NCBI GenBank assembly: GCA_902574225.1
Contig: CACGMO010000001.1
Location: 62,001-126,000 of the forward strand
Reading direction: 5' to 3'
Source of the DNA: an uncultured Alphaproteobacteria bacterium
Lineage (GTDB): Bacteria > Pseudomonadota > Alphaproteobacteria > Rhodobacterales > Rhodobacteraceae
DNA: 64,000 nucleotides
How positions within the stretch are numbered: position 1 is the first letter of the stretch; every line of letters begins with the position of its first letter. The notes under the pieces were generated by a model. It ran no database searches. It was given only the letters and a program-made list of their open reading frames with translations, and had not been told where the DNA came from. The translations under genes were made by a program, and so were the position numbers. Shown here in pieces: positions 1 to 64,000 of this stretch.

Positions 1-1
1 G

Positions 2-1279
2 CAAAGCTTTGGTGTCGATCAAAAAGAGCAGCTGAAATCCATATTTCCCAACGTTCATGTGTTAACTTTATCGGCCACACCTATACCGAGGACCTTACAA
101 ATGGCTTTTTCAGGAATTAGAGACCTTTCATTGATTAATACACCTCCAAAAAATAGAATGCCTATTGAAACAAATGTTATTGAGTTTGATCAAGGCACCA
201 TAAGATCTGCTATAATTCGCGAGATCAATAGAGATGGGCAAGTATTTTTTGTCGTCCCAAGAATAAAAGACATTCGTGCAATAGAAGAATTTCTTAATAA
301 TTTTTTGCCTGAAGTTAAATATATGGTCGCCACCGGTAAAACCAGCAATAAAGAATTAGAAAAAACTATTTCAGCTTTTTACTATGGAGAGTTAGATCTT
401 CTTGTTTCGACAAATATTGTTGGGAGTGGTCTTGATGTACAAAGAGCGAACACAATTATCATATATAGAGCAGAGTTATTCGGTTTAAGTCAATTGTATC
501 AAATAAGAGGAAGAGTTGGTCGTTCTAATAAAAGAGCCTTTGCATATTTGATTACTAAAGAAAACACGTTGCTAACAGAAACTGCCAGGAAACGGCTCGA
601 TTTAATAAAAGATTTAAATTCACTAGTATCTGGTTTTACCCTATCTTCTCAAGATCTTGAAATGAGGGGGTCTGGAAATATTTTAGGGGAAGAACAAACT
701 GGACAAGCTAATGAGATAGGGGTCTCGCTATATCAGGAAATGTTACAGAAAACTATTAATTCTTTAAAGTTGAATAAAAATGATCGCGATTATTACAATC
801 TTGAAGAAAATTGGTCTCCTGTGATAAGAATTCCTGTTACTGCAAGGATTCCTGAAAACTATATAAAGGATTCAGCTTTAAGATTGAGTTTCTACCGCAG
901 ACTCTCAAATTTTGAAAGCCAACTGCAATTGGAGTCTTTACTTGCAGAATTGATAGATCGATTTGGAAAAATTCCTAAGGATGTTATTAACTTAGCAAAC
1001 ATTCTAAAAATAAAAGAAAAGTGTAAGTTGCTTGAAATAGAGTCCTTAGAAGTTGGAACTAAAGGTATAACTTTTAAATTCAGAGAAGGAAAAGTTGAAA
1101 ATATCTCTGGTTTATTAGCTTTTATAGAATCAGACAAAGGCAACATAAAACCTTCTAATGACAAATTATTCATTAAAATGAATAAAGGAAACTTATTAAA
1201 ATTATCTTTTAATGTCTTGAAAAATATGGAGAAATTTCTGAAAAAAGAAGCGCCTTCGAAAGAAGGCGCTAGTTATTGA
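2..1279 (+). CDS. mfd: Transcription-repair coupling factor Mfd, C-terminal part (5' truncated by window)
   Basis: Frame open from base 2: QSFGVDQKEQLKSIFPNVHVLTLSATPIPRTLQMAFSGIRDLSLI..., helicase motifs GSGLDVQRANTIII and QLYQIRGRVGRS typical of Mfd. Confidence 0.95.
   Translation, partial: QSFGVDQKEQLKSIFPNVHVLTLSATPIPRTLQMAFSGIRDLSLINTPPKNRMPIETNVIEFDQGTIRSAIIREINRDGQVFFVVPRIKDIRAIEEFLNNFLPEVKYMVATGKTSNKELEKTISAFYYGELDLLVSTNIVGSGLDVQRANTIIIYRAELFGLSQLYQIRGRVGRSNKRAFAYLITKENTLLTETARKRLDLIKDLNSLVSGFTLSSQDLEMRGSGNILGEEQTGQANEIGVSLYQEMLQKTINSLKLNKNDRDYYNLEENWSPVIRIPVTARIPENYIKDSALRLSFYRRLSNFESQLQLESLLAELIDRFGKIPKDVINLANILKIKEKCKLLEIESLEVGTKGITFKFREGKVENISGLLAFIESDKGNIKPSNDKLFIKMNKGNLLKLSFNVLKNMEKFLKKEAPSKEGASY
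1249..1270 (-). terminator. Rho-independent terminator for the leftward DUF502 transcript, embedded in the mfd 3' coding end
   Basis: AGCGCCTTC-GAAA-GAAGGCGCT perfect 9-bp stem; read on the minus strand it is followed by TCTTTTTT. Confidence 0.7.
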
Positions 1280-1358
1280 GGCAGGTTTCATACAGGCAAG
1301 AAACCTATCGAGCAGTTTTGTTAGTGTACTAAAAAGACAAAAAAAATCCAACTTTTTT

Positions 1359-1979
1359 TTACTTTTTCTCCGGCATAACTAGTCCTGCTGAAATTATAAG
1401 TTTAGCCGCGTCTTCAACTGTCATATCCAGCATAATTATGTCATCTTTGGGTACAAATAACATAAAGCCAGATGTTGGGTTTGGCGTAGTTGGTAAAAAA
1501 ACTGTAACAAGAGAGCCTCGATTAATTTTTTGCTTAATTTCACCATATGTTTCCGTTGAGATAAAAGCTACCGCCCATACGCCTTTTCTAGGGTATTCAA
1601 CAAGGCATGGCTGCTTAAAATTTGTACCATCAGGTTTGAAAACAGCTTGGATTATTTGTTTAATTGAGTTATATACCGTCCTCACAATGGGTGTTCTTAA
1701 AAGAATCTTTTCTCCTAAATTGATGGCTTGTCTTCCTATTAACCCTGATGCTAGTGATCCAATAAAAGTAGTTACAATTAAAAATAAAATTACACCCAGC
1801 CCAGGAATATAAATTTCAAACAAGTCTAAGGGATTATATTTTGGTGGAATAATAGGAATTATGACTTTGTCGATAAAGGCTATAACACTCCAAACCAGGT
1901 AAACTGTAAGAACGATAGGTATTAGAACAACTAATCCAGTTAGAAAATCCCGTCGTAATTTTTGAAAAAGTTTTCCCAT
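1359..1979 (-). CDS. DUF502 family membrane protein
   Basis: MGKLFQKLRRDFLTGLVVLIPIVLTVYLVW..., RTPIVRTVYNSIKQ, FLPTTPNPTSGFMLFVP signature. Confidence 0.9.
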   Translation of the reverse strand: MGKLFQKLRRDFLTGLVVLIPIVLTVYLVWSVIAFIDKVIIPIIPPKYNPLDLFEIYIPGLGVILFLIVTTFIGSLASGLIGRQAINLGEKILLRTPIVRTVYNSIKQIIQAVFKPDGTNFKQPCLVEYPRKGVWAVAFISTETYGEIKQKINRGSLVTVFLPTTPNPTSGFMLFVPKDDIIMLDMTVEDAAKLIISAGLVMPEKK

Positions 1980-2004
1980 ATTTAAGCCCTCCGTTTATTT
2001 TTTA

Positions 2005-2937
2005 TCAATAATCCAGAGCTTTAGCAACTTTAGCACCCAGCATTGCATTATTTTTTATAAGTTCAATATTTGAAAGGAGCGTGTTTCCATCCGTCTTTTC
2101 AACCAAATACTTCAATAGGCTTGGGGTAAGTTCTTTTCCAGTTATATTGGAGTTTTTTAGTTCCATAACTCCATTTAATATTAAAGGTTCTAAGTACCTT
2201 TGGTCCAGAGAATACTTTTTCGGTATTGGGTTGCATAGCAAGTATCCATTGCAACAATTTACGCTTCTTGCAATTGAGTAAATTTTTGCAATTGCTTCTG
2301 GGCTATCTACTCGGTGAGTAGATCGCAATTTTGTGTCTCGATACCAAAAAGCGGGTAAATTATTTTGTCTGTAAGAAAACGCAGGGATTGATAGTGTTTC
2401 TAGTAACTCATAAGTTTTTGAGATGTCTAGGATTGTTTTTGGGCCCGCGCAAACAGTAATTATTCCGGATTCTTTTATGGCTTGGAGGTCTGATGATACA
2501 TCCATGCTTTCAGAGACGTCCCTATGAACTCCTCCAATCCCGCCAGTAACGAATACGGAGATTGAGGCTAACTTACATATTCTAAGCGAGCCTGAAACGG
2601 TAGTTCCACCTGGCTTTTTTGAAAAAATTGTACTGTCTAGATTGATGCTAGATACTTTCTCTACATTTCGAAATTTAGCAAAAGCGTCTAGAATTTCAGG
2701 GTCGAGGCCAATCTGAATTTTTCCATCTAGTATAGCCAGTGTCGCTGGCTGAACACCCTCATCTCTTATTATTCCTTCAATATCTTTCGCCATTTCTAGT
2801 GATTCGGGATAAGGCATTCCATGGGAAATTATAGAACTCTCTAACGCAACCAGTGGAATTTTGTTATCAATCGCCTTTAATACTTCCCGCGAGCATTTAA
2901 TTAGATGTTTATTCTTATTTATAAAGTTTTTAATCAT
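2005..2937 (-). CDS. psuG: Pseudouridine-5'-phosphate glycosidase
   Basis: VALESSIISHGMPYPESLEMAKDIEGIIRDEGVQPATLAILDGKIQIGL; FVTGGIGGVHRD. Confidence 0.93.
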   Translation of the reverse strand: MIKNFINKNKHLIKCSREVLKAIDNKIPLVALESSIISHGMPYPESLEMAKDIEGIIRDEGVQPATLAILDGKIQIGLDPEILDAFAKFRNVEKVSSINLDSTIFSKKPGGTTVSGSLRICKLASISVFVTGGIGGVHRDVSESMDVSSDLQAIKESGIITVCAGPKTILDISKTYELLETLSIPAFSYRQNNLPAFWYRDTKLRSTHRVDSPEAIAKIYSIARSVNCCNGYLLCNPIPKKYSLDQRYLEPLILNGVMELKNSNITGKELTPSLLKYLVEKTDGNTLLSNIELIKNNAMLGAKVAKALDY

Positions 2938-3856
2938 TAGCTTGTAAGTAGTTCTGTGTTTTTCTATTTGCTGCGTACAAGCTTTTCTTGAGGCTTGCTG
3001 ACGGGTTCAATTCTTTGTAGGATAGAAAATAAGCAAAGAATGCGTCACCTGCCCCCAATCTTGAGTAAGTACCTCTAATGACTTCTGGTTGAACTTTTGC
3101 AACTTCTTCATTTGAAACACCACATGCGATATTTGGACCATCGGTAACGATAGTCAAACAGGTCTCAGTTCTTATTTTTTTGAAAATAGCATTTGATGCG
3201 TCCATGGCATTTTTTAATTTTTTTGAATCTATTAAGATATTCGCTTCCTTAAGGTTAATAAAAAGATTAAATCCTTTAAAATAAATTGCATCATTTTTAA
3301 ATTCTGCCAGTTTTAAAAAATTAGCAGGTATGAAATATTTGGTAAAAATTTCTTCACTTGCCTCTTCTTTAACGTAGTCTAAAAACTCTCTTGTACAATT
3401 ACCATCAAAAATAAAAATTGCATCACTATTTTCATCTTTGTGTGCTAGACATATTTGAGAGAAATGTTCAATTATATCACGTTGGCCCGATAAAAAAGTA
3501 CTTGATGAATTTATTGATCCAAATATTTCTCCATTTTTTGTTTCAATAGATAAATATTTGTCATTTTGATTTCCCTTTATTAACAGATATTTTGTATTGA
3601 TATTATGTTCTTCAAGTGTCGTTAATATTAATCTGGTTTTCTCATTTTTACCGATTACGGAGACCAAATTTAATTCATAACTTTGTTTATTAAGGATTTT
3701 TGAGAGGCCTAAAGCTATGTTGAAAGCTACTCCCCCTGGTCGCTCATTTATAAAACCAGAACAATCTTTCCCTTTACTTATTGGCTCTGAAGGCTTTCCT
3801 ACGATATCCCACATAGTACAGCCAAATATGTAAATTTTTTTTTTAGATAACGACAT
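2930..3856 (-). CDS. PfkB-family carbohydrate kinase, probable pseudouridine kinase
   Basis: GGVAFNIALGLSK N-terminal motif and RLGAGDAFFAYFL PfkB C-terminal motif; overlaps psuG by 8 nt. Confidence 0.85.
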   Translation of the reverse strand: MSLSKKKIYIFGCTMWDIVGKPSEPISKGKDCSGFINERPGGVAFNIALGLSKILNKQSYELNLVSVIGKNEKTRLILTTLEEHNINTKYLLIKGNQNDKYLSIETKNGEIFGSINSSSTFLSGQRDIIEHFSQICLAHKDENSDAIFIFDGNCTREFLDYVKEEASEEIFTKYFIPANFLKLAEFKNDAIYFKGFNLFINLKEANILIDSKKLKNAMDASNAIFKKIRTETCLTIVTDGPNIACGVSNEEVAKVQPEVIRGTYSRLGAGDAFFAYFLSYKELNPSASLKKSLYAANRKTQNYLQAND

Positions 3857-3960
3857 TCAATAATTGTAGAAAAAGTAGATTTAAAATAAATAAATAAATT
3901 CTTGATATTACCTCAATGATGCCTTAAAAAAACAAAAAAATTCGCAAACGCATAGAAAAT

Positions 3961-4001
3961 TTCGGTCCATATCTTGGAGAGTGCGTTAAGGCAAAACCGA
4001 A
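3961..4001 (+). promoter_or_regulatory. Candidate structured leader of rpsB
   Basis: TTCGGT (3961-3966) / ACCGAA (3996-4001) inverted repeat immediately upstream of the rpsB ribosome-binding region. Confidence 0.35.
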
Positions 4002-4013
4002 AAGGAAAATAGA

Positions 4014-4976
4014 ATGAATTTACCAAGTTATAATATCAGACAGCTTTTAGAGGCTGGAGTGCATTTTGGTCATCAAACCCACCGCTGGAACCCATTGATG
4101 GATGAGTACATATACGGCTCAAGAAACGGAATACACATTTTAGATCTTACTCAAACGCTTACGATGCTGGATAATGCTCTTAGTGAGATACATAAGATGG
4201 TCGCCAAAGGCGGTAGTATTTTATTTGTCGGAACGAAACGCCAAGCGCAACAGTCTATTGCAGAAGCTGCATCCAAGTGCGCTCAGTATTATATAAACTA
4301 CAGATGGCTTGGAGGCACGTTGACGAATTGGAATACAGTATCAAATTCAATTCTTAGGTTAAAGGACCTTGAGGCATTTGACGAAAATCAGCTCTCCCTT
4401 TTCACAAAAAAGGAGAGGCTAAATATAGAAAAGGAACATCAAAAGCTAAACTTATCACTCGGTGGTATAAAGGATATGAAAAATATACCTGACATGCTCT
4501 TTGTCATTGATACTAATAAAGAGGCCATAGCAATAAAAGAAGCAAAAAAAATCGGCATACCTGTTGTAGCAATACTGGATTCGAACTCTTCCACTGATGG
4601 AGTTGATTTCCCAATACCTGGTAATGATGATGCTTCAAGAGCAATATCTCTGTATTGCGATTTAGTGAGTAAAACTATTTTAGATGGTATGGAGTCGCAG
4701 TTAGGCTCTGCTGGTATTGATCTAGGTGAAGCTCAAACGCCATTATCTGAAGACTTGCCTGAAGAAAAAGTGTTGGAGCAGGAAGTTGCTGGTGAATTTA
4801 TACCGGAAGATAAAAAAGAGGCTGATGAACCTAAAGCACATTCTAGCGAGGCGAAAGCAGAACATAAAAGTTCCGATGGCGCAGAAGACACGTCGAAAGT
4901 CGGTGTTTCAGAAAAATCACAGGACAAAGTCAAAGCCAACGTTAGTCCTAAGACTGAAATACCCGCAGAGAAGTGA
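4014..4976 (+). CDS. rpsB: 30S ribosomal protein S2 with long charged C-terminal extension
   Basis: [38 protein letters not shown] start. Confidence 0.98.
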
Positions 4977-5011
4977 AAAATGTCGAGCAATAATAATCAA
5001 AGGAGAATAAA

Positions 5012-5884
5012 TTGATATCAGCTTTATTGGTTAAAGAACTTAGAGAAAAGTCAGGAGCAGGTATGATGGATGCGAAAAAAGCTCTCCTAGAAACAAATGG
5101 CGATTTAGACGCTGCCCAAGATTGGCTAAGAACAAAAGGACTTCTTAAGGCAGAAAAAAAATCGTCAAGAGTTGCGGCAGATGGTTTGGTTGGAGTAAGA
5201 GTTCATGAAAATGAAGGCATGATGATTGAACTGAACTCAGAGACGGATTTTGTTGCAACAAATAAAGAGTTTACTGATTTAGTAGATCTAATTTTGGATG
5301 AAGGGTTTGGAATAGTGGACAAGGATAAACTTTTGAATAAGAGTGTTTCAGGAAAAAATATTCAAGAGATTATCAATAACAAAATAGCCACAATTGGAGA
5401 AAACATTAGTTTGAGACGAGTAATTAGTGTTAAAGGTTCAAATATTTATTCTTATTTACATAATTCGGTTTCAAAGAACTGTGGAAAAATAGGTGTTCTA
5501 GTTTCTTTACAGGGAAATAAAGATGATGATTTTGGAAAAAAGTTAGCGATGCATATAGCTGCAACATCTCCATTGGCGATGTCTGAGAATGATCTAGATT
5601 CTGATCTTGTTGATAGAGAGAAAAAGATTATTTCTGAGCAGCTTATTTCAGAAGGAAAGCCAGCTGATATTGCAGAAAAGATTCTGTCAGGAAAACTTAA
5701 AAAATTCTATGAGGAAAACACCTTGCTAAACCAAAAATTTGTAATGGATCCAGACTCTTCGATTAAACACGTTCTAGAAAAAAATAACCAAGTGTTAATA
5801 AATTTTGTCAGATTTAAGGTTGGAGAGGGTATTGACAAGAAAGAAAGTGACTTTGCTACAGAAGTTAAAGATATAGTTAATTAG
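5012..5884 (+). CDS. tsf: Elongation factor Ts
   Basis: TTG start; ALLVKELREKSGAGMMDAKKAL; follows rpsB. Confidence 0.97.
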   Translation: MISALLVKELREKSGAGMMDAKKALLETNGDLDAAQDWLRTKGLLKAEKKSSRVAADGLVGVRVHENEGMMIELNSETDFVATNKEFTDLVDLILDEGFGIVDKDKLLNKSVSGKNIQEIINNKIATIGENISLRRVISVKGSNIYSYLHNSVSKNCGKIGVLVSLQGNKDDDFGKKLAMHIAATSPLAMSENDLDSDLVDREKKIISEQLISEGKPADIAEKILSGKLKKFYEENTLLNQKFVMDPDSSIKHVLEKNNQVLINFVRFKVGEGIDKKESDFATEVKDIVN

Positions 5885-5898
5885 TAGGCTAATTAAGG

Positions 5899-6615
5899 TT
5901 GACAAAAACAAGTCGATATAAGCGAATATTACTTAAAATATCTGGTGAAGCTTTAATGGGAGAATTGAAGGTGGGTTTACATCCACCAACGGTAAATAAA
6001 ATAGCTTCGGAAATAAAAAAGGTCCACGACAAGGGCATTGAGGTATGCCTAGTTATAGGTGGAGGTAATATTTTTCGTGGTCTACAAGGTAGTGCGCAGG
6101 GGATGGAAAGAACAACTGCAGACTATATGGGCATGTTAGCAACTGTAATGAACTCACTAGCTATGCAATCAGAGTTAGAAAAGTTAAATGTGCATACAAG
6201 GGTAATATCAGCAATACCTATGGATCAAATTTGTGAGCCGTATATTCGAAGAAGAGCTGTTAGACATTTAGAAAAAAATAGAGTTTGTATATTTGCCGCT
6301 GGTACAGGAAATCCATATTTTACAACTGATACGGCCGCAACTTTAAGAGCAATAGAAATGAAATGTGAAGCTATTTTTAAAGCTACTAAGGTTGATGGTA
6401 TATATGACAAAGACCCAATTTTAAACCCAGAAGCAAAATACATTGAAAAAATTACCTACGACACTGCATTACAAGAGAATTTGAAAGTAATGGATGCAAG
6501 TGCAATAGCTTTAGCTAGAGATAACTGTATTCCTATCATTGTTTTTTCTTTGTTTGAAACTGATGATTTTTTGAGTATTGTTGAAGGTATAGGCCGGTTT
6601 TCATTGGTAAGTTAA
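5899..6615 (+). CDS. pyrH: UMP kinase
   Basis: TTG start; YKRILLKISGEALMGE, VIGGGNIFRG. Confidence 0.97.
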   Translation: MTKTSRYKRILLKISGEALMGELKVGLHPPTVNKIASEIKKVHDKGIEVCLVIGGGNIFRGLQGSAQGMERTTADYMGMLATVMNSLAMQSELEKLNVHTRVISAIPMDQICEPYIRRRAVRHLEKNRVCIFAAGTGNPYFTTDTAATLRAIEMKCEAIFKATKVDGIYDKDPILNPEAKYIEKITYDTALQENLKVMDASAIALARDNCIPIIVFSLFETDDFLSIVEGIGRFSLVS

Positions 6616-6619
6616 CTAA

Positions 6620-7180
6620 ATGAATGAATTAAATTTAGACATTAGTGATATTGAAAAAAGAATGTCAGGAGCTATAACTTCTTTAAAAAACGACTTTCTT
6701 TCTCTACGAACAGGTAGAGCATCTTCTTCAATGCTTGATCCCGTCCTAGTAGAGGTGTACGGGTCAAAGCTTCCATTAAATCAATGTGCTACAATAACTG
6801 TTCCTGAATCAAGAGTACTGTCAGTTAACGTTTGGGACGTCAACAATGTGAATATGGTCGAGAAAGCTCTTATAAACTCGGGACTCGGGCTAACACCTCA
6901 AACTGAAGGAAACTTTATTAGATTAATAATTCCTGAATTAAACGAGGAAAGAAGGAAAGAACTTGCGAAACTTGCAGCAACTTACGCTGAGAATGCAAAA
7001 ATAGCAATTAGAAATGTCAGGAAAGATGGTATGGATAAAATCAAAAGACTTCGTGCTGAAGGCATGTCTGAAGACGAGGCTCAAATTTGGAGTGACGATA
7101 TTCAAGAATTGACTAATAAAATGACTGTTTCCGTTGAGGAATTACAGAAAGAAAAACAATCAGAGATTGTAACGTTTTGA
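6620..7180 (+). CDS. frr: Ribosome recycling factor
   Basis: LKNDFLSLRTGRASSSMLDPVLVEVYGSKLPLNQ. Confidence 0.97.
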   Translation: MNELNLDISDIEKRMSGAITSLKNDFLSLRTGRASSSMLDPVLVEVYGSKLPLNQCATITVPESRVLSVNVWDVNNVNMVEKALINSGLGLTPQTEGNFIRLIIPELNEERRKELAKLAATYAENAKIAIRNVRKDGMDKIKRLRAEGMSEDEAQIWSDDIQELTNKMTVSVEELQKEKQSEIVTF

Positions 7181-7210
7181 ACTATAAATTCATAGGCGTA
7201 TATATTACAC

Positions 7211-7993
7211 GTGCGGTTTGTGTTTGAGGATCTGAAATTACGAACTCTATCTGCATTGATATTGTTACTAATTCTTTTTCTATTTGCAGTAATTGCTCCA
7301 TTTTTACTCACGCCCTCTTTATATATTTTAAATATAATGTTTCTACGGGAGCTATTTAGGATTTACAGTTTCAAAAAAGAGCCAAATATTTTCAATTTAA
7401 GTCTAATAGCTATTTGTATTTTTCCTCTATATTTCGCACAAGATTTTTTAATGATGACCATTTTTTTGAATGGCTGTTTGTTTTTTTTAATCTTTTATTT
7501 ATCTAAATCGATAGGCTTAGGACTTTTTATAGTTTATGTGAACTTATCAATTTCCTTTTTATTAAGTTTGCTTGTGTCATCAACAGAGATTGGTGGTGAG
7601 GGTTTTTTTGTCGTTTTAGTGCTAGCAGTCGCTTTTGCCGATATAGGGGGTTATTTTGGTGGCCGTATTATTGGAGGTCCAAAGGTCTTTGAAAAAATTA
7701 GTCCTAACAAAACATGGGCTGGAATATTTCTTGGTTGGATAACAGTAATTACTTTTTATTATATACTGAAAGCTTTTAATTTATTTGTCTCAGATTTCTT
7801 TGTTTTTGTTTTTTTTGGCATTGCATTGTCATCACAAGTAGGGGACTTTATAGAGAGCTACATTAAAAGAAATTTAGGTGTAAAGGATACTGGAAATATA
7901 ATACCTGGACACGGTGGATTGCTAGATAGATTTGATGGTCTTATATTTGCAAGTTTTTTTGTTAAATTTGTTGATTTTTTTCTGATAAAATGA
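7211..7993 (+). CDS. cdsA: Phosphatidate cytidylyltransferase
   Basis: SPNKTWAGIFLGW, SSQVGDFIESYIKRNLGVKDTGNIIPGHGGLLDRFDGLIFA signature. Confidence 0.95.
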   Translation: MRFVFEDLKLRTLSALILLLILFLFAVIAPFLLTPSLYILNIMFLRELFRIYSFKKEPNIFNLSLIAICIFPLYFAQDFLMMTIFLNGCLFFLIFYLSKSIGLGLFIVYVNLSISFLLSLLVSSTEIGGEGFFVVLVLAVAFADIGGYFGGRIIGGPKVFEKISPNKTWAGIFLGWITVITFYYILKAFNLFVSDFFVFVFFGIALSSQVGDFIESYIKRNLGVKDTGNIIPGHGGLLDRFDGLIFASFFVKFVDFFLIK

Positions 7994-9153
7994 CTAAAAA
8001 AAGGATCAACATATTTGGGACTTCTGGGTCGATAGGGCAGAGTACTTTAAATGTTTTGCGTGAACGTAAAGAGTTATATGATTTTATTGCTTTCTCTGCA
8101 TTTAATAACGTCGATCAGCTAATAGCTGATTGCCTTGAATTTAAACCTCGGTACGCAAATATTGGTGATGAAAAACATTTTTTGAAACTAAAAGATGCAC
8201 TTTTTGATACCGACATTATTTTAAGCTATGGGAAAAAATCTCTTTTAGATCTAGCCAGCATAGAAGTTGATTGGTCCATGTCTGCGATTATCGGCTTTGC
8301 CGGAGTAGAAGTTTCTCTCCGATGTGCAGAATATTCGAACGTTTTAGCCTTGGCAAACAAAGAAACGCTCGTTTGTGCAGGAAGTTTGTTATTATCTCTA
8401 TGTAAGACAAACAATACTAAGCTAATACCAGTCGATAGTGAACATAGTGCTATATTCCAGTGCCTAGAGGGAGAGCGCAGGAAAGACTTAAAAAGCATAA
8501 CTCTTACCGCTAGTGGTGGTCCATTTAGAGATTGGAGCTTAAAAAAAATGAAGTCTGCAACACTTAAGCAAGCACTAAAGCATCCGAACTGGAGTATGGG
8601 GACAAGAATAACCATCGATAGCGCATCAATGTTCAATAAAGCATTAGAATTAATTGAAGCAATGCATTTATTTGAACTTAAATTTTCTGAAGTACAAGTA
8701 ATAATTCATCCCCAGTCAATAATTCATTCAATGGTAAATTTTAACGATGGAACTACATTGGCACAAATGTCCTTACCTGATATGAGAGGCCCAATTAGCT
8801 ACTCACTCAATTATCCAAAAAGATTAAAAATTGATTTAGAAAGCATTGATTTTACAAAAATAAATGCCCTAGAATTTCAGGAACCTGATATTGAAAAGTT
8901 TCCTGCATTAGATATTGTAGAAAAGGTTGGAAAAAATTTAAATCTAGGTGTTATATTTAACGCAGCAAAGGAAATAGCTTTGGATAGGTTTATATCAGGA
9001 GAAATAGGCTTTTTAGACATGGCTTACTTGGTAGAAAAAACCCTTGAAGAAAGTTCATTGATAACTAGACTGATGGAAGCACCCCAAACTGTTCCAGAAA
9101 TCTTAGAATTAAATGAACTTACAAGGGGAATCGCAAAAAAATTAAAGTTTTAG
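7990..9153 (+). CDS. dxr: 1-deoxy-D-xylulose 5-phosphate reductoisomerase
   Basis: INIFGTSGSIGQSTLNVL; LANKETLVCAGSLL; PVDSEHSAIFQCL. Confidence 0.97.
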   Translation: MTKKRINIFGTSGSIGQSTLNVLRERKELYDFIAFSAFNNVDQLIADCLEFKPRYANIGDEKHFLKLKDALFDTDIILSYGKKSLLDLASIEVDWSMSAIIGFAGVEVSLRCAEYSNVLALANKETLVCAGSLLLSLCKTNNTKLIPVDSEHSAIFQCLEGERRKDLKSITLTASGGPFRDWSLKKMKSATLKQALKHPNWSMGTRITIDSASMFNKALELIEAMHLFELKFSEVQVIIHPQSIIHSMVNFNDGTTLAQMSLPDMRGPISYSLNYPKRLKIDLESIDFTKINALEFQEPDIEKFPALDIVEKVGKNLNLGVIFNAAKEIALDRFISGEIGFLDMAYLVEKTLEESSLITRLMEAPQTVPEILELNELTRGIAKKLKF

Positions 9154-9207
9154 GAGCAGAGTATCTTTATATTTCAGTTTTTATCAATAGTATTTGCATT
9201 TGGTATA

Positions 9208-10476
9208 GTGATTTTTGTACATGAGTTCGGGCACTTCATTGTTGCTCGTTTTAATAAGATTGATGTTTCTGTTTTCAGTATTGGATTTGGCCCTAGGATA
9301 TTATCTTTTAGGGACAAAAAAGGAACTGAATGGCAGTTTGCTATTATTCCTTTAGGAGGATTTGTAAGATTTTCAGATGACGATAATCTGGCTTCTATAA
9401 AAGCGCGAGTTGACGCTAATTCAGAGCCTTCTAATTCTGCGCTATTTAATGAAGCTCCACTAATTGGTAGGTTTTCAACTGTATTAGCAGGACCATTAGC
9501 AAATTTTATCTTTTCCGTAGTAGTTTTTTCATTGATCATAATTGTACAGGGAGTTTCTGTCAGTGACCCAGTAATCGGTAAGATTAACAAGTTTTATGAA
9601 GCTAACTACGACATTAAAGTGAACGACAGGATTTTAGAGGTTGAAGGTAAAAAAGTAAATTCATTTTCAGAGATTTTTTCTTATATAAATAAATCTGGCG
9701 CAGAGACATCAAAGTTCACAATAAGAAGAGGTGCTTCAGTAAAGCAAATTGAGATTCCATATCTTCTACAACCAATAGTAGAAGCTATAGAGCCACTCTC
9801 TGCTGCTTCGCTTGCAGGATTGCAAATCGGCGATGTTTTTTTAACTGTTGAAGAAAAGAACCTCGCCAACTTTAATGATTTAAGAGAACAAATTATAAAT
9901 TCTAAAGGAAGATCGTTAAAAGTTACTATTTTTCGAGATGGTCAAATTCTCCAGAAATCTATACAACCCGTTTTAAGTCCGATTGAGAACAAGAACGGTG
10001 ACTTTGACGCAATTTACAGGATTGGTGTGGCTGGCGGCCCGATATTTTATCCGCCGAGGGAAACACCAAACGTTTTGAATGCGTTAATTTTTGGAGCAGA
10101 TGCAACGGTGGGAGTAATTATTTCATCTTTTAAGGGTATAAGGGGTATAGTTAGTGGTCAAGTTGATCCTAAACATCTTTCTGGGCCTATAGGAATTGCT
10201 CATGCTGTGTCTGACTCCATTAATTCGGGATTTTTAGCTTTATTATCTTTAGTTGCAGTCATTTCAACTGGTATAGGATTTGTTAATTTGCTGCCGATAC
10301 CTATTTTAGATGGAGGCCATATAGTGATGATGATATATGAGTATTTTTCACGAAAAAAACCTAGCGAAGGAGTTTTAAGATTTTCTATGATATTTGGTTT
10401 AGTTTTGTTACTATCTCTGCTAATGTTTACAACATTTAATGATATTTCAAGACTAGTGTTATTTTTTAATTTTTAA
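9208..10476 (+). CDS. rseP: RIP metalloprotease RseP (true start may lie slightly upstream)
   Basis: FVHEFGHFIVARF zinc-protease motif, PDZ regions, LLPIPILDGGHI. Confidence 0.93.
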   Translation: MIFVHEFGHFIVARFNKIDVSVFSIGFGPRILSFRDKKGTEWQFAIIPLGGFVRFSDDDNLASIKARVDANSEPSNSALFNEAPLIGRFSTVLAGPLANFIFSVVVFSLIIIVQGVSVSDPVIGKINKFYEANYDIKVNDRILEVEGKKVNSFSEIFSYINKSGAETSKFTIRRGASVKQIEIPYLLQPIVEAIEPLSAASLAGLQIGDVFLTVEEKNLANFNDLREQIINSKGRSLKVTIFRDGQILQKSIQPVLSPIENKNGDFDAIYRIGVAGGPIFYPPRETPNVLNALIFGADATVGVIISSFKGIRGIVSGQVDPKHLSGPIGIAHAVSDSINSGFLALLSLVAVISTGIGFVNLLPIPILDGGHIVMMIYEYFSRKKPSEGVLRFSMIFGLVLLLSLLMFTTFNDISRLVLFFNF

Positions 10477-10486
10477 GGAGACATAC

Positions 10487-12778
10487 GTGAAACAAACTTT
10501 AAATAAGTTAATTCTTTTTTTCTTTTGTTTTTCAATATGTCTTTCATCCCCCTCTTATTCGCAGTTCAGGTTTTCTCAGATTAAAGTTCAAGGAAATTCT
10601 AATACAAGTGTCCAAACTATTAAATCTATATCTGGGTTAAAAAAAAATATACCTTTATCAGCAAGCGATATAAACACAGCTTTAAAAAATTTATATAACA
10701 GCAATCTTTTCGAAAGTGTTGAAGTCGTTCCTAAGGGTCAGACTATTTTAATTAAAGTAAAAGAAAATAAAAGAATACGTCGCTTAGCTTTTGAAGGAAA
10801 TAAAAAAATAGAGAATAAAGAGTTACTTCCTTTAATTCAATCTAAGGAAAGACAACCCTTTAGTAGAGCACAGGCAGTTAAAGACAGTAGAATAATTTCA
10901 GACTTCTATCGATTTAAGTCTAGATATTCTGCAAGGGTAGAACCAAAAATAATTGAGAGAGAGAAGGGATTTGTTGACTTAGTTTTTGAAATCGATGAAG
11001 GAAGTATTTTACAAATTTCTCAAATCGATTTTGTTGGTAACCGGTCTTTCTCCGACAGGCAACTTAGAAATGTTATTAAGTCAAAAAGAGCAGGGATCTT
11101 TTCATCTTTTTTTACAAGTGATAATTACTCTGAAGATAGTCAAGAGGCAGATAAATACCTTTTAGAAAAGTTTTATAAAGATAATGGTTTTCCTGACGCT
11201 AAAGTTATAGCTTCGCTTGGCGGGCTTAAAAATAGTGGTGAGACAGCTTTTTTAACCTATTCTATTTATGAAGGGCCTTTTTTCAGATTTGGCAACTTAT
11301 CGATTAAATCAATAGTCAAAGGCATTTCATCATCTCTATATGAGAGCTCAATTGTTGCTTCCAAGGGAGATAGCTTTAATACATCCGAAATACAAAAAAC
11401 TTTAGACAATATAAAGAAAGCATCTGTTAGTAATGGATACCCATTTTTAATCGGAACAGTCGACCAAGTTAGGAATTCCAAAGAAAAAGAAATAGACCTG
11501 CTTTTTAAGGTTATAGAAGGCCCAAAGCTTTTTGTTGAGCAAATAGAGATTAGTGGTAATACCCACACCCGCGATAATGTGATTAGGCGTGAATTTCAAG
11601 TTGAAGAAGGAGATGCCTTTGATCCATCCATGCTTAAAAGGTCAGAAGAGAAATTGAAATCTTTAGGTTACTTCGATGATGTAAAGGTCAACGTACGACA
11701 AGGTTCAAACTCTCAGAATGCGATTGTAGATATAGCTGTGAAGGAAGCTCCAACAGGTTCGCTTTCGTTGGGTTTAGGATATTCCACTGATACAGATGTT
11801 ACTGCTCAATTTGCATTTAGTGAATCAAATTTCAGAGGTGCTGGCCAAGGTATTCGGTTGAGTGTATCTGGATCAAAAGATAACTCTTCTGTTGGACTAG
11901 GTTTTAAAGAGCGTGGGTTTCTTGGAAGAGACGTTCTGGTGTCGATGGACATTGATTATACAAACTCAAAGCCACGAGCCACGGGGTATACAGCAAATCT
12001 CATAGCTATAAAACCCTCAGTTGGGTTCAACCTTTCATCAGATACAAGAGTTAGACTTACTTATAAATTAGAAAATATAGATGTTACTGCAGTAGGGACA
12101 TCTGAGGTTTTAAAACAAGATCTTGGTAAATCTACTAGGTCCTTAATAGACTTGTCCTTAAGTTTTGACAAACGAGACTCTATTATTAAACCAACTAAAG
12201 GGTATATGATTAAATTTGGTTCTGAAATAGCTGGCTTAGGTGGAGATGAGCAGTTCATAAAATCAGAAGCAAGTGGTAAAATATACCAAGGAATTTATGG
12301 AAATAACATTATCTTTTCAACCGAATTAGAAGGTGGAATTTTGACGATGAATAAAGGCTATTCGAAAGTAGTCGATAGATTTGTTTTAGGTGGTCGTTCA
12401 TTTCGTGGCTTCAAATACAGTGGGATAGGGCCTAGAGAGTTAGCTGGAGGGCGGTATACTATTCCGTTAGGAGGTGAAAAGTATGCAATAGCAAGATTTG
12501 CAGCTTCTTTTCCTCTTGGTTTACCTAGAGAATTAGGTTTATATGGTAGCGTTTTTGCGGAAGCTGGAAGTCTGTGGGACATAAAAACGGATCCAAATGT
12601 TGCAGGACTCTCAGATAAGATAGCTCTAACAGATAGAGCCTTAAGAACTTCTATAGGCTTTGCTATGAACTGGGAAACACCAATTGGGCCACTTCAGTTT
12701 AACTGGTCGAGGCCACAAAAATATTTAGATGCCGATAGCCTTGAATATTTTAGTCTGAACCTTGCTACAAGATTTTGA
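10487..12778 (+). CDS. bamA: Outer membrane protein assembly factor BamA
   Basis: POTRA repeats (RRLAFEGNKKIENKEL, GNRSFSDRQLRNVIKS), beta-barrel with VLGGRSFRGFKYSGIGPRE. Confidence 0.96.
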   Translation: MKQTLNKLILFFFCFSICLSSPSYSQFRFSQIKVQGNSNTSVQTIKSISGLKKNIPLSASDINTALKNLYNSNLFESVEVVPKGQTILIKVKENKRIRRLAFEGNKKIENKELLPLIQSKERQPFSRAQAVKDSRIISDFYRFKSRYSARVEPKIIEREKGFVDLVFEIDEGSILQISQIDFVGNRSFSDRQLRNVIKSKRAGIFSSFFTSDNYSEDSQEADKYLLEKFYKDNGFPDAKVIASLGGLKNSGETAFLTYSIYEGPFFRFGNLSIKSIVKGISSSLYESSIVASKGDSFNTSEIQKTLDNIKKASVSNGYPFLIGTVDQVRNSKEKEIDLLFKVIEGPKLFVEQIEISGNTHTRDNVIRREFQVEEGDAFDPSMLKRSEEKLKSLGYFDDVKVNVRQGSNSQNAIVDIAVKEAPTGSLSLGLGYSTDTDVTAQFAFSESNFRGAGQGIRLSVSGSKDNSSVGLGFKERGFLGRDVLVSMDIDYTNSKPRATGYTANLIAIKPSVGFNLSSDTRVRLTYKLENIDVTAVGTSEVLKQDLGKSTRSLIDLSLSFDKRDSIIKPTKGYMIKFGSEIAGLGGDEQFIKSEASGKIYQGIYGNNIIFSTELEGGILTMNKGYSKVVDRFVLGGRSFRGFKYSGIGPRELAGGRYTIPLGGEKYAIARFAASFPLGLPRELGLYGSVFAEAGSLWDIKTDPNVAGLSDKIALTDRALRTSIGFAMNWETPIGPLQFNWSRPQKYLDADSLEYFSLNLATRF

Positions 12779-13353
12779 CCATTTTTTATAAGAATATAGT
12801 GAGGATTTCAGCGTGTTCTGCTTTGCTCTTACTATTATGTAATCCTATTTCCTCTCAGGAAAAAAATATTAGCACTTCTGTCCTCGTTATAAATAGTATA
12901 AATGTTTTTGAGAGATCGAAGCTAGGTAATGATATTTTATTTGCCTTTCAAGATGCTGCTCTTGAATTAAAAAAAGAGGCTGACCTAAACGCTAAAAAAT
13001 TTGAAGATGAAGAATTAGAATTAACACAAAAAAGGGAGGTGTTAGCAAAAAAGGACTTTAATGAATTGGCTGATGACTTTGATAAAAGAGTTCAAAAGAC
13101 TCGAAATTTTTATGATTTGAAAGATAGTCAACTTAGAGACAGTTTAGAAAAATGGAAAAAAAACTTTATTGAGTTGTCAGGTAGAATTATCCAGCCGATA
13201 ATGTTAGATTATCAAGCTTTTATTGTTTTAGATTCATCTCAAATTGATCTATTTTTCGATAATAGAATAGATATAACTGAACAGGTCATATTGGAACTAG
13301 ATAAACTATATAAGAGTGATCCAAAATACTTAGAAGTTATACTAGGAAAATAA
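12775..13353 (+). CDS. OmpH/Skp-like periplasmic chaperone
   Basis: Signal peptide, coiled-coil charged middle, located directly after bamA. Confidence 0.75.
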   Translation: MTIFYKNIVRISACSALLLLLCNPISSQEKNISTSVLVINSINVFERSKLGNDILFAFQDAALELKKEADLNAKKFEDEELELTQKREVLAKKDFNELADDFDKRVQKTRNFYDLKDSQLRDSLEKWKKNFIELSGRIIQPIMLDYQAFIVLDSSQIDLFFDNRIDITEQVILELDKLYKSDPKYLEVILGK

Positions 13354-13366
13354 TTAGGAGAATTTA

Positions 13367-13810
13367 ATGGATAAGGAGTGCTGTAATATTGATGAAATTA
13401 AAAGATTAATTCCACACAGATACCCATTTTTATTAATAGATAAAGTAATAGATATTGTTAAAAACGAGTCAGCTACTGGAGTAAAGAATGTTACAGTTAA
13501 TGAACCATACTTTCCAGGACATTTCCCATCTTCTCCCGTAGTTCCTGGCGTTTTGCAAATAGAATCTATGGCCCAAACTGCAGCAGTTTTGGTAGCAAAA
13601 AGTCTAAACATTTCTGATTCCAGTGCTTTAGTACTTTTGACTACAATAGATAATGCAAAATTTAGAAGGCCAGTCACCCCTGGTGATGTCATGTCACTTT
13701 CTATAACTGTCCAAAAAATGAGAAATAAAATATGGAAATTCGAGGGTGAAGTAATTGTAAATTCCAAAAAAATGTCCGAGTGCGAGTTCTCTGCCATGAT
13801 GAGAATTTAA
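13367..13810 (+). CDS. fabZ: 3-hydroxyacyl-[acyl-carrier-protein] dehydratase FabZ
   Basis: IPHRYPFLLIDKV; FPGHFPSSPVVPGVLQIESMAQ. Confidence 0.97.
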   Translation: MDKECCNIDEIKRLIPHRYPFLLIDKVIDIVKNESATGVKNVTVNEPYFPGHFPSSPVVPGVLQIESMAQTAAVLVAKSLNISDSSALVLLTTIDNAKFRRPVTPGDVMSLSITVQKMRNKIWKFEGEVIVNSKKMSECEFSAMMRI

Positions 13811-13811
13811 A

Positions 13812-13898
13812 ATGAGTTCTCTTGAAGCCATTTTTAAAAATTGTCAAATGGGTTCGATATTTTTTATTTTTGTAATCAATAATAATGGTGGACTATAA
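13812..13898 (+). CDS. 28-codon micro-ORF between fabZ and lpxA
   Basis: MSSLEAIFKNCQMGSIFFIFVINNNGGL*, stop overlaps lpxA start as TAATG. Confidence 0.25.
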   Translation: MSSLEAIFKNCQMGSIFFIFVINNNGGL

Positions 13899-14707
13899 TG
13901 GCTAAGCCTTCCTCAATCATTCACCCAACAGCGATTGTTGAAGATGGTGCAAAAATAGGTAATTCCTGTAAGATTGGACCCTATTGTTGTATTGGATCAG
14001 CAGTTACCTTGGATGATAATGTTATTTTAGAAAGCCATGTAGTAATTTCTGGAAAAACATTTATTGGAAGGGGAACAAAAGTTTGGCCTTTTGCCTCTAT
14101 CGGAAGCGATCCACAAGACCTTAAGTATTCTGGTGAAAAAACTACGCTTACAATTGGACAGAATAATTTCATCAGGGAATGTGTAAGTATTAGTATTGGT
14201 ACTGCTGGAGGTGGGGGTAACACTATTATTGGGGATAATTGTCTTTTTATGTTAGGGAGTCATGTTGGACATGACTGTAAGTTAGGTAGTAATATTGTGA
14301 TTGCAAATAATTCTGCAATAGCTGGCCATGTGGTGATAGAAGATAATGTAAATATCGGTGGTTTGGTTGGAATTCATCAATTTTGTAGGCTGGGAGAGGG
14401 CTCTATGATAGGAGCGCATGCCATGGTTTCTAAAGATGTGATCCCCTATTCAATGATTATAGGCATGAGACCTGTTCTATCAGGTGTAAACTTAGTAGGC
14501 TTAAAAAGAAGAGGTTCAAAGAAGGAAAGTATAAAAAAGCTGGTTGAAGTATTTTCAAAAATTTTTGACAAAGAAGGGAGTCAGAATTTTCAGGACCGAA
14601 TAAAAGCATTGGATAATGATTTAATCACTGAAATCACAGAAGTTCAAAAAGTTCTAGAATTTATAAAAAAGGAAAGCACAAGATCGTTTGTTGCTCCAAA
14701 AAGTTAA
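13898..14707 (+). CDS. lpxA: Acyl-ACP--UDP-N-acetylglucosamine O-acyltransferase
   Basis: Hexapeptide repeats; IHPTAIVEDGAKIGNSCKIGPYC; NNSAIAGHVVIEDNVNIGG; HQFCRLGEGSMIGA. Confidence 0.96.
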   Translation: MAKPSSIIHPTAIVEDGAKIGNSCKIGPYCCIGSAVTLDDNVILESHVVISGKTFIGRGTKVWPFASIGSDPQDLKYSGEKTTLTIGQNNFIRECVSISIGTAGGGGNTIIGDNCLFMLGSHVGHDCKLGSNIVIANNSAIAGHVVIEDNVNIGGLVGIHQFCRLGEGSMIGAHAMVSKDVIPYSMIIGMRPVLSGVNLVGLKRRGSKKESIKKLVEVFSKIFDKEGSQNFQDRIKALDNDLITEITEVQKVLEFIKKESTRSFVAPKS

Positions 14708-14714
14708 CGACTAT

Positions 14715-15566
14715 ATGGTAATAAAAAAAAAAATTGGTTTAATTATAGGGAGTGGCGAGTTAGCTACTTACTGTATGGAGCAATTACTGATTTTAGGTTA
14801 TGAAATAACAATAGTACGTTTGCCATGTAGTAAAGTAAAAATAAAAAAAAATCTAGATCGTATTGATTTAAAGTATGAAGAAATAAACGAGACATTTTCC
14901 CTGTTAAAACAGAGACAGATAGATGACATAGCGTTAATAGGGTATATGGAAAGGCCTAAAATTGATTTCTCAAAAGTAAATTACGGTTCACAAATACTTT
15001 TATCTAAAGTATTTTCTATTCTTAACAAAGGGGATGGAGAAATTTTTTCTGCTGTAACCCAGATGTTTGCTAATCAAAACTTTACATTAGTAAAAGTTCA
15101 AGATCTCTTACCTGAATTAATATTAGATTCGGGAACATACGGATCTGCTCCTATTAGTAAAAAAGTACTTAAGGAAATAAAAGCAGGAGTAAAAATTTTT
15201 CTTAGTTATGCAGGGCTAGATATTGGTCAATCCCTGATCTTCCAAAATGGACATTGCTTAGGTCTGGAGACGATTACCGGAACCGATGAAATGATAAAAG
15301 CAGTAATCAATTTTAGACAAAAAAATAATAAAAGGCCAAAAGAAATTCTATCTGGTGGAATACTAATAAAGGGATCGAAGCCGCGCCAAGTTCTAGATAT
15401 CGATACTCCGGTCATTGGCCCTGATACTATAAAATTAGCAAAAAATGCAAAATTAAATGGTCTAGTAATTGAAAGCAATAAGGTTATTTTAGTAAACAGG
15501 GACTTAATTATCGATACACTACGGAGTCATAATATGTTTCTTGCTTCAATCAAATTTTTTGGATAA
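14715..15566 (+). CDS. lpxI: UDP-2,3-diacylglucosamine pyrophosphatase LpxI (DUF1009)
   Basis: KKKIGLIIGSGELATYCMEQ; GLDIGQSLIFQNGHCLGLETITGTDEMI; between lpxA and lpxB. Confidence 0.92.
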   Translation: MVIKKKIGLIIGSGELATYCMEQLLILGYEITIVRLPCSKVKIKKNLDRIDLKYEEINETFSLLKQRQIDDIALIGYMERPKIDFSKVNYGSQILLSKVFSILNKGDGEIFSAVTQMFANQNFTLVKVQDLLPELILDSGTYGSAPISKKVLKEIKAGVKIFLSYAGLDIGQSLIFQNGHCLGLETITGTDEMIKAVINFRQKNNKRPKEILSGGILIKGSKPRQVLDIDTPVIGPDTIKLAKNAKLNGLVIESNKVILVNRDLIIDTLRSHNMFLASIKFFG

Positions 15567-15575
15567 AGACTTTAA

Positions 15576-16763
15576 ATGTTAAAAATTTTCATAAGTGCAG
15601 GAGAACATTCTGGCGACCTGCTAGGTGCACACTTGATTCGAGCGTTAAAAAATGAATTAGACAACCGAAATCACATTGATTTTCAAGGTGTTGGCGGTCC
15701 TTTAATGGAGCGAGAAGGCTTTAAAAGCCTATTTAATTTTTCATTACTTTCTGTGATGGGAATAAAGGATATTTTAATTAACTTTTTTCCTATTTTTAAA
15801 ATTTTGAGACAAGCTTATAAATATAATATTGCATGGGAACCTGACCTTATAATTACTATAGATGCACCCGAATTCAACTTACGTCTGGCCTCTTTGATTA
15901 AAAAAAAATGGAAAAATGCAAAAATTGTCCATTACGTTTTGCCATCTGTTTGGGCATGGCGTCAGGGAAGAGTTAAAATTTTAAAAAAGAATTTTGATCA
16001 TATTTTGTCTATCTTGCCCTTTGAAAGTGAGTTCTTACAAAACTTTCACATAAAATGTGATTTTGTTGGACATCCGATATCTACGAATGTATTGCCAAAA
16101 ACAAGGGATGTTGTTTCCTTTAAAAGAAGTTTAAATATAAAGGATTCAACGAAAATTATAACTCTACTACCTGGGTCGAGGATCAGCGAGTTAAAAAGAA
16201 TGCTTCCAATTTTTTTTGATACCGCTTATTTATTGTCTAGAAAATTTTCTGATATAATTTTTATATGTCCAACTCCAAGTATAGTTTCAAAAATTTTCAA
16301 AGAAATAGCAGCAGAAAGAAGTATAAAAGTAAAGCAGATTGACGCTGAGATGATGTCCAGCTCAGAATTTGAAAGAGACAAAATGTCTCTATATGCGTGT
16401 TCAGATCTAGCACTTGTAACCTCAGGCACTGTAGTTTTGGAATTAGCGAAATCAAGTGTGCCAATGGTTGTTGGATATCGTACTAGCTTTTTAACTCAGA
16501 TAATTTATAGACTTTTTGTGAATGTTTCTTCAGCAAATTTGGTAAACCTGATAACAAAGAGTAATAATATTCCAGAGTTTCTTTTTCACCGATGTAATTC
16601 CAAGAATTTATACAGTGAAGCAGAAAAGATTCTGGGTAAAAAGAAGTATGCACAGGCTCAACTAATTTCATCCAAACAGGCAATCAGAGAACTTGGATAT
16701 GGTTCCAAAGATCCTGCGATACGTGCAGCAAAATCAATTAAAAATTATTTTAAATTGCAGTAG
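15576..16763 (+). CDS. lpxB: Lipid-A-disaccharide synthase
   Basis: FISAGEHSGDLLGAHLIRAL; VLPSVWAWRQGRVK; LPGSRISELKRMLP. Confidence 0.96.
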   Translation: MLKIFISAGEHSGDLLGAHLIRALKNELDNRNHIDFQGVGGPLMEREGFKSLFNFSLLSVMGIKDILINFFPIFKILRQAYKYNIAWEPDLIITIDAPEFNLRLASLIKKKWKNAKIVHYVLPSVWAWRQGRVKILKKNFDHILSILPFESEFLQNFHIKCDFVGHPISTNVLPKTRDVVSFKRSLNIKDSTKIITLLPGSRISELKRMLPIFFDTAYLLSRKFSDIIFICPTPSIVSKIFKEIAAERSIKVKQIDAEMMSSSEFERDKMSLYACSDLALVTSGTVVLELAKSSVPMVVGYRTSFLTQIIYRLFVNVSSANLVNLITKSNNIPEFLFHRCNSKNLYSEAEKILGKKKYAQAQLISSKQAIRELGYGSKDPAIRAAKSIKNYFKLQ

Positions 16764-16768
16764 ATATT

Positions 16769-18067
16769 CTACCGCTTATCGAAAGCCTTATAGGTTCTAT
16801 GAGTTGCACCGGTAAAAAGTTGTCTTGGGCGACCAATCTTTATATTAGGGTCTGAAATCATTTCTTGCCATTGAGCAAGCCATCCTACAGTTCTAGCCAA
16901 TGCAAAAATTGGAGTGAACATCGAAGTTGGAAAGTCCATAGCCTCAAGTATTATTCCAGAATAAAAGTCGACGTTCGGGTACAGTTTTTTCTCAATAAAA
17001 TATTCATCTTCCAAAGCGATTTTTTCTAGCTCTTTCGCCACTTGGAGTGTTGGGTTATTTTTGACCCCTAGTAATTCAAGGACTTCATCTGCACTCTGCT
17101 TCATTACCCTTGATCTAGGATCAAAGTTTTTATAGACCCTGTGTCCGAAGCCCATCAGTCGAAAGGGATCATTTTTATCCTTTGCCTTTAAGATATATTC
17201 AGGTATCCGGTCGGGAGTTCCAATTTCTTTCAACATATTTAACGCAGCCTCATTGGCGCCTCCATGAGCAGGGCCCCAGAGGCATGCTATACCTGCAGCT
17301 ATACAGGCAAATGGATTTGCTCCAGAAGAAGCAGCAAGCCTAACGGTAGAAGTAGAAGCATTTTGTTCATGATCAGCATGAAGAATGAATATCCTATCCA
17401 TAGCTTTACTTAAAATAGGATCACTCACATATTCTTCAGCGGGAACTGAAAAGCACATTTGTAAAAAATTGGGGGCATATTGAAGATTGTTCTTAGGATA
17501 AGCAAATGGTTGTCCGATAGAATATTTATATGCCCAAGCAACGATTGTTGGAAGTTTTGCAATCATTCTGATTGTTGCTACCTCTCTCTGCCATGGATCA
17601 TTAATATCAGTACTATCATGATAAAACGCTGACATTGCCGCCTGAACGCCACAAACAATCGCCATAGGATGGGCGTCCCTTCTGAAACCACGAAAAAAAT
17701 TTAACATTTGTTCGTGCAGCATCGTATGCCGTGTTACCCTGCTACAAAAGTCATCATATTGTGGCTTCGTCGGCAATTCACCTCGTAACAGTAGGTAAGC
17801 GACTTCCAAAAAATTCGATTTTTCGGCTAACTCTTCAATAGGATAACCTCGGTAAAGAAGCTCACCCTTATCTCCATCTATAAAAGTTATATTGCTGTCA
17901 CAGGACGCAGTGGAAGTGAAACCAGGATCATATGTAAACAAGCCTGTTTCTTTATACAAACTTCGTATATCTAAAACATCAGGCCCCAATGTCCCTTTAC
18001 TAACAGGTACCTTTATACTCTTCTCATCTATTTTAAGTTCAGCAAACTTTTGTGTTTTATCTAGCAA
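16769..18067 (-). CDS. gltA: Citrate synthase
   Basis: [50 protein letters not shown]. Confidence 0.97.
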
Positions 18068-18133
18068 TATTATCCAGTCCCTATCTTGTTGACCAATATT
18101 ATAGTTTATAATAAATATTAATCAATTTTTGAT

Positions 18134-19531
18134 TCAATCAACATTCATATTTAATCTATCAAGTGTTTGATGTTTTCCTAATATTTCCATAATATGAACT
18201 ATGCTAGGTGATGAAGTCGATCCAGTTAAAGCTATTCTTAGGGGAATACCAATATCACGGAACTTTAAGCTACTTTCTTGGCAATAAGCATTTATGAATT
18301 CGTTTAAAAGCTTTGAATTCCAGGCAAAATTTGCTGATTTAATTGCATAGACGAAATTTGAAATAATCTTTCTAGAATTATCATCTAACAGTGCCAACGC
18401 TTTTTTGTCTCTAAGTTCATCTGCTTCAAATAAAAATGAGGAGGCCTCAAATATTTCTCCAAGTGACGTACATCTCTCAACTACTAGAGGTAAATACTGT
18501 CTCAATTTTTCTGAAAAACTTTCTGACAAACTTATGTTTTTATAAATTTTTATATATTGTAAAAGCAACTTATGAATTTCATCAGCTGGCTTTGATATCA
18601 AATGCTTTTTAGAGATATTCAAAAGTTTTTTTATATCAAACCTAGAAGGACTTTTTCCTACTCCATCTAGTGTAAACCAGGAAATAGCTTGGTTTAAATT
18701 GAAAAACTCCTCATCTTTATAGCTCCAACCAAGCCTCGCAAGATAATTTAACATTGCATCTGGTAAAAATCCTTCTTGCTTAAAGTCTAGCAAGCTACTT
18801 TTTCCATCTCTTTTTGACAGTTTTTCGCCTCTCTCATTGTGGATAAGGGGAATGTGTGCAAATTCTGGAGTGACCCAATTTAATGCTTGGTATACAAGTA
18901 ATTGCTTAACTGTGTTTGTAAGATGATCTTCTCCTCTTATAACATGACTGATCTTCATATTATGATCATCTACAACAACTGCTAGATTATATGTTGAGCT
19001 ACCATCGCTTCTCGCAATCACAAAATCTTCTATCGTGCTCAAATCCCATGATAGTTCTCCTCTTACTTTATCAGTGAAATTTATTCGAGAAGGATCACTT
19101 GGAACTTTAAATCGAACCACGTATTGTTTATTAGGTTGTGTATTTTTACTAAGATCTCTCCATGGTGATCTGAACGCAGGTTCTCGTGTGCCAATTTTTT
19201 CAATATTACTTTCCGTATGATTTTCCTTTTTGGCGAAGCACTTAAAGGCTAATCCCTTCTCTAACAAATAATCAATTATCTGTTTATGTTTATTTCGATT
19301 TTGTCGTTGAAAAACTATTTCTTCATCCCAAGGGATATTTAACCACTTAATATCATTTATGATTTTTTCCGTTAAAGAACTCTTAGATCTTTTTAAATCA
19401 GTATCTTCAATGCGTAGGAGAAATTTTCCTTTCATGCTTTTTGCAAAAAGATAATTAAAGAGTGCTGTTCTAGCACCGCCAATATGTAAGTCACCTGTTG
19501 GAGAAGGAGCAAATCTTGTTCTTATTTCCAT
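18134..19531 (-). CDS. gltX: Glutamyl-tRNA synthetase
   Basis: TRFAPSPTGDLHIGGARTALFN; KLSKRDG motif. Confidence 0.96.
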   Translation of the reverse strand: MEIRTRFAPSPTGDLHIGGARTALFNYLFAKSMKGKFLLRIEDTDLKRSKSSLTEKIINDIKWLNIPWDEEIVFQRQNRNKHKQIIDYLLEKGLAFKCFAKKENHTESNIEKIGTREPAFRSPWRDLSKNTQPNKQYVVRFKVPSDPSRINFTDKVRGELSWDLSTIEDFVIARSDGSSTYNLAVVVDDHNMKISHVIRGEDHLTNTVKQLLVYQALNWVTPEFAHIPLIHNERGEKLSKRDGKSSLLDFKQEGFLPDAMLNYLARLGWSYKDEEFFNLNQAISWFTLDGVGKSPSRFDIKKLLNISKKHLISKPADEIHKLLLQYIKIYKNISLSESFSEKLRQYLPLVVERCTSLGEIFEASSFLFEADELRDKKALALLDDNSRKIISNFVYAIKSANFAWNSKLLNEFINAYCQESSLKFRDIGIPLRIALTGSTSSPSIVHIMEILGKHQTLDRLNMNVD

Positions 19532-19550
19532 AGGTAAGACTTATAGGTTA

Positions 19551-20192
19551 TTAGTATTGCCTAATCAAGCCGATCAGAATCCCCTGAATACTAATTTGAC
19601 CAGCTGAATATATTCTGGTTTCAAACAATTCATTTGCAGCCTCTAAAGCAATTGTATCACCTCGTTTTCTAAACCTTTTCAATGTAGCTTCATTTTCATC
19701 TGTTAAAGCTACAACGATATCACCATTATTTGCTGAGCTCTGCTTTTTGATAATTGCAAAATCTCCATCATTTATACCAGCATCAACCATTGATTCCCCT
19801 TTTATTTCGAGAATAAAACTATCCGACCCTTTTGTTAAAAACTTTGATACGAATAAAGAACTCTCTCCTGCCTCAATCGCTTCTATAGGAAGGCCAGCTG
19901 CAATTCTTCCAACTACTGGCAACTCAACGATATGCTTATCAAGTGTATCATTTTTATTGTCTGAAGACTTTGACCTTATATTTGGTGATTTTAAAATCTC
20001 GATTGCTCTTGCTTTGAAAGGTAATTTTTTGATAAATCCTCTATCTTCGAGAGCAGATATCAGTCGGTGAATTCCTGACTTTGATTTAAGGCCCACTTTA
20101 TTTTTCATTTCTTCGAAAGATGGGGTCACACCAGACTGAGCTATTCTTTCTTCAAGGAATAATAAAAGTTCATGTTGCTTTTTTGTTAACAT
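19551..20192 (-). CDS. lexA: SOS repressor LexA
   Basis: N-terminal LTKKQHELLLFLEERIAQSGVTPSFEEM; peptidase region GESMVDAGINDGDFAII. Confidence 0.96.
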   Translation of the reverse strand: MLTKKQHELLLFLEERIAQSGVTPSFEEMKNKVGLKSKSGIHRLISALEDRGFIKKLPFKARAIEILKSPNIRSKSSDNKNDTLDKHIVELPVVGRIAAGLPIEAIEAGESSLFVSKFLTKGSDSFILEIKGESMVDAGINDGDFAIIKKQSSANNGDIVVALTDENEATLKRFRKRGDTIALEAANELFETRIYSAGQISIQGILIGLIRQY

Positions 20193-20208
20193 AGGTACCT
20201 CTTACTAT

Positions 20209-20223
20209 GTTCTATATATGTTC
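20209..20223. promoter_or_regulatory. LexA (SOS) box upstream of lexA, alphaproteobacterial GTTC-N7-GTTC type
   Basis: GTTCTATATATGTTC 17 bp upstream of the lexA start. Confidence 0.85.
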
Positions 20224-20240
20224 TTTTTATAGGTGTCAAT

Positions 20241-21425
20241 TTAAAAATCAATTATATCTACAATTTGATCCTTAAAATTTGATGATGATCCTGGAGGAAT
20301 AATTAAAAGACAGTTTGATTTTATTAGCACAGAATGTAATGAGCTGTCTTGTTGTGAAAATGGTTTTACATATTGTGTTGCTGCCTCTTGGTATGTAAAT
20401 GCTCTCATGTAGTGTTCGCGTTGCGAAATAGGGATTTTAATGTCTTCAGACAACAAAGCTTTTCGTGTAATTATTCTTTCAAGCTTTTCCCCTAGCATTT
20501 TTTTTATTAATGCTACAATAAATAACTTGCTACATACAATACTTGATATCGGATTGCCTGGAAGACAAAAAATAATTTTTCTATCCAATTTCCCTATAAT
20601 TAATGGCTTTCCTGGTTTTATCGGTATCCCGTCCACAAGAATCTTTATACCCAGTTTCCTGTAATGCTTTCGTATAAGGTCATAATTACCCTTTGATACA
20701 CCTCCTAGCGTGATAATTATTTGAGATTGTTTGGTGTTTTCGAGGGCACAGATTATCTCATCCAGGTTATCTCGACATATTGGAGCGATAGTTACCTCTG
20801 CTCCCTCATTTTCTAACATAGCTTTGATGCCATATGGGCTAGATGAATAAATACTGTTTTTTTTTGCTTTACTTCCTAAAGCTAAAACCTCATTTCCGGT
20901 TGGAATAATACAAACCTTCGGTTTTTTTATAACGGAAACTTTTTCTAAATTAAGGGAAGCTAAAGCAGAAATAAGCTTGTAGTCAATTAACATGGGGTTA
21001 GAAATTATTTGACCCTTCTTAAAATCTAATCCTGTTTTTCTTACATACGAGTTTTTTTTATCATAATCATTGACAAACATTAAATTTCCATGGCTCGAAG
21101 TGTTCTCTTGAATTACAACAAAATCAGCATTTTTAGGCATTCTAGATCCAGTATAAACTCTGACACACTCATTGGGCTTAATCGTATAGCATGATCTAGC
21201 GCCAGCAGGTGTCTCGCCTAATACTGTAAACTTACCAATCTTCCCTAAAGATGACTTCTTAACGGCAAATCCGTCCATGGAGGATGTATCGAATTCAGGG
21301 ATATTTTTGGTTGTGGTGACTGGCTTTGAAAGAGTTCTGCCCAAAGAGTCTTTTAAGTATATATTTTCAGTAAAATGTGAAAAATCTTGTTTAAATATTT
21401 CCTTTAGTGCTCTGGAAACATTCAT
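20241..21425 (-). CDS. moeA: Molybdopterin molybdenumtransferase MoeA
   Basis: PEFDTSSMDGFAVK; TLGGVSKGNYD; GKPLIIGKLDRKIIFCLPGNPISS. Confidence 0.94.
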   Translation of the reverse strand: MNVSRALKEIFKQDFSHFTENIYLKDSLGRTLSKPVTTTKNIPEFDTSSMDGFAVKKSSLGKIGKFTVLGETPAGARSCYTIKPNECVRVYTGSRMPKNADFVVIQENTSSHGNLMFVNDYDKKNSYVRKTGLDFKKGQIISNPMLIDYKLISALASLNLEKVSVIKKPKVCIIPTGNEVLALGSKAKKNSIYSSSPYGIKAMLENEGAEVTIAPICRDNLDEIICALENTKQSQIIITLGGVSKGNYDLIRKHYRKLGIKILVDGIPIKPGKPLIIGKLDRKIIFCLPGNPISSIVCSKLFIVALIKKMLGEKLERIITRKALLSEDIKIPISQREHYMRAFTYQEAATQYVKPFSQQDSSLHSVLIKSNCLLIIPPGSSSNFKDQIVDIIDF

Positions 21426-21910
21426 TTTTTAATACTTTCTTTTCTCTCATAGTCACCAGTTTTTCCACCTTTTTTTTCTAACAAAAATATATTTTTAATG
21501 TAAACAGACTTATCTACTCCTTTTACCATATCATAAATAGTTAGAGCGGAAACACTAACAGCAGTTAGTGCTTCCATCTCTACTCCAGTTTTCTCTTCAG
21601 ATTTTACAGTGCTTACTATCTCGAGTTCTTCCTCTAGAAATCTAAAACTAATATCGCTACTATCGAGATTAATGTTATGACATAAAGGGATTAAACTTGA
21701 CGTTTGCTTTGCTCCCATTATACCAGCAATTCTCGCTACATTAATCACGTTTCCTTTTTTAAGTTTATCGTTTTTTATCATTGTGAGTATTTTTTTAGAA
21801 AGCCAAACTGTGGCCTTTGCCCTCGCATACCTTGATGATTTTTTCTTTTTTGAAATGTCAACAATTCTTGCATTTCCTTTGTTATCAAGATGACTTAATT
21901 TTTTATCCAT
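21422..21910 (-). CDS. moaC: Cyclic pyranopterin monophosphate synthase MoaC
   Basis: LIPLCHNINLDSSDISF; KTGVEMEALTAVSVSALTIYDMVKGVDK. Confidence 0.95.
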   Translation of the reverse strand: MDKKLSHLDNKGNARIVDISKKKKSSRYARAKATVWLSKKILTMIKNDKLKKGNVINVARIAGIMGAKQTSSLIPLCHNINLDSSDISFRFLEEELEIVSTVKSEEKTGVEMEALTAVSVSALTIYDMVKGVDKSVYIKNIFLLEKKGGKTGDYERKESIKK

Positions 21911-22695
21911 TATTGATTCATTAGCAATTTTGTTGCTTTTTCAAGATCTTCTTGCCTCATTAAACTTTCTCCAACAAGAAATGATGATACTCCAAGCTTA
22001 GCTAGTCTTTCCAAATCACTTTTTTGTGACAATCCAGATTCAGATATTACCATTTTATTTTTAGGCACATTGGGCAATAGCTTGACTGTGGTTTCGATAT
22101 TAGTGTTAAAGGTGTTAAGGTCTCTATTATTTATACCAATCATATTTGACGAGAAATGCTTGGTTGCTTCTAGCTCTTCAAGAGAATGTACCTCTAAAAT
22201 ACATTCTAATCCAATATCCAAAGCCATAGATTCAATTGTCTTATTGTCTTCAATTGAGTTCATGCCAATTATAATGAGGATGCAGTCAGCGCCCAGGTTT
22301 TTTGACTCTATCACCTGAAGAGGATCAATCATAAACTCTTTTCTTAGAATGGGTAAAGAGACAACTTTCTTAATTTGAGCGATGTAATCATTTGAACCTT
22401 TAAAATACGTTGCATCTGTTAAAACAGACAAACAAGATGCACCACCTTTTTCATAAGATATTGCTAATTCCGCTGGGTTAAAATCTTTCCTAATAATCCC
22501 CTTTGATGGAGATGCTCTTTTAATTTCAGTTATTATTGTATAATTATTATTACCTGATTTCTTTAGGGAATTTTTAAAACTCTCATTGTTTTGATAAGAC
22601 TTAGTAAAGTTAAGCTTATCATATTCTAGCTTATCTTTGTTTAATTTACTTACTTCTTCCAATTTTGTAAGTTTTATTTTATCTAATATACTCAT
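21910..22695 (-). CDS. trpC: Indole-3-glycerol phosphate synthase
   Basis: ITEIKRASPSKGIIRKDFNP; LRKEFMIDPLQV; IGINNRDLNTFNTN; SESGL. Confidence 0.96.
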   Translation of the reverse strand: MSILDKIKLTKLEEVSKLNKDKLEYDKLNFTKSYQNNESFKNSLKKSGNNNYTIITEIKRASPSKGIIRKDFNPAELAISYEKGGASCLSVLTDATYFKGSNDYIAQIKKVVSLPILRKEFMIDPLQVIESKNLGADCILIIIGMNSIEDNKTIESMALDIGLECILEVHSLEELEATKHFSSNMIGINNRDLNTFNTNIETTVKLLPNVPKNKMVISESGLSQKSDLERLAKLGVSSFLVGESLMRQEDLEKATKLLMNQ

Positions 22696-23711
22696 TGCAA
22701 TGAAGTTTTCGCTACTTTTAAGTTTTCAATTAGCTCCTTTGTTTTTCCAGAAAGTAATGTATCGGAAGCCATTCTAACCCCATCTTGAATGTTTTTTACT
22801 TTTTCACTTATATTTAAGGCAACAGCACTATTAAAAATAACTGAGTAAAAAAAACCACTCTTTTCCCCATTTACTAAATGCTCAATTTTTTGCGCATTGA
22901 ATTTAGGAGATCCTCCCAAAATTTCTGAAAAATTACATGATTTTAAGTTAGCATCTTCAGGGCTAATTTTGAACTCTCTAATTTTACCCCTATCAAGTTC
23001 AACCACATAAGTTTTACCGGTAATAGAAATCTCATCAGTCCCATCTGATCCGTGAACGACCCAAGCTCTCTCAGTATTTAAATTTCTGAGAACTTCTATC
23101 ATTTTAATAGCTAATGATTTTTCATAGACTCCTATAAGTTGATATTTTACAGAAGCCGGGTTGGTTAGAGGACCTAGTATATTAAACACTGTTCTATAGC
23201 CAAGCTCTTGCCTAACAGGCATGACATTTTTCATAGCAGGATGATAAATAGGAGCCAGCATAAAACAATAGTTAAATTGTTCCAAAGATTTTTGTGCAAC
23301 TTTTGGTTCCATAAAGGTATTTATGCCAAGTATCTCAAGAGTATCAGAAGCTCCGGCGAGTGAGGAAATTTTTCTATTACCATGTTTGGCTACTTTCATA
23401 CCAGTAGAAGCAACAAGGAGCGAGCTTGCCGTCGAAATATTTAGCGTATTCATTCCATCTCCACCCGTTCCTACAATATCTACAGCATTCTCGCCATTTA
23501 AAACTTTTAGGGATTTTTTTCTCATAATAGAGGCGGCAGCCGTAAGCTCATCTATGCTTTCGCCGCGCACTTTTAAAGATGTAAGAAATGAAGATATTTC
23601 GACTTCTGATAACTTACCATCCATTATTTTTTCAAAAACAATCTCCGCGTCTTTAAATGATATGGGTCCTTGTGTTGCTTTTGATAATAATTCTTTAACT
23701 TTTTTATGCAT
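22692..23711 (-). CDS. trpD: Anthranilate phosphoribosyltransferase
   Basis: DIVGTGGDGMNTLNISTASSLLVASTGMKVAKHGNRKISS. Confidence 0.96.
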   Translation of the reverse strand: MHKKVKELLSKATQGPISFKDAEIVFEKIMDGKLSEVEISSFLTSLKVRGESIDELTAAASIMRKKSLKVLNGENAVDIVGTGGDGMNTLNISTASSLLVASTGMKVAKHGNRKISSLAGASDTLEILGINTFMEPKVAQKSLEQFNYCFMLAPIYHPAMKNVMPVRQELGYRTVFNILGPLTNPASVKYQLIGVYEKSLAIKMIEVLRNLNTERAWVVHGSDGTDEISITGKTYVVELDRGKIREFKISPEDANLKSCNFSEILGGSPKFNAQKIEHLVNGEKSGFFYSVIFNSAVALNISEKVKNIQDGVRMASDTLLSGKTKELIENLKVAKTSLQ

Positions 23712-24306
23712 TATTTGATCCCAAAATACTCAAAAAATTATGAAGAATTTCTTTTCCACAAGTTGTCTTAATTGATTCTGGGTGGAATTGTAGGCCAAAT
23801 ATAGGTAACTCACGGTGCATAATAGCCATAATAGTCTCATCTCTAGACTTTGCAATGGCTGCAAGCGAAGAGGGTAGGGTTTTAGGATCTACACATAGAG
23901 AGTGATATCTTGTGGCTTCGAAAGGCGATGACAAGTTCTTAAAAATCATATGCTTCTGAGAGTGATAGACCATATCCACTTTTCCATGCATTATCTCAGG
24001 AGCACTAATTATTTTTGCACCAAAAGCTGCACCTATAGCTTGATGGCCTAGACAAACGCCTAATAGTGGTATTTTCTGGTTGTCCGCAACTGCCTTTACC
24101 AGGTCAACCGATATCCCAGCATGTTCAGGACCACGCGGACCTGGGGAAATTACAATTCCTTTCGGTTTTAAGTTTATTATCTGATCAACTGCAATTTCAT
24201 CATTTCTGTGAACTTGAGCTTCATAACCTAATTCACCAAAGTAATGATACAGGTTATAGGTAAAACTATCGTAATTATCTATAATTAACAGCATCTTAAT
24301 CCCCAA
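23704..24306 (-). CDS. trpG: Anthranilate synthase component II (start may be 24294)
   Basis: LLIIDNYDSFTYNL; GVCLGHQAIG; GLQFHPESIKT. Confidence 0.95.
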   Translation of the reverse strand: MGIKMLLIIDNYDSFTYNLYHYFGELGYEAQVHRNDEIAVDQIINLKPKGIVISPGPRGPEHAGISVDLVKAVADNQKIPLLGVCLGHQAIGAAFGAKIISAPEIMHGKVDMVYHSQKHMIFKNLSSPFEATRYHSLCVDPKTLPSSLAAIAKSRDETIMAIMHRELPIFGLQFHPESIKTTCGKEILHNFLSILGSNNA

Positions 24307-25804
24307 AAAAGTGTATTGAGTCTTCTGCTGCTTTAATCAAAGCTTTTGATTTATTTACTGTTTCTTGAAATTCTTTTTCTGCATCACTATCAAAAACTAC
24401 CCCACCTCCAGCCTGCAGGTATAAATCCTGTTCTTTGAGTATAGCAGTTCTTATAGCTATACAGAAATCCATTTGACCAGACGCTCCAAAATAACCAACT
24501 CCTCCACCAAATATACTTCTTTTTTTATTTTCTAATTCATCAATTATTTCCATAGCTCTAATTTTGGGAGCACCAGAAACTGTTCCAGCCGGTAAACCTG
24601 AGAGAAGAGCGCGGATGTTACTAACATTTTTAGAAAGCTTTCCCTTAACATTTGAAACTATATGCATGACATGGCTATATCGTTCAATGACAAAACTTTC
24701 TGTAATTTTTACTGATCCTATTTTGGATACCCTGCCTATATCATTTCGTCCAAGGTCAAGAAGCATAAGGTGCTCTGCAAGTTCCTTTTTGTCATTCAAT
24801 AACTCGTTTTCCAATGCCTTATCTTCGCTTTCGTTAAGACCTCTAGGTCTTGTGCCTGCTATTGGTCGAATTGTAACCTCATCATCATTTTCGACCTTAA
24901 CAAGTATTTCTGGACTAGACCCTATTATGCTGAAATCATTAAAATTAAAATAAAACATATAGGGAGATGGGTTTGTCCTTCTAAGAGACCTATATAATGA
25001 AAAACCTGGCAATAAGTACTTCATTTTCCATCTTTGACTTGGTACCACTTGGAAGATATCCCCACTTTTAATATACTTTTTAGCCCTATTAACTATATTT
25101 AAATAGGCTGTTTTGGTGAAATTAGATACTGGTTTCCCAAGGTAATTTTTTGGTTTTTTCTTTACCTTTGCTTTTTTTCTTGGCAGTGCAACTTGCATGA
25201 CCGTTTCCTCGATCAGTCTTACAGAGTTGTTATAGGTTTTTTGTAAAGATTGCTTGTCGTTCGCCCAAGCTGGTGATGCAACGATTAATTCATTTTTTAT
25301 TGCATCTAACACAATAAGAACAGTCGGTCTAATTAATCGTATATCAGGAACACCTAGCTCGTCATAATTTACATGAGGTAAGTTTTCTATTAGCCTTATC
25401 ACGTCGTAGCTTACATAACCAAATAAACCTGCAATCATAGGTGGAAGTCCCAAAGGTATATCAATTTTGCACCTATCTATGGTATTTTTAAGCTCCTTTA
25501 AGGGGTTATTATTTAATTCTCTAAACCTTAGTCTACTAGATTCCTGTAAGTTTTCTGCAATTTTGCATCCACCCATCTTACTTTCCCAAACTATGTCAGG
25601 CCTCATTCCGATGATTGAATAACGAGCTTTATTTTCTCCGCCGGTCACAGATTCAAATAAAAAGCAATTATCTTGACTCCCACAAACTTTTTCAAAAATT
25701 GAAACAGGGGTCTCTTTATCGGCAATTATTTTTTTAAAAATTAATTGATTGTGGTTACCAATTTTTTTGAATTTTTGGAAGCTTGGGAATATCTCATTAA
25801 TCAT
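24296..25804 (-). CDS. trpE: Anthranilate synthase component I
   Basis: IFQVVPSQRWKMKY; SPEILVKVENDDEVTIRPIAGTRPRG; LDLGRNDIGRVS; GLPAGTVSGAPKIRAMEIIDELE. Confidence 0.96.
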   Translation of the reverse strand: MINEIFPSFQKFKKIGNHNQLIFKKIIADKETPVSIFEKVCGSQDNCFLFESVTGGENKARYSIIGMRPDIVWESKMGGCKIAENLQESSRLRFRELNNNPLKELKNTIDRCKIDIPLGLPPMIAGLFGYVSYDVIRLIENLPHVNYDELGVPDIRLIRPTVLIVLDAIKNELIVASPAWANDKQSLQKTYNNSVRLIEETVMQVALPRKKAKVKKKPKNYLGKPVSNFTKTAYLNIVNRAKKYIKSGDIFQVVPSQRWKMKYLLPGFSLYRSLRRTNPSPYMFYFNFNDFSIIGSSPEILVKVENDDEVTIRPIAGTRPRGLNESEDKALENELLNDKKELAEHLMLLDLGRNDIGRVSKIGSVKITESFVIERYSHVMHIVSNVKGKLSKNVSNIRALLSGLPAGTVSGAPKIRAMEIIDELENKKRSIFGGGVGYFGASGQMDFCIAIRTAILKEQDLYLQAGGGVVFDSDAEKEFQETVNKSKALIKAAEDSIHFFGD

Positions 25805-25805
25805 T

Positions 25806-27713
25806 TCAGCTAGTTCTTCGCAGATTTAATAAGGTGCTTTCTATTAACCTTTCGTTAACTTTTATTTCAGTATTCTGCTTTATAAAGTTTAGATAATTAT
25901 TTATAAAATTTTGCCGCAAGCTTCTCTTGAAAAATTCTTTTCGTTGTGCTGTTAGTGTATTCTTTAAATCGTTGTCTATATCATTAGGTGTTATAGTTTC
26001 AACAAAAGCTAGAAAAAGTTTATTTTCATCATAGAAGAATAAAAATTCTTTTTCTTCAAGAGAAAATATTCGCTCCATAAGTTCTTGAGTCACTTTAGTG
26101 TCTAGATTAAATCTAAAAACTTTTTTATTCTTTATCTCTACAAAGATGTCTTCACGACTATTCATTTCAAATAATTGGTCCAGGAAACTTTGGTTCTTTG
26201 AATTTAATTTTTTATCGAAATAAGATTGTGCGGCAATAAGTATATTTTCTTTTTGCAAAATCTTCTCTATATCTTCTGAAACTTCCATCAAATCTAAACT
26301 TCTAGATTTTATCTCTTTGTCTAGTTTTAAAGTGAGTAATGAATTATCAGTTAATACTGTGAATTCAGTAATTTGCTCACTTGCATTGTTAAATAACGCC
26401 TTCGCGTTTTGATCACTTTTAAACCTGTCTGGTAATTCATTGTTTTCAATTTCTAGTAACTCAATTGAAATTGAATATCTTAGTGCCAAATCTTCCAAAG
26501 TCTGCCCAGCAGCAACTTCATTATTGAGATCCTCTAGCATTTTAAAAATTTCACTTTTAGCTTTCTCAGAAGCAAGAAGATTTCTAATATCACTTTTAGC
26601 ATCAGGAAAAGTTGTCTGATTTTTCGCTACGATCTCTCTTATTCTGTAAATTGCCAAACCTAAATCTGTCTCATAAGGACCATAAACCCCAATACTTTCT
26701 TCATCAAATAGTTCTATGAGGTTGTCATTTTCTACAGAGCTTGATTTTTTAACATAACCTAAAGTAACGTCATCTGTTTTTAAGCCTCTGGAGGAAATCT
26801 CATCGTTGAATAGTTTTGGGTTGGATTTTAATTCTCGGATACGTTTGTCGCTTTTATTGTCTGTGTTTGAAAAATATAGAATGTCAATAAGACGCCTCTC
26901 TTCTGTTTGAAAACTAGCTATATTTTCGTTATAGTAGTCTCTAATTGACGTGTTTTCTATATTCTGTTGCTTGGCAAATTTTTCAAAATCTATATATCCA
27001 ATTTGGAATATTTTCTTATTCGGAGACTTAAATTTATCTTTTCTCTCTTCATAATATTTTGAAATATCCTTACTTTTAGGTTTCTTTGACGCGTTCCTAA
27101 AAGTGTTTTCTTGAAGTTCTATATACGAGACATATCTGCTTTGGAAATAATGAGCTATAGATTTCTCGATCATTGTAGTATCAACTTTTGTGGGTGCTTC
27201 GAAAACATCAAGTATGAGCTCTCTGACAATATCATCCTTTAAAGTTTTTTCGAACTCCTTAATATCTACTCCAGTTGCAGTTACATATCGCTTGTATTTT
27301 TCGACATCAAAATCTCCGCTTATATTTTTGAAGGTATCAACTGTTTTTATATAGTCTGCAACACTTGTATCCTCTCTAGAGATTTCATTATTTTTTAAGA
27401 GGTCATCAAAAATTTTTTTTGCTATAAGATCTTTCAAAGCTTTATTTATTAAGCCATAATTTTTTGCCTGTTCTATTGTTAAATTTATGCTGTTTTCTTT
27501 TGAAAAATTATCAATTTCATTTTCTACACTTCTTAAAAATTCATTGATGGATATTTTCTCTTTTCCTATGGTAGCTATGTTTCGTCCTGTGGAACCCAAA
27601 ATCACATCTTGAATTCCAAATCCTGCTAAGCTTATTATTACAATGGATACCATTATCCATGCAAAAAACTTACTAATATTTCCTTTGAGGCTTGCCACAG
27701 TTTCTCCTAACAA
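25806..27713 (-). CDS. PpiD-like membrane-anchored peptidyl-prolyl isomerase (SurA_N domain)
   Basis: N-terminal TM anchor, SurA_N-like region IATIGKEKISINEFLRSVENEIDNFSKEN, PpiC-like middle; upstream of trpE as in many alphaproteobacteria. Confidence 0.85.
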   Translation of the reverse strand: MLGETVASLKGNISKFFAWIMVSIVIISLAGFGIQDVILGSTGRNIATIGKEKISINEFLRSVENEIDNFSKENSINLTIEQAKNYGLINKALKDLIAKKIFDDLLKNNEISREDTSVADYIKTVDTFKNISGDFDVEKYKRYVTATGVDIKEFEKTLKDDIVRELILDVFEAPTKVDTTMIEKSIAHYFQSRYVSYIELQENTFRNASKKPKSKDISKYYEERKDKFKSPNKKIFQIGYIDFEKFAKQQNIENTSIRDYYNENIASFQTEERRLIDILYFSNTDNKSDKRIRELKSNPKLFNDEISSRGLKTDDVTLGYVKKSSSVENDNLIELFDEESIGVYGPYETDLGLAIYRIREIVAKNQTTFPDAKSDIRNLLASEKAKSEIFKMLEDLNNEVAAGQTLEDLALRYSISIELLEIENNELPDRFKSDQNAKALFNNASEQITEFTVLTDNSLLTLKLDKEIKSRSLDLMEVSEDIEKILQKENILIAAQSYFDKKLNSKNQSFLDQLFEMNSREDIFVEIKNKKVFRFNLDTKVTQELMERIFSLEEKEFLFFYDENKLFLAFVETITPNDIDNDLKNTLTAQRKEFFKRSLRQNFINNYLNFIKQNTEIKVNERLIESTLLNLRRTS

Positions 27714-27722
27714 ACATTAATT

Positions 27723-28895
27723 TTATAAAACAAAACTCCTGAGTCTTTTGAACAGATCAATTATTTCTTCATATGTAGAATTTGCAAACGCAATTCTAAT
27801 TGAGCGTTTCTCGTTTATAAAGAGATTTTTTGACTTAGGAAAAAACATATCGCCTGGTATCGTAAGAATGTTTTGTTCAGCTAGAAGTTTTTTGGCGATT
27901 GATATAGAGTCCATTTTGGAATTATAACCTAGATACGCAAAATAACCGCCGATGCCTAACAGTGACCAGTTTTCAATATTTTTTAGCTCTTTTTCAAAAG
28001 TATCTTTTAGTTTTTCTATCTTTAACTTTTCCTTTACCATAAATCCTTGCAAGTTAAGCAAGCCAAAATATGCTGCTTTTTGAGCCAATCTATTTGGACA
28101 AATAGTAGTAGTATCGAGAAATTTTTCCACTTGTTTTATAAATGACTTGGACGCAACCATCAGTCCTACGCGATGTCCTGTCAATCTATATACCTTTGAA
28201 AAAGAATAAAGTTGTATTATATGTTCCTTCCATCTTCCTTCATAAAGAATATTACTTTGTTTATTACCAAAGTTCTTATAAGTTTCATCAATTATCAATT
28301 TTAAATTATTGTCCCTAGCTATATTGCTAATATTTTCTACCATTTTGGAGGGGTATTCAACACCAGTTGGGTTATTAGGGGTAACCATAACAATCGCTTT
28401 GGTTTTTTTATTGATAAGTTTCTTGGTTGTCTCTAGATCAGGAAGCATATTTATATCACAGGGTATAGGTATAATATTTATGCCTTGTATTGCTAACCAC
28501 ATTTCATGATTAAAATACCAAGGAACAGGTACAAGAATAGAGTCCCCTGCAGTAGCAATGGTAGATATCGCAGCACAAAAAGCCTGATTGCAACCAGAAG
28601 TTATAGCCACGTTATTAATACAAATTGAAGAGCTATACTCTTCATTCCATAAATTAACTATTTCCTCTCTTAAAGAAATATCACCAAGAACATCTCCATA
28701 TAAATGATTTTCTGCTAGGAGAGTTTGTTCGGACAGATATTTCAGCAAGTTGTCAGGAGGTGGAGACATCGGCGCAGCTTGGCTTAGGTTTAAGAGCGGT
28801 TTTTTAGATTTCCTATGAAGTTTCAACCACTCTCTCACCTCCATAACTGGTGGTTTTTGGGTTGCTAAAACAAACTTATTTAGTTGTTCATCCAA
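27723..28895 (-). CDS. PLP-dependent class I/II aminotransferase
   Basis: VTPNNPTGVEYP; SFSKVYRLTGHRVG PLP-lysine motif. Confidence 0.93.
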   Translation of the reverse strand: MDEQLNKFVLATQKPPVMEVREWLKLHRKSKKPLLNLSQAAPMSPPPDNLLKYLSEQTLLAENHLYGDVLGDISLREEIVNLWNEEYSSSICINNVAITSGCNQAFCAAISTIATAGDSILVPVPWYFNHEMWLAIQGINIIPIPCDINMLPDLETTKKLINKKTKAIVMVTPNNPTGVEYPSKMVENISNIARDNNLKLIIDETYKNFGNKQSNILYEGRWKEHIIQLYSFSKVYRLTGHRVGLMVASKSFIKQVEKFLDTTTICPNRLAQKAAYFGLLNLQGFMVKEKLKIEKLKDTFEKELKNIENWSLLGIGGYFAYLGYNSKMDSISIAKKLLAEQNILTIPGDMFFPKSKNLFINEKRSIRIAFANSTYEEIIDLFKRLRSFVL

Positions 28896-28903
28896 GGTGA
28901 AAA

Positions 28904-30877
<1,974 letters not shown>

Positions 30878-30881
30878 TTAT

Positions 30882-30905
30882 GATGTAACAAGGTAACGTT
30901 ACATC
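30882..30905. repeat. Inverted repeat between glnA and parE
   Basis: GATGTAAC-aaggtaac-GTTACATC 8-bp stem, also containing the perfect 10-mer palindrome GTAACGTTAC (30893-30902)... loop overlaps the right arm. Confidence 0.5.
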
Positions 30906-30987
30906 AATCACTTCAAAATTAATAGTAAAACGTATAAGGATCTAAGGCGCAAGAACTTGCTTACGCCTTTCTAGGTATTTAAAAGCA

Positions 30988-32394
30988 TTAAAGCGAATAA
31001 TATAGTCCATATTCTGCTGGATGAGGTGTATGCTCGACAGCATATACTTCTTCCCACTTAAGATCCATGTATCCTTCGAGTTGATCAACATTGAAGACAT
31101 CTCCGTGAAGAAGAAATTCATGGTCATTTTCCAAGCTATTCAAAGCCTCCCTAAGGCTACCACAAACTGTCGGAATAGAAGCTAATTCGTCTGGGGGTAG
31201 ATCATATAAATCTTTGGTTGCAGCCTCCCCTGGATCAATTTTGTTCTTTATTCCGTCTAATCCAGCCATTAACAATGCTGCGAAAGAAAGATAAGGGTTG
31301 GCCGTCGGATCTGGGAATCTAGCCTCTACTCTAGTTGCTTTAGATGACTCTACGTACGGGATTCTGATGCTAGCAGATCTGTTCTTCGCCGAAAAGGCAA
31401 GTAACACAGGAGCTTCAAATCCAGGTATTAATCTCTTATATGAGTTCGTAGAGGGGTTTGTGAAAGCGTTCAATGCCTTTGCGTGCTTCAGTATTCCGCC
31501 TATGTAATATAGCGCATTTTTTGATAATCCTGCATATTCTTTACCAGCGAAAACAGGGCTGTTTCCATCCCAGATGGACATGTTTGTATGCATTCCTGTC
31601 CCATTGTCATTCGCAATTGGTTTTGGCATGAAAGTAGCTGATTTACCATAAGAGTGAGCGACATTTTGAATTACATACTTATATTTTTGAAGATTATCTC
31701 CTTGAGACTTAAGTGAGTCGAAAACAAGACCAAGCTCATGCTGACATGAAGCTACTTCGTGATGATGTTTGTCAACTTTCATTCCCATTCTCTTCATCGT
31801 AGATAACATCTCGGATCTAATATCCTGACCAGCATCAGTTGGGTTTACTGGGAAATAGCCGCCTTTAACCCCTGGTCTATGACCCATATTACCCATTTCA
31901 TAGCTTGTATCTGTGTTCCATGATGCATCTATAGCATCTACTTCAAAACTAACCTTATTCATTGAGTTTGAAAACTTTACATCATCGAAGAGAAAAAATT
32001 CCGCTTCTGGCCCAAAAAATGCCTTGGTTCCAATCTTAGTTTTTTTTAGGTATTCCTCAGCTTTTACAGCTGTGCTTCTTGGGTCCCTGCCATATAGCTT
32101 CCCGCTTTCTGGCTCCACCACGTTGCAGTGCAAGCAGTAGGTCTTTTCGGAATAAAACGGGTCAAGATAACCAGAATCAAGGTCTGGCATTAGCTTCATA
32201 TCAGACTCATTAATAGACTTCCAGCCAGCAATTGAAGATCCATCAAACATCCACCCGCTTTTCAGGAACCCCTCATCTACTTCGGAAGCCATAACAGTTA
32301 CGTGTTGAAGCTTTCCCCGTGGGTCTGTAAACCTCATGTCAACGTATTCATAATCACCTTTCTTAATTTCACTTAGTACTTTTTTAATGGTCAT
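30988..32394 (-). CDS. glnA: Glutamine synthetase type I
   Basis: VDMRFTDPRGKLQHVTV; MFDGSSIAGWKSI; NPTDAGQDIRSEM; GFEAPVLLAFSAKNRSASIRIP. Confidence 0.97.
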   Translation of the reverse strand: MTIKKVLSEIKKGDYEYVDMRFTDPRGKLQHVTVMASEVDEGFLKSGWMFDGSSIAGWKSINESDMKLMPDLDSGYLDPFYSEKTYCLHCNVVEPESGKLYGRDPRSTAVKAEEYLKKTKIGTKAFFGPEAEFFLFDDVKFSNSMNKVSFEVDAIDASWNTDTSYEMGNMGHRPGVKGGYFPVNPTDAGQDIRSEMLSTMKRMGMKVDKHHHEVASCQHELGLVFDSLKSQGDNLQKYKYVIQNVAHSYGKSATFMPKPIANDNGTGMHTNMSIWDGNSPVFAGKEYAGLSKNALYYIGGILKHAKALNAFTNPSTNSYKRLIPGFEAPVLLAFSAKNRSASIRIPYVESSKATRVEARFPDPTANPYLSFAALLMAGLDGIKNKIDPGEAATKDLYDLPPDELASIPTVCGSLREALNSLENDHEFLLHGDVFNVDQLEGYMDLKWEEVYAVEHTPHPAEYGLYYSL

Positions 32395-32431
32395 AAAATA
32401 ATCCCTTTCAAAATTTGAATTAAAGTTCTAT

Positions 32432-32887
<456 letters not shown>

Positions 32888-33006
32888 CTAAAAATTAAGC
32901 TAAATGAAATAATATTCATCTGTTTCTTGTCTTACACTTTAAAAAATAATGAAAGTAGTTTCATTTATTTAAATATTCATTATTCTAGCTAATACGTATT
33001 TCACAA

Positions 33007-33091
33007 GCGGGTGTGGCGAAATTGGTAGACGCACCAGATTTAGGTTCTGGCGCCTTAGGGCGTGTAGGTTCAAGTCCTATCACCCGCACCA
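33007..33091 (+). tRNA. tRNA-Leu (anticodon UAG), CCA encoded
   Basis: GCGGGTG...CACCCGC acceptor stem, anticodon arm CCAGA-TTTAGGT-TCTGG, long variable arm, GGTTCAAGTCC T-arm, ACCA end. Confidence 0.95.
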
Positions 33092-33208
33092 TAATCACGA
33101 CCTTGTTTGACCTAAAGCACTGATTTATTAGCATTAATGATTTTATGCAATTAGGTGTGAAACAAAATGAGAAATAGTCTTTTACTTTAATACAGGAGGG
33201 TGGCATTT

Positions 33209-33616
33209 ATGGCTGATATTGCAAAAGGGAACGTTAGTATTATCATTACGATGAAAGCACCGACAGAGGAAGGAGCAGAGGTTTGCAGAAATTTTCTAGA
33301 AGGACATCGTGAAATGATGGAAACAAAAAGTCATCGGACTGGAGACTTTGAGTTAATAAAATATTTTTCTTCTGAAGGACCGGAATACATTGATGAAGGA
33401 GAAAGTCAACTGGAATGGTATGAAGGAAGATGCCCCAAAAAGACAGGGAGAACTATATTTATAGTTACTGAAATATATAAGAAAAAAGAAGGTCTGTTTA
33501 ACCACTTTATAGAGACCAAAGAATTGGCTGATGCTGGCAAGTCGATAATGGAGCTTCACAACATAGAGTATAACCAAATTTGTATGACTGAAGTCAAACA
33601 TACGCTATGGAATTAA
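33209..33616 (+). CDS. Uncharacterised small protein, possible dimeric alpha/beta-barrel fold
   Basis: Strong SD AGGAGG 9 nt upstream of ATG; MADIAKGNVSIIITMKAPTEEGAEVC..., inferred beta-alpha-beta-beta-alpha-beta pattern. Confidence 0.8.
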   Translation: MADIAKGNVSIIITMKAPTEEGAEVCRNFLEGHREMMETKSHRTGDFELIKYFSSEGPEYIDEGESQLEWYEGRCPKKTGRTIFIVTEIYKKKEGLFNHFIETKELADAGKSIMELHNIEYNQICMTEVKHTLWN

Positions 33617-33627
33617 TATAAAACTGA

Positions 33628-33660
33628 CCCATCTGCTGCACACTCCAAGAACATACTACA
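33628..33660. repeat. Dispersed intergenic motif, copy 1
   Basis: CCCATCTGCTGCACACTCCAAGAACATACTACA, near-identical to 34708-34740. Confidence 0.8.
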
Positions 33661-33707
33661 TGAGTTCGCCAAGTAATCCTGCTTAGAGGAAGACGTGTTT
33701 ATGAATC

Positions 33708-33736
33708 TTGACAAATTGGAAAGTTCATTTTATGAA
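33708..33736 (+). promoter_or_regulatory. Sigma70-type promoter for the alpha/beta hydrolase gene, with overlapping palindrome
   Basis: TTGACA-N17-TATGAA; AGTTCA-tttta-TGAACT (33722-33738) overlaps the -10. Confidence 0.6.
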
Positions 33737-33777
33737 CTAAGACACTGTCAAATTTATTGTTAAGATACATCAAGATA

Positions 33778-34626
33778 ATGTCTGAATACCTGATTGATTC
33801 AAATGGCTCTAAAGTTGAGTTTCACTATGAAGACGCAAAAGCTAGCGAAACCTTACTTTTTCTACCTGGATCATACGCAAATAAAGCTGCTTGGAAAGGA
33901 ATTGCAAAAGCCTTGAAAATTCCTTGCAATAAAGTTTTTACCAGTTTGAGAGGATATGGTAATACCGAAGAGACCAGATCGGTTAACGACTATAAAATTG
34001 ACCATCAACTTGAAATAATAAGAACGATATCAAAAAAATTAAGTTCGAATTTTCATATTGTAGGTCACTCTATGGGAGGGCTAGTTGGTTTTGCTGCAGT
34101 TTTTTCAGGAGAATTTCCAATCAAAAGCATCATTACATTTGAAGGCAACCCTCCTTGGGTTCTAGATACCTCTAAATATAAAGAAACTTTAAATAAAACT
34201 TTGAAAATGGCAACGTACTTTCAAAAGGCAGTTATAGAAGATAAAAAAGATTCAGCTAAAATTATAATAGATTTTTATGGAGGAGATGGCACTTTTTCTT
34301 CTTTTCCAGAAAAGCTTCAAGATTTCTGTAGAGCTAACGCTCACGTCAATTTACTTGATTGGCTGCCAATAATTAGGTCTGATCCACCTAAATTTGAGAG
34401 ATCTCTTTTTAAAGCTTCTTTGAATGAAATGCCTGTGAAGCTGGTTGTTGGGCAAAATGCAAACTTTCTTATCAAAGACATAAATAATGAGCTCTGTTTA
34501 TTATTTAAAAAGCATGTTGAGCAGGAGATAAAGGGTGCAGGTCATTTTTTGATTTCTACTCATCCAAAAGATTGCGCTAATGCGATAGATGAATTTATAA
34601 TATCACAACGAATTGAGAACGATTAG
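33778..34626 (+). CDS. Alpha/beta hydrolase
   Basis: VGHSMGGLVGFAA nucleophile elbow; catalytic His context IKGAGHFLISTHP. Confidence 0.88.
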   Translation: MSEYLIDSNGSKVEFHYEDAKASETLLFLPGSYANKAAWKGIAKALKIPCNKVFTSLRGYGNTEETRSVNDYKIDHQLEIIRTISKKLSSNFHIVGHSMGGLVGFAAVFSGEFPIKSIITFEGNPPWVLDTSKYKETLNKTLKMATYFQKAVIEDKKDSAKIIIDFYGGDGTFSSFPEKLQDFCRANAHVNLLDWLPIIRSDPPKFERSLFKASLNEMPVKLVVGQNANFLIKDINNELCLLFKKHVEQEIKGAGHFLISTHPKDCANAIDEFIISQRIEND

Positions 34627-34707
34627 CGACTAGAAGAAAGAGTTAGTCTAATTAAAAACGTTTGAAAGCATCTCTCTATAGTTTTTACATTATTCAATTT
34701 TCAACAC

Positions 34708-34740
34708 CCCATCTACTGCACACTCCAAGAACATATTACC
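34708..34740. repeat. Dispersed intergenic motif, copy 2
   Basis: CCCATCTACTGCACACTCCAAGAACATATTACC. Confidence 0.8.
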
Positions 34741-34891
34741 TATGCCGCTCTAAGTCGCATTCGTGAACAAAGGCTTGATTATTTGTTATATCTAGGGTAT
34801 CGCTTTTTCATCAATCGAACATTTTTTTTATAAGTGCTAAAAGCAAAGGGTTTTAGGTGTAAATCTAGTTAAGTAAAAGGAGCAAATTAAA

Positions 34892-35194
34892 TTGAAAATG
34901 ACCAGCGTAATAGCTATCTCCCCAAAACAGGGTTCATCTGATGATGTGAAGCAATTAATCATAGATAGCCGATCAGAGGGGATAGCAGGTTTAGAAAAAT
35001 ATAGCATTATATTAACTAGAGAAGAGCAATTACTTGTTATTAATGAGTGGATTTCGCTGGATGCTTTTATGGATTACGTGAATGGTCCTCACAATATGAT
35101 TGAGTTAATCGAACATTTATGTGATCGATATGATGAAGAAAATGTTTGTAAAGCATACTCGGGAACGGTCATTCATGAGGAGCTAGCTGAGTAA
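34892..35194 (+). CDS. Small protein resembling antibiotic biosynthesis monooxygenase (ABM)-type domain
   Basis: TTG start (alternatively ATG 34898), SD AAAGGAG; MKMTSVIAISPKQGSSDDVKQLIIDSR...LLVINEWISLDAFMDYVNGPHNM. Confidence 0.75.
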   Translation: MKMTSVIAISPKQGSSDDVKQLIIDSRSEGIAGLEKYSIILTREEQLLVINEWISLDAFMDYVNGPHNMIELIEHLCDRYDEENVCKAYSGTVIHEELAE

Positions 35195-35339
35195 ATCATA
35201 AACTCGTTAAGTTGATTTCTTACAAATTAATCGAAAGTTCCTAAAAAGCGCACTATGTTATGAAGCTTAGCATTATTATGCTGTAACCGTGAAATTTAAT
35301 AATTTATAGAACAGGTTTTTGATTTATGGTGGTATCTAT

Positions 35340-36044
35340 ATGAAAATGATAGCTTTCGCAGTTCCAATCCTTGAAGGAAAATTAGATGATTGGACAAAAA
35401 TGATCCTTAATACAATGCTTGGAGATAATAAAAAGGCCACTGATCAAAGCAGAGAAAATGCTGGGGTGCATGAACGATCATATTTACAAAAAATGCCCAA
35501 AGGGCACGTTTGTATTCTTACCTGGGAAGGTGCAGACCCATTAACATTTTGGCTGGATTTAATGAACGTTGCTCTACCAGAATTTACTGAACATCTTGCT
35601 GATTTACATGGCAGAGGAATTTTTAACGAAGAAAACCCAGAAAAAATGTTGGCAAAATTAGTGTATGACAGTGGAAACGGAAAGGGTGATACCGAAGGAA
35701 CAGATCAGAAGAAATCTTTGATTGCAATTGCACTACCAATTTTGCCTGGAAAAATTGAAATTTGGAAAACAAAAATGCTTGAGCGGATGCTTGGAGATAA
35801 TAAAAAAGATGCTGATGCAATACGTCATGCAGTTGGGGTACGAGAACGTTTATACCTTCAGAAGGTGCCAGAGGGTCACATAGTGATTTTAACATTTGAA
35901 GGTATCAACCCAGAAGCTGGTTATTCGCAAATAATAAGGAATGCTTCTCCGGAGTTTGCCAAAGCTGTGCTGGAAATTCATGGTTTAGATGTAAATGCAG
36001 CGCAACCACCTTCACCTAAATTAGTGTACAATAGCCGTGAATAA
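35340..36044 (+). CDS. Uncharacterised protein with two tandem homologous ~115-aa domains
   Basis: MLGDNKKATDQSRENAGVHERSYLQKMPKGHVCILTWEG vs MLGDNKKDADAIRHAVGVRERLYLQKVPEGHIVILTFEG. Confidence 0.85.
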   Translation: MKMIAFAVPILEGKLDDWTKMILNTMLGDNKKATDQSRENAGVHERSYLQKMPKGHVCILTWEGADPLTFWLDLMNVALPEFTEHLADLHGRGIFNEENPEKMLAKLVYDSGNGKGDTEGTDQKKSLIAIALPILPGKIEIWKTKMLERMLGDNKKDADAIRHAVGVRERLYLQKVPEGHIVILTFEGINPEAGYSQIIRNASPEFAKAVLEIHGLDVNAAQPPSPKLVYNSRE

Positions 36045-36078
36045 ATAGGCTTAATATTCCAGAACAGAAGGCTCTTAT

Positions 36079-36477
36079 TCAAGAACTCTTTATTGAATGA
36101 TTAAAACCGAAAAAGTAGCTTTGAAAGGTTGCTCCCATTGGCTGAAGAGCTTCCTTCAAATCTGGTTTTGCATTGCCAAAAATGTGCCATCCTTTAAATT
36201 CAACGAGATCTGTAATTTCTGCTGCAATAGGGCTTGCGAGATGATTTTTTAGGCGTTGCATGTATCCGTCACTATCTACAAGTAGTTCTACTAATGTTGC
36301 TTCTTTTCCATCATCAGAGAAATGCCATTCGTAACTAATAAGTTTATCCTCATTTAAATCTAAAACATATTTCGATGATCGATTTTTAACCCAATCTTTT
36401 AGGTCATCAGGATTACCTTTTACATTAACCTGAATTACACTGCAAATTTGATCTGAGTTTTCTCTTAGTGCTGACAT
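36079..36477 (-). CDS. Putative quinol monooxygenase/ABM-like small protein (start may be 36507)
   Basis: MSALRENSDQICSVIQVNVKGNPDDLKDWVKNRSSKYVLDLNEDKLISYEWHFSDDGKEATLVELLVDSDGYMQRLKNH. Confidence 0.75.
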   Translation of the reverse strand: MSALRENSDQICSVIQVNVKGNPDDLKDWVKNRSSKYVLDLNEDKLISYEWHFSDDGKEATLVELLVDSDGYMQRLKNHLASPIAAEITDLVEFKGWHIFGNAKPDLKEALQPMGATFQSYFFGFNHSIKSS

Positions 36478-36634
36478 TTGCTTTCCATAATTTAATTTTA
36501 AGATCATAAATGATAGTTTTTCTCTGATAAATAAAATTCATCAATTACTCTCATAAGATAAAGCATTCACATCTGTCAATCAAACTGAAAAGATTAGCAA
36601 TTCAATAAAAAATTTTCATGAATGAGAAGCATAA

Positions 36635-36668
36635 CCCATCTTCTTCACACTCCGGGAATATAATAGGC
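36635..36668. repeat. Dispersed intergenic motif, diverged copy 3
   Basis: CCCATCTTCTTCACACTCCGGGAATATAATAGGC. Confidence 0.6.
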
Positions 36669-36814
36669 ATGAAAACCGGTTTTACATTATGAAGTGCTTT
36701 TCTAAGTCAGGAGGCAGCTCTTATTTTGCAAATATACCCCTAGTTCTCTAATTGAAAAAATTTAGAAATGGCCACTTAATTTAATGTACAGACACATGTA
36801 TTGAAGGAGAATTT

Positions 36815-37091
36815 ATGTCATTTTTAAGATTGTTTATCTTTACTGCTTTATTTTCTGTTGTAGGTTCTTTTGTTTCTGCACAACCCGATAAAAAATGGTC
36901 AACTAAGCAATGTTGCGATTTATATAAAGCAATAGGGTTTTTCAAGGCTTTGCCCATAAACATTGGGAAAAAAGCGTGAGGAGAAGGGGGCTCTTTACGC
37001 TTCAGTTGCAGCGGACTACTCTACTGTCTATCAAACCGTCGGTGACGATTACGGTAAAAGACCTTTTTCTCTACACATCCTATTGATATAG
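36815..37091 (+). pseudogene. Small secreted protein ORF, apparently frameshifted at an A6 run
   Basis: SD GAAGGAGA; MSFLRLFIFTALFSVVGSFVSAQPDKKWSTKQCCDLYKAIGFFKALPINIGKKA* then the adjacent frame continues REEKGALYASVAADYSTVYQTVGDDYGKRPFSLHILLI*. Confidence 0.45.
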
Positions 37092-37248
37092 GAGGTTTCA
37101 ACCTACAGTGATACCGCATTAATGTTGATAAATGGTAGACCAAAAGTAGTTAATCTAGTAAGGATGAATCGGTAACATATTTTAAGCAGGCTGGAAACCG
37201 GTGTTTTACTATAAATACAAATACTTCTAATTATTTAAGGTGAGTGTA

Positions 37249-37704
37249 ATGGAACTATTAACTGCTGAGCATAAGAAGTTGATCGGAAAAGTTTCGATGC
37301 CACTGAAAGTTGATATAAATAGAAGTGACATAATTAAGTATTCAATCGCTACTGAGCAGTTACAAGAGAAATATCTTAAAGGTAATGAGGCTCCTCTAAT
37401 GTTTGTCTTTAATCTTTTTACACCCTTAGTTACTCTGGCCAGCCTCGGTAAAGATGGTCTTAATACAAAAGAGTCTTTGAATGTTGATCTTCCACTTAAA
37501 AGAGTTATGGCCGGAGGCACTAAAATTAACATTTTCAAGAATATCTATCCTGGTGACAAATTAACTGGTATTTCAAAAATTAAAAATCTATATGAAAAAA
37601 AAGGCAAAAGTGGATTACTTATTTTTATGATCAAACAATTTAGCGTTAGCGATCAATTTCAACTTAAGGTGTATGAAGAAACGCAAACGGTTATTTACCG
37701 TTAG
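37249..37704 (+). CDS. MaoC-like / FAS1-like dehydratase domain protein (N-terminal hot-dog half)
   Basis: MELLTAEHKKLIGKVSMPLKVDINRSDIIKYSIAT...; paired with a downstream MaoC-like gene. Confidence 0.75.
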   Translation: MELLTAEHKKLIGKVSMPLKVDINRSDIIKYSIATEQLQEKYLKGNEAPLMFVFNLFTPLVTLASLGKDGLNTKESLNVDLPLKRVMAGGTKINIFKNIYPGDKLTGISKIKNLYEKKGKSGLLIFMIKQFSVSDQFQLKVYEETQTVIYR

Positions 37705-37716
37705 AGATTAAAAGAT

Positions 37717-38130
37717 ATGGACAAACCAGAAATAAAAATCAATCAGCCTCTTCCTGAAAGAATTCATAAACCAACTAATGTATCTTTATTTCTCTATAAC
37801 GCAGCAATATGGAATCCTCATCGTATTCACTATGATGAGACTTACACTAAAAGTTTCGAAGGTCACCCTAAGCTTGTAATTGATGGGCCTCTTATGGGAG
37901 ATTGGATGGCGCAATGTGTTAGCAACTGGCTGAGCGATCAAGGAAAAATTTGTGAGTTTGAATATAAAAATACAAAACCAGCATATTTGGGTGATACTTT
38001 AAAGTCGGGAGGAAAAGTTTTGTCCTGTATTGAAAATAAAAAAGTATTTTTGTTAGAACTTTGGATTAAAGACTCTGAGAATAATAAAGTTGCTTCAGGT
38101 TCAGCTAAAATAAACCTTACTATCCAATAA
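37717..38130 (+). CDS. MaoC-like dehydratase/hydratase (catalytic hot-dog half)
   Basis: LYNAAIWNPHRIHYDETYTKSFEGHPKLVIDGPLMGDWMAQ, hydratase NxHRIHYD motif. Confidence 0.82.
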   Translation: MDKPEIKINQPLPERIHKPTNVSLFLYNAAIWNPHRIHYDETYTKSFEGHPKLVIDGPLMGDWMAQCVSNWLSDQGKICEFEYKNTKPAYLGDTLKSGGKVLSCIENKKVFLLELWIKDSENNKVASGSAKINLTIQ

Positions 38131-38404
38131 ATTAGTATTGCTTTTGCGTTAAGGCTAGGGTTTCTGTGTAAATCAATCTATTTATATCCCTATCCAAGAT
38201 TTTACCATCTATTTACTTCTTTGTCTTATGCGTGGCAGGTATCATCCAAATGGTAAAACAAAATGTTTTACAAATCTAGCTTATCGACAGGAACACGGAG
38301 ATTCCTTAGTTACTAGTATCGCTTTATTTAAGTAGCTATTTGTCCATTTGTGAGGTTTTAAAGCCTACATCACCCTTTCCTTACTGCTACGCACTGCGAT
38401 TTTT

Positions 38405-38821
38405 TTAAAGAGCGAAGTTTGTTCCAGTTTTTTTAGGAGCCATTCTAATTAGTCTTGATGTCTTCACTGCAATTTGTCTGTGTACCACGGCCTTTTGATA
38501 AGTCTTGTCTCTTTGCATTAATACAAACGACTCAGCAGTCGGATATTCAGCAATAAAGCATATATCCCATTTTTCATCACCTGGACCTATCAATCCAATT
38601 AACATGTCTCCTCTCCATACAATTGATCCTCCCAGTCTTTTAAAAACTGGTTCACTTTCTTTTCCATAACGCATGTATGCTTCAAAACCAGTTGTAATAA
38701 TGCCATCTGGGTAAATAGCTTCTTCTTTAAGCTTTATCAGGTTCAGCATATGCAAACGTCGACTATCTTTAATATTCTTAAAAGATTTATATGTATCCCT
38801 ATCAAATCCAACATATTCCAT
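38405..38821 (-). CDS. DUF1330-family small protein
   Basis: RRLHMLNLIKLKEEAIYPDG...GFEAYMRYGKESEPVFKRLGGSIVWRGD...AEYPTAESFVLMQRDKTYQKAVVHRQIAVKTSRLIRM. Confidence 0.78.
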   Translation of the reverse strand: MEYVGFDRDTYKSFKNIKDSRRLHMLNLIKLKEEAIYPDGIITTGFEAYMRYGKESEPVFKRLGGSIVWRGDMLIGLIGPGDEKWDICFIAEYPTAESFVLMQRDKTYQKAVVHRQIAVKTSRLIRMAPKKTGTNFAL

Positions 38822-39090
38822 ATTTTACACCTCCTTGAAACGAATTGTTAATATTTACACTTCATTATTTTCTCTTTTAAATCTTTCTAACACCTTTTGA
38901 TGAGGCGTTCCAATTAGGAAACTAAAATAATTTTAATCGTTTTATATTTATAAGAACCAAGCCAAAAAAGTTCTTTGTTAGATTATCTTAATTTGCTAAC
39001 ATTCTCGCGGTAAATACCATATTTCTCACTGTTTTTTAAAAAATTGGAAAAATATCAATAGTTTAAAAATTTTTAAAATTTTGGATCTAC

Positions 39091-41055
39091 ATGAGTTCAA
39101 GAAAAATAATATGGAAACCCTCTGCTAAAAGAAAAAACTCGTCAAGTATGAAAATTTTTATGGATTGGTTACGAGATGAACGTGATCTTAGTTTTGCAGA
39201 TTTTAACGATCTGTGGGAATGGAGCGTAAGCGATTTGGAGAGGTTTTGGAAAAGTATTTGGGATTACTTTGGACTGAGGTCAAACACTACATTTTCTAAA
39301 GTCCTTGATGAAGAAAAGATGCCTGGAGCCTCATGGTTTAAAGGGGCGACTGTAAATATAGTTTACGAAATTTTTAAAGATTATGAAGAAATTACAGATA
39401 ATACTGCCATTTCCTTTCGCTCTGAGACTTTAGGTGACGGTGTCTTGACTTGGGAGGAGTTAATATCAAAGACAAATTCGCTTGTTATAAAGCTTAAAGA
39501 ACTTGGAGTTCAGAAAGGGGATCGCGTTGTCGCAATACTTCCAAACACTCCCCATTCCCTGATTTCTTTTTGTGCAACAGCAAGTATAGGTGCAATTTGG
39601 TCTCTTTGTGCTCCAGATATGGGCGAAAACGCAATTTTAGATCGTTTCAGGCAAATAAAGCCCAAAGTGCTAATCTGTCAGGACAGCTATGTATACGCGG
39701 GTAAAATTATTAATAAAGTCAGTACTTTACGGAATATAATTAAAAAATTACCATCACTATCTTCTACAATTCTAGTTAAAATAAAAGACAATCCCTTAAC
39801 TAAAAAGCAATTAGAATGGGACAATATAATGCGTCTTAGTGGAGAAACTGAGATAGAGATGCTACCTTTTGATCATCCTCTTTGGATAGTATATTCCTCT
39901 GGTACTACCGGCAATCCGAAACCCATAGTTCATGGTCACGGAGGGATATTGATCGAAATGACAAAGCAATCCCTCCACATGGACATTACTAAAGATGACC
40001 ATTTTTGCTGGCTTACATCCTCAGGTTGGATAATGTGGAATGTTCAATTATTGGCTTTACTTAGAAAATGCTCCATTGCGATGTTTGACTTCGCTCCAAA
40101 TTATCCAGATTTTTTAGAGGTATGGAGAAAAGTCGATGAAGAAAAACTCACTTATTTTGGGGCTGGAGCAGCTTTCTTTACCTCTTGTATGAAATCGAAC
40201 ATCATACCGAAAAATAAGTTTAATTTTGATAAACTTAGATCTTTGGGAGCAACTGGCTCGCCATTAAGTCAAGAAGGGTATAACTGGATATACCAGAAAG
40301 TTAAATCAGATATTTGGTTGGCACCTTTATCCGGAGGAACAGACTTCGCGGGCGCATTTGTAATCGGCAACCCGCTTTTAGATGTAAAAGAAGGAGAAAT
40401 GCAATCAAAGTCTTTGGGTTGCGCAGTATATGCGTTTGATGACAATGGAAAATCTGTGGTAGGGGAGGTCGGAGAGCTAGTGTGCACAAAGCCTTTGCCT
40501 TCCATGCCTCTCTATTTTTGGGGTGATAAACAAAATAAAAGATTGATAGAAAGTTATTTTGAAACATTTCCAGGTGTCTGGAAACATGGAGATTGGATAG
40601 AATTCACTGATTACGGCGGGTCAGTAATATACGGAAGATCAGACGCAACAATAAATAGGAGAGGTCTTAGATTAGGGTCATCTGAGATTTATCGAGCTGT
40701 GGAGTCACTTGCAGAAGTAATGGATAGCGTTGTTGTTGACCTAGAATACTTAAATAGAGAAAGTAATATGACTCTGTTTGTAGTTTTATCTCCCAAAATC
40801 GCATTGTCTGACAGTTTAATAGAAAAAATAAGTGGTGCGATAAAAAACTCCATATCGGCTAGGTTCGTACCAGATAAAATCATAAAAATTAATGAAGTGC
40901 CAAGAACTTTATCTGGCAAAAAGTTAGAGGTTCCTATTAAAAAACTTCTACTTGGTTCAGACCCCAAAACTGTTGTAAACAGAGAATCTATGGCTAATCC
41001 TTCAAGTTTTGAGTTCTTTGTCACCTATTCCAAAAACCAAACGACCAAAGTTTAA
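39091..41055 (+). CDS. Acetoacetyl-CoA synthetase
   Basis: AMP-binding YSSGTTGNPKPIVHGHGG; SGTD-type motif LSGGTDFAG; N-terminal ACS-like WxPSAKRKNSSSMKIFMDWL. Confidence 0.93.
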   Translation: MSSRKIIWKPSAKRKNSSSMKIFMDWLRDERDLSFADFNDLWEWSVSDLERFWKSIWDYFGLRSNTTFSKVLDEEKMPGASWFKGATVNIVYEIFKDYEEITDNTAISFRSETLGDGVLTWEELISKTNSLVIKLKELGVQKGDRVVAILPNTPHSLISFCATASIGAIWSLCAPDMGENAILDRFRQIKPKVLICQDSYVYAGKIINKVSTLRNIIKKLPSLSSTILVKIKDNPLTKKQLEWDNIMRLSGETEIEMLPFDHPLWIVYSSGTTGNPKPIVHGHGGILIEMTKQSLHMDITKDDHFCWLTSSGWIMWNVQLLALLRKCSIAMFDFAPNYPDFLEVWRKVDEEKLTYFGAGAAFFTSCMKSNIIPKNKFNFDKLRSLGATGSPLSQEGYNWIYQKVKSDIWLAPLSGGTDFAGAFVIGNPLLDVKEGEMQSKSLGCAVYAFDDNGKSVVGEVGELVCTKPLPSMPLYFWGDKQNKRLIESYFETFPGVWKHGDWIEFTDYGGSVIYGRSDATINRRGLRLGSSEIYRAVESLAEVMDSVVVDLEYLNRESNMTLFVVLSPKIALSDSLIEKISGAIKNSISARFVPDKIIKINEVPRTLSGKKLEVPIKKLLLGSDPKTVVNRESMANPSSFEFFVTYSKNQTTKV

Positions 41056-41086
41056 AATTATTGGATTGAAGGTACATGTTTTACTA

Positions 41087-42004
41087 TTACGCTCTTAATA
41101 TTGGTCTGGTTAAACAGGTAGGACCTCCTTCACAACCAATGCACAAAGCGTCTCCATCAAACGTATAAACAGTAACTCCCTTTTTTTCTAAAGCCCTTTT
41201 TGTTTTTGGGCAGCCAGAGATCATTACACAAATTCCAGGTTTGATAGCAAGCACATTAATATTTAGTCCTTCACTAGAAATGAATTCATCTTCTGGTGCT
41301 TCAATTAGATCGTAACCTTTTTTTTCAAGTAATTGTACTAAACCTACAGGTAGAAGAGAAAAGTACGCAAGAGCTTTTTTTTGATCGACTATACTTATGA
41401 GAGACATCATATGCAGACAAGCCTCTCTTCCTAAAAAAAATGGAAGATCAAAGGATACAACCTCAACATTAATTTTGCGTAACATGCTTTTGATTTGTTC
41501 AATTGCAATTTGATTAGTTCTAAAGCCTTTTCCTATCACTAGGGTCTCTTTATCTAGCCAAAACATATCTCCACCTTCAGCAATCGCTAATTCAGATAAC
41601 TTTCCTATTATTGGGATATCATTATTTTTGTAGAACTCCTCATGGATTTTTTCTTCCCCTTTTCTAAGTGATTTCCCGGGTGATAACAAAATTGCACCTT
41701 TTTGTGTCATAAATGACGGGTCATAAGTGAATATAGAGTCTGCGTTCTCATTGTTTTTGGGCGTCATCCATAAGATTTCTACATCCAAGCGAGTTAAGAT
41801 TTTTATAAACGAAGAGTAGTTGCTTTCTATCTTTGAGGGATCAAATGCTTGACCATAATGCCATTTATTAGGGTCAGCTCTTTTTAAAGCTTCCATGGGT
41901 TTTAACATTCCCACGGTTCTAAGCCTACTTATCATTGAAGAGACGCCAAAATCTGTTCTTTTACTGGAATATTGAGGTTTATTATTTTTCTTGTTATGCC
42001 GCAT
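41087..42004 (-). CDS. Amidinotransferase / dimethylarginine dimethylaminohydrolase-like protein
   Basis: AIAEGGDMFWLD; C-terminal GCEGGPTCLTRPI catalytic Cys context. Confidence 0.82.
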   Translation of the reverse strand: MRHNKKNNKPQYSSKRTDFGVSSMISRLRTVGMLKPMEALKRADPNKWHYGQAFDPSKIESNYSSFIKILTRLDVEILWMTPKNNENADSIFTYDPSFMTQKGAILLSPGKSLRKGEEKIHEEFYKNNDIPIIGKLSELAIAEGGDMFWLDKETLVIGKGFRTNQIAIEQIKSMLRKINVEVVSFDLPFFLGREACLHMMSLISIVDQKKALAYFSLLPVGLVQLLEKKGYDLIEAPEDEFISSEGLNINVLAIKPGICVMISGCPKTKRALEKKGVTVYTFDGDALCIGCEGGPTCLTRPILRA

Positions 42005-42051
42005 TTATGCAACCTTAATTTTGGGATTTGGTATTTCTTAAAACTCGTTGG

Positions 42052-42474
42052 TTACAGTCTAGCATAGGTGCAACTTATTTCTGCTGCCGATTTATTTGAC
42101 TCTCTATCTTTTATGGTAATTCGACCTACGACAAGGCGCTGGCCAAGTTTCAATATTTCTGTTTCTAATGAACCTCCTCCTCGTAGCAATGGGCGTAAAT
42201 ATTTGCATGAAATATCTACCGTGGTTATTTCTTGGTACTTTCCGATTGCACTGATTACAGCTACAATCATTGCTGTATCTGCTGCACTAACTATAGCTTG
42301 GCCACAAATCATGTTACCTGCCCTAACTAGTTTTTCATTGTAATTTAGAGTAAACTTGCACTTGAATTTAGAAATACTATTAATTTGAAGATCTAAATCT
42401 TGGATCCAGGGAGCAGTTACGCTTGACAACAAATTTTGTGCCTCTTTAACTCCAAAAGCTTTTTGTTTTTCCAA
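42052..42474 (-). CDS. PaaI-family hot-dog thioesterase
   Basis: RAGNMICGQAIVSAADTAMIVAV; TTVDISCKYLRPLLRGGGSLETEILKLGQRLVVGRI. Confidence 0.83.
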   Translation of the reverse strand: MEKQKAFGVKEAQNLLSSVTAPWIQDLDLQINSISKFKCKFTLNYNEKLVRAGNMICGQAIVSAADTAMIVAVISAIGKYQEITTVDISCKYLRPLLRGGGSLETEILKLGQRLVVGRITIKDRESNKSAAEISCTYARL

Positions 42475-42713
42475 TGTTTTAGACCTTATCCATTTTAGAG
42501 ATTAACTGTGGACTCGAAATTATCACTTCATTTAGTTTTTTTCAATATACTTGGAAAAGGAGGATGTTGATATTATGGCAAAAAGAGAAACAAATTTTTT
42601 TGAAAATCTATTGCAAAAAAACTTTTAATCTTGCATAAAGCGTTATTGGGTTAGCAATTATTATATTGTGGGTTTTTTATAAGAACCTGTCTGTTCAAGA
42701 GCTTGAGGCAAAA

Positions 42714-44030
42714 ATGAAATTCAAAGAAATTATTAATGAAAAACTTAAAAGAAAGTACGAGTTCACGCTAAAAGCGTCAGAGCTGAATACAGAAGTCGAT
42801 CAGCAGTTGGAAAAAGAGCAACCCTCTATTCAGATGAAAGGTTTTAGAAAAGGAAAAGTTCCCATAAGCTTATTGAAGAAAATGCATGGTGAGGCCCTTT
42901 TATCAGAAGCTATGAAAAGCGCTACGGACAAAGCCGTGAAAGATCATTTTGAGAAAAAGGGTGATAAGCCAGCCTACGAGCCAAAGATAGATCTAATTAA
43001 TAAAGAGTGGAAATCGGGTGATGATGTAGAGCTTTCTATCGAGTACGAGTGTATGCCAGAGATTCCAAAGTTTGACCTTTCAAAGTTAGTTCTAGACAAC
43101 CTGGTTGTAGAGCCAGACAGTAAGTCTCTAAATGATGCAATGAAGAGTGTACAAGAAAGTAGCCCTGAATATAAACCAGCCAAAAAGGGAACAAAATCTA
43201 AAGAGAAGGATCAAGTTATTTTAGATTTTCAGGGATTTATAGATGGTGAGCCTTTCGAAAACGGCTCTAGTCAAGACTTTCCCTTAGTCTTAGGCTCAAA
43301 TAGTTTTATTCCTGGTTTCGAAGATCAATTGATTGATGTTCAGAAAAACGACGAAAAAATTGTAAAAGTCACTTTCCCAAAAAATTATGGGAACCAAGAG
43401 CTTTCAGGCAAAGACGCAGACTTCAAATGTAAGATTAAGGAAATTTCAAACCCAGTTTTGCCAGAGGTTAATGATGAATTAGCTAAGAAGTTTGGACTTG
43501 AAAGTCTTAAACAACTTCAAGAAAACCTCGAGAAGCAGGTCAAAGACGAATTTGAAAATGGTTCAAGGGTGTTACTGAAAAAACAATTAATGGATAACCT
43601 TGAGAAAGAGCTAAAATTTGAATTGCCAGAGTCATTAGTGACGACGGAAGCTAATTCAATAGCCATGCATCGAGATAATAATAAAAAGACCGATAACACA
43701 GATGAAATACCTAAGGTTTCAAAAGAAGATAAAAAAATAGCCGAGCGTCGGGTTAGGGTAGGTTTATTTTTTGCTGAGTTTGGAGTACAAAATAAGTTAG
43801 ATTTAACCGAGGCCGAATTGAATGCTGCATTTGAAAATGAGTCTAGAAGATATCCTGGTCAGGAACAAGAGTATCTTAAGTTTATTAAATCTAATCCCCA
43901 AGCTCAGCAAGCCTTAAGAGGCCCACTGTTTGAGGAGAAAGTAGTAAACAGCATGCTTGAAACTGTTACTCTAAAGGAAAAGAAGCTGTCTGTTGCTAAG
44001 TTTAAAGAACAAATGGAAAAGCTTAATTAA
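42714..44030 (+). CDS. tig: Trigger factor
   Basis: MKFKEIINEKLKRKYEFTLKASELN; MKGFRKGKVPISLLKKMHG; FKBP domain DQVILDFQGFIDGEPFENGSSQDFPLVLGS. Confidence 0.96.
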   Translation: MKFKEIINEKLKRKYEFTLKASELNTEVDQQLEKEQPSIQMKGFRKGKVPISLLKKMHGEALLSEAMKSATDKAVKDHFEKKGDKPAYEPKIDLINKEWKSGDDVELSIEYECMPEIPKFDLSKLVLDNLVVEPDSKSLNDAMKSVQESSPEYKPAKKGTKSKEKDQVILDFQGFIDGEPFENGSSQDFPLVLGSNSFIPGFEDQLIDVQKNDEKIVKVTFPKNYGNQELSGKDADFKCKIKEISNPVLPEVNDELAKKFGLESLKQLQENLEKQVKDEFENGSRVLLKKQLMDNLEKELKFELPESLVTTEANSIAMHRDNNKKTDNTDEIPKVSKEDKKIAERRVRVGLFFAEFGVQNKLDLTEAELNAAFENESRRYPGQEQEYLKFIKSNPQAQQALRGPLFEEKVVNSMLETVTLKEKKLSVAKFKEQMEKLN

Positions 44031-44058
44031 ATTGATAGGATAAATACAAGGATTAGTA

Positions 44059-44691
44059 ATGAAAGACATTAACGAAATATACATGAATACATTAGTTCCA
44101 ATGGTTGTTGAACAAAGTGCAAGAGGTGAACGTGCTTATGATATTTTTTCAAGACTCTTGAAAGAAAGAATTATATTTATTTCAGGTCCTATACACGACG
44201 GAATGTCTACTCTGGTTGTAGCTCAGTTGCTGTTCTTAGAAGCAGAAAACCCAAAAAAAGAGATTTCTATGTATATCAATTCGCCTGGAGGAGTAGTGTC
44301 GTCTGGTCTGTCTATATATGATACTATGCAGTATGTAAGACCAAAAATAGCTACGATGTGCGTAGGTCAAGCAGCTTCAATGGGATCTCTATTGTTGGCT
44401 GCCGGGGAACAGGGTATGAGGTTCTGTTTGCCGAACAGCAGGGTTATGGTTCATCAGCCTTCAGGAGGTTTTCAGGGTCAAGCATCTGATATTGCTCTTC
44501 ATGCTCAAGAAATACTGGACCTTAAAAAGAGACTAAATATGATTTATGTAAAACATACAAATCAAAAGATAAGTTCAGTAGAAAAGGCATTAGACCGAGA
44601 TAATTTCATGACGCCAGAGCAGTCTCTTGATTGGGGTATAATTGATAAGATCATTGACCGGAGAGAAATCGATCCTTCAGATAAAGCGTAA
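44059..44691 (+). CDS. clpP: ATP-dependent Clp protease proteolytic subunit
   Basis: [46 protein letters not shown]. Confidence 0.98.
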
Positions 44692-44753
44692 TCAAAGTTG
44701 CATTTTGATAAAAACACTTGGCAGAATTTATAAACGTATTAATATGTTAAATT

Positions 44754-46022
44754 ATGAGTAAGTCTGGATCAACATCTAATAAAAATACGCTCTTTTGTTC
44801 CTTCTGCGGTAAAAGTCAGCATGAAGTGAAAAAGCTTATAGCGGGGCCAACGGTTTTTATATGTGATGAATGTGTAGAATTATGTATGGATATCATAAAA
44901 GAAGAAGTTAAGACAAATGAAGGTAAGGGTGCAACGTCATCAATTCCAGCTCCAAAAGAAATCTTTGAAGTATTGAATGATTACGTAATTGGGCAGACTT
45001 CAGCAAAGAAAATTTTATCTGTTGCTGTTCATAACCACTACAAACGAATAGGATATTCACCCAAAAAGGGAGACGTCGAACTTCAGAAATCTAATATTAT
45101 GCTAATAGGGCCAACTGGTTGTGGCAAAACTCTTCTGGCTCAAACATTAGCTCGAATTTTAGATGTTCCTTTCACTATGGCCGATGCTACTACCCTCACT
45201 GAGGCGGGATATGTGGGAGAGGACGTAGAGAACATCATTCTTAAGTTATTACAACAAGCTGAGTATAATGTAGAGAAGGCACAAAGAGGAATAGTTTATA
45301 TAGATGAGATCGACAAAATAAGCCGTAAGACAGACAATCCATCAATCACAAGAGATGTATCCGGTGAAGGCGTACAACAAGCTCTATTGAAAATTATGGA
45401 GGGTACTGTTGCCTCCGTGCCACCTCAGGGTGGACGAAAACATCCTCAACAAGAATTTTTACAAGTTGATACAACGAATATTTTATTCATTTGTGGAGGT
45501 GCTTTTGCAGGTCTTGAAAAAGTTATTTCTTCAAGAGGGGAAACCAAGAGTATAGGTTTTGGAGCTGACGTTAGTGGCCCAGACAGCAGAAAAATTGGAG
45601 ATATAATCTGTGATGTTGAGCCCCAAGACTTGTTAAAATTTGGGCTTATTCCCGAGTTCGTAGGAAGGCTGCCTGTTGTAGCTACGTTGAATGATTTGAA
45701 TATTGAAGCTATGATCAAAATACTAAACGAACCAAAGAATGCGCTTATTAAACAATTTAAAAAATTATTTGAATTAGAAGGTGTAAAGCTTACGTTTACT
45801 GAGGAGGCTCTTAAAAGCATAGCAAATAAGGCAATAAAGCGGAAAACGGGTGCTAGAGCTTTACGTTCGATATTAGAAAAGATTCTGTTAGACTCTATGT
45901 TTGATCTGCCCTCACTACAGTCAGTAGAAGAGGTGGTTGTAAACGAGGATGCTGTTGATAAGGACACTGAGCCATTAATGATATATAGCGAAAGTTCTGA
46001 GGAACCCGCTTCTGCGTCATAG
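44754..46022 (+). CDS. clpX: ATP-dependent Clp protease ATP-binding subunit ClpX
   Basis: [31 protein letters not shown] zinc-binding domain; [23 protein letters not shown]. Confidence 0.98.
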
Positions 46023-46033
46023 GATCGAAACAA

Positions 46034-46423
46034 ATGGTTTTAAAAAAATTGTTAAGGCTTTTATTCACTTGGTGGAATGGGACTACCGCTGGAACCAAAT
46101 TGCATACCTTTTTTAATGGTAAAAAAGTTGGCGAAGATTATTTCGGTAATTTTTATTATGAAAGTAAAGATAAAAAAAATCGTTGGTGTATATATTCTAA
46201 TGAATCTGAGGCTTCAAAAATTAGTCCTGAATGGAACAGCTGGCTTAGATTTATTTCAGTTGCACGTCCAAAGGATAACGAAACGAGGCATGAGTGGCAG
46301 AAGCTTTTTAATGGTAACTTAACTGGTCTAGACAGTGTTTATAAGCCACGCACAGTGAGAACTAGTTCAAAGGAAGAATTGAAGAGCTATCAATCCGACT
46401 ATAAAGCATGGAAACCTGAGTAA
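46034..46423 (+). CDS. NADH:ubiquinone oxidoreductase subunit NDUFA12-like
   Basis: GTKLHTFFNGKKVGEDYFGNFYYESKDKKNRWCIYSNESEASKISPEWNSWLRF. Confidence 0.9.
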   Translation: MVLKKLLRLLFTWWNGTTAGTKLHTFFNGKKVGEDYFGNFYYESKDKKNRWCIYSNESEASKISPEWNSWLRFISVARPKDNETRHEWQKLFNGNLTGLDSVYKPRTVRTSSKEELKSYQSDYKAWKPE

Positions 46424-46430
46424 ACTGAAA

Positions 46431-46877
46431 ATGAAGGTTAATTTTCTTGATGCTTTTCTTGGGTTTTTAGTTTTGTTGATTACCGGTTTATTTCTTTTTT
46501 ACGTATATGCAACAGTTGATAGTAAACTTTTCAAGAGCGATAGCTTTCGATTACATGCTCGCTTCGATAACGTCGAGGGTATAGTGAGTGGTAGCAAGGT
46601 AAAGATGGCTGGGGTAAATATTGGAACTGTTAAAAGTGTTTCTTTGGAACCAGATAATTTTATTGCCTCTATAACAATGGACTTTGATAAGGAATATAGT
46701 TTTCCAGATGATACGGAAGCTTCTGTGCAGTTGGAAGGTCTATTAGGAGGGAGCTATATATCGATCCTACCAGGGGGATCAGATGTCCTGTTATTGAACA
46801 ATCAAGAGATCATTTATACTCAAGGTTCAACAAGCCTTTTAAATTTGATGCTAAAGTTTGCTAATACCGATCAGTGA
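46431..46877 (+). CDS. mlaD: Outer membrane lipid asymmetry MCE protein MlaD
   Basis: N-terminal TM, FDNVEGIVSGSKVKMAGVNIGTVKSVSL, LEGLLGGSYISILPGG. Confidence 0.92.
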   Translation: MKVNFLDAFLGFLVLLITGLFLFYVYATVDSKLFKSDSFRLHARFDNVEGIVSGSKVKMAGVNIGTVKSVSLEPDNFIASITMDFDKEYSFPDDTEASVQLEGLLGGSYISILPGGSDVLLLNNQEIIYTQGSTSLLNLMLKFANTDQ

Positions 46878-47525
46878 CTTCATTTCTGCTTTGTTAATCA
46901 GCATTTCATCGATTATTACGCTACTAGGTTTGATAAATGGTACTTTTTCAGAAGTCGACCTTTTAATTAAATTTAAAAATAAAGCTCTTGATATCTCTTT
47001 TGCTCCCATAGTTCTGAGATGATCAGTCATAAATTGAACATCTAATAATGAAAACTTATTCAAAGCTAACGTCCCCATTAGTGCAATTAATGCCAGTTTT
47101 GATCCATTTGAACTTGTTGAAAACATACTTTCTGCAAAAAAAACCTTGCCTATTGCTACCCCATATAGACCTCCTTTTAATTTTTTATCTTCCCAAACTT
47201 CTATTGAATGAGCGTACCCTAGATCATGCAAAGTATTATAAGTAGATTTAATTGATTTATTTATCCAAGTTTCTTCTCGGTTTGCGCAGTTTGAGATAGT
47301 CGATAAAAAATCATGGTTAATGGAAAATTCAAATTTCTTTTTGCGGCATAATTTTTTAAGGCTTCTAGATATATGTAATTTTGAGATCGGTATTACTGCT
47401 CTTACTATTGGATTACACCAAAAGATTTGATTATCATCATTATGGTCTCCCATTGGGAAAAGACCATTTCTATAAAGATTAATTAGGGTACTTGGGTTTA
47501 TATCGTTATTAGAGCGAGTAAGCAA
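46851..47525 (-). CDS. aat: Leucyl/phenylalanyl-tRNA--protein transferase
   Basis: YRNGLFPMGDHNDDNQIFWCNPIVRAVIPI; HSIEVWEDKKLKGGLYGVAIGKVFFAESMFS. Confidence 0.95.
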   Translation of the reverse strand: MLTRSNNDINPSTLINLYRNGLFPMGDHNDDNQIFWCNPIVRAVIPISKLHISRSLKKLCRKKKFEFSINHDFLSTISNCANREETWINKSIKSTYNTLHDLGYAHSIEVWEDKKLKGGLYGVAIGKVFFAESMFSTSSNGSKLALIALMGTLALNKFSLLDVQFMTDHLRTMGAKEISRALFLNLIKRSTSEKVPFIKPSSVIIDEMLINKAEMKSLIGISKL

Positions 47526-48872
47526 TTATTGAGCCTTATCAGAGAGCCAGTGCTCAAGCCAATGTATATTATAATCCCCACTCTTAAAGTCTTCTTCGTC
47601 TATAATTTCCTTAAAAAGATCCATTGTTGTGTGGACTCCGTCTATAATAAGTTCGTCCAGAGCTCTTGATAGCCTACTAAGGGCCAATGACCTACTATCA
47701 GCATGCACAATCAATTTTCCTATGAGACTGTCGTAGAAGGGTGGGACTTTAAAACCATTATAAATGGCGCTATCCATTCTAATCCCAATGCCTCCTGGAG
47801 AGTGGAATTCAATTATGTTACCTGGTGATGGTGAAAAAGATGGAAGGCGTTCAGCATTAATTCGGCATTCTATTGCATGACCCTTAGGTTTAAGAGTTTC
47901 TTGAGAAAGGGACATATCCATTCCGGAGGCGACACGTATTTGTTCTTTTACTAAATCGATACCAAAAACAGCCTCAGTTATTGGGTGCTCAACTTGGAGT
48001 CTAGTATTCATCTCGATAAAGAAGAACTCTCCATTTTCATACAAAAACTCTATCGTTCCTGCTCCTTCATACTTCATCTTACTCACTGCATCGGAACAAA
48101 TTTTTCCAATTTTTTTTATCTCGTCTGGTGTAACTCCTGGGCTTGGTGTCTCTTCTAGTACTTTTTGGTGTCGTCTTTGTAGGGAACAGTCTCTCTCTCC
48201 TAAATGTACAGCTTTTCCTTTTCCATCTCCAAAGATTTGAATTTCAATGTGCCTTGGTTTTTCTAAGTACTTTTCCATATATACTGTATCGTCATTAAAG
48301 CTTTTCTTTGCCTCTGATTTTGCTTGCAAAAATAATTTCTCTAGTTGATCATAGCCAGAGATTATCTTCATTCCTATTCCACCGCCCCCGGCTGCGGCTT
48401 TTAATAGAACAGGAAAGCCTATTTTTTTTGCGATAATATAAGCATCATCAACATCTTTGACTTCACCATTAGAGCCTGGAACACATGGAACATTGAATGT
48501 TTCCATTTGGGCTTTTGCATTTATTTTGTCGCCCATCGTATTTATATGAGAGACGGAGGGACCAATAAATTTTATTCTATGATATGCCAAAATTTCTGCA
48601 AAATTTGCATTTTCTGATAAGAATCCATAGCCAGGATGTACAGCTTCACTTCCAGTAATTTCACATGCAGATATAATTGAGGGAATAGAAAGATAACTTT
48701 TTGCGCTCTCTGCTGGCCCAATACACACACTTTCGTCAGCCATCCTTACATGCATTGCATTTACGTCGGCTTGGGAATAAACCGCCACAGTTTTTATACC
48801 CATTTCCTTACAAGTCCTTATTACTCGAAGTGCAATTTCACCTCTATTGGCAATCAAAATTTTTTTAAACAT
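47526..48872 (-). CDS. accC: Acetyl-CoA carboxylase biotin carboxylase subunit
   Basis: MFKKILIANRGEIALRVIRTCKEMGI; KAAAGGGGIGMK; EMNTRLQVEHPITE. Confidence 0.98.
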   Translation of the reverse strand: MFKKILIANRGEIALRVIRTCKEMGIKTVAVYSQADVNAMHVRMADESVCIGPAESAKSYLSIPSIISACEITGSEAVHPGYGFLSENANFAEILAYHRIKFIGPSVSHINTMGDKINAKAQMETFNVPCVPGSNGEVKDVDDAYIIAKKIGFPVLLKAAAGGGGIGMKIISGYDQLEKLFLQAKSEAKKSFNDDTVYMEKYLEKPRHIEIQIFGDGKGKAVHLGERDCSLQRRHQKVLEETPSPGVTPDEIKKIGKICSDAVSKMKYEGAGTIEFLYENGEFFFIEMNTRLQVEHPITEAVFGIDLVKEQIRVASGMDMSLSQETLKPKGHAIECRINAERLPSFSPSPGNIIEFHSPGGIGIRMDSAIYNGFKVPPFYDSLIGKLIVHADSRSLALSRLSRALDELIIDGVHTTMDLFKEIIDEEDFKSGDYNIHWLEHWLSDKAQ

Positions 48873-49373
48873 TTATGGTTCTATAATTACTAGTGGTGTG
48901 TCAAACTCAACAGGACTTTCATTATTTACTAATATTTCTTTTACCGTTCCTTCGATTGTTGAGGGAATTTGGTTCATTGTTTTCATTGCCTCAATAATTA
49001 ATATTGTGTCGCCTTTCTTTAACTTTTTACCAACTTGAATAAACGTTGGTTCTTCTGGTGAAGGCGACAAATAAACTGTCCCAACCATAGGGGATTTAAT
49101 AACATTGAGATTTTCTGTTGAAATTTTAGATTTTTCTTCCAGAACAAGTCCCTCGGTCTGAATAGAACTATTATCGACTTTAACTGCCTTTCTTTCCTGT
49201 GAATGAGCGACCGAAACGGAGTTATTGATCTTTATTTTGAGTCTGTGTTTATCCGTTAAAGTACGTGATACTTCTAAAGAAGATAAGTTTTTATCTTTTA
49301 TTGTTTTAACAAGGTAATCAATGAAAGATTTTTCAATTTCTAAATCATTTTTTTTCATAGCTTGAGCTCGCAA
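48873..49373 (-). CDS. accB: Acetyl-CoA carboxylase biotin carboxyl carrier protein
   Basis: IIEAMKTMNQIPS biotinylation motif; SPMVGTVYLSPSPEEPTFIQVG. Confidence 0.96.
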   Translation of the reverse strand: MRAQAMKKNDLEIEKSFIDYLVKTIKDKNLSSLEVSRTLTDKHRLKIKINNSVSVAHSQERKAVKVDNSSIQTEGLVLEEKSKISTENLNVIKSPMVGTVYLSPSPEEPTFIQVGKKLKKGDTILIIEAMKTMNQIPSTIEGTVKEILVNNESPVEFDTPLVIIEP

Positions 49374-49406
49374 TAATGTACAATGTTGGGTGAAAATAAC
49401 ATGGTT

Positions 49407-49427
49407 GATTATATTATCAATATAATC
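49407..49427. promoter_or_regulatory. Perfect palindrome upstream of accB
   Basis: GATTATATT-atc-AATATAATC, 9-bp arms, ~34 bp upstream of the accB start. Confidence 0.45.
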
Positions 49428-49459
49428 TTTACAACTATGGATTTATCAATTTTTAAGGA

Positions 49460-51682
49460 TTAACGGTCCCACCAACCCTTTTTTCCCATTTTTGCATTTT
49501 TAACATTATCATCCTTCTCTATTGATTTATTATCATTAGTTTTTAGTCCCTCTATTGTCTTTTTTGCACTAGCTTTAGTACGCGGTTTTGCCGCTTTTTC
49601 CTTTTTCGTGCTAAGTGTGGTACCTGTAGTCTCTGTTTGGCCTTCAATACCTTTAACAGTAGATTTGTCCAAATTTTTGTTCCCTATTGGAGGTGATAAT
49701 TCTGCCTCTTTATCGTATGCTGAATTTTGTATAATACTTGTCTCGTTAGCTTGCACTGATGTTTCTATTTCTTTTTGGTGTCTTCTTTTTCTTTTCCTTT
49801 TTCGCTTTTTGTATTCTTCAGAATCTTCTCTACTATTTCCACTATTATTGTTATTGGATGTCTTGTGATCGTGTACGCTTGCAAAATTTTCTTTTTTATT
49901 TTCTTTTTCTTTCTTGTTAGCTCTTTGTTTGTTGTTCTCTGTATTTTTCTTTACTCGCTTATCATCAAGTGGTGTTTCTATTAAATAATGCGGAGAAATT
50001 AAATTAGATTCTGCATGCAATTCTATTGTAATTTGATATCGGTTCTCGATTAAAATTATGTGATCTCTTTTATAATTAATCAAAAAATTTGTTGTCTGGA
50101 CTGGGGCCTTTACTTTTAGAACATCCTTCATTCTTGCTGATGACCCTTCTTTATCTAGGTCTCTCAATATTTGGAGAGCTAATGACTCATCAGAGCGAGT
50201 GGAGCCAGTGCCATGACAAAAGGAACATGGCATTGTAGTTGACTCTAGCATTCCTGGCCTCAATCTTTGTCGTGACATTTCGAGTAGGCCAAAAGACGAA
50301 ATTCTTCCAATTTGTATTCTTGCTCTGTCAAGACTAATGCACTCTTTTATCTTTTTTTCCACAGCAATATTATTTTTTCTTTCCTCCATATCTATGAAAT
50401 CAATAACAATAAGGCCTGCTAAATCCCTTAATTTAAGTTGCCTGGCTATTTCTGAAGCGGCCTCCATATTTGTCTTAAGTGCAGTTTCCTCTATACTCCG
50501 TTCCTTTGTTGCTCTCCCAGAGTTCACATCAATTGCTACTAAGGCTTCTGTTATTCCAATAACGATATAACCTCCTGATTTTAGCTGCACAATGGGATTA
50601 AACATTTCTTGAAGATAATTTTCAACTTCATAAAATGTAAATATAGGCACCTTACCATCATATTTTTTGACATACTTTGCATGTGATGGCATCAATAGCT
50701 TAAGATACGACTTGGCTTCCTTGTAAGCCTCTTCTCCTTCAACAACTATTTCTTTGATATCTCTATCATATAAGTCTCTAATAGCCCTTTTTATTAAGTT
50801 TCCCTCGGCATGAATAAGAGTTGGAGCTATAGAGCTCAATGTTTGCTCCCTGATTGATTCCCAGCCCTTTAGTAAAAAATCATAGTCTCTTCTAATTTCA
50901 GTTTTTGTTCGATTTCCGCCAGCTGTACGAATAATTAAACCGCTGTTGGGTTTTATATTTAAATCTTCGATAATTTTTTTGAGCTTAACACGATCTTTAA
51001 GTACAGTTATTTTCTTTGAAATTCCTCCACCCCTCGACGTATTAGGCATCAGAACGCAGTATCTTCCAGCTATAGAAAGATAAGTTGTTAAAGCGGCCCC
51101 TTTGTTTCCTCGTTCTTCCTTTGTTACCTGTACCAGTAATATTTGACGAACCTTGATTACCTCTTGAATTTTATATTTCCTTTGAAAAGGTCTTTTTGCT
51201 GAGAAAGGGTCTTCTTCTAAAATTTCAGCAGAATTATCTTTATTTCTATCATTAACTACATAAGTATCATTCGGGTGCAACTCGTTTTCTGATCTGTGAT
51301 TGAAAGAACCCTCTAGGCTAGGAGATTCATCCATACCGTTGAAAGGTCCTTCTTCTTTAATTGTATCCATCTCGTTTTCATGAATACTTTCTTCTGCTGC
51401 TAACTGTTCTGCCAATAAGGCCTCTTTGTCAGCTAATGGTATTTGGTAGTAATCGGGATGTATTTCTGAAAATGCTAGAAAGCCGTGCCTATTACCACCG
51501 TAATCAAGAAAAGCTGCCTGTAGAGATGGTTCAACTCTGGTTACCTTAGCGAGGTATATGTTTCCTGTAATTTGTGCTTTTTCATTGCTCTCAAAATCAA
51601 AATCGTGAGTTTGAGATGACTCTGCAACCACAACTCTGGTTTCTTCAGGATGCGCAGCATCGATAAGTAGTTTCTTTTCCAT
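49460..51682 (-). CDS. rne: Ribonuclease E/G
   Basis: MEKKLLIDAAHPEETRVVV; LDYGGNRHGFLAFSEIHPDYY; IDFIDMEERKNN; MPCSFCHGTGSTRSDE Zn-link. Confidence 0.94.
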   Translation of the reverse strand: MEKKLLIDAAHPEETRVVVAESSQTHDFDFESNEKAQITGNIYLAKVTRVEPSLQAAFLDYGGNRHGFLAFSEIHPDYYQIPLADKEALLAEQLAAEESIHENEMDTIKEEGPFNGMDESPSLEGSFNHRSENELHPNDTYVVNDRNKDNSAEILEEDPFSAKRPFQRKYKIQEVIKVRQILLVQVTKEERGNKGAALTTYLSIAGRYCVLMPNTSRGGGISKKITVLKDRVKLKKIIEDLNIKPNSGLIIRTAGGNRTKTEIRRDYDFLLKGWESIREQTLSSIAPTLIHAEGNLIKRAIRDLYDRDIKEIVVEGEEAYKEAKSYLKLLMPSHAKYVKKYDGKVPIFTFYEVENYLQEMFNPIVQLKSGGYIVIGITEALVAIDVNSGRATKERSIEETALKTNMEAASEIARQLKLRDLAGLIVIDFIDMEERKNNIAVEKKIKECISLDRARIQIGRISSFGLLEMSRQRLRPGMLESTTMPCSFCHGTGSTRSDESLALQILRDLDKEGSSARMKDVLKVKAPVQTTNFLINYKRDHIILIENRYQITIELHAESNLISPHYLIETPLDDKRVKKNTENNKQRANKKEKENKKENFASVHDHKTSNNNNSGNSREDSEEYKKRKRKRKRRHQKEIETSVQANETSIIQNSAYDKEAELSPPIGNKNLDKSTVKGIEGQTETTGTTLSTKKEKAAKPRTKASAKKTIEGLKTNDNKSIEKDDNVKNAKMGKKGWWDR

Positions 51683-52025
51683 TGTGAAATCTCGCCTTTA
51701 AAGGAAAGAAAATAAATTTTTATTATTTTTTCCTGTTTAAACAAATGTTTATCCTCATGCCTACTTTTAATTTATCTGTAATATACAGACCTAAAAACTA
51801 GACATTGTTTAATTCTTAATTTTTGCCAAATTTTGTTATGATCATTTCTTCGGCATCTATAAATAAAGTAAACAATTGAGATAAAATATACAAGTAATTT
51901 AGTTTTATTTTTATTTTTGTATTAGGATATGAAATAGACACATGATAGATTTTATTTGTTTCCATTATAGAACTAATGTCTACTAACTTATCATTCTTAT
52001 AATTATTTTGCTATCGAGCTTTTTT

Positions 52026-53123
52026 ATGAGTGCAGAAATACAAAAATATATTTTAGAGATCTCCAACTCCTTAAACTTAATCTCAAGAAGGATTGAGTTT
52101 GAGACACTTCAAGACAGAATATCTAGCAAGACTTCAGAATGTGAGAACCCCGAAATATGGAAAGATCAAGCTTTAGCCAAATCTTTAATGAGAGAGAGAC
52201 AGGCATTATTGGAGCGGTTTGAAACCTTTAATAAACTCCAAAATGAGTTTAATGATATCAAGACTCTTTTTGAGATCGGATCCGAAGAAAAAGATGAGTC
52301 GCTTATGATTGAATTAGAAAATTCGTTTTCAAAATTAAAAAATGAGGTTTCAGAAGTAGAGGTCCTATCTTTGCTTGATGGCGAAGCGGACGCAAATGAT
52401 GCTTTCTTAGAAATAAACTCTGGAGCTGGAGGCACCGAAAGCTGTGACTGGGCGCAAATGCTCGCTAGGATGTATTTTAGGTGGGCTGAAAAGAAAAAAT
52501 ACAAAATTCAGCTAATTTCTGAGAGCCAAGGTGAGGAAGCTGGTATTAAATCATGTTGTTATAAGATCATTGGAAATAACGCATACGGTTGGTTAAGAGC
52601 AGAAAGCGGGGTCCATCGTCTGGTTCGTATTTCTCCTTTTGATAGCTCATCAAGAAGGCATACGTCATTTTCCTCCGTATGGGTATATCCAGTAGTAGAT
52701 GATAACTTTGACATAGAAATTAATCCCTCAGACCTGAGAATTGATACCTTTAGATCTTCCGGCCCAGGTGGGCAGCATGCAAATAAAACAGATTCTGCTG
52801 TTAGAATAACTCATTTGCCAACCGGAATCGTCGTGACAAGTTCTGAAAAATCTCAACATCAAAACAGAGCAAATTGCATGTCAGCTTTAAAATCTAGATT
52901 ATATGAATTAGAGATGCGTAGAAGGAATGAAAGCATTCAAGAAAGTCATAATCAGAAGGGTGAAGCAGGTTGGGGAAATCAAATTAGATCTTATGTTCTT
53001 CACCCTTATCAAATGGTTAAGGATTTGAGAAGTGGAGAAGAAAGTAGCGATACTCAAAGGATTCTGGATGGTGATTTAGACCGTTTTATGTCTTCAGTCT
53101 TATCTTTAGATTCTTCTAGATAG
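52026..53123 (+). CDS. prfB: Peptide chain release factor 2, no programmed frameshift
   Basis: FRSSGPGGQHANKTDSAVRITHLPTGIVV GGQ motif; continuous frame from MSAEIQKYI. Confidence 0.93.
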   Translation: MSAEIQKYILEISNSLNLISRRIEFETLQDRISSKTSECENPEIWKDQALAKSLMRERQALLERFETFNKLQNEFNDIKTLFEIGSEEKDESLMIELENSFSKLKNEVSEVEVLSLLDGEADANDAFLEINSGAGGTESCDWAQMLARMYFRWAEKKKYKIQLISESQGEEAGIKSCCYKIIGNNAYGWLRAESGVHRLVRISPFDSSSRRHTSFSSVWVYPVVDDNFDIEINPSDLRIDTFRSSGPGGQHANKTDSAVRITHLPTGIVVTSSEKSQHQNRANCMSALKSRLYELEMRRRNESIQESHNQKGEAGWGNQIRSYVLHPYQMVKDLRSGEESSDTQRILDGDLDRFMSSVLSLDSSR

Positions 53124-53603
53124 TTATTTCTTTTTGTCTGGTATATTTTCAAACGGATTATCTGATCGCTGAACTGTACCCTCAAAATGTGCACCGCTTT
53201 CGATCGCTATTGCTTTGTGTATTATATCACCTTGTACTCTCGCTTTGTTTGTAAGACGTACCTTAAGACCGCGTACGCAACCAATCACATTCCCATTAAT
53301 AATAACATCATCTGCTATTATTTCTCCCTTTATCCTGGATGTTTCGCCCACGGTAAGCAAGTGAGCTTGAATATCACCTTCTATGATACCTTCTATCTGA
53401 ACATCTCCGGAGGTAAGAAGGTTTCCCTTTACTTTCAGATCACTTGACAGAACTGATGGAGGAACTTTTGTAAAAACCTTATCATCTGTGGTCACACCAG
53501 TGGGCTCTTTTCTGGGAGAAACTGTATCTGGGTCTTTAGGCGGCACTGGGACAGGAGCCACTATCATATCTTTATTTTCGGGTTTTTTTGATTTTTTAAA
53601 CAT
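53124..53603 (-). CDS. Bactofilin / polymer-forming cytoskeletal protein
   Basis: SVLSSDLKVKGNLLTSGDVQIEGIIEGDIQAHLLTVGETSRIKGEIIADDVIINGNVIG. Confidence 0.93.
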   Translation of the reverse strand: MFKKSKKPENKDMIVAPVPVPPKDPDTVSPRKEPTGVTTDDKVFTKVPPSVLSSDLKVKGNLLTSGDVQIEGIIEGDIQAHLLTVGETSRIKGEIIADDVIINGNVIGCVRGLKVRLTNKARVQGDIIHKAIAIESGAHFEGTVQRSDNPFENIPDKKK

Positions 53604-53924
53604 ATCCGTGCCTCTATATTTGATTATTACGATTGAATGTCTTAGCTATTTTCTCAGAAATCATAATTTTTGTGTCTCTTATGATATTATCTTGTCAAAT
53701 TGGGTTGTTAATTAAAAAATCAGAAAATTGCTAATGTTTATTTTTATTTAGTTTAGTCATTACGCCTATTAAAATATTTATTTTTATGCGCAATTGAAAA
53801 TTTAAACTATCTTTTTCCTGGATACAATTGATTTTTGGACAAAAAAGGGGCGAGAGGAGTTTTGATCACTTTTTTTAGATTTAATAAAGTATGCCTTCAC
53901 CAAAAAGCAAGTGCATTCTTTCAA

Positions 53925-54407
53925 TTATAGATCTCTAATCAATTCTTGATACTTATCAAATACCTCGTTAACGTGTCCGTCAACCTTAACTTTTCTCCAG
54001 ATATATTTTACGCTTAAGCTCTCATCAATTAAGAATGTTGACCTTTCTGCACCCATGTATTTTTTTCCATACATAGATTTTTCTTTCCAAGCATTAAGAC
54101 TCTGAATAAGTTGTGTCTGAGGGTCAGATATCAAGGGAAATTGCAAATTAAGCTTTTTGGAAAATGATGTATGGCTTGCTAAAGTATCTTTGGATACCCC
54201 AAAAATTCTTACCCCTGCAGATTCAAACTCGGAATATCTTTCATTAAAGTCGCTTGCTTCTCTGGTGCATCCGGAAGTATTGTCTTTAGGGTATATGAAC
54301 AAAATAGCCCACTTTCCGAGTAAATCACTATCGCTGCATGTTTCTACCTTTGTTGCCTCCAAGCTAAAACTCGGAAGTTTATCATTCAAGCTTATCTCTT
54401 TCACCAT
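53925..54407 (-). CDS. bcp: Thioredoxin-dependent thiol peroxidase (BCP)
   Basis: LFIYPKDNTSGCTREASDFNERYSEFESAGVRIFGVSKD. Confidence 0.95.
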   Translation of the reverse strand: MVKEISLNDKLPSFSLEATKVETCSDSDLLGKWAILFIYPKDNTSGCTREASDFNERYSEFESAGVRIFGVSKDTLASHTSFSKKLNLQFPLISDPQTQLIQSLNAWKEKSMYGKKYMGAERSTFLIDESLSVKYIWRKVKVDGHVNEVFDKYQELIRDL

Positions 54408-54494
54408 ATCTGTCTATATCCTTACTTTTTAATAGGTTAGCTTATTCATGTGGTTTATATTGAAGCTATGTTTCACGACTAATCAAGGATATAA

Positions 54495-57400
54495 GTGAAT
54501 AAATTAAATAAACAAGGGATCAATATTTTGAAAACTTTTTTTTCGAATACAGGAAGACGTATTTCTTTGTTTGTTTCGCTAACACTAATGCTGTTGCTTT
54601 CTGGTGCTCTAGTATCATCAATTTTCCTATCCGACTCAACACTCAACAAATTGGCACAATCCAATTATTTTCAAAATAAAATGATGCAAGTTTTAGAAGA
54701 GAATAATATTTATTCAAATGGATCAATATCAATTACATTTAATAATTTTAATAGTGCTCATATAACTTTAAAGGAAGGTAAACTTTCTAGTTTCCATGAC
54801 TTGGTTGGGCATGACATCAAGTTAAAAGTTGATTTTTTAAAATATTGGTTTGGCTCACGTTTTATTGATGAAGTCTTTATAAAGAGAATAGATTATCGCG
54901 CACCTGACAGTTTAAGTGAAAACCTTAATAAAGGAAATAGTGTCAGTTTCAAATCCCTAACTCAGTCTATGTACATTTTTCTAAACAAAATTGAATCAGA
55001 TTCAATTTTAGTCGATAAAGGAACGCTAAAATTACAAAATCAAATATTTAATTTCGAAAAGATCTTTCTTTTCAAAGATAAAAAATCATTAACTGCAAAA
55101 GCTATATTGAAGTTTAAACCAAATGGCAACGAAATGACTTATGCAGCAAAAGTCAATTTTTCATTAAATCCTGAAAATATTCTTGTATTTAATGTTGATC
55201 TGCAAGAATTTGATTATAACAGTTTTATTTCTTTGAAAGATGTTCCAAAAGTGCTTCGTTTATTTTTAGGTAGGCTTACGGAAATCTCGGATTTTTCTGA
55301 TAAAAAAAGGAATACAGTTAAATTGGTGGGTAGCTATAATATAAATTCAACTACTCTCAACTTAGAAGCAACTGACACTTCTAATCAATTTAAGTTAAAC
55401 TCAAGTATCAATATTTTGGAGTCGTTTGAAAGCAACGACCTATTATTCAAAAAGATTGAGCTAGTATTTGGAGATTACGCTCTCTTTGCGTCTGATTTTA
55501 GTTTTAATTTTGTTGAACGTACATTTGAGGTGAATGTTAAAAAAGTTTTAGTCCCTTATGAAAACATTTCTGTTTTCTCAAAAGAGTTTAAAGTTTTTGG
55601 TATTTTCCCTTTGAAAGAAGGAATTATTTCCAAAATAAATATTTTAGGAGAGAATTCTTCTAATTTAAAAGCTAGCTTGGAGATAATACAATCTTCAGAT
55701 TTATTAGATAATGAACAAACATCTTTTGACTTTTTTGTAAAGTTGGATTCGTTGCAAAAAATGAGAATTAGTAATTTTGGAGGGCTATTAGATTTTTTTT
55801 CCACAGAAAAAAATATAAATATAAGTTTGTCAAATGCAGATGCTAAAATCCGTCTTAAGTTTGGTGTAGGGAATGTTGAGTTAAATTCGTTTGATGGAAA
55901 AATCAATAACCTTGTGTATTTTGAAAATAACAAACCGTTGTTAGAATTAGAAGGTATCGATCTTGAGGGAAATCTAACGCAAGGTTATGCAGCCATTAGT
56001 TCGGTGACCAAGATAGAGCCACGTATAAATTCATATAGTGATGTTAAAGTAGAATTTAGCTCAAACGGGAATATTGAGGATAAGAAGGAGATCACCTTGT
56101 CTTTTAGGTCAAAACTTAGTGGTCTTATTTCCCTGGTACCGAAGATAAAAACTGATTTAACATGGCTAAATTCTTTTGCTCGTTCTCAGGGAGAGAAGGA
56201 ACTGTCATTTACATACTCAAAAGCAATTGAATTTAAAGAGATTGAAAAGTTTTTCAGTCCTGAAGAAAATATGTTTGAGCTTAATATTGATGATTTATTA
56301 ATTCCTGTCAGTGCTCAGAATTCGATTAACTTGGCTGCACTCAATCTCAAGGGTGTTGGGAATACGATTTTTTTTGACGTAGTGATGGCAACTAACAATA
56401 GAAAAATCACTGGTTCTATCAATAATTGGCTATCCAATATTTACAGTAAAGAAAAAGCTAGCAGTCTTATTGTAGTTTTTGATAACCTTAATTCCAAGAC
56501 GCTTTTTCCAGAGTTCTCAACTTTTAATGTCAATGGTCCTCTGAAACTAACTTTTTCTACTACAGAAAAAGACGATAATTTTTTATTTCGAAGCAGAATT
56601 GACCTCACAAAAGCAGATGTTTATGTCCCAGCCATTGGTCTAAAAAAATCGAAAGGCAAATATGGTCACTTGAAATTAGATTTTATCAAAGAGAATAGAT
56701 CTTTGTTTGAGTACTCTCAAAATGATGTTTTAGTGTCAGGAACTGCTTCACATAAATCGATTTTTGAAATTAAAAAAGTAAATTATTCAAACATTACGAC
56801 GCCTGATATTCGAATAAAAAACGCAACTTTTCAAAGATTTGGTGAGTATAATCAATTTAAGACCAATAAAGGAACTATTAGCTTAGAGTTTTTAATGCGC
56901 TTAAGCTTCAAGAAAAAGAAGATACCTCTTGACTTTATTTTTAGCGATATTTTTGTAACTTTTAAAAAAAACAAATTTTTAGACTCTCTTAAGGGAGAAA
57001 TCCGATCTTTTGAAGGGCTTAGAGGATATGCTAAGGCAAAATCTTCATCGAAATCAAATCTCGAAATCACTATCAGTCCACATAAGCATAATGGAATAAC
57101 TTTGATTATTTCAGGAAACGATGCTGGTGAGTTTTTAAGAAGAGGGAAATACTATGAAAACGGTTACGGTGGTTTATTTAAGGCATCGATTTTTTACAAG
57201 AATAGAGGCAAAATGTCGGGATCTTTGCAAATTGAAGAATTTAGAATAAAGAACGCTCCTGTTCTAGCTCAGATTATTTCATCTGCTAGTATTATAGGAT
57301 TGCTTGACAATCTAAATGGAAATGGACTGCTGTTTACTAAAATAGAAGGGTCATTTGATTATAAGGATGGTGAGCTAACCCTAAATGATGGTGTGGCAGT

Positions 57401-57692
57401 TGGCCCATCACTCGGACTTACAATGGCTGGATACGAACGATATGGAAAAGAGCAGAATACAATAAACGTAAATGGCCTTGTTTCCCCAGTATACATAATA
57501 AACGGAGTGGTAAAAGCTATTCCATTAATAGGGAAGGTCTTAGGAGGAGAAAAAGGTGAAGGTGTATTCGGAGTTTCATATAAAGTTCAGGGCAACTCAG
57601 GCAACCCAAGAGTTTTAGTAAACCCTTTGTCGATACTTACGCCAGGCGTATTCAGAAAAATATTTAATATCGAAGAAAACGGTAATAAGTGA
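54495..57692 (+). CDS. AsmA-like / YhdP-type large envelope protein
   Basis: 1065 aa, N-terminal TM, C-terminal AsmA2-like ANGLLFTKIEGSFDYKDGELTLNDGVAVGPSLGLTMAGYERYGKEQNTINVNGLVSPVYIING. Confidence 0.83.
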   Translation: MNKLNKQGINILKTFFSNTGRRISLFVSLTLMLLLSGALVSSIFLSDSTLNKLAQSNYFQNKMMQVLEENNIYSNGSISITFNNFNSAHITLKEGKLSSFHDLVGHDIKLKVDFLKYWFGSRFIDEVFIKRIDYRAPDSLSENLNKGNSVSFKSLTQSMYIFLNKIESDSILVDKGTLKLQNQIFNFEKIFLFKDKKSLTAKAILKFKPNGNEMTYAAKVNFSLNPENILVFNVDLQEFDYNSFISLKDVPKVLRLFLGRLTEISDFSDKKRNTVKLVGSYNINSTTLNLEATDTSNQFKLNSSINILESFESNDLLFKKIELVFGDYALFASDFSFNFVERTFEVNVKKVLVPYENISVFSKEFKVFGIFPLKEGIISKINILGENSSNLKASLEIIQSSDLLDNEQTSFDFFVKLDSLQKMRISNFGGLLDFFSTEKNINISLSNADAKIRLKFGVGNVELNSFDGKINNLVYFENNKPLLELEGIDLEGNLTQGYAAISSVTKIEPRINSYSDVKVEFSSNGNIEDKKEITLSFRSKLSGLISLVPKIKTDLTWLNSFARSQGEKELSFTYSKAIEFKEIEKFFSPEENMFELNIDDLLIPVSAQNSINLAALNLKGVGNTIFFDVVMATNNRKITGSINNWLSNIYSKEKASSLIVVFDNLNSKTLFPEFSTFNVNGPLKLTFSTTEKDDNFLFRSRIDLTKADVYVPAIGLKKSKGKYGHLKLDFIKENRSLFEYSQNDVLVSGTASHKSIFEIKKVNYSNITTPDIRIKNATFQRFGEYNQFKTNKGTISLEFLMRLSFKKKKIPLDFIFSDIFVTFKKNKFLDSLKGEIRSFEGLRGYAKAKSSSKSNLEITISPHKHNGITLIISGNDAGEFLRRGKYYENGYGGLFKASIFYKNRGKMSGSLQIEEFRIKNAPVLAQIISSASIIGLLDNLNGNGLLFTKIEGSFDYKDGELTLNDGVAVGPSLGLTMAGYERYGKEQNTINVNGLVSPVYIINGVVKAIPLIGKVLGGEKGEGVFGVSYKVQGNSGNPRVLVNPLSILTPGVFRKIFNIEENGNK

Positions 57693-58744
57693 TGATCCGT
57701 GATTTAGACTCATATGACTATTCTTATCCTGATGAATTAGTTGCGTTGAATCCTTTAGCAGCCAAAGATCAGGCTAATATGCTTGTATTTAAAAAAAATA
57801 GTTTTTCTCATCAAAGAGTATGTGACCTTCTAAAATATGTTTCTTCAAGTGATTTGTTGGTTTTTAACAATACGAGGGTCATACCGTGCAGGCTTACAGG
57901 CCAAAGAGAGAGGGCATCCTCAACAAATAAAAAACCAAAAGTCAACGTTACTTTAAATAAAGCGATTTATGGGAATGTTTGGACTACCTTTTGTAAACCA
58001 TTAAAAAAACTAAAAAAAGGCGATAGAATAATTTTTTCAAAAGATTTGTCTGCTGAGGTCGTCTCAATTAACTTTGCACAATGTGTAATGAATTTTGAGT
58101 CTGGTGAGAAAAATTTAATAACTTGCTTAAAAGAGATAGGGGATATGCCTTTACCACCGTATATAATTAAAAAACGCGAACACAAAAAAGCAGATTTTAA
58201 AAGCTATCAAACTCCTTTTGCTGAAATTGATGGGTCAGTTGCCGCGCCAACAGCATCTTTGCATTTTCCAGACGATTATCTACTTCGCTTGAAGAGAAAA
58301 AATATACCCTATTGCTTTATAACCTTGCATGTTAGTGGAGGAACTTTTTTACCAATCCGCGAGAAGAACATAGATAAACACAAAATGCATTCTGAATTTG
58401 CTAGTGTTGACGAAAATGCTGCATCACAAATACGCGAGACGCTGAAAAGGGGAGGAAAATTAATTGCCGTTGGTACAACGGTGATGAGAGTGCTAGAGAG
58501 TTCTATTTTTGTCGATAACGGCTTTCAGGCATTTAATGGATCTATTGACACCTTTATTAAGCCAGGTCACGATTTTAAAGTATGCTCAGGTTTATTTACC
58601 AATTTTCATATGCCCAAATCCACCCTTTTCATACTTGTAAATGCCTTTTTAGGTATCAAAAAAGCCAATGAGCTATATGAATTGGCAATAGAAAAAAAAT
58701 ATAGGCTTTTTTCGTATGGAGATTGTTGTCTCTTGTTTCCGTGA
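57689..58744 (+). CDS. queA: S-adenosylmethionine:tRNA ribosyltransferase-isomerase
   Basis: FNNTRVIPCRLTGQR; LPPYIIKKREHKKADFKSYQTPFAEIDGSVAAPTASLHF; TNFHMPKSTLFILVNAF. Confidence 0.96.
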   Translation: MMIRDLDSYDYSYPDELVALNPLAAKDQANMLVFKKNSFSHQRVCDLLKYVSSSDLLVFNNTRVIPCRLTGQRERASSTNKKPKVNVTLNKAIYGNVWTTFCKPLKKLKKGDRIIFSKDLSAEVVSINFAQCVMNFESGEKNLITCLKEIGDMPLPPYIIKKREHKKADFKSYQTPFAEIDGSVAAPTASLHFPDDYLLRLKRKNIPYCFITLHVSGGTFLPIREKNIDKHKMHSEFASVDENAASQIRETLKRGGKLIAVGTTVMRVLESSIFVDNGFQAFNGSIDTFIKPGHDFKVCSGLFTNFHMPKSTLFILVNAFLGIKKANELYELAIEKKYRLFSYGDCCLLFP

Positions 58745-58797
58745 AGTTTTAATTTAAATTTATACTTTAGGTGTTATATAGTAAGTCGGGGGTATTA

Positions 58798-60183
58798 ATG
58801 AATTTCGATTTGGTAATAATTGGTTCAGGGCCAGGAGGTTATGTGGCTGCAATTAGAGGCGCTCAATTAGGGCTAAAAGTTGCTGTCATTGAAAGGGAAG
58901 CTCTGGGAGGTATATGCCTCAATTGGGGATGTATTCCCACAAAGTCATTTTTAAGATCGGCTGAGGTTCTCAAAATTATAAAGGGTTCTGAAAAGTACGG
59001 TATAAAAAGCAAATTGGGAGACATAGATATACGCGAGGTCGTTAAAAGATCTCGTTCCATTGCTAAAAAATTATCTTCTGGCGTCGAATACCTTCTAAAA
59101 AAAAACAAGGTTGAAATTTTCCTTGGGGAAGCTTCATTCAAATCATCTAAATCTATTCAAATTAAATCCAAAGATAACTCGATTAAAGAAATAACCAGTA
59201 AAAATATATGTATTGCAACTGGTGGAAGACCGCGTGAAATCAGTGGAGTTCCTAATTCTAGCAATATTTGGTTCTATAAAGAGGCTCTTCAAGTTGATAA
59301 GATACCTAGTAAGCTCCTTGTCGTTGGTTCAGGCGCGATTGGTGTAGAATTTGCTAGTTTTTTCTCACAAATGGGTTCAGATGTTTCACTATTAGAATCA
59401 AAACCGACTATTCTTCCAAATGAAGACTTGGAAGTATCAAACTTTGTAGAAAAACAGTTTTTAAAGCGGGGAATTAAGGTTTATAAAAATCACTCACTTT
59501 TATCTCTGAAAGAAAAAGGAAGTTTATTCGAGGCTGAATTGAAAAGCGAAAACAAAACGCTTTCATTGGAGTTTGAAAAGGCTATTTTAGCTATAGGGAT
59601 TATTGGAAATATAGAAAATCTAAATCTTGAAAATATAAATATCAATTGTTCAAATGGAAGTATTGTAGTTGACGAATATTGTAAAACAAATGTAGATAAT
59701 ATTTATGCTATCGGTGATGTAGCAAGCCCTCCTTGGCTTGCTCATAAGGCAAGTCATGAAGGTATTTCCGTCGCTGAACAAATCGCTGGGATGAACGTAC
59801 ACCCTATAAAAAAAGATCGAATTCCATCTTGTACTTATTGCGATCCAGAAGTAGCTAGTATTGGCCTTACTGAAAAGGAAGCGATTGAAAATGGTTTTGA
59901 TTTCAAGATCGGAATGTTTCCTTTTAGTGCCAATGGTAAAGCGATGGCTATGGGATATGAAGATGGTTTTGTTAAGACCATAATTCAGAAAGATACTGGG
60001 GAGTTTTTGGGCGTGCATATGGTTGGAATGGGTGTTACCGAATTAATTCATAATTATGCTTTGGCTAAGGAGGCTGAGATTATAAAGGAAAATGTTGAGA
60101 ATACTATTTTTCCTCACCCTACGCTATCAGAAGCAATTCATGAAAGTGTTTTAAAAGCATCTGATAGAGAACTACATATATAA
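58798..60183 (+). CDS. lpdA: Dihydrolipoyl dehydrogenase
   Basis: MNFDLVIIGSGPGGYVAAIRGAQLGLKVAVIEREALGGICLNWGCIPTKSFL redox motif. Confidence 0.96.
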   Translation: MNFDLVIIGSGPGGYVAAIRGAQLGLKVAVIEREALGGICLNWGCIPTKSFLRSAEVLKIIKGSEKYGIKSKLGDIDIREVVKRSRSIAKKLSSGVEYLLKKNKVEIFLGEASFKSSKSIQIKSKDNSIKEITSKNICIATGGRPREISGVPNSSNIWFYKEALQVDKIPSKLLVVGSGAIGVEFASFFSQMGSDVSLLESKPTILPNEDLEVSNFVEKQFLKRGIKVYKNHSLLSLKEKGSLFEAELKSENKTLSLEFEKAILAIGIIGNIENLNLENININCSNGSIVVDEYCKTNVDNIYAIGDVASPPWLAHKASHEGISVAEQIAGMNVHPIKKDRIPSCTYCDPEVASIGLTEKEAIENGFDFKIGMFPFSANGKAMAMGYEDGFVKTIIQKDTGEFLGVHMVGMGVTELIHNYALAKEAEIIKENVENTIFPHPTLSEAIHESVLKASDRELHI

Positions 60184-60195
60184 TATTGGATAAAG

Positions 60196-61164
60196 ATGAA
60201 TAAAAGATTTGAAATAAGACACCCAGAAAAGCTTAAAAACCAATCCGTACCTATGCCAAAAAAACCTTCATGGATAAAGGTAAAAGCTCCATTTTCTGAA
60301 GGCTTTAAAGAAACAAGGAAGCTTGTTAAACAAAATAATCTTAAAACAATCTGTGAAGAGGCTAGTTGCCCTAATATCGGAGAATGTTGGTCTAGGGGCC
60401 ATGCGACGTTTTTAATAATGGGAGACATATGCACAAGAGGCTGCGCATTTTGTAACGTCAAAACAGGCATGCCCTTCAAGCTTGATATGTTGGAGCCAGA
60501 GCGAATAGGGCTTTCAGTTCAGAAAATGAATCTTAGACATGTAGTCATTACTAGTGTCGATAGAGACGATCTTCCAGATGGTGGAGCACAGCACTACGTT
60601 AAAACAATAGAAGCTATTAAAAGGTATTCTCCATCGACGACTATTGAAATTTTAACACCAGATTTTTTGAAATGTGATGATGCAGTAATAGTTCCGATTT
60701 TGAACTCTGAACCGGATGTATTTAATCACAACTTAGAAACCGTACCAAGCCTTTATCCAGTGGTGCGGCCTGGAGCTAGATATTTCACTTCATTAAGACT
60801 TTTAAGTAGGGTAAAAGAAGAAGATCAGTCAATCTTCACGAAATCTGGCATAATGGTAGGGATGGGTGAGACAAGAATTGAAGTTGGTCAACTAATGGAT
60901 GACTTAAGAGCAGCGAAGGTAGATTTTTTAACTATTGGTCAATATTTACAACCAACGCCCAAGCATTTTCCAGTCAAAGAATTTGTACCACCTGAGACAT
61001 TTGAACATTATAAAAAATTGGCACTTGGAAAAGGGTTCTTGCTAGTCTCATCAACGCCGTTAACCAGATCGTCTTTTCATGCTGATGATGATTTTATACT
61101 ATTAAAAGAAGCTAGAAGAAAAGTCTTGGATGCTCAAAAAAACGTTAACAAAAAACGTATATGA
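60196..61164 (+). CDS. lipA: Lipoyl synthase
   Basis: [45 protein letters not shown]-like [10 protein letters not shown]. Confidence 0.97.
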
Positions 61165-61567
61165 TTGTAGAGCTAGTGATCTACTCAATGTAGTAGCTGA
61201 TGTAAAATCATACTCAGACTTTATCCCTTTTTGTTCAAATGTCGATATTTATGAGAAGTCTGGTACGGCGGAGCAAGAGCACTTTTCTGCGTGCCTATCA
61301 ATAGACTTCAAATTCACTATCGAAAATTTTGAAACAAAGGTAGTGGTAGACCGGAAATTGAATGCTATTTCAATTTCTGGTGACACTAAGCCATTTAAAT
61401 CTTTAAACGCCGAGTGGTCATTTATTGAAAAGGACAATTTTTGTAAAGTTATTTTCTCTTTAGAGGTATCGTTCACTTCATTCATAAAAGAGAGGTTAGT
61501 TTCACTTAGTTTTGAAAAAGTTGCATTAAATGTTATCGAGGCTTTTGAAAATAGAGCTAAGGAGTAA
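61130..61567 (+). CDS. Coenzyme Q-binding (COQ10/RatA-like) START-domain protein
   Basis: [36 protein letters not shown]; overlaps lipA by 35 nt. Confidence 0.87.
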
Positions 61568-61571
61568 GTTC

Positions 61572-62066
61572 TTAAACATTTTTTAAAATATCAAGGCTCA
61601 TTTTAAGTGCTTCATTCACACTTTTTTGTTGTATTTTATTTCTATCAATATTTCCAAAGTTATGTTCAGTAACTACCTCAGTGTCATAAGACGATAGTTT
61701 AACTCCAATAAAAACCAAACCAACTGGTTTAGACTCTGATCCACTTGGTCCAGCAACTCCCGATATTGCTATAGTTAAAGTTTTTGATACCGCCTGCTTG
61801 CATAAACCAGCTAACATTTCTCTTACTGTTTCAAAACTCACTGCACCATGGGACTTTAAGGTTTTAACATCTACGTTTAAAAATTTTCTTTTTGACTCAT
61901 TTGAATAGCAAATGATGCCATATGAAAAAACAGCTGAAGACCCAGCTATTCCCGTAATATTTGCACTTAATAGTCCACCCGTGCAGCTTTCAGCAGTTAT
62001 TAATTTTATACTTTTTTGCAAGCAAGATTCTAAGAGTTCTTTAGATAATTTTTGAGATTTTAGCAT
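61572..62066 (-). CDS. pncC: CinA C-terminal domain nicotinamide-nucleotide amidohydrolase
   Basis: KLITAESCTGGLLSANITGIAGSSAVFSYGIICYSNESKRKFL; AISGVAGPSGSESKPVGLVFIG. Confidence 0.94.
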   Translation of the reverse strand: MLKSQKLSKELLESCLQKSIKLITAESCTGGLLSANITGIAGSSAVFSYGIICYSNESKRKFLNVDVKTLKSHGAVSFETVREMLAGLCKQAVSKTLTIAISGVAGPSGSESKPVGLVFIGVKLSSYDTEVVTEHNFGNIDRNKIQQKSVNEALKMSLDILKNV

Positions 62067-62531
62067 TTAAAAACTCAATGCAAATGTTAATAAAAGTGCA
62101 GAGAAGATGCCTGCTAAAATATCGTCAAATATTACACCAAAAGTACTATTCATTTTATCAAACTTATTTATCGGATAAGGTTTGACAATGTCAAAAAACC
62201 TAAAAAAAAGCAATGCGATTATACACATAAATAATTGTGGGGGATTAGTTTGCTCAAAAAGTAATAAAGGCAGTAAAGCAATTGATTGTCCGATAACCTC
62301 ATCTATCACAATCTCACTTCGATCTTTTTCTGATAACTTATAGGTATAGACGCTAACAGCAAAAAATGCCAAAATAATGGTTATCAAAATAATAATTATA
62401 AATAAGTAAGAACTTAAATACTTAGCAAATAAATAAAAGATCAATGTAGTAACTAAGCTTGCAATCGATCCTGGTGCTATTTTCACATATCCAATATAAA
62501 AAAAAGTTACTATTAATCTAGCTAGTCTCAT
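62067..62531 (-). CDS. pgpA: Phosphatidylglycerophosphatase A
   Basis: KIAPGSIASLVTTLIFYL; DRSEIVIDEVIGQSIALLPLL; FFRFFDIVKPYPINKFDKMNSTFGVIFDDILAGIFS. Confidence 0.93.
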   Translation of the reverse strand: MRLARLIVTFFYIGYVKIAPGSIASLVTTLIFYLFAKYLSSYLFIIIILITIILAFFAVSVYTYKLSEKDRSEIVIDEVIGQSIALLPLLLFEQTNPPQLFMCIIALLFFRFFDIVKPYPINKFDKMNSTFGVIFDDILAGIFSALLLTFALSF

Positions 62532-62997
62532 ATAGTAGAACCGAACATATTGATGCAATCCCTTCCTCTCGTCCTGTGAACCCCAATCCTTCTGTGGTTG
62601 TTGCTTTCACATTAATTTTATCTCGTTCCAGTGAGCAGATTTTAGAGAGATTAGCTATTAGCTGCTCCCTAACACTATTTATTTTAGGTTTTTCACATAT
62701 AATGGTTAAGTCAATATTAGACAATTTAAGATTTCTTTGTTTAGCTTTTTTGAGAGACCAGTTTAAAAAAATTATGGAATCCGCTTTTTCCCATTTTTCA
62801 TCTGTATCAGGGAAATGTAGCCCTATATCGCCAAGAGCTGAAGCGCCTAATATTGCATCAGTGAGGGCGTGGAGAGCTACATCAGCGTCTGAATGTCCAG
62901 CTAGACTTCTATCGAAGGGTATTTCAACTCCACACAAATATATTTTATTTCCTGGTTCGAATGCGTGAACATCAAATCCAGTACCTATTCTAAACAT
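62518..62997 (-). CDS. ispF: 2-C-methyl-D-erythritol 2,4-cyclodiphosphate synthase
   Basis: MFRIGTGFDVHAFEPG; AGHSDADVALHALTDAILGASALGDIGLHFPD; VKATTTEGLGFTGREEGI. Confidence 0.97.
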   Translation of the reverse strand: MFRIGTGFDVHAFEPGNKIYLCGVEIPFDRSLAGHSDADVALHALTDAILGASALGDIGLHFPDTDEKWEKADSIIFLNWSLKKAKQRNLKLSNIDLTIICEKPKINSVREQLIANLSKICSLERDKINVKATTTEGLGFTGREEGIASICSVLLYETS

Positions 62998-63688
62998 TTA
63001 AAAAAAGTTTCTCTGCTATTTTAATATCCTCTGGAGTTGTAATTTTAAAATTATACTCGCTGCCGGAAACAATATCGATTTTTTTTTTGTCAATGAGAGC
63101 TAAGTTAACATCATCCGTATGTTGTTGATCGCAATTCATATGTGTTCGATAGATATAGTCAAAGTGAAATGCTTGAGGTGTTTGCGCTCTGATAAGAGAG
63201 TCGCGATTGAGAACAAGAGAATCAATTGTACTTTGATTATTTTCTTTTACTTCTACGTAAAGAGTATCTGGAATCTTTATTGCAGGGAAAACGACATCGA
63301 AATTATCTAGACCTTTTATACAATTTTTTATAATTTCATTGCTGGTGAAAGGTCTTGCCCCATCTTGAATAAGTATTTTTTTACAACCTATCTCTGATAT
63401 CGCTTTAAGACCATTCTTAACAGACTGAGACCTTGTTTTACCTCCAAAACATTTTGATAATAGTTTTGGGTTTTTAATTTTAGCTATGGCTTTCTCATAA
63501 AAATCTAAGTGATCTTTATTTATAACCACAACGACAAAGTCTATCAGAGGTTCGTCTAAAAAATTCTCAATATTTTTTTCTAAAACATACTTATGCCCAA
63601 AATGTAGATATTGTTTTGGAACTATTGATTTTGATCTTACCCCTTTTCCTGCAGCAACAATTAATGCACCTGTAATTTTTTTTTCCAT
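62990..63688 (-). CDS. ispD: 2-C-methyl-D-erythritol 4-phosphate cytidylyltransferase
   Basis: ITGALIVAAGKGVRSKSIVPKQYLHFG; ILIQDGARPFTS; RAQTPQAFHFDYI. Confidence 0.95.
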   Translation of the reverse strand: MEKKITGALIVAAGKGVRSKSIVPKQYLHFGHKYVLEKNIENFLDEPLIDFVVVVINKDHLDFYEKAIAKIKNPKLLSKCFGGKTRSQSVKNGLKAISEIGCKKILIQDGARPFTSNEIIKNCIKGLDNFDVVFPAIKIPDTLYVEVKENNQSTIDSLVLNRDSLIRAQTPQAFHFDYIYRTHMNCDQQHTDDVNLALIDKKKIDIVSGSEYNFKITTPEDIKIAEKLFLNV

Positions 63689-63797
63689 AAAGAATTTATT
63701 GTAATTAGCGTAGTTCAAGTTTAAATTGATAACCTTAATAATTGCAATAATAATTACGCTTTTATTTATGTTATGATATTATGGCCTGAGCACTAGA

Positions 63798-64000
63798 ATG
63801 GATTTTAGAGACTTATGGGAATCTGTACCATATCCAGCATTTGTATTAAATGTTAAAAATGAAATTAAGTTAGCTAACCCTTTATCTCAGCAATATTGTG
63901 AGACCTCTCTTTATCGTTTAGTAGGCAAAAAGCTGAGTAGCTTCATTGGTCCAAATAGTGCCGTTTTCGAAGTGCTTGATAAAATAAGCAGTAATTCATC
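63798..64000 (+). CDS. ntrB: Nitrogen regulation sensor kinase NtrB, N-terminal PAS part (truncated by window end)
   Basis: MDFRDLWESVPYPAFVLNVKNEIKLANPLSQQYCETSLYRLVGKKLSSFIGPNSAVFEVLDKISSNS; gene context after ispDF. Confidence 0.7.
   Translation, partial: MDFRDLWESVPYPAFVLNVKNEIKLANPLSQQYCETSLYRLVGKKLSSFIGPNSAVFEVLDKISSNS

Follow-up and report, generated by a model that had tools for sequence, protein, structure and literature searches.

A conserved ~70-bp sequence as the probable recombination site of small gene cassettes in a marine genus of Alphaproteobacteria

Chromosomal integrons and CALIN consist of small, mostly one-gene cassettes, and at each junction the tail of one cassette and the head of its successor together form the site; this site is nearly homogeneous in some genomes, arrays can lie without a nearby integrase, and cassettes are re-sorted at a fixed point between genes. 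Integrons have been reported to be absent from the Alphaproteobacteria (PMC9668308). In the Xer/pdif modules of Acinetobacter, modules between short conserved sites are re-sorted by tyrosine recombinases. Tycheposons and other marine tRNA-anchored islands combine a tRNA gene, a tyrosine recombinase and metabolic cargo with a duplicated tRNA 3' end at the border, and tandem site-specific islands with tRNA 3'-end repeats are known (PMC10872708). Tandem accretion of CIMEs and IMEs places several elements at one tRNA gene, some of them without an integrase of their own.

Here, we analyzed a stretch of 64,000 nucleotides (the window) from an uncultured alphaproteobacterium. The arrays of its genus share the features listed above and differ from each of these systems. 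Unlike integrons, they have no IntI match, no R/L boxes, no attC folding (R''/L''-L'/R') and no GTTRRRY at the exchange point; their sites are conserved on both sides of that point, their genes run in both directions, and they occur at several tRNA genes per genome. Unlike pdif modules, they have a site that is not dif-like (11-6-11) and instead spans about 70 bp with a stem-loop and a terminal arm, usually keeps one orientation per array, and sits in chromosomal tRNA islands rather than on plasmids. They differ from tycheposons, in a comparison drawn on the tRNA-plus-recombinase pattern alone (PMC10872708), in that a 33-bp core inside the island partitions the cargo into cassettes that can be re-sorted and the recombinase is of the DUF6538 type, and from CIMEs and IMEs in that the junctions are not copies of a tRNA end and the modules are as small as 0.2 to 1.6 kb. 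We found no description of such a system in the open literature, with most subscription papers falling outside that search.

The 33-bp motif studied here is very probably the core of a site at which small mobile gene cassettes are joined by recombination and re-sorted at a fixed point. By comparing sequences, we show fixed-length cassette families, free combination of flanks, what appears to be one exchange point, a single-cassette difference between two related arrays, hotspots at tRNA genes, and remnants of tRNA 3' ends that keep a nearly constant distance from terminal sites. The Alphaproteobacteria are reported to be integron free, yet a small-genome ocean lineage among them carries re-sortable cassette arrays, and single-gene gain and loss in streamlined marine genomes becomes directly testable through junctions and circles in metagenomes.

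The repeated core and the ~70-bp site

The motif has three copies, all on the + strand, at 33628, 34708, and 36635 of the window, and these are the only copies in the entire genome. The two described in the initial annotation as a near-identical pair (33628 to 33659 and 34708 to 34739; spacing, 1,080 bp) had 0 mismatches to the consensus, with 0 occurrences expected from 100 shuffles, and the copy at 36635, described as diverged, scored 41 bits against a profile built from the three copies. The statement that the motif occurs nowhere else in the window also held: the three copies reached 41 to 45 bits in the profile made from them, and the next-best place reached no more than 12. A genome-wide search allowing up to 3 mismatches returned the same three copies and none further (reversed-pattern control, 0). 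At 88% completeness, the genome (2.09 Mb) may lack further copies, the more so as contigs elsewhere in the genus break at the repeat; one contig of genome G002 terminates within the tRNA-remnant arm directly after a tRNA-Leu gene, indicating that assemblies break there. Outside the motif, the sequences of the copies are unrelated to each other, which refutes a single recent segmental duplication as their origin.

Copies were likewise present in relatives, namely, in 18 of the 22 genomes of the genus (reversed-pattern control, 0), with a maximum of 13 in one genome, and the motif was absent from 296 sampled genomes of other genera of the family, probably the Rhodobacteraceae. When 84,980 species genomes were scanned, those that matched strongly were marine single-cell genomes named "uncultured Alphaproteobacteria AG-..."; exact matches outside the genus scored at most 25, versus up to 58 inside it, and were taken as chance. 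A profile search over 40 loci (544 kb) yielded 142 copies, and 0 were found in shuffled sequence. Viral contigs gave 0 matches to the strict pattern; a looser pattern gave 5, each a single half-site-like place per contig, and these were rejected. No phage or plasmid DNA resembling the window region was found. The genus genomes are single-cell assemblies, most of them 58 to 91% complete, in which chimeras are possible, yet the same junctions recur in independent genomes.

The weak similarity first noticed downstream of the motif is real across the genus: in a profile over the 40 loci, the conserved stretch, counted from the beginning of the motif, spans about −6 to +65 (AAACACCCCATCTGCTGCACACTCCAAGAACATACTACGTG, followed by a stem-loop region). 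With high confidence, as part of the whole explanation, we interpret the motif as the conserved center of a ~70-bp site at which neighboring gene cassettes are recombined. The stem is formed by indices 34 to 46 paired with 52 to 72 and is supported by a comparison in which the two strands of one site paired better than strands taken from different sites (z = 4.0). A long attC-like palindrome was suggested by single folds and rejected against shuffles and noncognate arms, the complementarity of core and downstream arm being 11.3, compared with 11.5 for shuffled and 11.6 for noncognate sequences. Dyad symmetry about the core is weak, and a MITE/REP test detected no significant self-complementarity in the left arm, in the core, or between core and arm, with the stem-loop as the sole internal structure. 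At L154 (7343 to 7477), two facing sites 69 bp apart share one common right arm and form a near-perfect inverted repeat.

Of the four roles initially proposed for the motif, that of a recombination or insertion signature stood, in the form of cassette junctions with a fixed exchange point. An sRNA is disfavored by an Rfam search of the window, which gave no match to the element and matched the tRNA alone. A shared regulatory element or promoter does not fit the orientation of the genes, 39 of 98 of which point against the site in the modules checked, and a self-contained nonautonomous element does not fit a motif without terminal inverted repeats, at which each module end is half a site.

Cassettes and the exchange point

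The chromosomal anchor of the window array is tRNA-Leu(tag) (33007 to 33091, +; ARAGORN; Rfam tRNA, 57.7 bits), and the matching locus also carries arrays in G007 and G020. The first module, with a gene of 135 amino acids (aa) without a Pfam family (33209 to 33616, +), ends at site 1 (core, 33628 to 33659, +; putative exchange point, 33644^33645). Genes 91 to 96% identical to it adjoin sites in L132 (6151 to 6555) and L156 (7809 to 8213), and the left flank of its module is common to L156_8228. A complete cassette follows (33645 to 34724, +; 1,048 bp between cores), which contains an alpha/beta hydrolase gene (33778 to 34626, +; Pfam Abhydrolase_6, E = 4e−10; ~90% identical in L163 and L132) and leads to site 2 (core, 34708 to 34739, +; putative exchange point, 34724^34725); the hydrolase module recurs at 1,049 bp in L163 and at 1,051 bp in L132, each time with other neighbors on both sides. 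The next cassette holds a 100-aa ABM-like gene (34892 to 35194, +; weak Pfam ABM match, E = 0.01, under the cutoff), of which ~90% identical copies occur at 5 other loci; this cassette measures 478 to 480 bp in other genomes, and a putative decayed site lies at its expected end (35223 to 35255, +; aligned with four intact cassette ends). A duplicated-domain gene of 234 aa without a Pfam family (35340 to 36044, +; 86% identical to a gene in L150, 10710 to 11411) precedes a gene that points against site 3, the site at which its module ends (36079 to 36507, −; 87 to 89% identical in L150, L154, L165, L132, and L248). The core of site 3 is diverged (36635 to 36666, +; putative exchange point, 36651^36652), and its left flank is common to L150_10088 and L154_8867. 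Farther downstream are a frame-broken copy of the 79-aa gene of the 394-bp family (36815 to 37046, +; tblastn E = 3e−23, two frames), a second putative decayed site at the expected end of that cassette (37062 to 37093, +; aligned with five cassette ends), and a DUF1330-like gene, elsewhere a 749-bp cassette family (38405 to 38821, −; 80 to 94% identical in L237, L137, L152, L146, and L148), whose L146 homologue contains a detected DUF1330 domain. Array contigs of other genomes carry close relatives of every accessory gene tested between 33209 and 36507, and also of the broken gene at 36815 and of the gene at 38405. With two decayed junctions (~35223 and ~37062) visible where cassette lengths predict them, the window array looks partly decayed.

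In the loci studied, neighboring sites of one orientation enclose modules of fixed length with one or two genes each. There are 16 cassette families with 55 members, mostly constant in length to a few base pairs, among them a 394-bp family with the 79-aa gene (intact copies in L132, L146, and L155), a 470- to 474-bp family in which most copies have no listed gene, a 478- to 480-bp family with the 100-aa gene, the 749-bp family with the DUF1330-like gene, and a 1,449- to 1,467-bp family with a nucleotide-cyclase gene. Cassette sizes go down to 0.2 to 1.6 kb. The cargo is mostly metabolic or of unknown function (hydrolases, cytochrome b561, BioY, short-chain dehydrogenase, DUF1330, and class III cyclases), and one longer intersite interval contains a DNA methylase.

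When the 200 bp on each side of the sites were clustered, most of the 27 left-flank clusters with at least 2 members paired with several right clusters, and the reverse was also found. The same left flank thus meets different right flanks in different genomes, and vice versa; the left flank AATTTAGTTTTAT, for example, is joined to several different right sides. Among 25 site pairs with a common left flank, mismatches amounted to 5.5% per position up to core index 15, 36% at index 17, and 17.7% across indices 17 to 23, and 32 pairs with a common right flank showed 13.9% before and 8.5% at indices 17 to 23. These opposite trends point to exchange at CACACT^CC, which, mapped from few informative pairs and blurred in older ones because sites diverge, appears to be the single exchange point. 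The L146 and L152 arrays contain the same modules in the same order, except that L152 is without one 749-bp cassette. At the L152 junction, the left side is 96% identical to L146_819 and the right side best matches L146_1600 (65%, versus 40% for L146_819); as read from these alignments, the two arrays differ by the precise gain or loss of a single cassette.

In the mechanism that we propose, a cassette would begin with the right half-site (CCAAGAACATACTACGTG plus the stem-loop) and end with the left half-site (..ACACCCCATCTGCTGCACACT). A site-specific recombinase would exchange strands at CACACT^CC, so that the cassette could be released as a circle (a predicted intermediate) bearing a single complete site and then be inserted at any other site; after excision, its neighbors would be joined by one intact core.

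tRNA anchors and alternative explanations

Arrays often adjoin tRNA-Leu, tRNA-Ser, and tRNA-Thr genes, and several tRNA genes of one genome can carry them. At 14 terminal sites, the right flank is a common arm of 157 to 191 bp that ends, at the far border, in a duplicated tRNA 3' end in the same orientation as the site; the remnants measure 17 to 40 bp and up to about 60 bp, and L137 has a shorter one in addition to these 14. Such a duplication was not seen in the window itself. Genes of the DUF6538-type tyrosine recombinase clade described below lie beside tRNA-Thr, tRNA-Leu(tag), tRNA-Leu(caa), and tRNA-Leu(gag) in several genomes, and none was found beside a tRNA gene in the genome of the window. 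In L137 (5211 to 7158; G007), at the same tRNA-Leu(tag) hotspot as in the window, a broken recombinase gene is followed by a second tRNA 3' end with its native flank, both in inverted orientation, an arrangement that suggests site-specific inversion.

The position of arrays at tRNA genes and the duplicated 3' ends would also be produced by tandem accretion of small integrative elements, whose junctions would be attL/attR scars of one tRNA-targeting integrase. We consider this possible but doubtful, since internal junctions hold the core and not a tRNA end, which is confined to the terminal arm, and since modules move among arrays anchored at different tRNAs. Recombination of dif-like sites by XerC/XerD, as in Acinetobacter pdif modules, would draw on enzymes that are widespread in the genus, and the reverse strand of the core contains TATGTT, as in the XerD box. 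However, the core is not similar to CATAATATATATTATGTTATTT, the likely genus dif, the mapped exchange point falls on the wrong side of TATGTT, and G002 (90% complete) has both XerC and XerD and no full site that we could find, making this reading quite improbable. The likely dif sequence is located at G000:C3:83767-83788 and is identical in G000, G004, G007, and G016.

Arrays of one- or two-gene modules, with a homogeneous site in some genomes and with arrays that have no integrase nearby, are what a true integron would present, with IntI acting on attC sites and the motif as the attC core. This is exceedingly improbable: the array-side recombinases pass no integron-integrase model, the best NCBIfam match being 37 bits (cutoff, 220), the long palindrome that defines attC is absent, with core-arm complementarity equal to that of shuffled sequence, no GTTRRRY box is present at the exchange point (CACACT^CC; reverse strand, GG^AGTGTG), sequence is conserved on both sides of that point, 39 of 98 genes are reversed, and the host class is reported to be integron free (PMC9668308). 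The motif might instead be a regulatory or RNA element common to accessory genes, at which ordinary homologous recombination takes place; in the window, the next start codon follows the element at a distance of 97 to 158 bp, and its stem-loop would be in keeping with this. Exchanges at one point rather than spread across the repeat, genes facing both directions, an Rfam match limited to the tRNA, and the use of the same sequence to terminate modules render this explanation very improbable. Re-sorting of cassettes by site-specific exchange within the ~70-bp site remains the preferred reading.

A candidate recombinase and its relatives

One clade of the non-Xer tyrosine recombinases in the genus combines DUF6538 and Phage_integrase domains (378 to 392 aa when intact); in the recombinase tree, the 8 tabulated copies, array-side and related ones, fall into a single group. 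Four of these 8 lie within about 0.6 kb of a site, versus 0 of about 28 other recombinases; the distances are 251 bp in L146, 278 bp in L153, 243 bp in L152 (broken gene), and 0.6 kb in L137 (broken gene), and the remaining members are at least 2 kb from a site or have none nearby. The motifs GMRLxE and HSFRH and the terminal Tyr, characteristic of tyrosine recombinases, are conserved in the clade, which is present in 8 of 22 genomes of the genus, one of them (G012) without a detected site. The position beside arrays suggests that this clade is likely to be the cassette recombinase. No gene of the clade was found in the genome of the window, whose array may therefore be a relic or be served in trans. 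Serine recombinases, also considered, occur in 13 of 22 genomes; in G007 and G016 one copy is close to a site, but the pattern is not consistent, and these enzymes were set aside.

The broader proposal is one of integron-independent cassette capture, in which double-stranded ~70-bp sites would undergo one-point exchange by a tRNA-anchored recombinase of the DUF6538 type, shuffling the accessory genes of a marine alphaproteobacterial genus with streamlined genomes and perhaps also, through other sites, those of related genera; we see it as evenly poised between right and wrong. If the recombinase assignment is true, the shuffling of cassettes has evolved here around an enzyme and a site that differ from those of integrons, and the accessory gene content of uncultured bacteria of the surface ocean can be treated as a pool of cassettes whose ends are defined.

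Of the plasmid-borne relatives of the recombinase, the closest (49%) is encoded in Ruegeria sp. TM1040 and is likewise a DUF6538 protein. The ~220 bp that follow the recombinase gene are homologous to the ends of several cassettes (L146, 2563 to 2782; L152, 12380 to 12620; L148, 5964 to 6218; L170, 8371 to 8619; and L163, 2820 to 3032), which would fit an exchange of material between the recombinase region itself and the arrays. In another genus of the family, a related recombinase is present in 6 copies in the complete genome G066, in most cases next to a tRNA gene. A dispersed repeat of that genus's own has a sharply defined left border, with 43 copies in G066, 53 in G330, and others in G336 (positions include L283, 3231, 4841, 5318, 7243, and 9410; L279, 9665; L280, 14407; and L281, 17764). 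We kept this repeat out of the evidence because free flank combination could not be shown for it. Some of its right parts resemble remnants of IS6-type transposases.
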